From Leucosporidium creatinivorum (taxonomy: Eukaryota; Basidiomycota; Microbotryomycetes; Leucosporidiales; Leucosporidiaceae), in assembly GCA_001600635.1 (NCBI GenBank), contig BCKL01000004.1, forward strand, positions 476,044-540,043: 64,000 bases of DNA, given 5' to 3'. A program made the translations under genes and the position numbers. Positions 1 through 64,000 of this stretch are shown piece by piece. The notes beneath the pieces were generated by a model. That model made no database searches. It saw only the letters and a program-made list of their open reading frames with translations, and was not told the DNA's origin. Every line of letters starts with the position of its first letter. Within the stretch, counting starts at the first letter, position 1.

Positions 1-477
1 CTCTGATATTACAGCTGCCGCTATGGCGTACGGCAAGAAGGGAACACGTCCGTGATAGTCTCCTACAGCTTCCCCCGCTGCTCCTACAGCTCCCCTTCGC
101 CTTTCAACCGGCGCCGAACCGCCCCTCGGCTTCGGCGCTGGCTCGGAAGGCTTCCTACTCGCGCAGGGCTCGAGCTGACCACGTCTCCAATTTGCACAGC
201 GAGTACTCCTCAGTTAACCTGTGATCTCGAGACAAGACTGCCACTCGCAACGACCTACAGGCGCGCATAGAACAGCGAGTGCCGAGGAGCTCAGTCCGCC
301 GAGCGACTCAGACCTCTTCGCTAGCGCCCTAGAGCTTCGGTGCAGGATCAGAGCGCTTTCATAAGACATTGTAGCGCCCTCGTTCTGAAGCTCTTGAGCT
401 GGTCTGCTCCAACCCACTCAGCTTCCTCACCCGCTCGCCCGTTTCGCCGCTTGCCTCCGCCCGCTTCACTCGCTACG
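1..477. other. Upstream region of the phosphomutase gene
   Basis: No coding exon could be supported here. The short open frames are out of context and resemble nothing recognisable. The stretch just before the ATG at 478 is pyrimidine-rich with CGCT/CGCC runs, as in other promoters of this window, so it is probably promoter and 5' UTR. A gene ending left of the window cannot be excluded. Confidence 0.4.
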
Positions 478-3239
478 ATGAACCACGACCAGCTCGACCA
501 AGCAGCAGCAGAATGGCTCATGTTAGAGTGAGTAGCTGCTATAGAGATACAAATGCCCCAGCTGACTCCCCTACAGCCAGGTAAGCTCCCGGCCCCACCA
601 CGCGCTTGCTCGACGAGCGAGAGCATCCTCCCCGTCCCAGAGCGCACCCAACAGCTCACTCGCACCCTATTAGAACCCGACTACACGAGCTGAGATTGAA
701 GCACTGGTCTCCAGCAAGGACTACAAGGAGCTCGCCGTGCGCTTCTCGACTCGGATCGCCTTTGGCACGGCGGGACTGAGGGCCAAGGTGCAGTAGCTTC
801 TCCAATCACTCGAGTAACACTACCGACGCCACACCTCTATAGATGGCCGCTGGAACTGCCTACATGAACGACCTGGTCGTTATTCAGGCGACGCAAGGGC
901 TTGTTCGATATGCTGCCGACCACGTCGAGGGCGCCAAGGAGCGAGGCATTGTCATCGGATACGACCACCGAGCTGTGGAAGGTATGTGCAGCAAGCGATT
1001 CGCAGAGCTAGCGGGGAGCGTAGCGAGGCGGGAGGGATGGAAGGTGTTTGCTTTCGAAGGGCTCGTACACACGCCGATGGTGGTGAGTAGAGATCTACTT
1101 GACAGCAAGAGCTCCCCGCTGAGCTGCAGAGCTGACCTCTACCGCCCCTCGCAGCCCTTCGCTACGACCAAGCTCAATGCCGCGCTCGGCCTAATGATCA
1201 CCGCTTCGCACAATCCTGCCGCCGACAATGGCTACAAGGTGAGCCAACTTCGCCCTCCTGCTCTACTCCCAGGCTCACCCCTCGCACCTTACAGGTCTAC
1301 TGGTCCAACTCGGTCCAGATCATCCCTCCTCACGACGACGGAATCGCAGCTCGCATCGACCAGTCCCTCGACGTCGCTCCCGAGGTCTGGGATCTCTCAT
1401 CCACTGCACCCGCATGGGATGGTACCGAGGACATGAAGCGCCAATACCTCGAGATGGCCGCCTCGCTCTCAACTCGGCGACAGGACAACGCCGCCTCGGA
1501 CCTCGTCTTCACCTACACCGCGATGCATGGTGTAGGCTTGCCGTTTGCGAGCGCTGCTTTCGAATCGTTCGGCTTCGGGAAGGATAGCTTCAGCGTGGTG
1601 GAGGAGCAGGCTCAGCCAGATCCTCGCTTCCCGACGGTTCGCTTTCCCAATCCTGAAGAGAAGGGTGAGCTTCCCGCTTGGAGCCGATGCGTGAGAGCGA
1701 TTCCCTGACGTGCTACCTCGCCCACAGGAGCTTTGGTTTGTCTGCTACTTCGTCGACCTGCACGAGAACCCTCGCTGATCCCTCGCCTTGCCATAGGATC
1801 TCGCCATTGCTCACGCCGACCATGCCGGCTCCACCATCGTCCTTGCCAACGATCCTGATGCCGGTATGTTTAATTCTCTTCGCCCTGCGCGCCCCAGAAG
1901 CTCACCTCTGCCATTCCACAGACCGCTTCTGCGCCGCCGAGAAGGTCGAGGGCGCATGGAAGGTCTTTACAGGTGACCAGCTCGGCACTTTGCTCGGAGC
2001 CTGGGTCCTCGCCAAGTACAAGGAGTCAGGAGCGCCGACCGGTGAGCTCTGCAGCTCTAGCTGCCAATGTCGGATCGCTGAGGTCGCGCCGACTCGCAGA
2101 GAAGCTCGCCATGTGCGCCTCGACGGTCTCGTCAAAGATGCTGCGCGCCATGGCCAAGAAGGAGGGGTTCGTATTCCGTGACACTTTGACCGGCTTCAAG
2201 TAGGTGCATCCGTCCCTTCGAGGCGCGGATCATCGCTGACCCTCATCCGCTCACCAGATACCTCGGCAACGAAGTCCTCAAGCTTGCCGAAGAGGGCTAT
2301 GCGCCGCTGTTTGCGTACGAGGAAGCTATCGGCTATCTTCACGGCGAGGTCGTGCGGGACAAGGATGGAGTGAGTCCGACGCCGCCTCGGCCGAAGTTGC
2401 TGAAGCTGACCATCCGTCTCTTCTCACAGGTCACCGCCCTCGTGAGCTTCTGCGAGATGGCAGTGGCGCTTAAGAAGGAAGGGAAGACCATCTCGGCGCA
2501 CTTGAATTCGCTCTACGATCGGTAAGTCTCTCGCTCGGACAGCGAGGCAGCTGCTGACCCTCCGTCCGCTCAGATATGGCTTCTTCACCACTTCCAACTC
2601 CTACTTCATCTGTCACGATCCTGCCAAGACTGACAAGATCTTCACCATCCTCCGCTTCGGCGTTCGTCGAGTCACGCCGCTCTCGGGTTCCAAACTGACC
2701 TTCTCGCGCTCGCAGGATGCCCCCTCATCCGCCCACTCTCAGGACTCCCTCAAGCTACCGACCACACTCGGTGGCTATCCTATCATCTACATCCGCGACC
2801 TCACTATAGGCTACGACTCATCCAACCCTCCTTCCTTCACCCCAAACCTACCCATCGACCCCAAGACTCACATGATTTCGTTCGCTGTGGGCAGCACGGA
2901 GCATGGCGATCGAGTCGAAGTGACAGGGACTGTACGCACGAGCGGTACCGAGCCCAAGGTGAGTCCTGTGTGAGCAAGCAGGCGGCTGGAGTCCGGCCAT
3001 GCTGCTCGGCGGAGCTCTTTGTTGGCTCTCAGCGGTCCTTCGCGCCTGACGAGCGGGTCTGCACCCAGTATCAGTCGCTGACTATCATCTTGCTCCCTCT
3101 CCTCCCCTCGTAGATCAAGTTCTACCTCGAAGGAAGCGGATCCGATCGCAAGCTGGTGGAGAGCAAGCTCGCCGAGGTTCGCGAGGCGTTGGGCACCGAG
3201 TGGTTGCGGTGGGAAGAATTTGGGTTGGAGCGAGCGTAG
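478..3239 (+). CDS. PGM3: Phosphoglucomutase/phosphopentomutase (PGM2/PGM3 type), multi-exon
   Basis: An alpha-D-phosphohexomutase that moves phosphate between C1 and C6 (or C5) of glucose- or pentose-phosphates in the cytosol. All four family signatures are readable across exons: the catalytic serine loop GLMITASHNP (near 1188-1218), the metal-binding loop NDPDADR (split by an intron near 1865), the sugar-specificity loop YEEAIGY (near 2318) and the phosphate-binding C-terminus TSGTEPKIKFY (2940-3125). The N-terminus FGTAGLRAKM and MNDLVVIQATQG matches the PGM2/PGM3 branch rather than classical PGM1. The first coding exon (478-527) joins a 4-nt micro-exon (577-580) and then 674 onward to read LDQNPTTRAEIEAL. 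A second micro-exon of 8 nt lies at 1728-1735. The start is chosen because it gives the family's usual short N-terminus. It converges on the RasGEF gene. Pentose versus glucose preference cannot be read from the sequence. Confidence 0.93.
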
Positions 3240-3486
3240 TTGATGGATAGAGATAGAACTGCAGCAATAGACAATCGATCATCGCACCTCTGCCTCAGCT
3301 CGGCGCTCGGGGCGCCCATCGCCCGAGTCCCTTCTCCCTCGTTCGCAACTCTCAAGCTGTCGCTGAGGACGAGACGCGAGCAATATGTAATAACTGAGGA
3401 AGTTGCGAGTAGGTAGCCCGCCCTAAATACGGTCACCGACGACTAAAAACGACTATGCACTGCTAATCAACTCGCCATAGGACCGC

Positions 3487-6400
3487 CTACAAGAACCCGC
3501 TCTCCGATAGTAGCCTTGCAATCTTTTCCTGTGGTGGTGAAGAAGTTCAGCGCGATACGACGACACACGAGAGCGTCCTAAACTCACATCATCCCGCTCC
3601 CTCGGCTCCCGCATCAGCGACATGTCGTAGAGGCGCTGATCATCCGTCGCCGGGTTGCTGTTGGGCGGGAAGAGCGACTCGTCGATGAATTTGGCCAGGA
3701 CGGGAACGGCGGCGAGGTTGTAGGTCGTCGCTTGGTGCAACTTGATCATGAGAATGAGCTCGGAAGCCTTTTGCCGCTTATTGAAGTTGATCTGATGCGG
3801 CTTCTCGCGGAGCATGTCGGGATTGCCGTCGCCGATGAAGGTCCAGTCGGTGAGGTAGACGCCTGCAGAGGTGCGAGGAAGGGGAGGTCAGCGAGAGGAA
3901 TGAGGAGCGACCGAGCTGAGCACTCACCGAGGAAGGGAACGCAAGGAGGGGCGACCTTGCGAAGCTGGTCGCGATACTCTTTGTAGTTCTTGTCGGGCCG
4001 CATGATGTTGTTGAGCATGCCGAGCGAGATCATCGACTTTTGGCTGACCGTCTCCCACGTCCGTCGAAGTCGGTGAATGGGCGTCGAGTTGAGACCAGCG
4101 ATGATGTGGATCAACGTCGAGTAGTTGTTGAGGGCGAGGCAGCGCTGTGCGAATGTAGGCAGAGAGATCAGCGAAGGCTTCGAAACAGCGAGCGGGCGAG
4201 GAGCGCACCTCGGCGACCAGAATGAACTGCTTGACAATGTTGGCGCGCTTCTTGAGGTCGTCTTGCTGCAAGATCGTCTCAGTGACCCATCGAGTGACCT
4301 GTGGATGGCGAGGGTGGAAGAGGGAGGTCAGCATAGGGCGGGCAAGCCGAGGAGCTCGAGGAGCTGGACGTACAGCGTTCGACATATCGATCATTGCACT
4401 GATGTTGGGCGCCTCCGAGCCATACTGCTTCGGCCAAGCCTTCCCGAGACACTCTTGCGGCGTGATCCTGGCGAAGAGGCGGCCATCCATGATGGTGAGC
4501 TGGCGGGCGAGCTCGAGAGGGTCGATGTCCATGAACTTGAGCTTGCGGAAGTTACGGGGGACGATGGAGGGCGGAAGAGGGCCTGGGGCGAGGTTGCCGA
4601 CTTGCCGAGGAGCGACACCAGAGAGCTGTCGAGTTGCAGGAGTGAGCGAGCTGGTTCACCGAGCGCGATGAGAGTGGACGTACGCGCTCCTCGACGACCT
4701 TGATGATCTGCGGCGACTGCACAGGATCGCGCATCGTGTTGGAAGCAAAGTCTGCTATCCGATGCAGAAGCTCCGGGTCGAGCTGATCGTGATCCATGAA
4801 CTCGCGAACCCACGACTTGAGAACGTTGGCGACGCTGGTGAACCCAAGGGTCAGCGTACGCAAGGGCGCTCACAGAAGCTGAGACACTAACCGAGCTCGA
4901 ATGGGCCGAAGCTTGCGAGTCTCCCACTCCTTCATCTCCTCCACCGTCAGACCTTGAGGCGCCTCGATCAGATATCGCTCGATGAGGAAGTCGAGGAGGT
5001 CATGCGAGGTGCAGAACGTGCGGTAGGTCATGAGGAAAGCTGAGAGGTAGTTGCTGTCGACTGTGAGTGCGGGAGAGAAACGTCAGCGAGCTTCGATGTT
5101 GCAGACGAGGCGGCGACGAACCTCGACCTTCGTGACTCGCAGCGGCGACTACCAGCGCACGAAGCGTTCCACCCTTGACCTGACCCTCCATGTTGAACGA
5201 GACCTCGTCAGTGCCGTAGTCGGGTCCCAGCCATGATGGTGTAGGTTCCGAGTGAGTGCTCCTGCGAGAAGGCGAAGGCGAGGTGTCGTGAGGGTCGGTG
5301 CCGAGGAGCTTGGCGAGCTTCGTATTCGACATGGACTTGGACGGTGACACTGTGGACCAGTTGAGGTCAGCGGGGGAGTAATTAAAAAGGCGAGGGCGCA
5401 GAGGCTTACTACGATTCGTCGAAGTCGTCGACTGAACGTCGACCTGGCTCGAGACCGAGGTGTTGTTGGTAGCGACTGAGCCTCTCCGCTTCTCCCATCC
5501 GGGTGTCGTAGGCGAGAAGAGCTGCTTGGACGACGTCTTGGTCCGAACCGACGGTATCGTCGAGCCCGAGAAGAAGAAGTCGCTGTCGACGCTCTCGCGC
5601 GAGTGACTGCTCATCTCGGCTGGGTCGTCCTCCCGACTGAGCGAGACGCGAGAGGACGCATAGCTGTGAGCTGAAGCGCCCATGGTATCTTGGACGAGGG
5701 AGCTGCGAGTCGAGGCGGTTCGGGTGTCGAAGAGTGAGGTGCGGAAGGCAAGATTGGGGCGACGGAGATTGGATGGTGCGGATGCCTGGACCTCAGCGAT
5801 AGATCCAAGCGAGGTGATAGTTGTGCAGAGGGTGGTGACGCCGGTGTCGAGGTCGGCGAGGATCTCGAGCACGGTATCGGGGCCGGCTTGGGAGCGCGAG
5901 GGGGTGGAGAAGAAGGCGAGAGGCGAGGTAGCGAGGGGCTGAGCTCCGCCGATGGGAGATGTCGAGACCTCTGAGGAAGCCATGTAGAGCTCTTGCAGAG
6001 CGGCGAGAAGGCGAGGAGCGGCGTCGTAGAGGGCCTGCTTGCGCACCTCGAGCTCGGCGAGTAGCGGTCGAGCCTCCTGCACGCTAGCTCGGTACTCGGA
6101 GGCGGCAGTAGGGTCGACGACCGATTCCTGATCACTGCTCTTGGTGATGGACGAGATCGAGCCCGAAGTCGAGACGACGTCCCTCCTCGAGCTCGGCCGC
6201 GATTGCGACTCGGTGGAAAGCTCAAAGTCGACTCCCGAGGCGACGTCGATGTCCTCGACCTTGTTGAGAAAGGTGGCAAGTTGACGTTGGAGCTGAGCTG
6301 CCTGGTCGAGGAGCTGCGTTGACGAGAGGCTAGAATGGTCGAGCCGAATGACCTTCTGGGCGGGAGTTGCGGCGTCGTCGCCGTTGCTGGATGCCGCAGT

Positions 6401-8608
6401 GGTAGTGCTGATGGAGTCGACGACGTCTCGTAATGCTTCGCCCTCGGCGAGGAGAGCTTTGGATGACTGCTGCAGCGCGACGGCGACTTCGGGCGAGATG
6501 GATTGCGAAGGGTAGGCGTAGGAGAGGGGAGGGGCGTCGGTTGCGCTGGAGGGAAGGTTTGGTGTCGAGTTGGGCGTAGGAAGGGTGACGAAGCCGTTTC
6601 CGCGCCAATTGCCGCCGAACCCTCCTCCGGGCAGAAGGAGAGCCGCCGCATTCGTCCGTAGCGAGCCCTGCAGAGCCTTGGGAGCCCTCAAGAGCGCCCT
6701 CGGTACCGTCGGTCCACCGTTGGCGGCCATCTCGTCTCCCACTAGCCGCTCAAACTCGTTGAGGAAGGCGACTACGTTCGACTGGACGTCTCGCGCCCCC
6801 GCCAAAACCTCCGACCGCAGCTTGGCCTCCGTCTCGAACCTCGTCTCGCGCATCCGAGCCCATTCTGCGAGGATGTGCTCCCTCGCCTGCTCCCTGCGAG
6901 CGAGGTCCTCTGTTTCGCCGAGCCCGTCGTCCTCGTCGAGCACCTGGTCCGTGGCGACCGTCTCGAGGATGCCCCATACCGCGCGAACAGAAAGGACAAG
7001 CTTGGATAGCGTGGAAGTGACGCGTCGAGTGAAGGGGCGGAGCTCGGCTTGGATTGCTGGAGGGAGGGCGGGGGTACGGGAGAAGGCGCCGACGATCTCG
7101 TTGATGGGGGAGTGGGAGGCGAGCGTGGAGGAGGAGAGGGGTTGTTCGAGTACGCCAGAGGCGTGGAGGAGGGTGCGGATGGCGTTGACGACAGCGTCGC
7201 CGAGGATGGCGAGTCTCTCGCGCTCCTCGATGGGGTTGGAGTGTGAGCCTGACCGACGGACCATCCCTCCGATACCAGCGGCGTTAATGAGCTCCTGGAG
7301 GGCGACGGTGACGAGGACCTCGAGCTCGCTGACGAGCGGCGGAGGTAGCGGATCGAGGAGCTGGGCGGTAGAGGATCCCTTGCGCGTCTTGTGCTTGGGC
7401 TTGCGCTTGTCGCGCGGTGACTCGTTCTCGTCGTTCTGCGCAATCTCCTTGCCCTTGCCTTCCCGCCGAGTAATCGACTCGCGACCAAAGTCGACGTCGA
7501 GCGCCGAGTCGTCCGAGTAGACGCTCATGCGACGAAGGGTGTCGGCCTTGCCGGTCGAAGCCGTGTCGTCGCCGCCTACTGAAGGCCGCTCCGTCCATCC
7601 CGAGAGTAGCGACGCATCGCTAACCGAGTTGCGAGCGTGTGCAGGCAGGCCCGAAGCGCCTCCTCGACCGACCGGCGGGTCCCAACTGCGCTCCCCCGTC
7701 CTCAAGATCTCGTAGAAGACGCCGGTGCCGTCGGCCGTCATCTTCCTCGTCCAGTCGAGTGGTGAAGCTTGCTTCCCGCCCACAACTGACCTCCGCTTGA
7801 CGGTGAGATCCTCGTCGTCCTGGGCGAACTCGCGTGGGTCGATCCTCACGCCGTCTCCTTGACCATCGATGGGCATGTCCCTCGACGTCTCGCCCGTTCG
7901 TGTGTTGAAGTAGAAGAGTTGGCCCGAGTTGCTGACCTTGGGCACCCAGTAATCCTCCTCGTCGGCGTCGGGCTCCATCGAACGCCGAGAAGTGGATGGA
8001 GGAGCGGCGGCGTAGAGGGAGTTGCGGTTGGTGGTGGCGGTGGCGGTAGAGGCGAAGGAAGAGTCGGCCTGAGCGGCGGCAGCGATCTCGCCGAAGATAT
8101 CGCCGCCGTTGGAGAAGGAGGTGAGGTCCTCGGCCGACATGAAGTCCTCGAGTCCGCCAACATCGACGTCGCCTCCCCGAGTGAGGGCGGCATAGTCGCC
8201 TACAACTCCTCCCGTAAAGTCGTCCTTGCCTTCTCCGCTCATCATGCTGCCTCGCCTGCCGCTCTCATCGCCCTCCCACCACCCCATCATCTGCTCCCGC
8301 GCCCAGGAAGCTTCCTCCTCGCTGATTCGTTGGACGTAGTTGCTGGGAAACCATCCGCGAATCTTCTGGTCGCAGATGACTCCATCCCACCACCCGCTGG
8401 CGAGGGTCGAGAGCACCTCGATGATGTCCCCTTGGCGGAAGCTGAGCGACGAGGTGTCGACGCCCGAGTAGGCGTAGAGGGCTTGGACGTAGAAGGATTG
8501 GCTGGACGGGGAGATGGGTCGATCGTAGGAGGTGGTGGATGTAGGTGAAGCTGAGCGCTGGTGCTGGGCCTGAGCTGATCGCTGCTCGCCTGCATTGTTA
8601 AAGGCCAT
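3487..8608 (-). CDS. CDC25: Ras guanine nucleotide exchange factor, Cdc25 type, with SH3 and WW domains
   Basis: Loads GTP on Ras to drive cAMP/PKA or MAPK signalling at the membrane. The first long exon (8608 to about 5408) starts with an SH3 domain at residues 40-95 (ALYAYSG, then WFPSNYV). A WW domain follows near 217-248 and a second WW-like motif near 282-312 (DWTRKM...SWDPP), then a long Ser/Thr-rich low-complexity region. Downstream exons encode the RasGEF-N motif (MTYRTFCTSHDLLDFL, near 5035-4985) and the catalytic Cdc25 domain, with DIDPLELARQLT (near 4530), RWVTETIL, VAERCLALNNYST, IAGLNSTPIHRL and the signature PFLGVYLTDWTFIGDGNPD. The last exon is short: the donor at about 3587 joins a segment reading EKIARLLSESGFL and the stop at 3487-3489. 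The start at 8608 is the first in-frame ATG before the SH3. A WW pair beside the SH3 is unusual compared with ascomycete Cdc25. Confidence 0.92.
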
Positions 8609-9486
8609 CCCGCTCTTAGGTTATGGAGGCTGGGCGAGCGCCGCGAGAAGGGTCGCGTTGGATGTCCAGTCGGCTGTAGATGGAGAGAGCTCGGGTCAAC
8701 GCTTGGTACAGCTTGGACGAGCCAAGAAGGTGCTGGTCTCAGGCGTCCCGAGCGGTTCGAAGGCTAGAGGTGCTTCGGGAGCTGCTGCAGAGGTGCCGGA
8801 TGCACTTGGCTCCTCGTGAATCCCTGACTACTGTATCCTAGTGCTGCCGGACGCTCTCGCTGCCGAGCGGGACGGTCCCAGTGCCCCCCCTTCCTAGCCT
8901 CGCCCACATCAACAAAGTCCCGTCGTCTGCTACCTGCTCGTGAGGAGTGGAAAGAGGTACAGCTACTCACGATCGAGTTGATCAGAATCTCCCTACACCT
9001 GCTGAAGTCGCTGCCTCAAGAGAAGCCGAGCGAAGGAGGGGGTGTTGCTCGAAACGGGGGAGGCGGTCGCCAGGCGTACGCGCGCAGGGGAGGTGAAGTG
9101 AGGGTGGATGTCGAGAGGTGCTGGTGCACTACAGAAGGTGTCGTGGTGGTCGGGCACCGGTGCCGGCTCGTCGACGATGAGGTGTGATGGAAACGAGCGA
9201 AGGAGGCGCGAGCGGCGAGAAGCGCAAGGGAGGGAGAGGGGTAAGCGGATCTGAAGGGCTGACTGGACTAAACGGGACTAGCGTGGTGAATATGGAATAT
9301 GTCGGACGACGCTCCGAGTCTGTAGCCTGCTCTACTGTCAGCTCGGCGTTCGAATTCGAAGCAGGGGTTCGGCGGAGACGGCTTTGCAAGGCTGGGTCCT
9401 GTTGCTTCTAACGAGATGGCCGGTGTCTCTTGTTCTCCTGTAGCTACCTGTGTCTCTTACAGATGGCCTGCTTCGGCCCACAATGA
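8609..9486. other. Intergenic region upstream of the RasGEF gene
   Basis: No conserved protein or RNA is recognisable. Small open frames occur on both strands, but none has the intron signals or codon-position bias of the neighbouring genes. The part next to 8608 is probably the RasGEF promoter and 5' UTR. The rest may be decayed sequence beside the duplicated tRNA block that begins at 9487. Confidence 0.4.
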
Positions 9487-9728
9487 GACCTCGGCGATGG
9501 ATCAGGGTGCGAAGAGCGCCGAGCTTCGTTACGTTCAAGCCGTATCGGGTCGGTGAGGCTACTGTGAATGTACGTAGAGTATCTCAGCTGCATCCGCTCC
9601 TTCCCGAGCTCCTCAGCTACCCTGCATCTTGTCTTGACGCCCCAGCCGGCAGCTGGCTGAAATCGGCGAGGAGTCGGGCGCAGCCGGCACTATGGTATTA
9701 CCGCAATGCCACCCAAAGTAAAAAACGA

Positions 9729-9816
9729 GGCCTGCTGGCCCAATGGTCAAGGCGTCTGACTACGATTGAATCATCAGCGCATCAGGAGATTCCAGGTTCG
9801 AGTCCTGGGTAGGTCA
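9729..9816 (+). tRNA. tRNA-Arg(ACG) with a 15-nt intron, copy 1
   Basis: A full cloverleaf can be folded. The acceptor stem is GGCCTGC with GTAGGTC (two G-U pairs) and discriminator A at 9816. The D arm is GCC/GGC around AATGGTCAA. The anticodon stem is TCTGA with TCAGG. The T arm is CCAGG-TTCGAGT-CCTGG. The anticodon loop is 22 nt. Removing 9766-9780 after position 37 leaves the normal 7-nt loop CTACGAA with anticodon ACG at 9762-9764. Length is 88 nt, i.e. 73 plus the 15-nt intron. A T run follows directly. ACG would be read as inosine-CG and decode CGN arginine codons. Confidence 0.93.
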
Positions 9817-9819
9817 TTA

Positions 9820-9825
9820 TTTTTT
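9820..9825 (+). terminator. RNA polymerase III terminator of tRNA-Arg copy 1
   Basis: Six consecutive T residues begin 4 nt after the tRNA discriminator base, the usual Pol III stop signal. Confidence 0.75.
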
Positions 9826-10047
9826 GCCGTCGTTCCCAGCCTTCCCTGCCTCGCTACAGAGGCGGAGCAGGCTGGAAATGATCTGCTTTTTTGCTGTTCT
9901 ACAGCGGCGAGGGCCGTCAATCTGCCCGTCTTCGAATGTTCGCCGAGCATTCGGCTGGGAGTTCCAGGGAATCGGCTGAGCGTCTTCTCGCTGTGGCATT
10001 GAGGGTGTGACGTGTCGGCACGAGCTGTAGCTTACTAGAGACGCTCA

Positions 10048-10294
10048 ACTCACATGTCAAACTCGATAGCGACAGCGTTGCCGACTCCACGAGGGAAAGG
10101 GCCTTGGAGAGGCGGCCTGATGACTCCCGTCGGCACCAGCGACCAGAGCGAGTTGGAGCGGTTGATATTGAGGATAACCCTAATATAATCTATCCCGCCG
10201 TTAACGAGGTGGTCAGCTTCAGGGTCNAGAAAGCGAGCAAAGAGCGACGACCGAAAAACGAGGCTCGGCGATGGCTCTCAGCTCGGCTCGCGAC
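10048..10294 (-). pseudogene. Loose fragment of the Ppo-like oxygenase gene (exon plus intron)
   Basis: This 247-bp stretch matches 14124-14370 inside the downstream oxygenase gene with only about three clear differences and one ambiguous base (10227). On the minus strand it holds the exon that reads IRVILNINRSNSLWSLVPTG and onward to AIEFN, plus the adjoining intron with its branch site. It lies outside and beyond the 3' end of the intact gene (stop at 10665), in the same orientation. It has no start, no further exons and no promoter, so it cannot make the enzyme. The near identity suggests a recent partial duplication, or an assembly trace of a second gene copy. Confidence 0.85.
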
Positions 10295-10664
10295 GACCTC
10301 GTCTGCCAGATCGAGCAGGAGGGCGCGTGAAGCAAGCGTTCACGATCAGATCTGCGCAACCCCCGTAAGTCACGCGACCACCAACGCCTCGCTTCTGGGA
10401 CGCTCTAAAATCTCGAGCCGGCCTCGGCGCTCCCGCTTGATCTCCGGCTTGGCCAGCGGCTAAGGAGCGGCTAGGAGGTGAGCACCCCGATACGCGGGAG
10501 CTAATGCTGTTGCCTCCTCCCTTGCTCTCTTCCGATGTCCGCTCTGGCCTCGCTGAGCTCTCGCTGCCCAAGAGGAGAGAGCAGAAGCGAGCCGAGTTTC
10601 AAGCTATCAGACTATCAGACTATCGGCGGGCAAGCACGTATCTGCAAGCTAGTAGAAACCGCCC
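10295..10664. other. Intergenic stretch between the oxygenase fragment and the oxygenase stop
   Basis: No coding exon or RNA is supported. It contains a short direct repeat of CTATCAGA near 10604-10622. The part near 10600-10664 is the likely 3' UTR of the oxygenase gene. Confidence 0.35.
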
Positions 10665-13600
10665 TCAGACCGAGTAGACGACGGTGAGACCCTGAGGGAA
10701 GTAGGAGAGGGTACCTGCGAGTCGAGGAAAGCGACCGGTCAGCTTGCTGTCGACGCCGAGAAGTCAGCTCGAGCAGACTCACCCTGCGCCATCATGTACT
10801 GCGAGCCGTAGGGAGGCTTGTTGTTGGAAATCCTACCGAGCTGACCGGGAGCACCAGCATCGCGGCGGAGGTCGCGCAACTTGAAGGTCTGCGAGCAACG
10901 GGAGCCGAGGAGAGTCAGCCTCCGAGTCGTTCGCGAAGGCCTCGAATAGACGGGTCTTGACTCACCTCCTTGACGAGCTCAACAGCAGCAAAGACGATGT
11001 AGGACTCGTGAGGGATGTCTGCGAGGTCAGGAGACAAGGATCAGCGCTGGAGTCGTCCTCGCCGAGCAGCGACGTCGACGAAAGGCTGAGAAGAGACTCA
11101 CTGGACTTCTTGAAGTAGCCGCCGAGGATGGGCTTGTAGCCGGCGATGTTGCGGGTAGGATCCACGGTGTCGGGCTTGGGAAAGGTGCCGGCGTCGCGCA
11201 TCGCCGAGGTCAAGTTGGCGTAGACGAGATCGTCCTTGTCGATCTGCACCGTCTGCCCTCCATCGGCGAGACGAGTCGCCTGCTGAGCCTTGCGCAGGAC
11301 ACCAGGGACGATCGGCGAGAGACGAAGCGCCTCCATGATGTAGGCCTGCGAGCGAGGAGGCCAGACGTCAGCGCTGCTCTCACCGGCGTTCGGGGACAGA
11401 ACACTCACAGCGATCCTCTGGTCGGAGGTGGGGTCGTTGAGGTTGGCCAAGCGGACCAAATCCCTGTACACGACTTCGTTATCGAGGTAGAAGTCGGTGA
11501 CGTTNGCAGCGACTGCGAGAGGTGAGGAAGTCGAGNCAGTCGTCGAGGCTCGGCGAAGCGCTAGCAGATGCACTGACCGTGAGCGATGTTGACCGAGGTG
11601 ATCAGAGCCGAGATGAGGAGGNTGGAGACGTCTTCGTGCTCGAGATTGCCCTTGTTGGCGTTGACCGTCGCGTAGAAGGCGCGAGCGAAGCCTGAGAGCG
11701 ACGAGTGCATGACGCCGACGCCCTTGACGAAGGCCTTGGCGTGCTCGGTGATGTGNTGAAGCGCCTCCTAGAGTGGTGGGTGGNCNTCAGCGCTGCTCTC
11801 AGCNGCANAGGCAGCNNANTCGAACTCACAGTGACCTGGCCGATGCCTGCGAGGCGCAACGAGACGATGTGGCCGAGNATGTGCGAGTACTCGGTGACGT
11901 TCTGGGGGAGANGANGTAGTGAGATNATAGTCGAGTCGTTATCATCGCTAAGAGCTCACCTNGCGAAGAGCGAAGCCATCCTTGGGCTCGAAGCTGCTCG
12001 GCGAAGGCGAAGGAGCAGGGAGGTCAGCACGGTTGAGGGCAAGAAGGGAGCGAATCATGACTCACTTNAGGTAGACGTAGGTGTAGCACTCGGAGAGCAT
12101 GCGGTAGAGGTCNTGCGCCGTGAAGAAGCCCTTCTTGGTCTCGGTCTTGAGAGGGATGCCGAACTGCTCGGCGACGAGGGTCATCGACGNGGGCTGCGNA
12201 GGCGAGGAAGGAGGAAGTCAGCATTGCCGCGCATGAAACAAGACGCTCCACTCACCACGTAGACGTCGCGAAGGATGTTGAGGTGCTTCGAGCCCGTCTC
12301 GTAGCCCCACGACTGAGCCTCGATCCTCCTCCTCGCATCGACGGTGAGCCACTGAGAGACCTGACCCTGCCAGGCGTCGGGGAAGAGGCCGAGGTTGAGA
12401 GCGTCGGTTCCCGTGCGGTGAACATCGGGACTCTTCTCGGCCTTGACGTGCCACTTGTCGAAGAGGGGAATCTCGGTGCTCGGCGCGGCGATCACCTCCT
12501 GCTCGTTCTGGCAGCCGTAGACGCCATGGTAGGTACTCCTGTCTCCGAGCACGGCCTTGCACGCGTCGAAGGTGTGCACGGGCTTGATCGTCTGGCGGCG
12601 AGGAGCGTTGACGCCGAGAGGGCAGGCGAGATCGTACTGGCGCTTGATGCCGAGCTTGCCGAGGATGTCGTCGGTCGTCGAAGGGATCGAGAAGGGGAAG
12701 AGGGCGTACGCCGAGTTGAAGGTGTAGCACTCGGGGAAGACGCGCATGAGGAGCTGTGTCGAGGTGGAGGCAGAGGTAAGCCTTCGCTCGACCGAGTCGC
12801 GCGCTCTCTCGAGTCCTAGCTCACCTTGCCCATCACTCCACCGAAGCTGCCGCCCTCGAGGTCGGGGGTGAGCTCCTCAAACTGGTAGACGGTGAAGTTG
12901 TTGGCGTTCATGCTGTTGGTGGAGCGAAGCGAGTCAGCGCCGAGTCGGCGGGGGAGCGCCGAACGCCGAGCTCACTCCTGGCAGAACTGTGTAGTGAGAT
13001 GCTCGGTCAGCGCTCTGTAGGCGATCACAGCGCATGACGAGTAGCTCACGTAGCGGTCTCCGCGAACGAGAGCCGCAGCGTCGCTCAAGATGGCACCTGC
13101 GAGGGGGCGAGGAGTCGGTCAGCCTCAGCCTCTCGGCTCGGTCGACAAGGAGAGCTCACGTGAGACGGTGTAGCCAGGTCCGAGGCCACTTCCGGGCATG
13201 CTAGGCTTGGCCTCTTCAGCGAGCAGGCCGGGGAAGACTGAGTTGCGGAGGAGGGAGGTCAGCTAGCGCCCACGCCGAGTATCGAATGCGACTCACGCTC
13301 CATGTTGTCGACGTGGGTGTAGAGCCTGCTGGCGATCTTGACGATCTCGGGATCCGAGTTCCACTCTGAGTGAGTTGAGGGTAGGTGAGAAGAGCAGGGG
13401 TCGACGCCGAGAGGGGGGAAAGAGAGGAAGGCGAGTCAGCGAGAGCTACGCACACGACCACACTCTGATACCGACACTCACGCTTGAACTCGGTGAACTG
13501 CTCGAGGCCGAGGAACTTGCGGAACTCGTTGAGGGAGCAGGTGCCCCAGGTCGAGCGAGCAGCGATGATTCCCATCATGTCGATGATGCGCATGGCCGAG

Positions 13601-16169
13601 GGAGAGCCTGTAGCGTAGGTGTGGGGTCAGCTCGCGAGCCATGTCGCTCTCCAAGACGATGAACAACTCACCACGAGCCTTGAAGGCGCCAGCGACGTGC
13701 TTGGTCGCGTCCGAGAGGATGTTGACCAAGTCCTTGTCGTCAAAGTAGCCGTCACTCTTGCGCTTGANGCCGGGGATGTTCCACTGTTCGTCGNGAGAGG
13801 GTGTCAGCTCGCTTCGGAGTGGAAAGACTCATCACAGCTCACCTTCTTGACGTCGTTGCCTGCGCCGAGGAGGGAGAGGTCAGCCTCGGCGATCGCAAAG
13901 AGGCGCAGAGAAGGACTCGGAGCTCACCCATCGCCTTGGTCATGTTGTTGTAGACGACGAAGAAGTCGGCCTCGGTGTAGTCGACGGGAGCCTTGCCCCT
14001 AGGACCCCACTTCTTCATCTCGGCCTCGATCCACTGCTCGTCTTGCTTCGAGACGGCGGCGTGCCAGCGGTAGAGGCTGTAGGTGAAGTGTCAGCGAGGT
14101 GTGTAGCTCAATAGAGCAGCTAGACTCACATGTTGAACTCGATAGCGACGGCGTTGCCGACTCCACGAGGGAAAGGGCCTTGGAGAGGCGGCCTGATGAC
14201 TCCCGTCGGCACCAGCGACCAGAGCGAGTTGGAGCGGTTGATATTGAGGATAACCCTAATATAATCTATCCCGCCGTTAACGAGGTGGTCAGCTTCAGGG
14301 TCCAGAAAGCGAGCAAAGAGCGACGACCGAAAAACGAGGCTCGGCGATGGCTCTCAGCTCGGCTCGCGACTACTTCGCTAGGCTGCTTAGGCAAGGAGAC
14401 GAAAGGAAAGCTAGATAGGACCCTTACCTTGGAAGATAACATTCCTGTAGGTGAGTATGAGAGGAGCAGAGCAGCGAGGCGAGACAGCAAGCGAGTCGAG
14501 AGAGCAAGTCGGGGAAGAACGAAGCGACAGGGAAGGGAGGAAGGAAGTAGATGCACCAGTTCAGCTCACGATCTCCTCTTCACTGAGAGTAAAAGTCAAC
14601 CGAACTCACAAGAACCAACCACAGTTGACGAGCCTCGCCGTCTGGAAGAGATCCTCATCCTGCTGCACGAGGCCCTTGGGATCCTTCTCGAACGCCTGCT
14701 TGTAGGCGACGACGTCGGGGTGGTCCTGAGAGTAGTTGGCCTCGTACATAACTTGAGGCTTGCGAGGAGGCTTGGCGGTGAAGCGGTCGCCTTCGTTGAT
14801 CGCCAAGAGCTTCTCGGCGATGAGGTTGTGGTTGCCTGCGGGCGTGGGAGAGGCGCGCGGCGAGCTCAGCGAGGTGTATAGAGGTAGGTAGATAGTAGCT
14901 GGCTCTACTCACGAGTGAAGACGACGGCCAAGGTGGTGACGGCGGCGGGCATGAGGAAGAGACGGTTCGCCGAGACGACGTCGGGGTACATCAAGCCGGC
15001 CTTGCCCGTGCGAACCTCGTTCTGCTCGGCTTGGTTGTTGCCCTGTAGTAAAGGGAGGTGTTAGAGCACTCCTCTGCAGCGGAACGGTTGAGCAGACTCA
15101 CGTAGATGATGCTCAAGTCGAGGTAAGAGGAAGCCTCGTTGATGTTAGGGTCGACCATCGACGTCTGGAAGCACGAGTGGCTGTATGGGAGTTCGTGAGA
15201 AGGTCAGCGCGGACTCTACCTCGCACTCAAGACTATCTACCTACATGATGGTCGTCGCAAAGTTGAAGAGCAACGACGAGATGCCGCTCGGGTGGGGGGC
15301 AAACTCATCCCTCTTGAGCAATGCGTCAAAGAGGGTTCCAGGGTCGGGAAGGTCAGGAGGAAGAGGGTGCATGGGAGGGACCGAGCGAGCGTAGGCCGTG
15401 TTGGCGGCGCCGAGCAGCTCATCCCAGGGACTGTTGCCCGAGCCGTCGGCCTTGCGGTAGCGGTTGGAGCCGACGTAGGCGACGGGAGGGTGACTCAAGT
15501 CCGCCCAGAGGAAGCGGATGAGAGTGTTTGTAAGCGAGTTGCCGATGACCGAGTTCTGTAGGTGAGAAGCGCGGCGAGAGTCAGTCGGTGCGAGCGAGCG
15601 AGGGAGTCGAGCTCGGCGATGAGGCTACTCACAGGCGGCAAGGTGCTGAGCATGACGACGACCTCCTCGAGAAGCAGCTTCCTATCATCCAAGCCACCCT
15701 CCCTGGCAGACTCGAGTCCTTGGATGGCGCCCGAGAGCATGACGAGAGCATCTTTGCCGAGAGACGAAGGTCAGCTCGGTCGAAGCTGTAGGCGATTCAC
15801 ACTCACCCTGAACAAGCGTTCCCTGACTCATCTGAGTCATGACCGTCTTGAAGAGGTCCATCTGAGGCTCGGGGTCGCTAGGAGCCTGCACAAACTGCTG
15901 CGAGAGGCGGTCGGGCGCCGAAGGGGTCTTGCGAATCCAGCTCTCGGCGTAGCTGATGACCTGCAGCAGAGAGTCAGCTCTATGCTCCTCGACTCCTGTA
16001 CAGTTATATGAGCACTCACATTGCCCGCGATGGCGAGAGGGACCTTCGTCACCCTCTCGACCGCCCACTGCGAGGTGAGGAAGAACTCCTTGGGCGCGGG
16101 AGGGTACCTGTAGTGCTCGGTGTGAGGGGTGGGGCCAGGGGGAGCGTAGACGACGCGTGCAGAGGCCAT
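10665..16169 (-). CDS. Psi-factor-producing oxygenase / linoleate diol synthase-like heme peroxidase fused to P450-like domain
   Basis: Fungal fatty-acid dioxygenase (Ppo/LDS family) that makes hydroperoxy- and dihydroxy-oleic or linoleic acids used as developmental signals. It is built from about twenty small exons. The N-terminus (MASARVVYAPPG, 16169) leads into a cyclooxygenase-like peroxidase domain: HSCFQTS with the probable distal histidine, NEASSYLDLSIIYGNNQAEQ, then RNHNLIAEKL. The catalytic tyrosine and proximal histidine sit in YRWHA (14061-14072 on the reverse strand). A 17-nt micro-exon (14428-14444) restores NVIFQDYIRVILNINR. The C-terminal half is P450-like with the K-helix ExxR as EALR (11322-11333), then RNIAGYKPILGGYFKKS and VELVKETFKLRDLRR. 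The cysteine expected at the heme loop is absent, as in PpoC-type enzymes, so the second reaction (hydroperoxide isomerisation) is probably lost. Nearly all ambiguous bases of the window lie here. Start and stop are clear; internal exon edges near the Ns are approximate. Confidence 0.85.
14124..14370 (-). repeat. Parental copy of the duplicated oxygenase exon/intron segment
   Basis: This segment of the oxygenase gene (one exon and most of the preceding intron) is repeated almost exactly at 10048-10294. The match ends abruptly inside the intron at GGCTCGCGAC. Here it is joined to the upstream micro-exon and the rest of the gene, so it is the functional copy. Confidence 0.85.
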
Positions 16170-17079
16170 TCTGAGAAGAGGTAAAGGTGTAGGGGAGTAG
16201 GGCGAGGTAGTGGTGGGAGAGCAAGCCTGATTTCACGCCGAGCTTTCCAACTCGGCCCTCCAGCCGAGCTCGCCTCATCTCGCCTCGCGCTCATTGGCTC
16301 GCTTCTTCTGCAGCGAGCTCTCGTGCAGCTGAGTGTTTAAGTATCAAGCCAGCAGCGTGGCCGCCGCTCACGAGCATAGACGACGCCTGTCTACCGCTAA
16401 GGAGACGAGCGAGAGGCGAATTTCGCAGCGAGCTCGGCGCTGTCGGTGGCTGCAGCTCTATTGAGGGGTCCTGCTGAGCTACGAGTAGTCTCGAGCTACA
16501 GAGTAAAGCCACTGGCTATCATGCGAGCTCTCCCCGATTCCTCAAGGCTCTACAGCAGAGCGCCAGAAGCGAGCTCGGCGATGATCCTTCGCGGCGCTCT
16601 GCCCCAACGAGTCGGCCTCACGATCAACGAGAGTTCGGAGAGGATGAAATCTGAGCAATTAGTGCTCTTGACACCCTGCACTGAGCGTACACGATGCTGA
16701 TGAGCTGCTACAGGGTGCACAAGGGCTTCGAAGGGCTTCGGAGATGAGTTGCGGAACGGTCGAGAGCAGCTCGAGGCAGGAGACAGAGTGCAGAGTTCGG
16801 ACCGAGGTTTATTCCTCCTCCAGACCATTGCTACCGAACTGCACTGGCAGTGGCCCCTTCGACTCGGGGCTGCCAAAGCGAGAGCGCCTCGAAGTACGGC
16901 TTGCTCCCTTCCATATCACTCGTCTTGTTCACGACACCTTAGCAGCGCCACAAAGAACCTCCACCCGACTACACAGAGCTCGTCTTCTGTTCTCTGCTCG
17001 ACTCCATCTTCACCGCGCCCACAGACCTCCACCCGCACTTCAGCCGCTCGTCTGAGCCGCTACACGCCATCGGAGGACA
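16170..17079. other. Divergent intergenic region between the oxygenase and WSS1
   Basis: No exon of a recognisable protein is seen. The stretch is the shared upstream region of two genes reading outward (starts at 16169 and 17080). GAGCTCGGCG motifs occur (near 16432 and 16572), as elsewhere in introns and promoters of this window. The pyrimidine-rich, CAC-rich stretch at 16915-17065 is a plausible WSS1 5' UTR. Confidence 0.4.
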
Positions 17080-19010
17080 ATGCCTGTTGGGCACTTGAGG
17101 ATCAACAACCCGGTGGAGATGCCTGTGAGCTTTTCGCACCTCCTCATACGCCCGCGCTGGAGCAGAACAGCTCGAGAGAGGTCTGACCGTCGCTCCTGCA
17201 CCGCGCAGAACCCCGCCATCAACTTCATCCGCGCCTTGCCCGGATACGACGACCATGATGAGGTAAGTGCAGCTGGCCTGTAGCGCTGTAAGGCGACACC
17301 AGAGATGGCAGTCGCGCCAGGACGCGCCCGAGCTGAGGAGCGGCGTAGCTGTCTAGCATCTCGCACTTCGTGCATCTCGCTTACCCCTTTGGTCTCCTCT
17401 ACCACAGGCTCTGAAGATTCTCGAAGCTATCGCAGCGCAGTTCAAGCCCATCATGAAGCTCTGGGGGATGGGAGTGAATGCATTCAACGAGCACGAGTGG
17501 AACCCTCGTGCGTGCTCTCCTGCAGTTCCAGCTCACATCATACAGACGAGAAGTCTCGTCTAGAGTGACCGCGCTGTCCCCCGTCCTGGTCCCAGCTCGC
17601 TAACCTCAGCTCGGCGTTGGCCATCCCCTTCGCGCAGAGTTCGCTGGTCGCAACTGGAATGGCGGAGAGACCATCGAGATTGTCCTGCGCAGACCCGACG
17701 GATCCTTGTACGTCGCTTCACCAACTAGCCGCTCGATCAGCAAGCTGACCGCCTCTCTCCTGCTCGGCGCTCAGCGCTCCCTACCAGTTCCTCATCTACG
17801 TGATGTGCCATGAACTGGCTCACATCAAGGAGATGAACCACGCGCACGACTTTCAGAAGATCAACAAGCGCATCAGGGAGCAGGTGTCGGTGCTGCGTGC
17901 CAAGGGCTACTTCGGCGATGGTTTCTGGTCGGCGGGCAAGAGCCTCGAATACGAGGGAGCGAAGGTCCCTTATGGCGAGGATGCTCCCATGTTCACCTGG
18001 TGAGTCTTGGCCACTTTGTACTCGGGACTCGACGCTGACCTCGCCCCCCTTCTCCCTTCTCCCCTTCGCAGCGCCGGCGCCAACACGACGAGGAGGAAGC
18101 GTCAACGCGTCGCTGTCGGCGCGCCCAAGCCTAGGGCTGCTCGTGGCTCTGCCAAGCTCGGCAAGACGGGGCGGCAGACGGCCATCGCCCCGAAGGCCGG
18201 AAGCCGAGTCAACAGGCTCGGCGCCTTCGAGGGCGACGGTCAGCAGCTCAGCACGGATCCGGACCAGAGCAGCTTCAGGTGAGCTGCAGTCTTCTAGTAT
18301 TCGTCTGGGCTAGCGCTCATCATGTCCTGCACTACTCTAGGCGTCGTACCCAGTCCAACGCCGCCCGCGAAGCCCGCGCTATGGCCATGGAGAAGCGCCT
18401 TGCCGACGAGAAGGCCGAGAGAGCCCGTCTCGCCGGAGACCACAAGCTCAAGCTAGAGGAGTACGTCAAGGTCAAGCCCGAGCCCATCGACGACTACCGC
18501 GATGGCGCGCACGACGATGGCCTCCAGTACGAGGACCCCGAGGCCGAGGTCTCGGATGACGAGAGGCGCTATTTGCAGAGGGAGATGGAGGAGATGGACG
18601 ACGACGAGTGTTTGATTGTTACGGGCGGGGGAGCGGTGGCTTCGGGATCGCGATCGAAGAAGCGCGACAAGTCGAACAGCTCGGCTAAGGCTTCGTCGTC
18701 GTCGTCGAAGGGCAAGGCGAAGGCCAGCTCGTCCAAGTCGAACGGTGCGCTTCCCTACCTGTTCCGATCGTGCGCGCGCTGACTCCGCATTACAGGCAAG
18801 CGCGCCCTCTCCTCCGACTCGGAGCAAGATCTCCCCCCTCCCTCGAAGCTCGGCAAGAGCAACAAGTCCAAATCCAAGGCCTCGCCCACCGCCGCCGCCG
18901 CCTCCTCCTCCTCGAAGAGCAGCAGCAGCAAGAAGTCGACCGCCAAGTCCAACGGCAAGGGCAAGGAGAAGGGGATGACAGTTCTCACCATTGACTCGGA
19001 TAGCGATTGA
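17080..19010 (+). CDS. WSS1: WLM-domain DNA-protein crosslink repair metalloprotease (Wss1 family)
   Basis: A SUMO-linked protease that cuts proteins crosslinked to DNA. Exon 1 (MPVGHLRINNPVEMP) joins NPAINFIRALPGYDD, then ALKILEAIAAQFKPIM and EFAGRNWNGGETIEIVLR, typical of the WLM domain. The zinc site is HELAHIKEMNH, i.e. HExxH plus five residues plus H, near 17810-17842. It is followed by HDFQKINKRI and the family motif GYFGDGFWSAG. The C-terminal half is basic and Ser/Lys-rich with low complexity. It holds two likely SUMO-interacting motifs: ECLIVT after an acidic run, and the terminal VLTI followed by DSDSD. The C-terminal half also carries KPRAARGSAK-type basic patches that could bind DNA. 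The start is the first ATG that keeps the first domain in frame. The gene diverges from the oxygenase and converges on the AP180 gene. Confidence 0.93.
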
Positions 19011-19299
19011 GCGAGTGAGGAGGAAGGAGGACGTGCTTGGAGTCGAGTTCAGTCGTGCGAGTCGAGATGTAGCTTGCCTGTCTGTCGTAAATACACAGGT
19101 TTTCAGTCGCGCCGGTCTGTCACGCGAGACCGCGAATCGGGAGCTCGCTTCGCTGCTCGGCGCTCGTTCGTGACCTGCTTCATCTCATTCATTGCCCACT
19201 CACTACCCTCCCACGCTAAAGGCCAAGCGAGAATACGAAAACGACCCGAAAGAACAACTACAGAACCATATAAGACTCCCTGCCTCTCTCTCCTCTCGC

Positions 19300-22200
19300 T
19301 CAAATCAAGCTTCCCCCTCCCCCCCCGCCCCCTCCTCCGAACGACGCCTGCCCAAACGCACTAGTAGGCTGGAATCCCGTCCTCTGCGGCGTCAGACCAC
19401 CTTGCACTCCTCCAGCGGCGAAGGGAGAGGGCGATCCCGTAGGCTGACCGCTTAACGACCCATTGAGAGGGGGAAGGACCGATCCCGCTCGGAAGGGGTT
19501 GAATCCCGTAGGCTGGGCCGACAGCGGCGCGGGCGATGAGGAGGAGGGTATGAAGGAGGAAGAGGAGTTGGTGTTGGTGTTGAGCGGTGGGAGCGAAGCG
19601 GAGGAGAACGCCGACCCTCCTCCGGAGGAGGGGGGAGCGCCGAACTCGTCGGCCAGTTTGGAGCCGAAGGAAGAGGTCGGCTGGAAGGGCTTCATCGTGG
19701 AGCCGCCGAAGCCTGTCGGCTGTGTCGTCAGAGGCGCGGGTGAGGAAGGGGAGGAGAAGGAGGAGAAGGGCGGGAGGGAAGCCGAGGAGGAGGGAGGAGG
19801 AGGAGGATGGCCGTTGATGGTCGCTGCGCCTGAGGAGCCGCCATGCCCGTTGCCGTTGGAGGAGAAGGCAAACTCGCTCCCAATGCTGGCCATCATTCCG
19901 CCCGTCTTGCTCTGCGTGAGCGGCGGCGCGGGGGACTGCTGCTGGGGTTGTTGGCCGCCGAAGATGGAGGAGAAGGCGTCAGGCTGCTGTTGCGGCTGCT
20001 GAGGTGCCTGCTGCTGCTGTTGCTGAGCCTGCTGCTGCTGTGCAAACGCCCCCATCGCATTCATACTCGGCTGCACCTGCTTCGGCGGCTCAAACTGAGG
20101 CAACACCGTCCCCGGCGCGGGAGCGAAGGGGTTCCTCGCTCCCGTCTTTTGGGAGACGAGAGGTGCTGGTGTTGGTGCGGGAGGGGCGGAGGAGGAGAAG
20201 GGGGAGGAAACTCGGTTCGGCGCGAAAGGAGAGGAGGGGGGAGGGGGTTGCGGGAAGCCGGTGGGCTGGGAGACGAGGTTGCCGAAGGGTGAGGGGGAAG
20301 GGGGTTGCTGCTGTTGCTGAGGTTGCTGCTGAGGTTGACCGAACGGTGGTCCTCCGCCGCCATTGCCGAACGCGCCCATCCCAGTCGGCTGCGACACCAT
20401 CTGCTGCTGCCCAAACGGTCCCGCCGGCATCTGCGGCACAGGCGGTACTCCTCCCGCTCCTCCAATCGAGAACGCTCCTTGACCGAACGGCGACCCCCCT
20501 CCTCCCCCGCCGGTCATCATCATGCTCTGCCGGAAGGGGTTCGGCCCTCCCGTCATCTGCTGCTGCAGCTGCTGTTGCTGTGGGAAGCCCGTCTGCTGCT
20601 GCTGAAGCTGCATCGGGAATCCCGTCTGCTGCGGCTGCATGCCCATGCCGAAGGGGTTGGGCGCGCCTCCAAAGGGGGAAGGCATGCCCGTCATCTGAGG
20701 CTGGAAGGGCATGCCCGTCATCTGCTGTTGGAGGAACGGGTTCGGAGCGGCGCCGAATCCAGTCTGTTGAGGAGGGAGGAAGAATTGTGCGCCGGGCGTG
20801 GGGGATTGCGCGAACATGGGTTGTTGGGCCGCTTCGATGGATTCGAAGAAGTCGGTGAAGGAGGCGGGGTTGGTCGGTGCAGCTGCTGAGGTGGAGGAAC
20901 TGGAGGGTGCGGCGGTGGAGGATGAGTTGTTGGAGGTGGAGGCGGCGGGAGTGGAGGTGGTGGCGGCTGGGGCTGGGAAAGGGTCAGGAGCGTCAGCTTG
21001 ATGCTCGGCGAAGGGAAGACAGGCAGCGCACCCTTCGAAGGAGCCCCTCCATCTGCTATCCGCTTGTTCTCCTTGTACTCCTTCCTGTTGGTCTCAAAGT
21101 TGGGGTCGTTGAGGTATTCCTCGAGCGATCCAGCTAGGGAGACGGGCGCCTGTGCATCTCGGCGGCGGGTCAGCTTCGCTTTCCCGACAGCAAGTCGAGC
21201 TAGAGAGCAGCGATTGACTCACATGCTTGAGGTTGGGGATTTGGATATGCGTGACGTTCTGCAGCTTCTTGGCGATGCCGAGGTAGGCGACGACCTTCTC
21301 CGTATCGCGGCAGAAGGTCTTGTAGATCTTGAGGGCCGTAGTAGCGTCTACATGGGACATCTCGAAGTAGTGCTCTGTGCGTCGAGCAAGCAAGGTCAGC
21401 TTCAAGCGGAAGAGGAGAGTGGGGGGAGAGGAAACGAACCGAGGACGTTGATCACTCCTTCGTTGACGGCGGTGAAGAGGACGAGAAGGTCTTTGACGAG
21501 GAAGCGGAGAGCCGTCATCGAGACTTCGTCGTCCACGTCGTCGGTGTAGAACTGTGATCGGTCGAAGGAGGAGAGGAGAGCAAGGGTCAGCTCGGCGCCG
21601 AACAGGGATCCGACTCGCTCGTCGCTAGCCGACAGAGACTACGACGAGCACAAGATAGCCCTACCTTGGACTCCACCAACGCCGCAATCATCCTCTGCAC
21701 CTCCCTCGTCTCCCGCAACAGCCCTCCCTCGACCTTCAACCCCCTCAGCCTACTCGCCGCCCTGCGATCGCTCTTATCCCTGATGACGTCCCTCTTGATA
21801 TTACTATAACTCTTGATCCTCGCCGCGAGGTAATGGCCGTATGCCGAGATGTTTGGCGCCTCGTGCGCGGAGAGAGTGAGCGAGAGGGAGGAGGAAGCGA
21901 GGTAGGAGAAGGTCGGCTCGAGGGAGCCGGCACGGAGGAGTTGGTGCAGGACTATGAGGGATTTGAAGACGACCTGTTGGTGTGTTGGTGGGTGGGTTAG
22001 CAGGGCTGTAGGGCGGTAGAGAGAGGGGAAAGGCCGGCGTACGGTGGTGTTGGAGTCTCTGAGCCTAGTAGACAGGGTCCTGACAATTTCCTGTAGCGCT
22101 CCATCTTGGTTGAAAGTAGCTTGGACAATGGGGTCGATGTACTGTGGTAGGACGTCAGAGGATCAGCGCAAGTCCACTCTGGTCCAGTGCGTGCTCGTCG

Positions 22201-22456
22201 TCAACCTCGGTGAGCGGGGCGGGCGAGATGAGAGGGGGCGATGGTCGAGTACAGCAGTACAGTAAGTCGATAGTGATCCTAGAAAGATGCTGCTGTAGCA
22301 GTTGAACGAGGTGGATGACGATGCGGAGGCTACTCCGGCCGATGCGCTGCTGCCCCTCCCACTTGAGCTGTAAGAGAGTAGAGGACGTACCTTTGCTTTT
22401 GGAGGAGCACGCTTTGGCTTGGTAGCGAGCTGTACCGTTTTAGCTAGGTTGCTCAT
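19300..22456 (-). CDS. YAP1801: Clathrin adaptor of the AP180/CALM family (ANTH domain, Yap1801-like)
   Basis: A phosphoinositide- and clathrin-binding endocytic adaptor acting at the plasma membrane. The N-terminal exons encode an ANTH domain: MSNLAKTVQLATKPKRAPPKAK, YIDPIVQATFN, VFKSLIVLHQLLR, ISAYGHYLAARIKSYSN and EHYFEMSHVDATTALKIYK. An intron of about 58 nt near 20982-21040 puts the ANTH part in frame with the long last exon (20817-19300). That exon is a Gln/Pro/Gly-rich tail with several NPF motifs (PNPFLQQ, PNPFGMG, PNPFRQS, RNPFAPA, FNPFRAG), the classic ligands of EH domains in Pan1/Ede1-type proteins. It also has about fourteen LxxQxTG-like motifs, the target consensus of Ark1/Prk1 kinases. 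The start at 22456 is the first Met before the ANTH domain. The gene diverges from SGF73. Confidence 0.92.
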
Positions 22457-22765
22457 TGTTGCTGAGCTGTTAAAGAGGGAGGGAGGGATCCGAGAGGGGA
22501 GAGAGAGGGCAACCGCGTGGGCGGAGGGCTGTAGCGGACCGAAAGAGGGCTGGGAGCGAGCGAGGGTGATGAGCTACAGCAGCCGCTGTGAGCTGATTGA
22601 ACGAGTCTCTGAGACGAGCGATTTGGCAGGAGATTGACCCCCCTCGTTGCGAGCGCCCAAGTCGTCGAGCTCGAGCCGGCTCGAGGGTCTGGCTTTGACC
22701 CTATCGACCTACAACTTCTCTCTCATCGAGTACACCTCGTGGCCATCTAGGGAGATACCTCTGCT
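22457..22765. promoter_or_regulatory. Divergent promoter region, AP180 and SGF73
   Basis: 309 bp lie between the two outward-facing start codons. No exon is seen in it. It is GC-rich with AGCGAGCGAG runs near 22555; no TATA box was noted. Confidence 0.45.
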
Positions 22766-24287
22766 ATGGTACAACTCGTCGCCCAACCATCTTCTGCACC
22801 TTCCCCTGCGACGCTAGGCTCCCCTCCCTCTCAGCAAGCAGCTCAAGACCGCTGGGATCAATTGGGCCAGGGTCAGTCGCGGCAAGTAAGAGACTACAAC
22901 GAGTGCAGTGCTAATCACTTCTGCTCCACTGCAGCCCTCTCCCCGCCCTCCGCTCCCTCACCATCACCAGCCACAGCCAACACCTCCCCCTCAGCCACCC
23001 CTCGCTTACAACCAGCAAACGATGTCATCCTACAATGCCCTCAATGCACCAAACCTATCCTTGAATCTGCTATGAACGATCATGCTGGTCAGTCCAGTCT
23101 CTGTAACCTCACTCGAACCGGCGTCGCGTGCAGGGAGGGCGCGAGCGCCGGCGACGAACGATGTAGCAGCGGAGCTGCAGGGAAGCAGAGCTGACTAGTA
23201 GGAATCACACACAGTCAATTGCCAAAAGATCCGCGACCGTCAATCCGCACCACCAATGAAACGGCAGCTCTCCGAAGGTGGGCTCCCTCTCGCTCTCCCT
23301 CCGCTCTCTCTCTTTCTCGCTGACCCCCTCACATCGTCCAGTCTCCAACGACCCCTCCCCAACGCCCCTCAAAAAGCCAAAACCCACCTCCCTCGTCCTG
23401 CGTCTCGACCAAACAGCCGGAACCGGCACAGGCAGCAGCGGCGAGGATTCGGCGACGCCTTCTACTTCGGCGTTGGTGGCCGGGCAGAAGAAGAAGATCG
23501 TGTTGAAGGAGCCTACTACAGCGGTAGTTGGAGGATCGGCGGAGAAGCCTCATAAGACCCGAGGTGAGCTCTCTCCTTCTCTCTCCCGTCTCGCGCTCGG
23601 CGATGCTGATTCCTCGCTCGCTGAGCAGGCCCCGTCGACGTGGACAAGCACTGCGGCGTCATCAACGACAAAGGGTTCCCCTGCTCCCGTTCCCTAACCT
23701 GCAAAACCCACTCCATGGGCGCCAAACGCTCCGTTCCGCACCGCTCGCAACCATACGACGTCCTCCTCGCTGAATGGACTAGGTTGACCAAACCTACTTC
23801 TTCGGTGCCAGGAATCGTTGGAGGGGGGGTGGAGGCGCTGTCAGGTGGCGCGGGCGGTGGGGGGGAGACGAGGGACGGGGAGGGAAAGAAGAAGGAGAAG
23901 AGGAAGAAGAAGGGTGCTGCTGCTCTGGCGGGGGATGGGAGCGGCGTTGGGGGCAAGGAGCGCCGCGTGAGGGGAGGAGAGGGGGGCAAGAAAGGACTGA
24001 TAGTAGTAGGGGAGTGGTCCGACTCGGAGGACCTTACCCTCGGCGGGGCAGGAGCAGGAGGGGAGCTGGATTCGGAGGAAGAGGTGGAAGCCGTCCTTCG
24101 CGGTTTGGGGCGGATTGCACATCCCTCAGCTACTGGGACGGGTGGAGGAGCGCCCTGGGGAAGGCCGTTGGCGGGTGTGGTGCAGGGTGGAGGAGCGGGC
24201 TTCTCGGCGAGTAGTATGTTCGTTGGGAGGAATGTCAAGTTGGCGAGGCTGAGGGAGGCGTTGGGGGGTTTGTTTGGGGCGCATTAG
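22766..24287 (+). CDS. SGF73: SAGA complex subunit Sgf73 / ataxin-7-like protein
   Basis: Anchors the histone H2B deubiquitinase module to SAGA in the nucleus. Exon 1 ([12 protein letters not shown]) uses a GTCAGT donor near 22875. The next exons give a first zinc finger: CPQCTKP, then NDHAVNC across a second GTCAGT intron (a C2HC pattern). A Ser/Pro/Lys-rich linker follows. The SCA7 domain (about 23630-23785) reads [20 protein letters not shown], then [12 protein letters not shown] and [12 protein letters not shown], with the Cys-Cys-Cys-His ligands in place. The tail is Gly-rich and low in complexity, ending in [12 protein letters not shown]. Length and domain order match fungal Sgf73. The window also encodes SGF29, a second SAGA subunit. 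Confidence 0.93.
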
Positions 24288-24702
24288 GTTTGAGATGGTA
24301 GGAGGATGATGGAGAAGCTTTAGTTGTGTTGTAATTTCTCGTCTTGCTTAGTGCTCGAGTCGCGGAGAGGAGCAGCGCCGAGAAGCGCAAGCGAAAGATC
24401 GGTCGAGAGATGCAGGGCAGGAGAGAGCATGGTAGAGCAGAGGTGGGCTCTCTGTATCATTCCTAGTCGATAGCAGAGCTTAGCTTCAGCTTTCTCAGCC
24501 CCTACCGCCAAAGCGAACGGCGTACCTCCGCTCTTCCACCTCTTCGTCTCCTCCCGTCTCGCCTCGTCTTCATCTCGTCTCTTCGTCGCTCGTTCATCGT
24601 TTCTGTATCCTTTCAACTCGCTCTCTTTCCCTCCCATCTCCCATCTCCCTCCACCCTCTCCCTCACTCCCGATCCCCATCCCCCCCATCCATCGCCACCT
24701 CA
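24288..24702. other. Intergenic region between SGF73 and the sirtuin gene
   Basis: Tandem intergenic DNA. The right half is a long pyrimidine-rich tract (CTC/CCC runs, about 24530-24690) just before the sirtuin ATG, typical of a fungal core promoter or 5' UTR. Nothing else is supported. Confidence 0.4.
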
Positions 24703-26323
24703 ATGCGCCCCTCCCCCCTCCCGCTCGGGCGCATCCGCATTCCCGGCCTAAAACCCAACGCCCACCCACCAGCTCCTTACCTCTCCCTACCCGATTCGAT
24801 CGCTCAGGTCACCGATTTCCTACGAGAGGGAGCTTTCAGCGGAGGAGGGGGGACCGTCTGTTTGACGGGAGCGGGCGTGTCGGTCGATAGTGGGATAAGG
24901 GCGTATAGGGGGAAGGAGGGGAGCTATACTATGTGAGTGCGCTGCTGCTGCTCTATCGTAGGCGGGCTGTCGAGGGAGCATGACGCGTTGAACACTCCGG
25001 CGTAGGCTAGAGGGATGTAGGCTGACAGTCTCGCGATTCTATAGCAACAAGAAGCATAGACCAATATTCTTCAATGAGTTTATAGAGCAGGAGAGCAAGA
25101 GGAGGAGGTATTGGGGTGAGTTCTTGTGGTCGAGCTCGGCGCCCAATCGCTTGGAAGGGAGAGCTGACCTCTCTCTCGGTGCTGTTCGATAGCGAGGAGT
25201 TATCTAGGGTGAGCTACAGACCGTCTGCTTGATTTGAGCTGATGAGCGATGGCTAACTCGCTCTTCCTCGTCCACAGATACCCGCCCGTCCGAGTCGCCG
25301 AGTCGAATCCGACTCACTATGCAGTTGGAGCCCTACTTAAAATGGGCTACATCACCTCACTCATCACACAAAATGTACGATCGAGCTATCCTGTACTGTA
25401 TCTTCTGTCCTCGGCGCTGACTTGCTCCTTCTTCGCTTTCCTCCACCCCTTCTCGCCCGACTCGACGCTCTTTCCATGTCCCGCTTTGCTCCCTAAAGGT
25501 CGACGGTCTGCACCACAAAGCGCACGACACGAACCTCTCGACCTACCTCGCTCCCTCCACCGTCCCACCCTCCGCCTCTCTCCCACCACCAACTCCCGAC
25601 CCCCCAATCCTCGAACTGCACGGCACCCTCCGTCACGCCCACTGTCTCTCCTGCGACGCCCCCGTCGGTCGGGACGCCTTCCAAGATCGGTTGAGCGAAC
25701 TGAATCCGCAATGGGCGGGGTATCTGGAGGAAGTGATGAGAGGCGATAGGCAGGAGAAGCTGAATCCGGATGGTGATGTTGAGCTTGGGGAAGGAGTTAG
25801 GTATGAGGAGTTTGTGGTGCCCGAGTGTGAGAGGTGTGGAGGGGATATGAAGCCTGTGAGTAGGCGCGTTGGCTGCGAGACGACGCCGAGCGCCGAGCTG
25901 ACCTCTTTCGCCCTCCCTCTTCACTCAACCTCCTCGCTGCACCCCATACAGCGCGTAACCTTCTTCGGAGAATCCCTCTCCCCCTCGACCCGCTCCCTCG
26001 CCACCCACCTAATAGCACAGAACACTCAACTCCTAATCGTCGGCTCCTCACTCGCCACCTTCTCCGCCTTCCGCCTCGTCAAAGCCATGAAAGAAGCGGG
26101 CGGTCGCGTCGGGTTGATCAACGTCGGTGAATCTCGAGGAGATCCTCTGTGCGATTGGAGAGTCGGCTGGGAAGGAGGTGCGGGCGATGTATTGCCCGAG
26201 GTTGCGGGCAGGCTTTTGAGGGAGAAGGAGTGGGAGATGGATAGGGAGGAGAGGAGTGAGATTGGGAGGATGTTGAGGAGTGGGGTGGTCAAGAAGGTGG
26301 GGAATGGAGGGGCGACGACGTAG
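24703..26323 (+). CDS. SIRT4-like class II sirtuin, NAD-dependent deacylase
   Basis: Removes acyl groups from lysine using NAD+, or ADP-ribosylates; SIRT4 relatives are mitochondrial. Motifs in order: CLTGAGVSVDSGIRAYRG (NAD-binding), NKKHRPIFFNEF, RRYWARSYLGYPPVR, NPTHYAVGALLKMG, then TQNVDGLHHKAH, where His is the catalytic base. LELHGTLRHAHCLSC gives the first zinc Cys pair and VPECERCGGDMKP the second. VTFFGESL and VGSSLATFSAFRLV follow. The RYWAR and NPDGDV motifs are typical of SIRT4. A 16-nt micro-exon (25193-25208) supplies ARSYLG. The next donor, at about 25377, and its acceptor give QNVDGLHH. The N-terminus is Pro/Arg-rich and may act as a targeting signal. Start 24703 is the first ATG in frame; the stop ends at 26323. 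Confidence 0.9.
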
Positions 26324-26532
26324 ATTGAGGGAGCAAGGGGATAGAACGCCGAGCAGCAACTACGACGTTAGCTCGTTGCGCTGTTGGTTTTGACGAGGTG
26401 GATGAGGGTCGTGGAGAGTAATTGCACGCTGCTCTTGCTGCACCTCTTCTCTCTGTTCGGTCTTCGCTCGGCCCGACTTCTCGGCCACACTGCTCTATTC
26501 CCATCTCAGCTCTAGCCGTACATCTAAGCTCC

Positions 26533-29500
26533 CTAATCCCTCTCCCTCCCCTTCCCCTTATCCTCACCCCAACCGCGCGCCACTCCCTCCCCATCCCCCC
26601 TCCCCAACTCGACCATCAACCTATCCCTCCTCGCCTGCTCCTCCAGCTTCTTCGCCTGAGCGGCTAGCAGTTTAATCTCGTCCCTCAGCTGCTTTCCCTT
26701 CAATTTAGGAGCTTTAGCTATCGCTTTCACGATGTCGAGGAAGGGCTTGATGGCGAGAGCGCAGGCGAGGACGGTGGTGAAGGAGGTGGCTTGCTCCTGC
26801 GAATGAGGGAGCGCCGAGGTCAGCTTGGGAGGCGAGGGAAAGCAGAGGAGCGGGGTTTACGTCGGCAGCTTGGAGAGAAGAGTCGTCGGAAGCTGCCTGG
26901 ATGTAGGAGAGCCAGAGGAGGATTTGCCTGCGAGATGAGGGCATGATGAGCGCTCGCTCGTTCGGTGCCGAAGAGGCTCACCAAAGAGCGAAGACGATGC
27001 CGGCGAAAGTGCCGGGCACTATCATTCGAGTGATACGACTATGAGCTCGACTATACGCGAAGGGACGATGGATCCTGTGTGGGAAGGAGGTCAGCGAAGG
27101 GTGAGAGGCGAGCGCCGAGCACCGATCGACGAACGAATGCGAGAAGAAATGGCTGTAGAAGCTGTGAGAGAGTAGGTCGGTCAGCTGGGGTGGGCTGCAG
27201 CGTGACTCCGACCTACTTGACGATGAAGACGACGATAATGAGGAGGCCGATGCCGAGGAAGGCGATGATGGAGTAAAAGAGCATCTTTGTTCCCGCCGGA
27301 TCCTCACACTCTTTCTGGGAAAAGGTGAACGCAGTCTTGGAGGATGCGCCGGTGACGAGCACTGCGAGCGAAGGGCAAGTCAGCCCTCCTCGCCTCCTCG
27401 TTCTCCCCTCGGCGAACTCACGAAACGTCACGAGCCACAGAGCCCACAGCGCCACATTGCCCCAAATGTACGCCCTCCTCCTCCAAGACTCTCCCTGCAT
27501 CTTATCGTAGATGTAGTTCTTGTCCTCGCTCGACAACTCGACGCTATGCGGCGCCTGGCGCTGCTCGACTTGCTCTTCGGTTAAGGGACGAGCTTTTTGA
27601 AGCTTCGGCGGTCTTGACGGGCGAGGAGGAAGGTCGCTATGGGGCTCGGCAGGAGGTTGAGGAGGAAGTTGTGGTCGTCGCCGCTTTGTAAGCCTCCGTC
27701 GAGGGGCCTCGATGGAAGAGGGTTGCAGAGTCGTATCGTCCGAGTTGAGGCGGTTGGTGTGGGAGATGCCAGAGATGGTCTCGCCGGAAGAGTGATGGTC
27801 ATGGTCACGCTGAGGATGTTGTGGAGGACGGCGAGGGTTCTCCCATTCAGGATCGTGCTCGGCGTGATGGCGAGGGTCGTGAGCGAGCGCCGAAGTCCCC
27901 GCTTCCAGGCGCTTGTCCTTCTCCTCGTCTCCTTCCTCCCCGCTCGAGCGACTGTTGATGCTCGAGGCGTCGTGTTGGAAAGCACCCGAACGGGTATGGG
28001 GAAGAGGCCGAGAGAAGTGCGGAACTCGGCCAGTCGGGAGGGTGTGCGAGCGCGAGAGAGGAGAAGGGGCGGAGAGCTGTGAAGGGAAGCGTCAGCGCTG
28101 GCGTCGCCTGGTAGTGCGAAGAGATACTAACGGAAAGCATAGCGCCCGGTAACAGCACTTCAGGCGGCTCTATCTCCGACATCTCGGCGCGTCTGTTGCT
28201 CGGCGAGCTGGCGTGGATGACAGGCGAGGTGTCGGTACTCGTATCGCCGACACGAAAGGGATCCGTCTCGGCGAGAGGACGTCGTTCTGCTACCCTTGAG
28301 GGAGCCTCGACGCGATTCGTCGACCAGAACGAGCTCAGGCCTCTTCTGCTGCTAGTAGGGGTCCCTCGATCTCGGCCGAGCATGGTGTCGGTAGCGGCGC
28401 GTCGAGTAACCGCGGCGCGCGGCTCGGCGCTACCGTGACCCATCGAGTACATCTCCTGTACCGAGTCATGGAGCCTCTGATAAGAGCGAAGACCGAGAGC
28501 GTGTCCAAGCGAGTGGGCCTTAGCCTCGGCCTTCTTCCTGCGGGTGAGTAGGTGACGGTACAGTTAGCTCGAGGTCGCAGTAGACTACTTGATGCCTCAA
28601 AGCCTCAGGACCGAGCAAAGGGCACACACCTTCCCATCTTGCGCGAGAACGGCAGGAGCTTCTTGCCGAGCTTGGGGTGCGATTCGCCGTCTGCGAGAGG
28701 AGGAGAGCGTAGAGGGAAACAGAGAGACAGCGAGATGGTTAGTTGTACGTCCTGCTCGGTCTAAGGGTCTTGACGGCGGAGTCTGCGTACAGAGATACGA
28801 GTTCGGCGCTACCGAGATTGCAGCGAGGGGCGAGAGAAAGCCCAGCGAGGCGAAGAGGGCGTAGTAGGCGTGGACTGCTCGGAGGGAGTCGAGTCGATTA
28901 GTTCAGCGTCCTGTCGCCTGATATCAAGGTCGAGACTCGGAGCCTGCTGGACCACTTACACTTTGAGATCTGGTCCCCTCGCAGACCGGCTTGAAGAACA
29001 GCGACGAGGTAGGCGACCGATGACATGGTCACCGTGAGCTGTTGCAGAGAAGGCGTTTGTGTCAGCGAAGATGGCGCTGAGATCTTCGCCTGCAGCCTAC
29101 GAAGTTATACGGCGCTTCAGCGCTGGGAAGAAGCTCGGGTCAGCTTCGATTCGGACTTCACGAACTTGTGAGCGCATACTCACGCGTCGTACACCACTAC
29201 AAGGGTTGCGAATAAAATGAGAGCTGTTCGAGAGGTCTGCAAGTCAGCAGGGTTTGCGAGCTCGGCGATTCGGACACGGACTTGCCGACCAGGCCGACTC
29301 GGCTGCCAATCGTCGCGAGGTTGTTGGGACATACTGCACAACATGTACCTCTGTAGATGTCAAGAGTCAGCCCTGAGCATGCAAAAGTGGAAACCGCCAC
29401 TCACTCCTTCAGCACACACCAAGCCTGCAGATTCGAAATCGCTGTCAGCGTTCGTTGTGAGCGAGGACGACATTTGGAATCACCTGCACCGTCTTGGACG

Positions 29501-29556
29501 TCACATCACCTCCAGGACACATCTTCTCAAAGTAGGCGAGTCCCATGTCGACCGCT

Positions 29557-29589
<33 letters not shown>

Positions 29590-29831
29590 TCGGGAGCGAG
29601 AGCTGCAAAGGCGCTCGCGCTGTGCTGCAAGAACTTGACCAAGCACTGGGTGGCCGACGGAGAGGAGGGAGGAGAAGGGAAGGCAAAGAACGTGCATTCC
29701 CCCGAGGGATGGGGTCGGATTTCAGGAGCAACTGGGCTGAGGCGGACGTCGAAGAGGAGGGCCGAGCAATGCCGAACGTGCTCTCCAGATGAGCTGTAGC
29801 GTTGTAGACCCAGAGACCGAGTTGAAGGCAT
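26533..29831 (-). CDS. Multi-pass membrane protein of unknown function (about seven TM segments)
   Basis: I do not recognise the family. Following splice sites on the minus strand gives one long frame. Near the N-terminus is MGLAYFEKMCPGGDV, then small exons reading AWCVLKE. Hydrophobic segments are TALILFATLVVVYDA, FLTVTMSSVAYLVAVLQ, HAYYALFASLGFLSPLAA, WGNVALWALWLVTFVL, MLFYSIIAFLGIGLLIIVVF, IVPGTFAGIVFALWQILLWL and TTVLACALAIKPFLDIVKA. A large hydrophilic loop of roughly 300 residues (exons 28560-27580) separates the third and fourth. It is Ser/Arg-rich and contains HAEHDPEWENPRRPPQH. After it comes SSEDKNYIYDKMQGESWRRR. The tail is a charged coiled-coil-like helix (LLAAQAKKLEEQARR). The N-terminus is uncertain: the candidate start at 29831 lies upstream of a 28-base G homopolymer that encodes a poly-Pro run, and any length error there would change the frame. 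Confidence 0.7.
29561..29588. repeat. Poly-G homopolymer, 28 bases, within coding sequence
   Basis: An uninterrupted run of 28 G on the plus strand, i.e. poly-C in the sense of the minus-strand membrane-protein gene, where it encodes about nine prolines. Such a tract is prone to replication slippage and to sequencing-length errors. Confidence 0.95.
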
Positions 29832-30441
29832 CCCATTTAGGCGACTGCCTTGCGAAGTAGTCTTGATGTGCTGCAGGAGGGCCAGCAGAACAGGCGCGAG
29901 AGAGCAGGAGTGGAGGAGCGCTGAGCTGCTGCTGCAAGACGGCAGAATGCTGCAGACACGAGCGGGAACACATCCGAGTACAGAGTCAAATCCGTCGAAG
30001 CTGCTGAATGGAAGCAGATAAAGTACAGCGAGACGCGGCGAGAAGTCAAGAGGGAGCGCGTCGAGCTCGTTCCACCCTCTTCCTCCTCCCTCATCCGACC
30101 CTGAGCAGCTTATGTACCCCTACAGCCAGGAAGGGGTGCTAGCCAGCTGCAGCTACTCTACCTCTACGCATACGACCTCTCACGACCTTCTAACGACCCT
30201 CAACGACTCGCCTCTCTTCACGACCTCGTTCACAGCACTCTCGTCGTTCTCGCACTCGCATTCTTCCTCATAACGAACAATACAGCAAAGGCTCAGCAGT
30301 GGTAAGCTACTGTCCTGCCCGGTCTACAGAGCTTCAGAGCTGACTCGCTCGCTGTTGTGTTCCGCCTGCTGCAGCTCAGCCAGCGCATCCTCACGACACG
30401 ACCTCACGTCCCGCAACTCTACTCAACTACATCCACTCGCC
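29832..30441. promoter_or_regulatory. Divergent promoter region with a 5' UTR intron (30302-30374)
   Basis: This lies between the membrane-protein gene (-) and the Ser/Pro-rich gene (+). Within it, 30302-30374 has a GTAAGC donor, a GCTGAC branch site and a CTGCAG acceptor, so it is very likely an intron in the 5' UTR of the downstream gene (ATG at 30442). The stretch before it is a run of ACGACCTC/CTCACGAC repeats (about 30170-30235) of unknown meaning. Confidence 0.55.
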
Positions 30442-33364
30442 ATGTCTGAACCTTGTGGAACCATGGTCGACAAGCAAGAGACGTCCAGCAACAACTCGAG
30501 TCACGTGCACAGCACCGACGCGAGGGGCAAGGCTGAGGCGCAGGAGAAGCAGAAGGACGAGCAGCAGGACAAGGAGGAGGGGGAGGGCAACAGTACGCAG
30601 GACTCCATCATCATCCACAGCACGCCCAACAAGTACCGCGACTCCAAGTCCTCCGACGAGCAAGCCCTCGAATCGTCGCACACTCGCTCGCGCTCGTCTT
30701 CGCTCGTCCTCGGCGGCGGCAAGGTCGCTCCTCCCGACACGCCCGACACGCCCAAGTCCACCATCTCCCAGGGACCCGACTCGTCCTTCGACTCCTCCTT
30801 TGAGATCATTAGCGGCGCGCAGAGCCCCATCTGGTCCTCCAACCCCTCGTCGCGAGTCGTCTCGGGCTCCTCCTCCGGTGGCATCTCCAACTCGGCGTCC
30901 GACACCTCGGTCTACTCGAACCCCCCAGTGACCAAGATCACCCTCACCGCTCCTGTCACGACCGCCGCTCCCGCCAGCAGCTCGGCGGCTCCCGCCCAAG
31001 CGCTCCGCCCTCGTCCTTTCGCCGGCATCACTCCTCGTCACCCTTCGACCGCTCCTCGCTCCACCTCTGCGCAGCATCTCAAGGTCAACGTCCAGCCAGA
31101 GACGCCGCCTGCCGATGCTCGCCGTCGCGCCGCTTCGGAAGGCAAGGTTCGCGCCAGGAGCAGCCTCTCGCCCATGCTCTCGCCCATCCCCGACGTCGCT
31201 CAAGACTCGGTCGAGGGAGGTCTCGCGGCGCTCAGTCTCGACCCCAAGGCCTCGACGTTCGTGCTGCCGCCTCCTGTCCATCCCGAAGCCTTTCCCGAGC
31301 AGGCATCGTTCGCTTACATCGTCAAGTACGGCAAGAACTCGATCGGCGACCTCACCAAGGAGGCGAGGAAGGCTCTGAGCAACCTCGGCTTGAGGAGCAT
31401 CCCCGCCATGCAAGGACCGTTGAGCCTTCCCTACGCGAGGTGCCCCTCGTGAGTCGCCGACCTGATCTGCTCTCGCGGGAGTTGAGCTGACGCCGTCGCT
31501 CTCGCATCAGCGGTATCGACGCTTTCCTATTCTCGGCCGAGAAGGAGGAAGATCCCTGGACTGTGAGCGCCTTCGGTTCGCTCCCTCGATGTCGAAGCTG
31601 ACCTCCTCAACAGTTCCTCATGGAGGACGACAAGCCCAACCGCCGCCCTCGTCAAGCGCACGGCTTCCGCATCAACCAGGTCCCCCTCCCCGGCAACTCG
31701 CGCTACTCCCAGCCTAGTCAGATCCGCGAGGGTCGCCTCCCTGGTCGCTTCGTCTCGGCGCCCACCGCTCACGATGGAGGTCGCGCCCACCAAGGTCATG
31801 GCTACCCTCAGCACCGTCGTGTGAGGTCCAAGAAGAGCTTGAGCAGGTCCTCGCTCTTCGCTGGAAACCAGGCGTTCGAGGCGGAGCCCGAGGTGCAAAC
31901 GCCTTCGACGACCTCGGTCGAGCCGATGCTCGCGATGCAGCAGGCTCAGCTCGGTGGAGCTGGTCATGGCTACACCTGGCCTCAGGAGTACGAGGCGTAT
32001 GCTCAGGCTTACGGCGCGGCTTCTCCTGCACCTCCTCAGCCCGCTCCTGCCTCTGCGCCCTACCACATGCCGATGCCGAAGCCCTACCAGCCTTCGCCTT
32101 ACCAGCCCGCGCCCTCGCCCTACCCTTCGCCTTCGCCCTACCCTTCGCCTTCGCACTGGCCTCCATACCCTCATCCCTCTTACCCCTTCCCCACCGCTGC
32201 CGAGTTCATGCAGTCGCTCCCTCCTCAGCACACCTACGCTCACGCTCGCTCGCAGAGCCAGCCTCAAGCTCCTCCTGCCATGACGGCGCCCTACGGCTAC
32301 CCTCCTCCCTCGCAAACTCGTCCACCTCTCCTCGACCCTGCCATCGTCTCCTACGGCAAGGATAGGGAGCGTCGCGGCTCGCGCGGAGATCACAGCGTCG
32401 CTACGCACGAGACGACCTACTACACGGCGCCGAGTGAGGGGGAGATGACCGTGGACACGGCGTCGTCGACTGAGGGGGACTACGACGAGCCTCAGCATGA
32501 GGGCTTCTTCTTCCCCGCCGTCCCTCCTACCGACTGCAAGCCCTCGCCCGCTCGTCGTCGTCGCCCTTCGACCGCCAGCACCGTCACTTCGCCTCCTCCG
32601 GCTCCCAGGCGCTCCTCGATTGGTCTCCCGCCCGTCAGCCCTCTCATTGCTGAGAGGCGCAACTCGGCGGCTCCTTCGATCCCTCATGTTGGTGCTCGCA
32701 AGATGAGCTCGGCGCCCGCTGTGAGTTGAAGTCGGGCTCGCTCGAGCGAAATCTATCAGCTGACGTCCCTCTCCTCGCTCCAAAGGTCACCGTCGCCCCT
32801 CGTCGCTCCTCGGTGGCGCCTCAAACCCGCCTCGTCAAGGACTCGCACCTCACCCAATCCTCCTACTCCTTCGGCAGCGGCGGCATCTCGACTTCCTCCT
32901 CACCCCAGCACCACGCCCACGGCGGCTCCAAAGCCCTCCGCCAACCTCGTGCTGCACCTCCCGTCCTGCCCGCCTCCCCTCCTCGCATCCCTCTGGTCCC
33001 CAATCACGCTCGCTCGCACATCAACGTCACCGCCGCCCTGCCCCCTCCTTCGCAGATGCCCGCTTCGACCTCGTCGTCGCGTAGGGGCAGTCGCGTGCAG
33101 GTGCAGATGGAGAATCAGTCGACTTTCGCTACCGTCGTCAAGGATACGCAGCGTCGTGGGTCGAACGCCTCGGCGGCAGGAGGAAGGGGAGGAGCACTCG
33201 AGGGATGGCAGAGCTCGGCGTCGGCTGCCGCTCCCGCTGCTGCTGCTGCGGGAGAATCGGATGGTAGTCGTGCGGGAGGATGGAGGAAGAAGAGGGGAGG
33301 AGGAGGCGCCGGCTCGAGGAAGAAGAAGAGCGGCTCGGGGTCGGGCGCTGGATTGATCGCTTGA
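30442..33364 (+). CDS. Ser/Pro-rich, largely disordered protein of unknown function
   Basis: I do not recognise a named family. Four coding exons join cleanly (introns near 31450-31510, 31562-31613 and 32722-32785, each with a CTGAC branch site). The N-terminal 280 residues are Ser/Thr/Pro-rich with acidic runs. A conserved-looking block follows: FAYIVKYGKNSIGDLTKEA, RKALSNLGLRSIP, then GIDAFLFSAEKEEDPWTFL and GFRINQVPLPGNSRYSQPSQ. The middle is Pro/Tyr-rich with PSPYPSPSPYPSPS repeats (about 32096-32160). The tail is basic and Gly/Ala-rich (GGWRKKRGGGG). The start at 30442 lies after a 5' UTR intron and has a good ATG context. The low-complexity composition suggests a scaffold, RNA-associated or regulatory protein, but this is a guess. 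Confidence 0.75.
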
Positions 33365-33802
33365 GGGTTTGATTTCTCGTTTCTCGTCTTCTCTGCTTTC
33401 TGTGCTCTCCTTCCCCTCGCTCGCATGCATGTTCTGATCCTCCCTCTCCTTCCCTCCCCTCGTATTGTCGCTTGCTTCCCCACTCCCTCTCGTTTTATGT
33501 CAGAGTTCGGCGCAGGTCGCCACCTCCCCTCCTCAAGCCCTCGGTTCGATTCGTAAGTGCTCTCAATCGTCGTAGCTCCCTCCCCTCCCTCCCCTTTTCT
33601 AGCGATGCAACGCAGCGCTTCGCGGTGGTTGAGCTCCCCACCAATGTCGACCGAGCCGAGAGAGCCGAGAGAGCCGAGAGGAGACGCTTCGGCGTTCTCA
33701 AGCAGAGCTTCTGAGCGAGATCGGTACTACAGTGCACAGCACTTCAAGATTGACTTATCCACATCTCCCCCCCTCTTCCTCTCGCCTCGGCTCCCAGCTC
33801 GA
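33365..33802. other. Convergent intergenic region
   Basis: Between the 3' ends of the Ser/Pro-rich gene and SGF29. No exon is supported. It contains a short tandem GAGCCGAGA array (about 33653-33681). Both 3' UTRs are expected here. Confidence 0.4.
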
Positions 33803-35556
33803 TCAAGGGATCTCAACGACCAACTCGACGGCCACCTCGCGCACGTTGTTATCGTCGTCGTCGAACCTGACGCGGTAGGCTTGGGGCTTGTCCTTGTCCT
33901 TCTTCTGTGAGATTGGAGAGGTATGGTGGAGGGGCGGGGAGGCGGGGGTGAGGAGGGAGAGAGGTGGGTGAGGATGAATGAGAGCGAGATGGAGATGGAG
34001 AGGGAGAGGGAGATGGAGATGGAGATGGCGGAGCATAGAGAATATCGGAGAGCGTTGAAATGAAAATCCACCAAGCGAGCGAAGCAGAAAGATGGTCAGC
34101 GCCATCCTCCCCCGCCCTCTGCCATCTCGGCGCCCTCCTCAGCCCCTCACTCACCTTACTAACCGCCCCGCCCATCGCGCCCGGACCACCCACAATGATC
34201 GCCCGATAAAAGCTCGTAGTATCAGGATACAGCGCCATCACTTGCGTTCCGGGCGAGTAGTCGTGGTCTGGGTAGGTGAGGGAGGGGTTGCGACGGTCGG
34301 GAAGGGGGACGATGGACCGGAGGGTGGTTTGATATTTGCTGTGGGGGGAAGTGAGAGAGATGAGAGGGCAGAGAGGTAGATGGTGAGGTCGAGGTGATGG
34401 GAGGGAAGAGAGGTGGAGAAGGGCAAAGGCGGAAAGGAGGGAGGGTCAGCGAACGCCGGGATGAGGAGAAAGAGGGGAGGGAGCTCACCCTGCGTCGGGC
34501 GTAGGATTCAGAGGGTCGTAATCGACGTCTTCGACGACATAGCTGTGGGAGCGCAACAGAACCAACTGTCAGCTCTCGCTCCCCCAGCTCGGCGTTCCCT
34601 CTCGACCCCTCGCCCGATCTCCGACCCGGCCCTCCTGCGCCCAACCCACGCCCTCAGCAACCCGACTCACCGATTCTTATCCATAGCAGTCAAGATCCTC
34701 GCCAAAATCCACTCCTCGTTGCCCTTGATCTCCTGCCCCCCAGGCCCTTTGACCATCTGTCTAAACGCGACCTGCCTCCCCGGCGTCAACGGCAACTGCG
34801 CCGCCAGTAAATCCTTCCTACTCCCACCTTTTGACGATCCGCCTTTCTTGCCTGCTGCTAGAGCTGCAGGAGAGGGCTGATGAGAGGGAGGAGCGGGGGC
34901 GATGGGTTTGTTGGGGAGGGAGGCGGTCGAGGCGGTGCGGGCTATCGAGTGTGAGGCGGAGGGAGAGGCGTGCGAAGGGTAGGCGGCGGGTGAAGGAGCG
35001 GAGGAGTTGGATGGGGAGGGAGCGGAGGAGGTCGAGCCGTCGGGCTTGATGCGCTTCTTGTAGGGTCCGCGCTTGGCGCCCGTTGCTGTACGATGTAGGA
35101 GAGTAGGTGAGTGAGCTGCTGATGTGCTACAGAAGATTGCCAGACGACGTACGAGTTGGGATAGCTGCTGGTGGTGGAGCTGGAGAAGGCGCGGGCGAAG
35201 GGGCGATGGCTGTAGGCACTTTGAGCAGCTGGTCCAGCGTTTCAATCGCTGCGTCTATTCGTCTACACGTCCCAGACACAGAGTCAGCTTCATCCCGAGC
35301 GCCGAGCGCTACGACTTGAACGGGTCACGCACTTGAGTTCCTCGGTCGTCTGTTCGCCTACAAGATCGTAAGACCTGTCCAGCCTGCCCTTGACCAAGTT
35401 GATGGGCTTCATCTCCACGTCCAACTCTGTATGAATCTGGTTGACGTCCTTTAGAGTGGAATTGACGCTCCCCGCGAACTGGGCGTAAGACTTGAGCTGA
35501 GCCCGGAGGGAGAGGGTGATCTGTACCGGATCCATCTCCTTGCGAACTGCAGCCAT
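33803..35556 (-). CDS. SGF29: SAGA complex subunit Sgf29, tandem Tudor protein
   Basis: Reads H3K4 methylation for the SAGA and ATAC-type acetyltransferase complexes. Exon 1 (35556) starts MAAVRKEMDPVQITLSLRAQ and continues to LVGEQTTEEL, a helical region that tethers the protein to the complex. A disordered Pro/Ser linker with the basic patch KRGPYKKRIK follows. The tandem Tudor domain reads GRQVAFRQMV, EEWILARILTAM, YVVEDVDYDPLNPTPDA, then LRSIVPLPDRRNPSL, GTQVMALYPDTTSFYRA and YRVRFDDDDNNVREVAVELV. The ALYPDTTSFY motif and the FDDDD loop are the family's methyl-lysine and H3 N-terminus binding elements. The start at 35556 is 158 bp from the divergently read small zinc-finger gene. One intron holds a GGAGAT-type microsatellite. 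Confidence 0.93.
33985..34027. repeat. GGAGAT/GGAGAG microsatellite in an SGF29 intron
   Basis: About seven hexanucleotide units of GAGATG/GAGAGG type in a row, inside the last intron of SGF29. On the sense strand the tract is pyrimidine-rich and lies upstream of the last exon. Confidence 0.85.
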
Positions 35557-35714
35557 TTGAAGCTGTAGTCGAGTCGAACACTGAGCGCGACGAGTTGGTC
35601 CGTGGGCGAGCCCATTTCGGAGGTCTCGACCGAGCTCACTTGCGATTTTGCGGGTTGTCCTCTAACGCACTCCCTTCACCTCTTCACCACCTAATCACTT
35701 ACAGCCTAGCAACA
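35557..35714. promoter_or_regulatory. Compact divergent promoter, SGF29 and small zinc-finger gene
   Basis: Only 158 bp separate the two start codons (35556 and 35715). The plus-strand side is CT/AC-rich (CACTCCCTTCACCTCTTCACC) and runs into ACAATGGG. Confidence 0.5.
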
Positions 35715-36235
35715 ATGGGAAACGTACGCTTTCCTCTCTGTAGCCCTTCCTGCGCTCTTCACTGACCCTCGTGGCTCTTTCACAGGGAGCCAAAGCCCAG
35801 ATGAAGCGCGAGCAAAACGCAAAGGCAAAGACTGGCCCCACTTCCCAGCTCAAAGCTGTACGTTCTATGATCTTACAGTGTCTGGCACCAGCTGTAGCAG
35901 GGCTCGCCCGCTGGCGTGTACTACAGGAGGAGCCGCCGGGTGCAGACTCAAGCTCACGTTCCCCTCGCTGACCTTTCTCCCTGTTCTTGCTCGCCTACAG
36001 AACGCCTCGGCTATGAGCATCCAGTGCGTCACCTGCAAGCAGACTTTCATGTCCACCACCAAGCTCGACGCGTAAGTTTCCTCTCTTTCAATCCCCTCGG
36101 CCGATTCTCTGCGACGCGCGACAAAGAGAGCTCTGAGCTGACCCTTGTTCACTTCACTACAGCCTCACCCAGCACTCGGACTCGAAGCACAAGGGAGCAC
36201 CCGTTGCCACCCTTTTCCCCACCTTCGGCCAGTAA
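35715..36235 (+). CDS. Small zinc-finger protein, At2g23090/ZNF706-like (SERF N-terminus)
   Basis: A conserved small eukaryotic protein of about 70 residues whose role is poorly known; ZNF706 relatives act in translation or amyloid modulation. The first coding exon has only 9 nt (ATGGGAAAC, 35715-35723). The second gives GAKAQMKREQNAKAKTG and ends in SQLKA. The third gives NASAMSIQCVTCKQTFMSTT and the last gives LTQHSDSKHKGAPVATLFP. The zinc ligands are C-x2-C in QCVTCKQTF and two His in QHSDSKH, a C2H2 arrangement. The Lys/Arg-rich N-terminus matches the 4F5/SERF motif. Length and order fit the family exactly. It diverges from SGF29 and is followed by the aldo-keto reductase on the same strand. 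Confidence 0.92.
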
Positions 36236-36644
36236 TCATCGCTTCGGCGCTGGGATTGAGATGTTGAAGGAGGGCTCGGAGGAGAGCAAGACGCGGATGG
36301 GTGTTGTAGGTTTTTACAGGGTTCCCACGCATTACGCTCAGTCATTTGATGCATTAGACGTTCTTTGCCGTTGATGTGCTGGGAAGCAGAGGGAGCAGAG
36401 AAGCAGCGAAGGGCAGGCCTCCTTTCTCGGCGTAATCTCGGCTTCGCTCATGTAGCCCAGTGCGGTCCTGTTGCAACTCAGCTCGAACTGCTCCCCTTCT
36501 GTAGTAATGCCGTGGCTCGGCTGCTTCGAGCTGAGTAACCTCAGCTCCCCCACCACGCGGCTCTCTTCTCTCGCTCTTCTGTCTCTTCCTCCTTCCTCCT
36601 TCACCATTCTTCGTCGCAACTTTACCTCGCTACTCAAACGCACA
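36236..36644. other. Intergenic region between the zinc-finger gene and the aldo-keto reductase
   Basis: Tandem intergenic DNA. The last 90 bp before 36645 are CTC/TTC-rich and end in CAAACGCACAATG, a plausible core promoter and 5' UTR. No other feature is seen. Confidence 0.4.
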
Positions 36645-38736
36645 ATGTCCACTACCGCTTACGACCCCAAGGTACATTTTCTCACTCTACTTGCCCTCTT
36701 CGCTCAGCAAATCGCCGGCCACTTGCCTCCACTTCAGACTTCTCCTCGTCTCGGGTCGCTTGAGGGCCATGAGAGTGTCGGCGGAGCTTCGGCATCGCTG
36801 TACGAGATTCCTGAGCAGGCCTCGGTGCTCCTGCATGTCCTACACCCAGCGGAAGGCTTGCCAAACGAGCAACCTCCACCGGCGCATCGTCATCGTATCC
36901 CGAGAGGCCGTTTCTCCCATCGAGCATCAACTTCACGCGCTGTTGAAAAGCTGTACTGATCTGTATCATCTCTATGCTTGCCTGCAGAACATGACCTTCA
37001 AGGTAAGCCCCTCCTTGCAAGCCCCGCACGCCTTAATCCAGATCGCTGACGAGCCATCGCTCTTCCTCTGCACCACTGCACACCTCCTTCTTCATCACAC
37101 ATCTCTTGCATCTATCTATCTTCCACCATCTACAGAGGCTCGGCAACACCGGTCTCCAGGTCTCCTCCTTCAGCTACGGAGGCTGGCTGACCGTCGGCGG
37201 AACCCAAAAGGGAGATATCGTCAAGGACATCATGAAGGCCGCTTGGGATGGAGGAATCAACACTTTCGATACTGCTGAGAGTGAGTAACCCGAGCGCTGT
37301 AGTGCCAGCAGAGCCGAAGCATCCGCGCCGAAGCTGACCCCCGCTGCCTTGATTTGGAACAGTCTACTCCAACGGCAAGTGCGAGGAGGAGATGGGACGT
37401 GTGATCAAGGAGCTCGGGTGGAAGCGCGAGGAGCTCGTCATCATCACCAAGGTGCGTTGCCTTTCGACTTGGGTTTTGGCGCTCGGCGAAGCTGACCCTC
37501 TTCCTTCCTAACCTCCCTCGCTCCTCTCACCTCCCTACAAAACATTACACATCTTACCGACCCATTGCATCGTCCCTCAATCCCGTCCCCTCCTGCCTCT
37601 CCCAGATCTTCTTCGGCACCGGCCGCAAGGATCCCAACCAGCGTGGACTCTCCCGCAAGCATCTCGTTGAGGGCTTGAACGAGTCTCTCGCTCGTCTCCA
37701 GATGGACTACGTCGACGTCGTCTTCGCCCACCGCCACGATGCGGCTACACCGATGGAGGAGGTCGTCAGGGGGTTCAACCACCTCATTGACACGGGAAAG
37801 ACTTTCTACTGGGGTTAGTTCGCTTCTCTTTGTGAGCGTGAGAATGAGGATACAGAGCTGATGATTGTGTGAACGATGCAGGAACCTCCGAGTGGACTTC
37901 GGCGCAGATTGAAGAGGCTACTGGAATTGCCAACCGTCTTGGCTTGGTCGCTCCTTGCGCTGAGCAGCCCCACTACTCGGCTCTCCACCGTGACAACTTT
38001 GAGGTCGAGCTCAAGGTGAGTCACAGATGTCGAGCATCTCGAAGAAGCGGCAAGCTGACTCCCCTTCCTCCCCTCCCTCTCCTCCCATCCTCCTTCTCTT
38101 TCGTACCAAACAACAGCCCGTCTTCGACAAGTACAACTACGGCTCCACCATCTGGTCCCCTCTCGAGAGTGGTCTCCTCACCGGTACGTCCCTTCCTCCC
38201 TCCACCTCTACCTCCGCTCGGCGCTGACCCTTCCTCTCTCTCCCCTTTTCTCCACCACAGGCAAGTACAACGACGGCATCCCCCAAGACTCGCGCTTCAC
38301 CAACAACAAGGACTTTTTCGGCGACACGATCAAGGCGCTCGAGTCCCCCGAGGGCAAGGCCAAGATTGAGAAGGTCAAGCAGCTCACCAAGGTCGCCGAA
38401 AGGCTCGGAGCCGACGTCGCTTCCCTCTCCCTCGCGTGGGCTTCCAAGAATGCTCATGTTTCGTGAGTTGCTCTCTCTCTGCTCGTGTGAGGCTGTAGCT
38501 GACTCTTCTCTTGCTTCTCCTTCTCTCCTCTCCCCGTCGTCTTCTCCCTTTCCGTTCTCTGTCTGCGCCCTCGCCCACCGCCCAGCACTATCCTCCTCGG
38601 CGCCTCCAAGCCCGAGCAAGTCACTCAAAACCTCAAGGCCCTCGACGTCGTCCCCAAGCTCACCCCCGAGATCATGGAGGAGATTGAGAAGATCCTCGAC
38701 AACACCCCTACCCAGCGCCCTACTTACGGTCGCTAA
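36645..38736 (+). CDS. Aldo-keto reductase of the voltage-gated K+ channel beta-subunit type (AKR6-like)
   Basis: NADPH-dependent oxidoreductase of the Kv-beta/YghZ-like group, with a TIM barrel fold. The N-terminus is spread over tiny exons: MSTTAYDPK, then a 15-nt micro-exon NMTFK (36988-37002), then [17 protein letters not shown]. The catalytic tetrad is visible: Asp in NTFDTAEIYSNG, Tyr in the same motif (IYS), Lys in IITKIFFGTG and His in [11 protein letters not shown]. Later motifs are [44 protein letters not shown] and [19 protein letters not shown], the last being the cofactor pyrophosphate site. The C-terminus is RPTYGR. The length of about 345 residues matches the family. Fungal members are cytosolic; physiological substrates are unknown. 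Confidence 0.93.
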
Positions 38737-39164
38737 AATGCGCAACACTCGTGAGCCATACGCTGTTAGTAGCGTTATAGCAAGGAAATCAAAAAGGCAG
38801 TGCTCTTCGTAACGTCGGAGAAGAGTTGGCCCGTGCTCGGCGAAGATCTCGACTTCGTGCTTTCGTACTGTGGGCGAGTAACAGCATCGGCGGATGTCGT
38901 ACGAACGCTCAGAGTTGCACTGTGTCTTCTGCCTGATATGAGGAAGGCGAGAGAGATTCGGCTCGCTGGACTGCGCCTCGCCGCTCGACGTCAACCATCG
39001 CCGAGCCTAGTCCGTTCTTCGCGAGCTCGAATCACGCACTCTCTCGTGGTGCAAGCGGCATATATAAGACCCAGTCTGCATTACGTATCCAAGTTACTGA
39101 CCGACCAATCGATATACAGCACAGCGCCTCAGCATCCTCCCCTCCTTCTCCCTCCCTCACTCCC
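38737..39164. other. Convergent intergenic region with a TATATAAG motif
   Basis: Between the 3' ends of the aldo-keto reductase and BRC1. It holds both 3' UTRs and a TATATAAG at 39061-39068. A TATA-like motif between converging genes is unexpected and might mark an antisense promoter, though AT-rich 3' signals are a simpler explanation. No exon is supported. Confidence 0.4.
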
Positions 39165-42100
39165 TCACAGCTGCTGATCGATCCTATTGCCCTTGACGAA
39201 CCCATCGAAATTCTGCTTCATGACCGAATGGAAGACCGCCTCGACAGAATAGATGGGCACTCCCTTAGCGGCAAGAGGCTCCCACTGCTGTCGGTCGGCG
39301 AGGCAGGAGATGATCCTCACGCGAGGGGTGTCGGCTTCGTGCGCGGCGAGGTCGTCTTTCCACGATTTGATGATGTTGGCCGAGAGGGTGGTGGTGAGCT
39401 TGGAGAGGTTGACCTAGCGTTGGACGGGGAGGAGAGAGGTTAGCTACCGCCGAGAAATGGGAGAGTAGCGAGAAAGGACGAACGACCGCATTGCCGCTTT
39501 GCAGAATCTTCTGCATGGTCGTAGGATCGGGCTGGACGCTCTTGGTAACGTAGACGGTTACTCCATCGAACAGCTTCTTGGACTTGGCGCGCGCGAGGAT
39601 GTCGACGAGGGTGGTTCCAATCTCCTGCTCCTTCTTGTCGTCGTGGAGGAGGTAGGGGGTCTCATCTGTGGGGAGTCAGGGGGCTCAGCAATGAGGACGC
39701 GAGTGCAAAGGAGAAATTGACGCACCGACGAGCTCGCCAGCCTTGAGCGAAGCGTCGATCCAATCTCGGGTGACAATGAAGGGGACGTAGCCGAGGCCTG
39801 TTGGAAGCGGGCATGGAGGTCAGTCGAGTCGGCGGAGAGTCTCTAAGTGACGGAACGTACACGACAGGAACTTCTCCGTCCTTGACATGGCCTTGACGAC
39901 GAGATGAGTGACTTGGCCTGCATGCTCGGTCCAGGCGGCGCCGAGCTTCTTGATCTCCTACGAGTGTGTAGGGAAGGAGGAAGGAGAGGGGGAGGAAGAG
40001 AGCTCGAGATCAGCCGAGCGTTCGAACAGAGCGAGGGCGACGGAACAACGAACCTTGATCTCCGAAGACTTGCTGTCGAGTCCGAGTCCGGTCGACATGA
40101 TCGTGGGCTTGCGAGTCTTGACGCTGTTCGCTCGTCAACAGAAGGCGAGGATCAGCGTCCGCTCGCTCGAAAAGGATGAGCAAGAAGTGAGAACTCACGC
40201 CGGCTTGCCTTTCGGCGGGTTGTCAAAGCTCGAGACCACTCCACCCTCCTGGGTCGTCTCGGTCGCCGTAAGCTGCGCCACTCGGCTCTTCTTACTAGCA
40301 GGCGGTGCTTTCCTGCTGATGGGGATCTTGACCTCAGGCCTGCCATCGCCGTCCTCCTCCTCCTCGTCGCTCTCGGTATCCACTTCCTGCTTCCTCTTCC
40401 TCCCCACCGCCGCCGCCTTACTCTTGACCCTCACCGCCTTGGGCTCGTCCTCCTCATCACCCTCCTCACTAACTCCCCTGCCCAAACTCGGCCTCCCACC
40501 ACCCGAAAAGCTAGCCCTCCCGCCCCTCTTGCCCTTGCCCGAGCTCTTCAACTCTTTCGCAAACTTGATCGCATCGGGCATCTGCTCCTTGAGCAAATCG
40601 CTCGCCTTGCCCGCTGCTGCTCGTCGGCCTCGAGGGATGACGTTCTCCGGATCGACGAGCCCGAACGTCTTGCCGAACGCTTTGGCTGAGGGTGGGAGGG
40701 ATTCGTCGGAGGAGGAGCCGGAGGAGGAGGAGCGACGACGACGACGGCCTGGTGGGCCTTTGGGGGTGGATTTGGAGTTGGGAGCGGCGGAGGTGGTGGC
40801 GCGAGGGGAGGGAGGAGCGGGAGCGGGGAGGGAGACTGACTTGCTCTTGGATTTCGAGTGGGGGATGGCGAGGGAGCGGGAAGTGGGCTTGGTGACTTCG
40901 ACCTCGTCGTCGGAAGCGGAGGAGGATTCAGAGGAAGGAGGAGGGGGAGCCTTGTTCTTGCCCTTGCCCTTCGGCGAGATGCGCTTGGGCACCTTGACGG
41001 CGACCTTGGCCTTTTTGCTCGGCTTGGGCAGGTCGGCCTCCTCATCTTCCTCGTCCTCGTCGTCAGAGGGAACGCGAGTCGTCGTCTTGCGCTTGGGAGG
41101 CGAGCGGACGGGCTCCTCCTCTTCCTCGTCTTCCTCCTCGTCGGCTTCAGGCTTGACCTCCTCATCGACGGCCATCGGCTCAGCCTCCTCCTCCTGCTCC
41201 TCCTCTTCCTGCACCTTCGCCTCCTGCTGATCCTCCGTCTCGGCGTCCTCCTCCTCAGGCTCGGCTTCCGCCTCAGGCTCAGGTTCAGGCTCAGGCTCAA
41301 CCTGCCTGCCCTTACCCTTACCCTTCATCTTCCCCGCGACCTTTACCGGCTCCTCCACGCTCCTCTCCTCCTCAACCTGCTGCACCCCCCTCTCCTCCTT
41401 CTCCAACTCCTCGACCCTCCTCGCCCCCTCCCTCCTCGCCTCCCTCACCTCATCCCTCTCCGCCCACTTCTCAATCGCTCCCTTCGACAACGACGTATTG
41501 CCGAGGATGGAAGTAAAGTTGGTAGTGGTGGAGGCGTCAGAGAGGTAGTTGGAAGAGACGGAGGGGGAGATGAAGGACCAGCTTTGGATGCACGATTCGA
41601 GCCAGAGGTGTGTGACGAGGGGGACGTGCCACGTCTTGGCGTGCTTGACTTTTGCGCCGTATTCGCTGTTGTCGATTCACCGCCCGTTAGCTCGCGCTCG
41701 AGGAAAGGGGAAGTGAGAAGCGACAACTCACCTCGCCGTAACGACATAATCCGTCCCCTTGCTCATCGCGCCCTCAAACCTCGCTCCAAGACACTCAATC
41801 ATACTCCTCACATAATCCCTCGCCGGTCCGGCGTAGTTGGAGATGGTGATGACCTTGCCTCGGAAGTCGGGGACGCCGTCCATCGTGGGAAGAGGGTAGT
41901 GGAGCAGTCGGTCGAGGGGAGAGGCGAGAGTTCGGGTCGAGAGGACGTGGTAGAGCCAGGAGAGGTTGCCGATGGTGGTAGCGGGGTGGGTGTAGGCCTG
42001 TTGGACGCGAGACGGGTCAGCGCCGAGCCAAGGTCGAGCTGAGCTCTTTCTCCTCGCTCCCCGCGCTCGAGGACCGCAGACTCTGCACTCACATGCCAGT

Positions 42101-43997
42101 ATTCCCAACCCTCCCGACTCCTCACCACCACGACATTCGCCCTTCTCAACTCCCCCTCCGCCTCCCTCCTCCTCTCAAACGCATCCCTCCTTCCCATCCC
42201 CTCTTCCTCCCCCTTACCCCCATCCACACCCCAACTCCAACACCTCCCACCAGCCTCCTCAATCCTAGCCTTCAGCGCCTGCTCCAACCCCGGCCGCAAG
42301 CCCAAGTCGGAGGAAAGGTACACTCTGCGCTGAGCAAAGATAGGCGAGGAGCAGTGCGAGGGGTCTTTGATCGTTGAGGTCGGGGCGAGGGAAGTGGTGG
42401 AAGTGGAAGCTGTTCCAGCGCGGGAGGAGGAGGTCGAGGCATTGTTCATTGGGTCGACGAGGCAGGATTTCTGATACGCCGTGCTGGCGATGTAGGAGGG
42501 TTTGCCGAGGATGGAAGCAGTGGCCGAAGCGTTCTCATCCGATGCCTTCTTAAGGTTTTCCAACTCTTGCGTTGCCGTTTGAGTCCCTTGGCGAGGTGGG
42601 TTCAACTCGGGGTTGGCCTTCCAGAACTCGGCGAGGCGCTCTTCGAACGTCTTGCTCGTGGGTCCGTCGACGAGACCTGTGATGAGGGGTGGGGAGGGGA
42701 ATTGGTAGAGGTTGGGAGGGAGGAGTTGGCCGACTTTGAAGCTTTCCTCGAGCCTGCGTGAGCCCGGGATTGAGGGATCAGCTCGAACTCGGCGGAGAAG
42801 AGGGATTGTAGGGGAGAGAGCGCACCAGTGAGGAAGGAGGATGGTCATCCCTAGTTGCGAGCCGTGACGGATGGCCATCTCGTACTTGTCCTGCAACCGT
42901 TGATACAGTCAGCTCGAGCTCGGCGCTTCTCCTGAGCCTCGAGAATTGGCTCACTCCATGCTCTGCGACAGTGAGCAGATGGGTAACCTCCCTCGTCAAA
43001 TCGCTTCGGAACTGTCCGCCAAGAGTATTGACGGCGGAGGCGATGGCGTCCGATTCGACCGAGGGGAGCTGTTGGGATGAACCTCAGGTCAGCGCTCGGC
43101 GCGACTCGACGGCTAGTGAAGGAGGTGAACGCACCTCGGAAGTACAGACGCAAAGACCAGAGAACAGCATTGCTCGGTCAGGCGAGTAGAAGCGAGCTCT
43201 GTTGTACGTGAGAAGCGATTCGGAGAAGGAGAAGGAGGGGGCAGGCGCGTCTCGGCGTGTCAGCTAACTGGAGGTCGAGCAGTCGCGAGCGGTGGAGGAA
43301 GGGTGAGCTTACTGCTGCAGCATTTGCAAGTCGTACGAACGAGTGACCCAGCTCGGCTGTTAAGGAGCGAGCGAGCGGAGGTCAGCTCTGGCGATGAGTC
43401 GCGGCGGGGGCTGCTCCTGCTCGATAGCGACGGGCTGGCGATGTGAGGGAAGCGTGGAGCGCTGGACATACCACTACAATCTTGACCTTGTCATCCTCCT
43501 CTGCTCCATTGACGCCCGCCGCCGCTGCCGTCGCTCCAACTCCCGCTCCTGCTCCTGCTGGAGGACGTAGCGCCGCATACTCGGGGAAGTCGAGCGTGTC
43601 GGTGATGACATGAGTGATAGTATCGTGGTTGAAGCGCGGAGGTGGAGAGGCTGCTGCTGAGGAGGAGGCGGCGGAGGAAGGGGAGGCGGATTGAGCGCCG
43701 TTGGAGATGAGCAGGTCGTGTAGCTGTGGGTGGGAGCAGAGAGCGAGTGTCAGCTGATGTCAGGCAGGAAGCTGCAGCCCTACGGCCCCGCGCGAAGGAG
43801 GCAGCAGCTCGCCCTCGCCGAGCAGCGCGGTGAGTCGCGTGTAGCCAGTCCCTAGGGAGAGTGTTTGAATGCTGTACCTTGTCGCGTATGGTGAGAGGGA
43901 GGGAATCGTTGATGTAGAAGCAAATGGTGTTGAATAGCTGGTCGTTGGCGGCTGGGCGGGCCTCGCGCTCTGAAGCTTGTCCTGAGGCTGAGCTCAT
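39165..43997 (-). CDS. Six-BRCT genome-maintenance scaffold (Brc1/Rtt107 family)
   Basis: A scaffold that binds gamma-H2A and supports repair of stalled replication forks. Six BRCT units can be read. First, from MSSASGQ at 43997: LFNTICFYINDSLPLTIRDK, FNHDTITHVITD and KIVVPSWVTRSYDL. Second: MLFSGLCVCTSELPSVESDA, LGGQFRSDLTREVTHLLT and TILLPHWLEESFKVG. Third and fourth: RVYLSSDLGLRPG, then GKVITISNYAGPARDYVRSM, KGTDYVVTAREYGAKV and VTHLWLESCIQSW. A long acidic and Lys/Pro linker (about 41480-40250) follows. Fifth: IKKLGAAWTEHAGQVTHLVV and FIVTRDWIDASLKAGEL. Sixth: KLFDGVTVYVTKSV through IYSVEAVFHSVMKQNFDGFV. The four-plus-two layout is that of Brc1 and Rtt107. The start at 43997 is preferred over the Met at 43170 because it completes BRCT1. 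It diverges from NDC80. Confidence 0.9.
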
Positions 43998-44351
43998 CGC
44001 TGTGAAGGAGCAGACAGCTGGTCAGATCTGAAAGGGTGCAGGAGACGTAGGTTGCTACTTACTGCAAGAAGTGAGGTGTAGCTCTGTAGCAAGTTGTAGC
44101 GGGAAACAGAGCCCCTTCTCGACGACTACTTGGACGCGACTGAACCGCGTTTCTCGCTTCTCCCGTTCGCTCGTCTTTCGTCTTCGACTCGGCTACAGCT
44201 CGTTCAGAGTACACAGTTGACTCTATCGAGGTACATCTCACGGGCACAGACTAATCCCCTACATCCAGTTAACCGCTCTACTGCTCTCAGAGTCAATCAA
44301 CAAACTCCCTCCCCTCCATCGCTCCCTCACTCTACAAAGCTACAGCAAGAT
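43998..44351. promoter_or_regulatory. Divergent promoter, BRC1-like gene and NDC80
   Basis: 354 bp separate the two start codons. Both genes act in chromosome maintenance or segregation, so shared cell-cycle control is possible; I saw no clear MCB or SCB cluster. No coding exon is present. Confidence 0.45.
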
Positions 44352-47300
44352 ATGGCCGAGTCCCGCCGTCGTACATTGGCCGCTTCAGGCTCCAACTCTG
44401 GCATTCCCATCCCTGCCTCTGCCTCTCGCCCTACAGCAACCAACAGCAACTTGCGCGCTTCTCTCGCTCCCTCTCAAGGCGGCCCTCGTCAATCCCTCGC
44501 CCCTTCCCGCCAAGCTCGCCCTTCCGTCGCGTTCGGCCAATCCCTCCAGTCCTCCCAACAGGACCTTCCCAACTCGCAGGGCTCCCAACTCTTCTCCCAG
44601 GGACATGGAGGACCTCCTCCCCGTGAGGCGCCCATGACTGCCTCGAGGAACAACATGTACTCGAGTCTGGGCGGTGGAGGGTTGGGAACGATGAGTGTGG
44701 GACGAACCGGCACGCTCAAGAGTAGCATGCAGCAGTCTAGCAACCAGCCTTACGCTCCTCCGAGGTGAGTGCCGACGCGTCGACCGAGCTCAAGGAACGT
44801 GTTGATCTGATCTCGCTCCTTCACCCTACCAATCGACAGCGAACGCCGCTCCTCGACCTACCGCCGCTCGACCATGAACGCGCCCGCGACGACCTCGACC
44901 CCCGGCGCCCTCGCCGCGACCCTCACCTCCTTCGAAAAGGATCCTCGCAACTCTCGCTCCCTCGAGACTCGCAAGCGCTACGCAGCCGACATTGTCCAAT
45001 TCCTCTCGGCGCGCAACTACCTCCCCGGAGCCGACGAGAAGACCCTCATGACCCCCACCGGTTCGCAGTTCATTTCCATGTTCAAGTTCATCATCGGCGT
45101 CTACGACCCGACCATCAGCTTTGATGTCAAGGGCAAGACGTTCAATGATTTGGTCATCCCTATCCTTAAGAGCGTGGGCTACCCCTTTGCCAACTCCATC
45201 ACCAAGAGTCATCTCCAGGCGGCCGGTTCGCAGCAGAGTTGGCCCAACATGCTCGCCATGCTGCACTGGTTGGTCCAGTCCATCGAGGTGTGTTTGTTCT
45301 TCTCCTCTCCTCTCTGTCCCTCGCTAAATTTGACCTCACCCCCACACAGAACTCGGAGCAAGCCTTCCTCTCGTCGACCGAGCTGCAAATGCCCGCCTTC
45401 GACCTCGCCCACGAGCAAGGACAGGAAGTCGTCAACCACGCCTGGCTCGACTACATCCAGAGCATCTACCTCAAGTTCCTCATGATCGAACACATCACGG
45501 ACGAGGATATGGCGCCCGACTTGGACTTGTTCTTTACGAGGCTCGGTGCGTTTTGCTCTCCTCCTCACCTGCTCTGCGCTTGCGCTGACCCATCCTTCTT
45601 CTCTCCTTCTTCCTACCTCGTGCGACCCTCCTCGGCTCCTCCCGCTCCACCAAACAGAGACCTCCCGCCGCGAGCAAAGAGCCCGAGTCGCCGAGCTCGA
45701 GGAGGAAGGACTCGCACTGCAGAAGGAGTGGGATGCTCTCGTCGCTACTCCCGTACGTTGGCTCTTCTCTTGTGTCGTCTCGCGCCGAGTCGGCCAACTC
45801 GCGATCCCGCTTATCTCGCTACCCTCGCCGAGCATTTCGCTGATCTTCCTCTCTCCTCTGACACTCTCGCTCATTTCTCACCTTCACCCATCGCTCGCCC
45901 ACCTCCTCTGTTGTGCATCACTCCACCTCCTCCTCGCCGCCATCTACCTCGTCTCCGCGCTCAATAGGACCCGATCCACGCCCTGCAAGACTCGCTCAAG
46001 AAGATCGAGAACGACAAGGCCAAGTTCCACCAGTACACCAAGGCCTGTACCGATCGGAGGGAGAGCTCCAAGGCTCAGTTGGCCCAGGCGCAGAGGGCTA
46101 AGGAGGAGATGAGTGAGTCTTTCGGATCGTCTTGCTCGGATCTCGGGCGGATGAGGAAGCAGCGAAGGAGCGGGAGAGGGAGAAGGAGCCGGGAACGACG
46201 AAAGGTTAGGAAGGAACGCGAGCTGACCTCTCTCCCACGCCTTCACAGTCAAGGAGCGCCACGAAAAGCAACAGCAACTCGAGCAGTACAAGAAGCAGGT
46301 CGCCGCTCAGGGAATGACGCCCCTCGAGATCCAACACATGACGACCGAGCGCTCGACGCTACAGAAGCAAACCACCGACGTCAACAAAAAGTCCTCGGTC
46401 GTCCTGCAACGTTCCTACGCCCTCGAGATCGACCTCCAAAAGCAGCTCAACTCGGCCTCCAACGTGTGCACCGTCTACGAAGCCAAAGCTACTGCCTTGG
46501 GGCTCCTTCCCGGTCCTACGGAGGGATACGAGCATGTCGATTTCAGCCAGGAGATCAATGGCGCGGTGGAGAACCCGGTGCCGGATTGCACGACCGAGGT
46601 GAAGCCTGCGATTGCGGCGTTGAGGAATAAGACGAGGGTCGAGGTTAGTAGGTTGAATGGTGAGGATGTGGTCATGGAGGAGAGGATTACCAGGGTTAAT
46701 GAGGCGTTGGCGGAGTTGAGGGAGGTGGTGGAGGGTGGGGAGGCTGAGTTGGAGCAGGCCGAGAGGGATAATGCCGATTTGAAGGAGGTGGGTCGTCTTT
46801 CGTTTCTTGTCTTTGCTCAACCGAATCTAAGCTGATGTAGCTGACTGTCTCTCTGCTCTCCCCGACTTGAACAGACCGTCGCCACCGAGTTCGCGACCAT
46901 GAACGCCGAGCTCGAGCGCCTTCAGTCCCAAGTCAACCACCTCCAGCACACCATGGGCCACACGCTCGCCGTCGCCGAGTGGAGGTACGATCAGAGGGTC
47001 TTGGAGTGAGTTTCCTCTCTCCCTTCTTATGGGTGGCGAGGAGCAAGCCCGGGCGATGGGAGCTGACCTCGACATCTGCGATTTGCAGGAAGATGCAGGC
47101 CATCGAGGAGACGACCGAGCTGCGTCGCGTCAACTCTGCTGCGCTGGAGACGGCTCTCGTGCGTGCTCTCTCGTGCTTCCTCTCGGTCTCCGTGCTCGGT
47201 GCTGACCGTCCTCCGTCTCTCCTCCTCTCTCTTCATCCTCGCTCATCCCGTGGCCTCAAAATAACAGGACTCCCTCTTCAACTACAAGGAGCACATTTTC

Positions 47301-47357
47301 GAGCAGACGAGCAAGCTCGACAAGCTGGCGGAGGAGTACTTGGCGACCGTCGTTTGA
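44352..47357 (+). CDS. NDC80: Outer kinetochore protein Ndc80/Hec1
   Basis: Microtubule-binding subunit of the Ndc80 complex at the outer kinetochore. Start MAESRRRTLAASGS at 44352 begins a basic, Ser-rich tail of about 170 residues, the Aurora B-regulated segment of the family. The calponin-homology domain follows: DPRNSRSLETRKRYAADIVQ, FLSARNYLPGADEKTL, FKFIIGVYDPTISFD, SVGYPFANSITKSHLQA and SWPNMLAMLHWLVQSIE. Next come a hinge (FDLAHEQGQEVVNHAWLDYI) and a long coiled coil (ETSRREQRARVAELEEEG through QHTMGHTLAVAEWRYDQRVL). It ends in FNYKEHIFEQTSKLDKLAEE and the stop at 47355-47357. One intron of about 200 nt before DPIHALQDSLKK is longer than usual for this window. Confidence 0.95.
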
Positions 47358-47808
47358 GTTGGCTTCGAGGAGGACGGGCCTCGGATCATCATTGCCTTTT
47401 TGTATCATCACTTTCGACCTTTCTATGCGATCTATTTCTTTTCCTCTTCGCTCGCGAGGGTAGAGCGAGGCGATGGAGCGAGTGCGAAGCCTTGAGCGAG
47501 AGTTAGGCGAAGGCGACGGCTCGGCGCAGGCGCCTAGCTGCTTCGGCGATGACCTGTATCCGAGCTTCTAGATCGACCGATACTCCAAGCCTTGGCGTGA
47601 CAGCATCTTTCTACTCTCATGCATACCCCCACACCCCACTTTTCGCGCTTTGACCTCCTCCGAGGCGAGTTGAACTTGGGCCCGAGTCGAAACGCCGCTT
47701 TCCCTCCTGCCGCTCCTTGCTCTCGTCTCATTATCCGTCCTTACCGCCTCCGTCACTACTCTCCTGCAGGGAAGCATCAAGTCGACCAGGAGCACGTCAA
47801 CGGCCGCC
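47358..47808. other. Intergenic region between NDC80 and the MYND-finger gene
   Basis: Tandem intergenic DNA with no supportable exon. The part just before 47809 has CACCAGGAGCACG and a GCCGCCATG start context. Confidence 0.4.
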
Positions 47809-48729
47809 ATGACTCCCGCTTCACCTCCAAGCCCCGCCGCTAACAAGCCCCTGGAATACTGCTGCAACAACTGCTTGAAGAGGTTGGGCAGCGAGGGATG
47901 TCCACTTCTGAAGTGCAGTGCTTGCCTCATTGTCTTCTAGTACGTATCGCGCAGCTCGGCGTCGCTTCGTCGACGATGCTCACCCTCGACTCGTTCACAG
48001 CTGCTCGACCGCCTGCCAGGTGTGTATACGCTTCACTTCCGCCCAGAACTCTCGTCGCTTACGCGGCTCTTTCGCCTTGCTGAAGAAGGACCACTGGAAA
48101 AATGGCCACAAGCCGGTCTGCGGGTGGTCGCGACGTCGGCAGGAGCGACAGGCCATGGGCAAACTCGCCGATCCTCGTAGCGAGTCACACTGTCAAGATG
48201 TTGAAGAGTACCTCAAGGAGATCATCGGAGACATCCAGTACATGCTCCTCCGCTCAAAACTTCGCCTCGGCCGACCGGATTCGCTCCTGGAAACTCACTT
48301 CCTGCGCCTCCATTTCTCGTACGACAGCACGAGGCCGGTCCTCCGCGATCGCTTCCAATACCTGTACTCGCAGCCCATCTCGCTCGAGGAGGAGATAACT
48401 CGCATGCCGCCCGAGCTCGGTGCTGGCCGCCGAGCTTCCTTCCCGACCAAAGACCACCCCTTCGTCCTCCGAGCTCTGGAGCTCGGTATTCTCACCGCTG
48501 CAGTCGAGGTGGTGTCCCAGGACCAGCGCCGTCGCCATTCCTGCGCTGTGTGTGGGTGTTGGGGCGCTCCTTCGCCGGCCGAGCGACGAGCTGACCAGCA
48601 TTCCCTTCATCTGCAGGGGCTCCTATCGTCGACTTTCCCGTGTCGCTACCGGATGCAATCCTGCCCTTTGCGGAACGCACGCTCAACCCTCAGGCGGACG
48701 ACACCTTCCGCAAGGCTATATCAAAGTAA
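47809..48729 (+). CDS. MYND-type zinc-finger protein, function unknown
   Basis: The N-terminus carries a MYND finger split over three exons: YCCNNCLKRLG, CPLLKCSACLIVF, then a 19-nt exon (48001-48019) reading YCSTACQ across its edges, then KDHWKNGHKPVCGW. All seven Cys and one His of the MYND pattern are present. The rest (SESHCQDVEEYLKEIIGDIQ, YSQPISLEEEITRMPPELGA, FVLRALELGILTAAVEVVSQ) has no recognised domain. The last intron, with a GTGGGT donor near 48551, joins a final exon ending APIVDFPVSLPDAILPFAER and a stop at 48727-48729. The 3' end is less sure, because a GTAACG donor right at the stop could extend it. MYND fingers bind Pro-rich partners, so a protein-interaction role is likely. 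Confidence 0.72.
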
Positions 48730-49188
48730 CGCCGCGCAGCGAAGCAGACGCCGTGATAGCCGACCTGGTGGCAAGTGAGAGTCCTCAGCAGGCAGCTAGA
48801 GGAAGGCGCACGTTCAGAAATATACGAGCGACTAGCAACACGGTGCGCACCCTTGCTGGGACTGCGAGGCGCGGAGCTCGGCGTTGACATCTCGGCACTG
48901 GTCCACGCAGGCTTCCCCGCGAGCTCAAGACGCGCGAGTGGAGAAATGAACTTTTAAAAGGGGTGCGAGCTGCGCCGGAAAGTCCAAGCCCTCCTAGGTG
49001 AGCATTGTCGGGTTACTTTCGTGAAAGCGAAGCTCGGCTTGGGCTGACCGAGCTGCGTTGCAGACTTCACCGATCCTCCGTGATCTCTCGTACATACTAC
49101 GACTCAAATACGACTGCGAACAATCCGTGCCGGTGCTCCCTCACACCTCGCGAAACTGCGAGCTTGTCGACGGCTTTGTGGAACTTGA
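48730..49188. other. Region upstream of the MFS remnant
   Basis: No conserved exon is recognised. A GTGAGC-CTGAC-GCAG intron-like unit occurs at about 49000-49064. It may belong to the lost 5' part of the adjacent MFS transporter gene, but the frames on either side do not read as a transporter. Confidence 0.3.
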
Positions 49189-49600
49189 GGGCGTCGTCTG
49201 CTGTCGTTTCTCTCGCCCTATCTCCTCGCTCTACGACAGCGTGCCAACATCGGCAACGCTCGTGTAGCAGGACTCGACAAGGATCTCGGTATCCTCCCTC
49301 CCACCCACGGCGGCTACGGCTACAATCTCCTCCTTGTGAGTCGCCTTGGCGCTTCGGCGATCGCTTTCTCAGCCTTCTGGCTGCTGTAGTGCTCTGCTTA
49401 CTCACTCCACTGCCCTACAGACCGCCTTCTACGTCGCCTATGTCGCGTTCGAATTGCCGTGCAACTTCCTCTGCAAGAAGGTCGGCCCAGGACGCTACAT
49501 TCCTGTCTTCTCCTTCACCTTCGGCCTCTTCTCCTTCGCCACGGCCTGCGTTCACTACTTCGGGCAAGCCATGTTCGAGGCTGAAACTACTGTTCAGTGA
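49189..49600 (+). pseudogene. Truncated MFS transporter (anion:cation symporter/Dal5-like) remnant
   Basis: Two pieces joined by a normal intron (about 49337-49422) read PYLLALRQRANIGNARVAG, LDKDLG, GYGYNLLL, then TAFYVAYVAFELPCNFLCKK, VGPGRYIPVFSFTFGLFSFA and CVHYFGQAM. This is the N-terminal first three membrane helices of the Dal5/Tna1 family, whose consensus starts YLLxFLDRxNIGNA. In-frame stops lie upstream (49186-49188), so no start codon connects. The frame ends at 49600, about 90 residues into a protein normally near 500. Nothing resembling the other nine helices follows: the duplicated tRNA segment begins 200 bp later. It is best read as a 5' fragment left after rearrangement. Confidence 0.75.
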
Positions 49601-50044
49601 GCTGTGTCTCCCCACTGGTCATTGTAGGCCGGCCCCGACCTCGCAGGCTGGCAACGGCTAGCCGCTCATCGCCGAACGGCTAATAGATTGTCCGCTGTCC
49701 CGCGTCTACAACGGCGTAGTCGATGAGCCAAGCGTGCCAGTCGAGTCAGATCCCCACCCGCGCTGCTGTAGGTCGAAGTGACAGCTCTGAGTTCAGCAAT
49801 CGACCTCGGCGATGGATCAGGGTGCGAAGAGCGCCGAGCTTCGTTACGTTCAATCCGTATCGGGTCGGCGAGACTACTGTGAGTGTACGTAGAGTATCTC
49901 AGCTGCATCCGCTCCTTTCCCGAGCTCCTCAGCCACCCTGCATCTTGTCTTGACGCCCCAGCCGGCAGCTGGCTGGAATCGGCGAGGAGTCGGGCGTGAC
50001 CGGCACGATTGTATTGCCGCAAGGGCACCCAAAATAAAAAACGA

Positions 50045-50132
50045 GGCCTGCTGGCCCAATGGTCAAGGCGTCTGACTACGATTGAATCATCAGCGCATCA
50101 GGAGATTCCAGGTTCGAGTCCTGGGTAGGTCA
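50045..50132 (+). tRNA. tRNA-Arg(ACG) with a 15-nt intron, copy 2
   Basis: Identical over all 88 nt to the gene at 9729-9816, including the 15-nt intron (50082-50096) after anticodon ACG (50078-50080). The acceptor, D, anticodon and T stems pair as in copy 1. Discriminator A is at 50132. Confidence 0.93.
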
Positions 50133-50136
50133 TTGC

Positions 50137-50141
50137 TTTTT
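50137..50141 (+). terminator. RNA polymerase III terminator of tRNA-Arg copy 2
   Basis: Five T residues begin 5 nt after the tRNA end. The run is one T shorter than in copy 1. Confidence 0.65.
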
Positions 50142-50536
50142 GCGGTCGTTCCCAGCCTTCCCTGCCTCGCTGCAGAGGTGGAGCAGGCTGGAGGTGATCT
50201 GCCTTTTTGCTGTTCTACAGCGGCGAAGGCCCATTTGGCCGCGAGGGCTGTCAATCTGCCGTCTTCGAATCTTCGCCGAGCACTCGGTATACTCGCTCCT
50301 TCGCTATGATGAGCTCAAACCGTTCCGCGCTCTACGAAGGACGAGTACTATGTCCCAATCGCTACAAGGCGAGGGTATCGTGCGCGTAACTCGCCGACAG
50401 CCGCACCCTGAATCCCCGGCCTGCAATCTCGGTGCGCTCGCTTGTTCTCTTAAGACTTCACTATGCCGAAGTGCACTTCACTTGTTTTTTGCAGAACGGA
50501 TGCGAGAACGAGAACGAGGGGATACTGAACTACCGT

Positions 50537-52859
50537 CTACTCTTGGGGCTCCTCGGCGTACTGCTCCTCGGCAGCGTACTCCTCGGCATACTCCGCTTCG
50601 CCCTCGAACACCTCGTCCTCCTCGAAGCCGGCTTCTTGGTCTGCAAGTTGAGCGATGGTGTCAGCGAGGAGTAGAGATGCGACGGAGAGAACAGAAACGT
50701 ACACTGCTGGTACTCGGCGACCAGGTCGAGCATGTTGGACTCGGCCTCGGTGAACTCCATCTCGTCCATGCCCTCGCCCGTGTAGGGGTGCAGGAAGGCG
50801 CGCCTGCGGTAGAAGAGCGAGTCAGCAGAAGTACGACCCCGGCAGTTGCTCGAAACGTACCTCCTGAACATCTGTAGAAGGCGCAAGGTTAGCTCGATCT
50901 CGGAAGAAGCGCCGAGAGCCAGACGTACCGCCGAGAACTGCCCATGAGTCCGCTTGAAGAGCTCTTGCACCGATGTACTGTTGCCGATGAAGGTAGCAGA
51001 AACGGGCGCCGCAGCGGTGGGGACGGAGCAGAGAGCCGTAGCGATGGCGTTCGGAATCCACTCTGAAGGTCGGGCGGGACCAAGTCAGCCGAGAGCTACC
51101 AGGAAGAGCGATTCAACGAGAGCAGCTCACCGACGAAGAAGCTGCTGTTCTTAGCCTGCACAGCCGCCATCGCATCCTCGACATCTCTCGAGGAGACGTT
51201 ACGGCCTCGGAAGTAAGCCGAGACGGTGAGATACTTGCCATCTCTAGGATCCGTAGCAGCCATCATTGAGGTTGGGTCGAAGACTTGGCTTATGATGTCT
51301 GAGACCGAGTGTCGCTGGAAGGAGGAGGCGGCGCCGGGGGCGGTGAGGGGAGCGAACCCAACGGTGAGGAAGTGCAGACGAGGGAAGGGCACCATGTTGG
51401 TCGCGAGCTTGCGGAGGTCGGAGTTGAGCTGTCCGGGGAAGCGGAGAGGAGTGGTGATACCGCTCATGACGTTGGCGATGAGGGCGTTGAGGTCGGTGTA
51501 GGTGGGGTCCTTCTTGCGGAGGGTCTGGCAGGAGCGGAGGGTCAGCGAGGGTCGACGAGAGAGGCGAGGTTACGACTGACCTTCTGCATGATCTCGTACA
51601 GAGCTTCGTTGTCCAAGCAAAAAGAGAGGTCGACCGTCTCGATGAGCTGTGGACGAGAGGAAAGTCAGCCGGAGATGGGCCGAGAGCGAGAAAGCCGAGA
51701 CTCGCCTGGTGGAAGGAGAGGACAGCGTTGTAGGGCTCGACGACCGTCTCGGAGACCTTCGGCGACGGGAGAACCGAGTACGAAGCGAGGATGCGGTCGG
51801 GGTACTGGTGGGCAGCGCGAGATGAGCGTCAGTCGAAGCTCGGACGGCTGCTCGGCGCAAGCCACTCCAACTCACCTCCTCGCGCAGCTTGCTCAGCAAG
51901 AGGCATCCGAGTCCAGATCCACTTCCCCCCCCGAGCGAGTGCGTGAGTTGGAACTAGTTGAGTGAGGGTCAGCTTTGAACAAGGCGGCAGGGGCGGCTCC
52001 GGAGCAGCGTAGACTTACACCCTGCAAAAGATCGCAGTTCTCGGCCTCCTGTCGTAGGCTATCCATGACCGACTCGACGAGCTCAGCTCCTTCGGTGTAG
52101 TACCCCTTGGCGAAGTTGTTGCCGGCCTTACGATCCGGAGGACGAGGTGGTCAGCGCCGAGATCAGCTTTCTAAGGGTGTCCACTCACTCCAGACTGGCC
52201 AAAGACGAAGTTGTTGCTGTGGTAAACCGCTCGATAAATCAGCTGGGGTGCCCCTGGTGATCATCAGCAGGACTCACGGGCGGAAGAGGTGGCCGAGCTG
52301 CACGAACGAGACGCGAAGTCAGCTCGGTTTCACTTGCAGCTCACTAAAGCGAGACCCCCCACCTTGGATCCCCTGATAGCCTCCGAAGTACTCGGCTCGA
52401 GGTCCACCATCAACGAGCGCGGGACATACTTGCCAGCAGCTGCTCAGGCGAACGTCAGTACCCCGTTTCCGACGGCGCTTTCTCTCGCAATGAGCAGAAC
52501 GTACATCCTTCTGAGAAGAAAACGTTGAGCCTATCAGTCTGCTCCGCGATGGCGCTGTCGAGCAGGTTCTGTTCGAGAACAAGGGAAGCGAGGGGTAAGC
52601 TGACGAGAGGGACGCGCTGAGCCGAGCTACTGGAGGTGCTCACGCCGTTGGAATCGAGAGCATGTTCGGTGAGGACCTTCTCCCAGAAACTGGCGCTGAT
52701 CGAATTCCCAGCCTGGCCTTAAGAGCGTGTAGTAGAGCAGAGAAGCGGCAGACAAGAAATGCGTTAGCTCTCGGTCCTCGCGTCGAAAGAGAGCGGGGGA
52801 CAGTGGGGGGGGAAAGGCGAGGTGTACTCACCTACAGCGAGGGTAATGAGCTCTCTCAT
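50537..52859 (-). CDS. Divergent beta-tubulin
   Basis: GTP-binding microtubule subunit. Exon 1 encodes MRELITLAV (52859); the next gives [20 protein letters not shown]. Further exons give [45 protein letters not shown], then [13 protein letters not shown] (reverse strand about 51904-51945), the GTP-binding glycine loop, and [21 protein letters not shown]-terminal exons give [37 protein letters not shown], an 11-nt micro-exon (50861-50871) for MFRR, and [20 protein letters not shown]. The acidic tail ends [18 protein letters not shown]. The loop is GGGSGSGLG instead of the usual GGGTGSGMG. The N-terminus is MREL, not [17 protein letters not shown] replaces GQCGNQIGAKFWE. It therefore looks like a diverged paralogue rather than the main beta-tubulin. 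All essential parts are present and no break is seen. Confidence 0.92.
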
Positions 52860-52984
52860 ACTGGTGTGTGCACGGTAGGGGCAAGAGCGAGAAGAGCGAG
52901 AAGAACGAGAAGGTCGAAGCGGAGGAACAGAGGGTCGAGCTCAACTCCTCGCAGCCTCTTGTTCTCCTGCCATTCGCTTCCAAC
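52860..52984. promoter_or_regulatory. Very short divergent promoter, beta-tubulin and disordered protein gene
   Basis: Only 125 bp separate the two start codons (52859 and 52985). It has an AGAAGAGCGAGAAGAACGAG purine tract on the plus strand. Both 5' UTRs must fit in, so transcription start sites probably overlap or lie very close. Confidence 0.55.
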
Positions 52985-55649
52985 ATGAGCAGCTCACATT
53001 CTGATGACCTACAATCCCTGCACGGCATCGCATCTGACTCGGGCTACACGTCTGCAGCCTCCTGTGAGCCCCACACTCCGTTGCATCGCGTCCCGCTTCG
53101 AGCTCACGGCTCTCACTTTTTGTAGCCAGCTCTCGCAAGCGGGCGCCCTCTCTAACTTCTCTACGCTCTTCTCGCTCCCGATCCACCTCTTCGACGCGCC
53201 ATGGAACCAGCCTCAACGCCAAGTTCGACCGCCTCACCTCGAGCATGAACGACGTCGCTGCTGCCTCGGCTACCAGCGCAGGAGCGGGCACTAGCCTAGG
53301 TGTGCAGAGGAAAACGATCACTCAGCTCGGAGATGGGATGAGAGGGAGCTTGCAGGGATCGGTGTCGTTGAGGAGGAACAGCTTCGCCGAGGGGGAGATG
53401 GAAGGCGAGTCGTGGAGGGCGGATGGAGCTGCGGAAAGGGAGAGGAGGAAGAGGAGGAGAATAAACGAGTCGATCTCTGGACCGGGCAGCAGTTTGGGAG
53501 CGGTTGGGGAGGCGTTTCGGTTGCTGAGCTGGGAGGGTCGCCGAGGTTCGAAGGAAGCTGCTGAGGATGGCCCGGGGAGGGCGACAGGAGGACTTGACCA
53601 GCACGATCGCGTCCAGCTGGCTCGAATGCCTTCGCCGTCGGGATCTGGTCGCGTCAAGACCGTTGCTCGGGATGCTAGCAAGGGCCGGTCGCCGCGAGCG
53701 CGCTCGCCTCCGCCGATGACTCAGCCGCCGTGGATGATCAGCGAGAAGGTGAGTTCGTTGCAAAAGCTTGGCTTTGAAAACCTCACAGCTGACCATCTCT
53801 CCTGCAGCCGACGAGCCCGCCTCGACTGTACTCTCCCCCGCCTGAATGGCTGACTCGCATCATGCCGTCCTCGGCATCTAGTCGCTCTCCCCCGCCACCT
53901 CTCATTCCACCTCTGATTCATCACAGCACCTCCCAGCTCTACTACTCACCCAACCTTCATGGACCTCACCCTTTCGCCTCGGCCCCGCCTCTCGACTCGC
54001 ACTTCTCCCCCTCTCAGCCCTCTCCCTACTCTCAGCACGCCGCCCTCCCTCCTACCCCCTTCTCCACCAGCGGTCGGATGGACTTCGCCTCCACGCGGCG
54101 GGAATCGAGCTACGGTGCACCCTCGCAGCGGCCGTTCTACGAGGCTCAACTCGCCCGAGAGAGCTCGGCGACGGGCGTACGGATGACCGAGGGAGCGCAG
54201 GGCGCTGAGCTGGGATGGAATGGGGTACCGGATAGGTCGAGCGTCGATAGCAGAGATGTAGCATCGGGAGGGTATGTCGAGCCTCCAAGGCAGCAGCACT
54301 TTGGCCGACTCCCTTCGCCGCCGCCAGCTCCCTCTCAGCCTCTACCTCTCTACGCCTCTCAAATCCACCATCAGATGGATTCAGTGATCCCAGACGCCTC
54401 CTACCGTCTTCACCGCCCTTCACCTGCCTCCTGCTCGTTCGACTATCCCTCGACCACCGCCCTCCTCCGCGCCAACGGCTGGCAAAGCCCTTCCCAGCCT
54501 TTCGACTACAGTCTCGCCAACCAAGAGAGGCTGTCCGATGAGCAGGTGACGTCGAGCGACCCTCACGAGGAGCCAACTCACGCTCTCGGCAACTTCTGGA
54601 AGCGCGCGCCGAGGCCTGCGAAGATGGACGACATCCAGGTCACACGACCGCTCGAGCTCTCCTCATCTGCGAGTCGCTAACATGCTTTCCTCGAGCAGTC
54701 GACGCATCGCCCTCCAAGTCGAGATCGCTACGCCGAGTCACTGCTACAGAGCGCGATAGCTCCCGAGGTGCTCGCGCCTCGCTTCCCCTCATCACCGCAA
54801 GAGCCTCCTCACTCTACCAATGAGCTTCGACTACCCAGTATCGGCTCTAAGCTACTCCCTCACCTGCTCGAGCATCCCTCCTCGACACCTCGCAAGCAGC
54901 AGCCCATCGCCGACCACCCTCCGCCCATCTCGCGCAAGTCATCAAGCTCGGCGGCTCGAGCTTCGCATCTCCACATCTCGCAGCCTCGACCACAGAAGCA
55001 AGCACCTGCACCACGCCCTACTATCGTCAAGCCTACTCCATCCTTCCTAGCACCAATCGCTCCTCCACCGATTCGCCAGCGCTCCTTCCCTCGTCCTGAT
55101 CCAGTCTTTCGCCCGTCGACCGCACCGAACCCACCTACTTCGCCGCTGTTCCAAGAGGAGGGCGAGACCCACCTCGAGCACGAAGGCAAGCAGCAAGACG
55201 CAGCATCGACAAGCAGGCCCGCTCAAGCCATCGTCGGCGGCGGTGGCGTCGGCGCCGAAGTAGCGCCTCTCCCTCCCGCGCCAAACGCTTCTCCTCTGCG
55301 CGCGCCCTCGACCATCGCTTCGGGAGACGCCACACAGGAAGCGAGGGCCGATGTGCTCGACGGAGCGAAGGGCGAGATGGACGAGCAGGACGACGACGAC
55401 GACTTTGAATCGCGCAGCACCGACGGCGACTCGATCTTTCCTCCTTCGCTCGGAGGCACGACGATGACTACTCGACTCGACGAGATGGATGGTGATCAGA
55501 GAATGCTTTCGCCGCTCGAGGAGGAGCCCGAGGGTGAGGGAGACGAGCTCGGCGAGGAGGGAGAGGCAGAGGAAGGGCTTTTGGCGGGAGCCAACTTCTC
55601 CATCTTCGAGGACCCCGAGGATCCTATTCAGCGCTTCACGCAAGATTGA
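52985..55649 (+). CDS. Disordered, Ser/Pro-rich nuclear-type protein, unknown
   Basis: No family recognised. Exon 1 (MSSSHSDDLQSLHGIASDSG) joins SSRKRAPSLTSLRSSRS through a donor at about 53066. The protein goes on with a basic cluster (RERRKRRRINESISG) that would serve as a nuclear localisation signal. Later exons read PTSPPRLYSPPPEWLTRIMP, then long Pro/Ser-rich stretches. A third section starts STHRPPSRDRYAESLLQSAI, with LRLPSIGSKLLPHLLEHPSS as a possible helix. The C-terminus is acidic (DEQDDDDDFESRSTD) and ends ANFSIFEDPEDPIQRFTQD. NLS plus acidic tail suggest a transcriptional or chromatin regulator; this is inference only. Confidence 0.75.
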
Positions 55650-55747
55650 GTACGGCGATATGAATGAGGTGTCGATTGTAATACTATGCAGACGAGCTAC
55701 CTCCCCTAACCCTCCGACGGCGGCGAGCGAGAGGTAGCCCCAGCTGC

Positions 55748-57247
55748 TCATGCTTCGGCGGTCGGTAGCTGCTTGTAGGTACTGGCGAGACGAGCGAGGA
55801 GATGCTCAGAAGCGGTGATGTCGACCCCAGGCTTCGCTCCTTTCCGTTCCATGCGCGCGAGGTCGTCTATTGATGCGAAGGTGTCAGCTCGGCGAGCTTT
55901 CGGCGAGGGACAACTCGACGCACGCTCCGTGATCTGACTCGTAGGGACGACGGTCATGAGCGAAGCATCAGGTTTTGGCTGATTGAACCAGGCCATCGAG
56001 AACCGCTCGGGGATGCCCTCTGCTGGTAGAGGGGTGGGGAGGACGACTCGGTGCAGGGTCGACTTGAAGATGGCGCCGCTCCAAAGTTCGAGAGCGTCGC
56101 CTGCGGTGTACAAAGCCGTGGAGTGAGTAGATGAGACGATGAGGTAGCAGTCGCGAGGAAGCAGGGCCGGAGAGGGAGCAGAGAAGGCGAACGAAGCGCA
56201 CCGATGTTCACCAGGAGCGCGTTATCGACCACGCCGGTATCCTTCCAATTCTTGCTGTCAAGCGGCTCGGTTGATGGAAGGATTTGTAGCCCTTCGCCGC
56301 CGCTCGAGCGCTGGAACAGTAAGGTCAAGCTCCCGTAGTCGCTGCGAATAGGTGCAAGAGTGAGCCGAGCGACATCGCCGAGAGACGAGACGACCCACCT
56401 GTGCGCTCCCGCTCGGTTCGGCGATACCTGAACGCCTGCAGGTACTTCTGGATAATGTAAGAAGCGAAGGATGGAGACTTGAGACTCGTCGTGGACGTGG
56501 TTGGCTTTGAAGAACTCTCGGTCGAGCTTCCAAGCGAAAAGATCGGGTCAGCCAAGTTCGCAGCGACTAGTACGGCTTGCGAGCGGGACCTCACACCGAG
56601 GATGATGGCGAAAGCCTCCAGAAGCCGCTGGCAGAAGTCGAAGCAGTCGTGCTGGAACTTGCAGAGCGCTTCGGTGTGCGTGGCCAGGCGAGCGGGAAGA
56701 GGATGCGAAGGTCGTGGCGGAGATCCGGGTGCGATGTAGCCAGTGTTGAAGCCTGCAGTAGGATAGTTGACGGTCAGCATCGGCTGAAATAGCGCCCAAT
56801 GAAGCAGAGCGAGCGATCTCACCCTCCTTGAGATCCGGAGCCGGCGAGGTTGGATCCAACCTGCAGCGTGGGCGGGTCAACAGGGTCCTCAAAGGTGGCT
56901 CAAACAGGCCAAAGCCACTCACACTTCTTGCGAGACCCTCGTGTAACCTCGGTTGTTGTCGTAGGCGCACCTCAGCTTCTCCTCGGCCGTCTCTTGACCG
57001 AAGAACTCCTCTGTTGCGACGCGAGAGCCTGTCAGCGCCGTGCCAGAGAGAGACTCACGCAGCAAGACTCACCTGAGATAGCGACCATCTCCTCAGCCTG
57101 ATTCTCAAGGCCGTGGTTCAGGATGAAGATGAAGCCATTCGTCTGCATCGCGCCTTTGATCGCTTCGGCGAGAGCTTCTGTCGTAGGGCATTGCGCGATA
57201 TCGACGAGTTGTACTGCTCCTCCGCTGGACATGATTTGGGCGTGCAA
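55748..57247 (-). CDS. Fe(II)/2-oxoglutarate-dependent dioxygenase, isopenicillin N synthase-like
   Basis: Non-heme iron oxygenase that uses 2-oxoglutarate and O2; the substrate is unknown. The N-terminal DIOX_N part reads VQLVDIAQCPTTEALAEAIK and TNGFIFILNHGL, then EEFFGQETAEEKLRCAYDNN and RGYTRVSQE. The core has GFNTGYIAPG and, across an intron at about 56397, PNRAGAHSDYGSLTLLFQ. That supplies the iron-binding His and Asp (HSD) of the HxD motif. The third ligand His is in AIFKSTLHRVVLP, and the 2OG-binding Arg-x-Ser is in ERFSMAWFNQP. The C-terminus reads DITASEHLLARLASTYKQLP. The start is either the Met at 57247 or the one at 57232; the family N-terminus fits both. It could be a gibberellin-oxidase-like or nucleobase-type hydroxylase. 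Confidence 0.9.
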
Positions 57248-57610
57248 AGGTGGAGGAAAGGGCGGGGAATAGAGCTAGACGTGAGCGATAAGGGAGGTCA
57301 GCTCCCAGCGACTCGCAAGACGATCACAGGCCCGAATTAGGCTGCTAAATCGACTCAGAGACACTTACAGAAGATTGACGAGCTCAGGTGTATGAGAACA
57401 AGCCGGAAAGACGAGCTTCAATCGCAGAGATTCCGATTCGTTCCGCCCGTCTGACCGAGTTCGAAGAGCGGCCGACTGGTGAGGTGCAGTGGAAAGTCAA
57501 AAGATGTAGTCGAGTAGTAAGCACGAGAAAGAGCAGATTCGGACGACAGCGAAGGGAGCAGCAAGAGCGAGAGAAGCTCTCCTCGCTTTCTCCCTCCTCC
57601 TCGTCTGATC
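57248..57610. promoter_or_regulatory. Divergent promoter, dioxygenase and DcpS
   Basis: 363 bp separate the outward-facing starts. A GTCAGCTC-like stretch near 57297 resembles a reverse branch site, so a 5' UTR intron of the dioxygenase is possible. The DcpS side ends in a TCTCC/CTCCTCC tract. No coding exon is supported. Confidence 0.4.
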
Positions 57611-58931
57611 ATGTCGACTTCGACGGCCCCTTCGTTCGACTCTACGAATACCATCCTCGACAGCTTCGAGTATGAGCGTACATTGAGCGAAGGTGAGCCG
57701 TGCAGCCTTGCACAACACGACGTGTTCCCTTTCTCACTGCTCCTTCTGCAGATCCGCGCACTTCGGTGGTGTATCTGCTTGGCACAGCGATCCCTGCTTC
57801 ATCTAGCTCGCGTGTACAGGCCATCGTCAAGATTGAGAAGACCCCTTACGACCCCGAAGAGGTCGTCTCGCTCACTTCACCGGCTGCTTGGGAGAAGCTT
57901 GAGGTGGTGAGTAGTATGCTCTTCGCACAGCTCAAACAGTCGCTGAGCTCTCGCTACAGGTCCTCAGCAACGATATTTACTCGACCCTGCTCGGCTGGTA
58001 CGCCCCGGCCGCGAGAAAGAGCGCCGACATTCAGATCTCGTCCATCTGCCCGTGTACCGAGAAGGTGAGCTCGAGAGTGCACAGCAAGTGAAAGTCAAGC
58101 TCATTCTCGTCCTCCACCTCGCAGCACATCAAGAAGTACAGCCAGCAGGTCTCTCGCCTCGTCCGAGAATCGCCCACCCTCTTCGAGTCGGTCGTCGAGC
58201 CCTACATCGCCAGCGTCCCCGCCAAATCGGTCTCATGGGTCTACAACATCCTCGAGGGTACCTCTGAGGCCGAGAACGTCATCCTACGCGACGAGGATCC
58301 GGAATCTGGCTTCGTCTTGACGCCCGACCTGTTCGTCGTCTCTCTTTCTCGTCGCTGCGAGGCTCAGCTGACCCTCTTCTCGCCCACAGCAAATGGGATC
58401 AAAAGACGATGTCGGCGCTCTACCTCCAAGTCCTCGTCCAAGCGCGCAACATCCGCTGCCTGCGCGACCTTCGCCCTTCGCACCTGCCGCTCCTTCGCAA
58501 GATCCGCTTCGACTCGGAGAGGGTGGCGATGGAGAAGTATGGGATTGACAAGGGGGAGCTGAGGTTCTTCATTCACTACCATCCATCTTACTGTACGTCT
58601 TGGAGCCCTTCTCTACTACCGTAGCAGAGACTAACGATTCTCGGCTCGCAGACCACTTTCACGTTCACGTCGTTCGTTCTTTCTTAGCCCCCAGCGCTCG
58701 TTTCCCCGCTGACCTCCTCTCACACAGGTACACATCACCTACACCGGCTTCATGGGTATCACCGTTGGCCAAGCACATCTCCTTGACGACGTGATCGACA
58801 ACCTCGAGCTCGAGGCCTCGCTGCCTTCTCCTCCAGCTTCGAGTCATTATGCAGCGAGGACGTTAACCTACGCCCTCGGTGTAGAACACCCTCTCTATGA
58901 GCTTCTCACGCAGGCGGGGGATAGCAATTAG
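57611..58931 (+). CDS. DCS1: Scavenger mRNA-decapping enzyme DcpS (HIT family)
   Basis: Hydrolyses the residual m7GpppN cap after 3'-5' mRNA decay. The N-terminal domain reads MSTSTAPSFDSTNTILDSFE, TSVVYLLGTAIPASSSSRVQ and AIVKIEKTPYDPEE. Next is NDIYSTLLGWYAPAARKSAD, then HIKKYSQQVSRLVRESPTLF and WVYNILEGTSEAENVILRD. The exon KWDQKTMSALYLQVLVQARN is a strong family signature, followed by LRDLRPSHLPLLRKI. The HIT catalytic motif HFHVHVV is assembled over two introns (the exon from about 58652), followed by HITYTGFMG. The middle His of the triad is the nucleophile. Length is about 330 residues. The start at 57611 gives the expected N-terminus and the stop is at 58929-58931. Confidence 0.94.
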
Positions 58932-59033
58932 ACCGAAGATTTGAGATTCCATCGAGCGCGTCGAAGTCCGAGAGGGAGAGATACAGCACAATAAGGGGGT
59001 TAAGGCAACATGTACACGAGTCCCGTACTCCAA

Positions 59034-60194
59034 TCAAGCATGCTCGACAAAGTTGTCATGTCCCTTGCCGACCGAGGTGGACGTGGGCGAGTGGTTGGCC
59101 TTCTCACGCTCGGTCATGGTGGTGTTGATGCTCTGGTGCTGCTGCTGCGAGGGGGCGTGGGAGGACATGTCGAGGATTCCGCCCTCGGGTCCGTGCTTCA
59201 GTACATGACGGGCTTCCATGGAGACGAGGATGAAGCTGTAGAAGGGAGGAGACGGTCAACGCCGAACTTGGGCTCGGCGAAAGCGATGAGCGGAGACTCA
59301 CCTGATGAGAGTGGAGAGCCAGCAGAACCATCCGACGATGCAGTAGGCCTTCACGGGGGTTTGGTACTTGTCTGTAGAGAAGAAAGTCAGCTAACGAGCT
59401 ACAACGGCGAGAGCAGGACAACCCACAATCGAGGTGGATGTTCTGAAGGGCGAGGATCTGAAGGATAGCAGCGGGGGGAACTCCCTCCTTGGTGATGACA
59501 CCGCTCTTCGTAGCCATGATGTACTGCGATGTATCACGAGGTCAGCCCAGCGCGCCAAGACGGAGGGTAAGCAGACAAGAGCTCACCGTGGCGGGAACCA
59601 AAGCGGCGAACAGGAAAACCAGGGAAAAACCAAAGCAGGCCTCCTTGATCCTACACGATTTGAGCGTCTCGGGTTTCCTAGGACGAAGCATGATGAGAAG
59701 GCCCATGGCGAAGCAGAGAAGTCCGGCCGTTCCCTGCGAGAGTTACGAAAGGAGACGGAGAGTTAGCCGAAGAGCTCTCGGAGACATTCTGCGAAGGCGC
59801 TAGCCGCTCTGCTTGTTGACGAGGTGCAGAGAGCACTCACGGATGCAGCCACCAATCCTCCTCCTGAGCCGATAACGTCCTTGATGTTGAGTTCCGCCCC
59901 ATTGAGCGACTTGTTCGCGAACTTCTTCTGATCGAATCCCCTGGCGACGCGCGAAAGGTCAGTCACGCTTCTTTGAGAAATCAACACAGCAACAAGCTCA
60001 CGTCTTGAGACCCCAGGAAGCAAGACCACAAGTAGTAACACTCAACGCCTGAGTGAGCTGGAAAGCGAGAAGGCTGAAAGAGCTGCAGGTCAGTGGCGAC
60101 CGAGGAGCGAGCCGGCGAGAGCGGCGATGTTGATGGTGAGGACTCACCGAGGGACGCGAAGGTAGCCATGAGACCTCCAGTGCAGCTGAACCAT
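59034..60194 (-). CDS. Four-TM membrane protein, function unknown
   Basis: I do not recognise the family. Small exons give MVQLHWRSHGYLRVP, FSLLAFQLTQALSVTTCGLA (TM1), then GFDQKKFANKSLNGAELNIK in an extracytosolic-looking loop. GTAGLLCFAMGLLIMLRP is TM2, IKEACFGFSLVFLFAALVPA is TM3 and AYCIVGWFCWLSTLIRSFIL is TM4. The hydrophilic tail has EARHVLKHGPEGGILDMSS and ends GKGHDNFVEHA. The topology resembles MARVEL or tetraspanin-like fungal proteins, but no diagnostic Cys or EL motif was seen. It lies in tandem downstream of the uL16m gene and converges on DcpS. Confidence 0.78.
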
Positions 60195-60525
60195 GATGAT
60201 GGAGATAGAGAGCGAGGGAGGGGTAAAGAGCGCGGGGGAAAGCTGGAGGAGGCGGAGAGGGAGCGGAGACTTTGAGTGGCAGGAGAGCAAGAGGCGAAAG
60301 CGAGCGAACAAGATGCAGGCGATCAAGAAAAAGGCTCAGCCCTCGTGTGAGTTTCTCGGCGTGATGCCGGCCCCTTTGACATCAGGGGCGAGGGCGAGAT
60401 GGCTCTCACTCTATCAAGTCACGGGGTAAATCCCCCTTCGGCCTGCCTTTCGCTTGCCTCGATTGGGTCTCGGCTGCTGTTGTGGGTTATTCGTCGGATG
60501 TCGAAGATGCCGGTTGCATGCTCAT
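60195..60525. other. Intergenic region between uL16m and the four-TM gene
   Basis: Tandem minus-strand intergenic DNA. It holds the promoter of the four-TM gene and the 3' UTR of the ribosomal protein gene. The stretch next to 60194 is purine-rich on the plus strand (GGAGGCGGAGAGGG). No exon is seen. Confidence 0.4.
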
Positions 60526-61503
60526 CTACAGAGCAGCCTCCACCTCCGCCACCGCCTGCTTGGCAATGGCCGCCTCGATATCCCCTCGGCTCACAATTCG
60601 GGGGCCAGCCTCGAGCTGCTCGACCGCCTCAAAGCCGACGCGAGGTGGTGTGGTCTTGTCAATCACCTCGGTCGTCACTGGTAGCTTGGCAGCCGCCAGC
60701 TTCATCACTAGAAGGGAGCGAAGGTGTGAGCTAGAGAGCTCGAGAAGTGCGAAGGGGAAAGCGAGCGAGCTCACCAGCATGAGCAATCTCCGGGCGAAGG
60801 TTGGGTCCACCAATCTCGAGGATCACCCGGCCTGCACGCGCTCTGTAGGTCGATGATACGCGTGAGCTCCTGCGATTCGAAGCGCAAGAGCTACGACTCA
60901 CCGACACGACCAGAACTCGAAGGATCCCTTTCCCTTGCCCATACGCGTTTCATTTCCCTGTAGTGGAACATCGAGAGTCAGCAGGAGCACTAGCATAGAT
61001 ATCGAGCGTCGCGAGAGACCCACCTTGATGCAGACTGGGATGTCGGGGAACACTCGGAGGTAGCTGCGAAGGACGAAAGGTCGGAGGAGCAGCGGAAGGT
61101 CAGCTTCGGCGCTGAGCTGGCTCGAGCTAGCTCCAAGCAGCTGTACTCACACCTTGCTACCACGAACAGGCTTGAGACCACGCTTGAGAGCCGCCTCTGC
61201 TGTCTCCAAGTGCTTTGCCGAGAGGCGGACAGGCTCGTTTACGCGGAGGCCATAGTCTCCCCATTCGAGGGTGGTTCCCTTGGTCGATCCACCGGTAGCG
61301 ATGGGGATACGACCTTTGTGGGCCTTCCTGTACTTTGTACGCCTTGGTACGAGCGACTTGTGACGGACTTGGAGCTGGCTTGAGGGCGAGAAGAGGGAGG
61401 AGGAAGTCGAGGCGAAGGGAGCAGCGCAGGGGCTGGAAGAGGCTACAGAGAGGCGAGAGAAGGAAGTGAGGAGTGAAGTTGATCGCTTAAATAGGGCGGC
61501 CAT
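60526..61503 (-). CDS. MRPL16: Mitochondrial ribosomal protein uL16m
   Basis: Large-subunit protein near the peptidyl-transferase and tRNA A/P sites. The first exon starts [20 protein letters not shown], a Ser/Leu/Arg-rich mitochondrial targeting peptide. It continues [40 protein letters not shown] and [11 protein letters not shown]. Next exons give [31 protein letters not shown] and [20 protein letters not shown]. The RMGKGKG motif is the uL16 signature. The last exon reads [20 protein letters not shown] and ends [14 protein letters not shown]. The C-terminus is longer than in bacterial L16. The gene diverges from the mitochondrial ornithine carrier with 107 bp between the ATGs. Confidence 0.94.
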
Positions 61504-61610
61504 CGCTGTAGCTCGGTATAAGTCGATTTGGAGGGAAGCAAGCAGCGACTTGGCCGTTTTCGACGTCGCGACTCTCTCCTTCGTCCGTTTCGCTCCTTCT
61601 GATGCGATAA
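61504..61610. promoter_or_regulatory. Short divergent promoter, uL16m and ornithine carrier
   Basis: 107 bp separate two outward-read start codons of mitochondrial genes. The sequence includes GGCCGTTTTCGACG and CTCTCTCCTTCGTCCG. No exon fits in the gap, so the two genes probably share a bidirectional promoter. Confidence 0.6.
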
Positions 61611-62957
61611 ATGGCCGAAGCAGAGCTCGTAGAGATAGTCGCTCGCTCCTACAAGCCTACAGACCTGCATCAACCTCCAGTCAAGCCATGGTGGAAGGAC
61701 ATTGCTTACGGCTCCGTGCGTCGGCTCTATCTCGTCTCTCGCCGCCCCAGCTTCTCAGCTCACGCTCTTTACACCTACAGGCAGCAGGGATCGTTTCCAA
61801 GGCATTCGAGCATCCCTTTGATTTGGTCAAGGTGGGCTCTATCCGCCGCCAAAGCGTCGTCATGGATGTTGACTCGCTGCTCGCTCTCCAGGTTCGGCTC
61901 CAGAGTCAACCGCTGGACCAACCGCTCAAGTTCAATGGCCCATGGGATTGTATGGTCAAGACCTTCAAGAAGGAAGGTCTACGCGGTCTATGGAGGGTGA
62001 GTTTCTCCTGTCCCGAGCAGCTTAGCTCGTTCGCTTCGCTGCGCTTATTCCGCCTGTCAACCCGACCCTCACGACACCTCTTTTACCTACAGGGAGTCTC
62101 CATGCCCATCGGCGGCGCCATGGTCGAAAACGCCACCCTCTTCGTCGTCTACAACCAATCGCAAGCCCTCCTCCGTCGCCTCTCTCCCCCTCCACCAACC
62201 CTCGCCTCCGAAGCCCCTCCCATCAACCTCACTCACCTCGGCCTCTCCGCCGCGCTCGCAGGAGCCTGTGCATCCTTCGTCCTCACACCAGTCGAGTTGG
62301 TCAAATGCAAGATGCAGGTCCAAGGCTCTCTCCCCGTCAAGGACCTCCCTCCGAACTCGACCTCGGCGCCGAAAGCTCCTCCACCTGGCCCCGTAGCCAT
62401 CACCCGCGCGATTCTCAAGGCCGAAGGGATCCGAGGACTCTGGCTCGGCCAAACGGGTACCCTCATCCGCGAGACGGGAGGCTCAGCAGCCTGGTTTACG
62501 ACCTTCGAGCTCGCCTCCACCTGGTTCGTTCAACGCCGCGTCAACGCCGGACAACGCCGGGAGGACGGCTCGCGGATCAACAAAGGGGACCTCTCTGCAC
62601 TGGAGTTGATGGCCAGTGGAGCGTCGGCGGGAGTGGTGTACAATTGTGTCCTGTTCCCCGCCGATTGTATCAAGAGTACGATTCAGACGGAGGACGAGTT
62701 GAGAGGTGGAGGAGTGGGGCAGAGGAGGAGTTTTGTACAGGTTGGGAAGGATATTTACAAGGCGAGGGGAGTGAGGGGATTGTATCAGGGTTGTGGGTTG
62801 ACCGCGTTGAGGGCGGCGCCGAGCTCGGCGTTGATTTTCTACATGTACGTTCGAGATCGAGGTCGTGCTCGTCCTCCCCCGTCCCTTGACTTGATGCTAA
62901 CCTATCCTTGTTGTTCCCCATCACAGCTACAGCCGCCTCGAGTCCATCTTCGGTTGA
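61611..62957 (+). CDS. ORT1: Mitochondrial ornithine carrier (Ort1/Arg11, SLC25 family)
   Basis: Inner-membrane carrier that exchanges ornithine (or arginine/citrulline) for protons or counter-substrate. It has three carrier repeats. First: AAGIVSKAFEHPFDLVKVRL with GVSMPIGGAMVENATLFVVY. Second: GACASFVLTPVELVKCKMQV, then EGIRGLWLGQTGTLIRETGG and SAAWFTTFELASTWFV. Third: ASAGVVYNCVLFPADCIKST with RGVRGLYQGCGLTALRAAPS and SALIFYMYSRLESIFG. The PxDxVK-type signatures are at PFDLVK, PVELVK and PADCIK. GLWLGQTGTLIRE and AWFTTFE are characteristic of the Ort1 group. The start MAEAELVEIVARSYK (61611) gives the normal short N-terminus. The last intron joins FYMYSRLES and the stop ends at 62957. Confidence 0.92.
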
Positions 62958-63270
62958 GCCGACGAGGCGGGCTGAGTTCGCACGAAAGCCGGGTCGGCGT
63001 GGGAGCAGGACAGTAAAAAGTGCGGTGGACGTGCTTAGACGTATCCTGGCATAGTAGATGTATCACTTGTGTCTCGAGTAACATAGACCTTGTAGAGCGA
63101 TTCGAGCGGCGGCGGTGAGAAAGACGGCCGAAGAGCTCGCGAGATCTCTCTGCATGCGACGAGGAGATGACTATGTACTGCTGTTGCGATTGCACTACTT
63201 TCACTGCTTTCAAGCTATCAGGAGAGGTTCGTATTTGACTTCGAGCGACCGAGTGGGGTTCGTTCGGCGT

Positions 63271-64000
63271 TTAGATCTTCTTGTCGTCGATCTTGCGAGC
63301 GAGCTCGAGCTGTGGGCAAATCGAGGGAAAGTCAGCCCGGTAGCTCAACCACGTAGAAGATGTAGCAACTCACGTCGCTAGCGTTGATGACGCGGAGAGC
63401 GCCGGGGGCGGCAGTCTCGCCGGTGAGGGCTCCCTTGGCGACCTCGTAGGCCTGCGTGAGGGAGGTCTTGGTTTTGATCCACTGTGAGGTCAGATGGAAG
63501 AGTTAGCACGGTGATCGCAGACTCTCAGGCGAGCTCAAGACTTACGTAGCGGATCTGAAAGCGCCGAACGAGAACGAGATCGGAAAGGAAGGGGGAGGGG
63601 AGGGAAAAGCGTGAGCAAGGATCTCGAGCGAGCGGAAAGCTCAGCACGCACCTCAGCGGGAACGACCTGGATGACAGCGACGCGAGGGTCGTTGTAGTCT
63701 CCGGTGTGCTTGCCGTCGCCGAGATCTCCGAACCACTGCGGGTTGATTTCAATCAGCTCTGTACATTTCTGCGTACACAGCAGACTACTCACCGACTTGA
63801 CAGCAGGGTTCCAGAGCGGCTTAATGTGCTCAGCATCCTTCAGCACGCTAGCCTTTCCAGCAGCGGAAGCCCAGTTGGTGCTCGAGGGGGAGGACCAGCT
63901 GATGTTGACCTGCTCGTCGTGAGTCAGGTCGTCGAACTTGCCCGAGTCGGTGTTGGCGATGAAGGAGAAGACGAGGCCATCGGTCCCCGCGGCCGACATG
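63271..64000 (-). CDS. Pyridoxamine 5'-phosphate oxidase-like FMN-binding protein (general stress protein 26 type), partial
   Basis: The gene runs off the right edge, so the N-terminus is not in the window; the Met at 64000 is probably internal. Readable exons give MSAAGTDGLVFSFIANTDSG, KFDDLTHDEQVNISWSSPSS, TNWASAAGKASVLKDAEH and IKPLWNPAVKSWFGDLGDGK. These are followed by DPRVAVIQVVPAE, then IRYWIKTKTSLTQAYEVAKG and ALTGETAAPGALRVINAS. The last exon is LELARKIDDKKI (stop at 63271-63273). This is the split-barrel flavin fold of the YdaG/GSP26 group. PLWNPAVKSWFGDLGDG and RYWxKT are its hallmarks. It probably binds FMN; the physiological reaction is unknown. Confidence 0.9.

Follow-up and report, generated by a model that had tools for sequence, protein, structure and literature searches.

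Four nucleotides, CCAG, at positions 577-580 of the Leucosporidium creatinivorum DNA analysed here (a stretch of 64 kb, termed the window) very probably form a real coding exon in the main mRNA of a phosphomutase gene, and the exon is most likely constitutive. Splice-site strength, reading frame and N-terminal homology to 80 bacterial proteins all point to this as the best reading of the genomic sequence. An initial annotation had proposed a 4 nt micro-exon here. The exon boundaries it gave, and its two flanking GT-AG introns of 49 and 93 nts, are exact, and the proposal draws support from the sites, the frame and the 80 homologues.

The phosphomutase gene and the frame at its 5′ end

The 13 introns of the gene, all GT-AG, were set by protein continuity, and the spliced product is a single open protein of 623 amino acids. 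The four Pfam domains PGM_PMM I to IV are present in order, each above its cut-off (residues 46-187, 214-319, 330-455 and 562-596), and the 80 bacterial relatives align to most of the protein's length. By these sequence matches its membership of the phosphohexomutase family is confirmed. That much of the initial assignment to PGM2-type enzymes stands; the narrower label (yeast PGM3-like, as distinct from PGM1, GlmM and PMM) comes from N-terminal motifs, and we take it as an assumption. The six NCBIfam equivalogs listed for the protein are all far below cut-off. It contains TASHNP, presumably the active-site phosphoserine loop. The Pfam and NCBIfam matches start downstream of the micro-exon junction, and a PDB search gave 29 sequences whose best stretches start at residue 42 at the earliest, also beyond the junction. 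Among the best candidates scored in the organism's own genome (an assembly of 27.7 Mb in 63 contigs; the G+C content of the window is 60%) no second copy of the gene was found, with all 11 protein-search matches falling at the locus itself. Segment 478-800 as a DNA query, likewise for the best candidates scored, returned only itself. Further phosphomutase-domain stretches are present on contigs C9 and C11 of the assembly.

Two peculiarities elsewhere in the gene were seen in passing. Its intron at 788-842 (+ strand) has a poor donor, GTGCAG, and no match to NCTNAY, the branch-point-like form that was scanned for. At about 958-1005 (+ strand) the residues DHRAVEGMCSKRFAEL, with GTATGTGCAG, look like a small exonic insertion; the motif adjoining it is presumably conserved.

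The frame speaks for the 4 nts. In the conserved frame (ORF 674-796) a TAG is directly 5′ of the AAC at 674, which places the start of the conserved exon at 674 or later, and exon 1 read in the frame of ATG 478 needs one extra base, modulo three, to join it. Exon 1 ends with ...ATGTTAGA in phase 2 (..TTA GA). The codon for D17 is then split, with GA from exon 1 and C from the micro-exon, and exon 1, CCAG and exon 3 joined read MNHDQLDQAAAEWLMLDQNPTTRAEIEALV, the peptide across the junction being EWLMLDQNPTTR. Frame and conserved protein both need these 4 nts, which have a recognisable acceptor (576) on one side and a recognisable donor (581) on the other. The last three of them, CAG, also form the exonic part of the donor that follows (CAG/GTAAGC).

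Table 1. Positions of the exons, introns and signals discussed, numbered from the first letter of the window
Feature	Position	Strand	Details
Phosphoglucomutase/phosphomannomutase gene	478..3239	+	14 exons, 13 introns; stop codon included
Exon 1	478..527	+	50 nt; encodes MNHDQLDQAAAEWLML, then GA of the split D17 codon; WL..D motif spaced as in bacterial homologues
Out-of-frame ATG in exon 1	513..515	+	gives MAHVR-NPTTRAEI... if micro-exon skipped
Intron 1	528..576	+	49 nt, GTGAGT...CTACAG; donor 9.87 bits, acceptor 8.34 bits
Branch-point-like GCTGAC, intron 1	561..566	+	A at 565; no AG between A and acceptor AG
Putative micro-exon CCAG	577..580	+	4 nt; C completes GAC (D17), CAG = Q18
Intron 2	581..673	+	93 nt, GTAAGC...TATTAG; donor 9.35 bits, acceptor 5.37 bits
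Branch-point-like GCTCAC, intron 2	654..659	+	A at 658; no intervening AG
Exon 3	674..787	+	starts AACCCG...; codes NPTTRAEIEALV...FGTAGLRAK
Second phosphomutase micro-exon	1728..1735	+	8 nt, GAGCTTTG; middle of NPEEKGALDLA; weak downstream donor GTTTGT
11-nt exon, peroxidase-like gene	12976-12986	-	within RYFCQDMNANNF, a stretch matching An_peroxidase; from protein continuity, compared with exon included only
Beta-tubulin gene	50537-52859	-	15 exons; 11-nt exon 50861-50871, 20-nt exon 52278-52297

The comparison at the junction comes from the bacterial relatives, which are read without introns. Six peptide patterns, none of which includes the junction residues (one of them is residues 1-8), were scanned against bacterial and archaeal genomes and gave 295 relatives; the best 80, all bacterial by their titles, were kept and used. 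Their ORFs were picked with a query from which residues 1-45 had been removed, to keep the N-terminus from steering the choice. A Trp at the distance of W13 from FGT is present in 63 of the 80, an Asp aligned with D17 in 63 and both in 62; many of these bacteria are related actinobacteria, and the counts are not 80 independent observations. The spacing of the micro-exon reading, 4 residues from W to D and 9 from W to Thr/Ser, is found in 70 of the 80; 4 are without the Trp and 6 differ. One homologue, L066, has EWLAQDPDPETRAELRAILDGGDDAALADRFGARLEFGTAGLRGE where the micro-exon reading has EWLMLDQNPTTRAEIEALVSSKDYKELAVRFSTRIAFGTAGLRAK. At the position of Q18 the homologues have Pro (63/80) far more often than Gln (6/80), and by this alignment the residue itself is not conserved. 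This atypical Q18 is one of the points that weigh on the micro-exon reading.

Splice signals, chance and competing readings

Splice sites were scored with matrices from 30 other introns (11 in the phosphomutase gene, 14 in beta-tubulin and 5 in a peroxidase-like gene), placed by hand from the continuity of the protein in genomic sequence. The donors at 528 and 581 fall within the reference range of 2.5-12.8 bits and are the sole GTs above 0 in 478-720. Acceptors 576 and 673 are within the reference range of 1.1-11.0 bits. Acceptor 673, the weaker of the two, is a further point against the preferred reading: the AGs at 654 (8.61 bits) and 640 (7.25 bits) outscore it, and with an 11-intron matrix it has 6.80 bits versus 7.72 for 654 and 8.25 for 640. 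Both of these AGs are upstream of the branch-point-like A at 658, and joining at AG 654 leads to a stop whether or not the micro-exon is included. The motif NCTNAY is present in 27 of the 30 reference introns, 19 of them having GCTGAC or GCTCAC itself. Intron 1 is shorter than all 30 (52-155 nts), and its branch-point-like motif is 12 nts from the exon, where in most reference introns the distance is 16-25 nts. The short length and the close motif may weaken intron 1.

How many other ways there are to reach the conserved frame was addressed by enumeration. Starts at any of the five ATGs in 1-673 were combined with donors GT or GC and acceptors at every AG, for zero, one or two introns of 40-400 nts each. 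Among the resulting 1,066,872 chains, 3,943 stay open as far as FGTAGLR; they give 3,825 distinct proteins. The micro-exon protein is first of the 3,825, with 103.4 bits against a profile from bacterial N-termini only. The second-best open protein has 99.4 bits and depends on a donor of −12 bits. Sites that all reach at least 2 bits are found in just three of the 3,943 chains. Two of these include the micro-exon, one starting at ATG 478 and the other at ATG 520; the third starts at ATG 513 and removes a single intron, 528-673. This last is also the only one of 66 open one-intron chains whose sites all reach 2 bits, and the other single-intron alternatives were rejected. When the exon-1 peptide was replaced by random peptides none of 2,000 reached the real score (best 98.6), and when it was shuffled 2 of 2,000 were at or above it (best 103.6). 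Though the two shuffles count against the micro-exon reading, by these figures exon 1 in the 478 frame has homology of its own, real if modest.

The motif alone is no evidence. Composites of an acceptor, a gap of 0-15 nts and a donor were counted on both strands of the window and in 50 dinucleotide shuffles, and they are not enriched there: 3 on the + strand and 6 on the − strand, versus a shuffle mean of 4.64 per strand (range 1-10). Since the count is about that of the shuffles, support has to come from frame and homology. By protein continuity three of the nine composites are exons, 577-580, 50861-50871 and 12976-12986. Those at 2430-2441 and 52430-52439 are false, with the reading running through them inside an exon of the phosphomutase gene and a beta-tubulin exon, respectively. 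[The scan misses the 8 nt exon at 1728-1735, whose donor is GTTTGT.] The addition of frame makes a large difference. With donor 528 and acceptor 673 fixed, and frame-restoring exons of 1, 4, 7, 10 and 13 nts counted, none of 20,000 shuffled interiors had such an exon with sites as strong as those observed, and 49 had one with laxer sites. When stretches of the window served as the interior the result was 0 of 30,250 on each strand, with 64 and 66 for laxer sites, the stretches being overlapping and not independent.

The micro-exon could be real and yet optional, a variant of the preferred explanation whose odds overlap with it, and splicing would then tune the amount of the enzyme or its N-terminus. 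Inclusion would give the full N-terminus, and skipping would end translation early (from ATG 478) or give a form starting MAHVR (from ATG 513). We consider this unlikely. An exon length indivisible by three, an ATG able to rescue the frame and the further AG at 580 would all suit such an arrangement, but the sites flanking the micro-exon are strong and there is no obvious reason for such a switch in a metabolic enzyme. There is fungal precedent for a regulated micro-exon in Xlr2 of Trichoderma virens, going by an excerpt of PMC11121469.

That CCAG is mere intron, within a single intron 528-673 and with translation from ATG 513 giving MAHVRNPTTRAEIEALV..., is very unlikely. Both sites are good, the protein is open, it is among the three chains with all sites at 2 bits or more, and ATG 513 is preceded by A at −3 and followed by G at +4; the existence of a rival with such good sites has to be weighed against the micro-exon. 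However, ribosomes would have to bypass ATG 478, which too has A at −3. The junction would read MAHVRNPTTR, and the W and D that match homologues at the exact spacing (62/80) would be lost. The score is 90.4 versus 103.4 bits, 13 lower, and the presence of the strong donor at 581 beside a good acceptor would be left unexplained. The initial claim that skipping the 4 nts shifts the frame is correct from ATG 478, but the enzyme would not be strictly abolished, as ATG 513 could rescue the frame.

A combination of the two possibilities has a slim chance of being right. Here CCAG would be a two-way switch of the N-terminus: with AG 576 it would be a 4 nt exon and the full N-terminus would be made from ATG 478, and with AG 580, or skipping, it would be a recursive step and a shorter enzyme would be made from the overlapping ATG 513. 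The second AG (CCAG/GTAAGC) has 4.96 bits with the 30-intron matrix and 0.26 bits with the 11-intron matrix, and its use leads to the skipped product. If true, one tiny exon would select reading frame and start codon together.

An assembly error, with a base missing near the junction so that an ordinary single intron seems frame-shifted, is scarcely credible: nothing direct favours it beyond scattered single Ns elsewhere in the window (10.2-13.8 kb), a one-base change would leave W to T one residue too short, compared with the (4, 9) spacing that the micro-exon shares with 70/80, and the sites around CCAG would become an unexplained coincidence (0/20,000).

Proposed splicing route and other very short exons in the window

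If the 4 nts are indeed an exon, as preferred here, its neighbouring sites would have to be used in turn. Frame, sites and homology can be read off directly; the presence of the exon in mRNA and the following route are deduced from them. A donor, a branch-point-like motif and an acceptor are present in each of the short flanking introns, and recognition would be by pairing across the intron. Acceptor 576 and donor 581 are 4 nts apart, and CAG is shared with the exon side that pairs with U1. Simultaneous occupancy would be hardly possible. With the two sites too close to be bound together, the introns would be removed sequentially. Either order would work, as the first removal leaves the other site an ordinary one beside a long exon. 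What the protein would need from CCAG is mainly the C, for the conserved Asp codon, and the length of 4 nts that restores the frame. Splicing, more than the amino acid, is probably what preserves the CAG codon.

Very short exons are not confined to the phosphomutase gene within the window, exons of 4, 8, 11 and 11 nts being present, and this suggests that the genome handles such exons. The 8 nt exon, absent from the initial annotation of the micro-exon, is within a motif, NPEExGA[ML][DE], that is gap-free in 71 of the 80 bacterial homologues. The spliced beta-tubulin, in a PDB search with a threshold of 1e-160, aligns gap-free across QFSAMFRRRAFLH to the beta-tubulin chain of PDB 5w3j, which we take to be from yeast. 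Its gene also has a GC-AG intron at 51647-51705 (− strand; GCGAGT...CCACAG). The peroxidase-like gene perhaps encodes, on our assumption, a fungal fatty-acid dioxygenase. The region 10227-13794 has 23 N bases in 22 places, mostly single and most of them at 11.5-12.2 kb, as if from ambiguous base calls. Pieces of ORF at about 3450-4700 (− strand) look to us like a RasGEF (CDC25-type) gene.

Relation to known exons of this size

Recursive splicing has in common with the arrangement at 577-580 a juxtaposed acceptor and donor and stepwise removal. Its ratchet points leave no exon sequence, whereas 577-580 would retain 4 nts needed in the mRNA; with zero exon sequence retained the conserved frame and spacing would be lacking these 4 nts, and the site does not qualify as a recursive splice site.

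The nearest fungal counterpart is the 1 nt exon of Fusarium CYP621A, which, according to the part of PMC12940212 drawn on here, has sequence-read support in two species and is in all 24 genes studied. Like the 577-580 exon it was inferred from frame and an intronless homologue and is within a conserved motif; it is 1 nt and read-supported in those two species, whereas the exon here is 4 nts and read from genome sequence. The same excerpt states that exons of 2-5 bp are present in Arabidopsis, Drosophila and human. In mammalian MPC1 there is a constitutively included exon of 4 bp (PMC9929638, in part), which is the same size as CCAG and likewise not a multiple of three. Long introns flank it, and its definition depends on 67 bp on the upstream side and 6 bp on the downstream side, in contrast to the 49 and 93 nt introns here. 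Plant micro-exons, including the 1 nt exons of APC11 and VPS55, are described in the relevant passages of PMC8831610 as RNA-validated and conserved across species, in which they differ from an exon read from DNA. They share with it tiny size, restoration of frame, being missed by annotation and, on loss, an altered N-terminus. A similar point on competition between the introns flanking micro-exons is made in those passages. The P450 genes of Phanerochaete chrysosporium, also fungal and with frequent small introns, have exons down to 6 bp (PMC1184071, from an extract), though these are of another gene family and larger; PMC12940212 also brings up an 8 nt case. The suggestion that 4 nts is near the smallest possible exon fails against this record of 1 nt exons with transcript support in plants and Fusarium and of the constitutive 4 bp MPC1 exon (PMC8831610, PMC12940212 and PMC9929638, each as excerpted).

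Three other papers were set aside as precedents: in the excerpt of PMC4624585 the "6-nt exon 2 sequence" belongs to a promoter construct, and in those of PMC3990503 and PMC8022950 the sole mention of a micro-exon is a mapping option. Among the papers listed in a literature search that had most subscription journals outside its scope, none dealt with a micro-exon of a fungal phosphomutase; the one paper listed for phosphoglucomutase and micro-exons together is on alternative splicing and antigenic variability in endo-parasites.

The 577-580 exon is very probably a new instance of a known oddity, exons this small and smaller being documented, and involves no new mechanism; the known limit of exon size is not extended by it. 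Its practical consequence is that automatic annotation would be liable to truncate or frame-shift this metabolic enzyme. Where RNA data are lacking, homology to intronless bacterial relatives can bring such an exon to light. With exons of 4, 8 and twice 11 nts in a window of 64 kb, this intron-rich genome looks useful for asking how intron definition copes with sites that are 4 nts apart.
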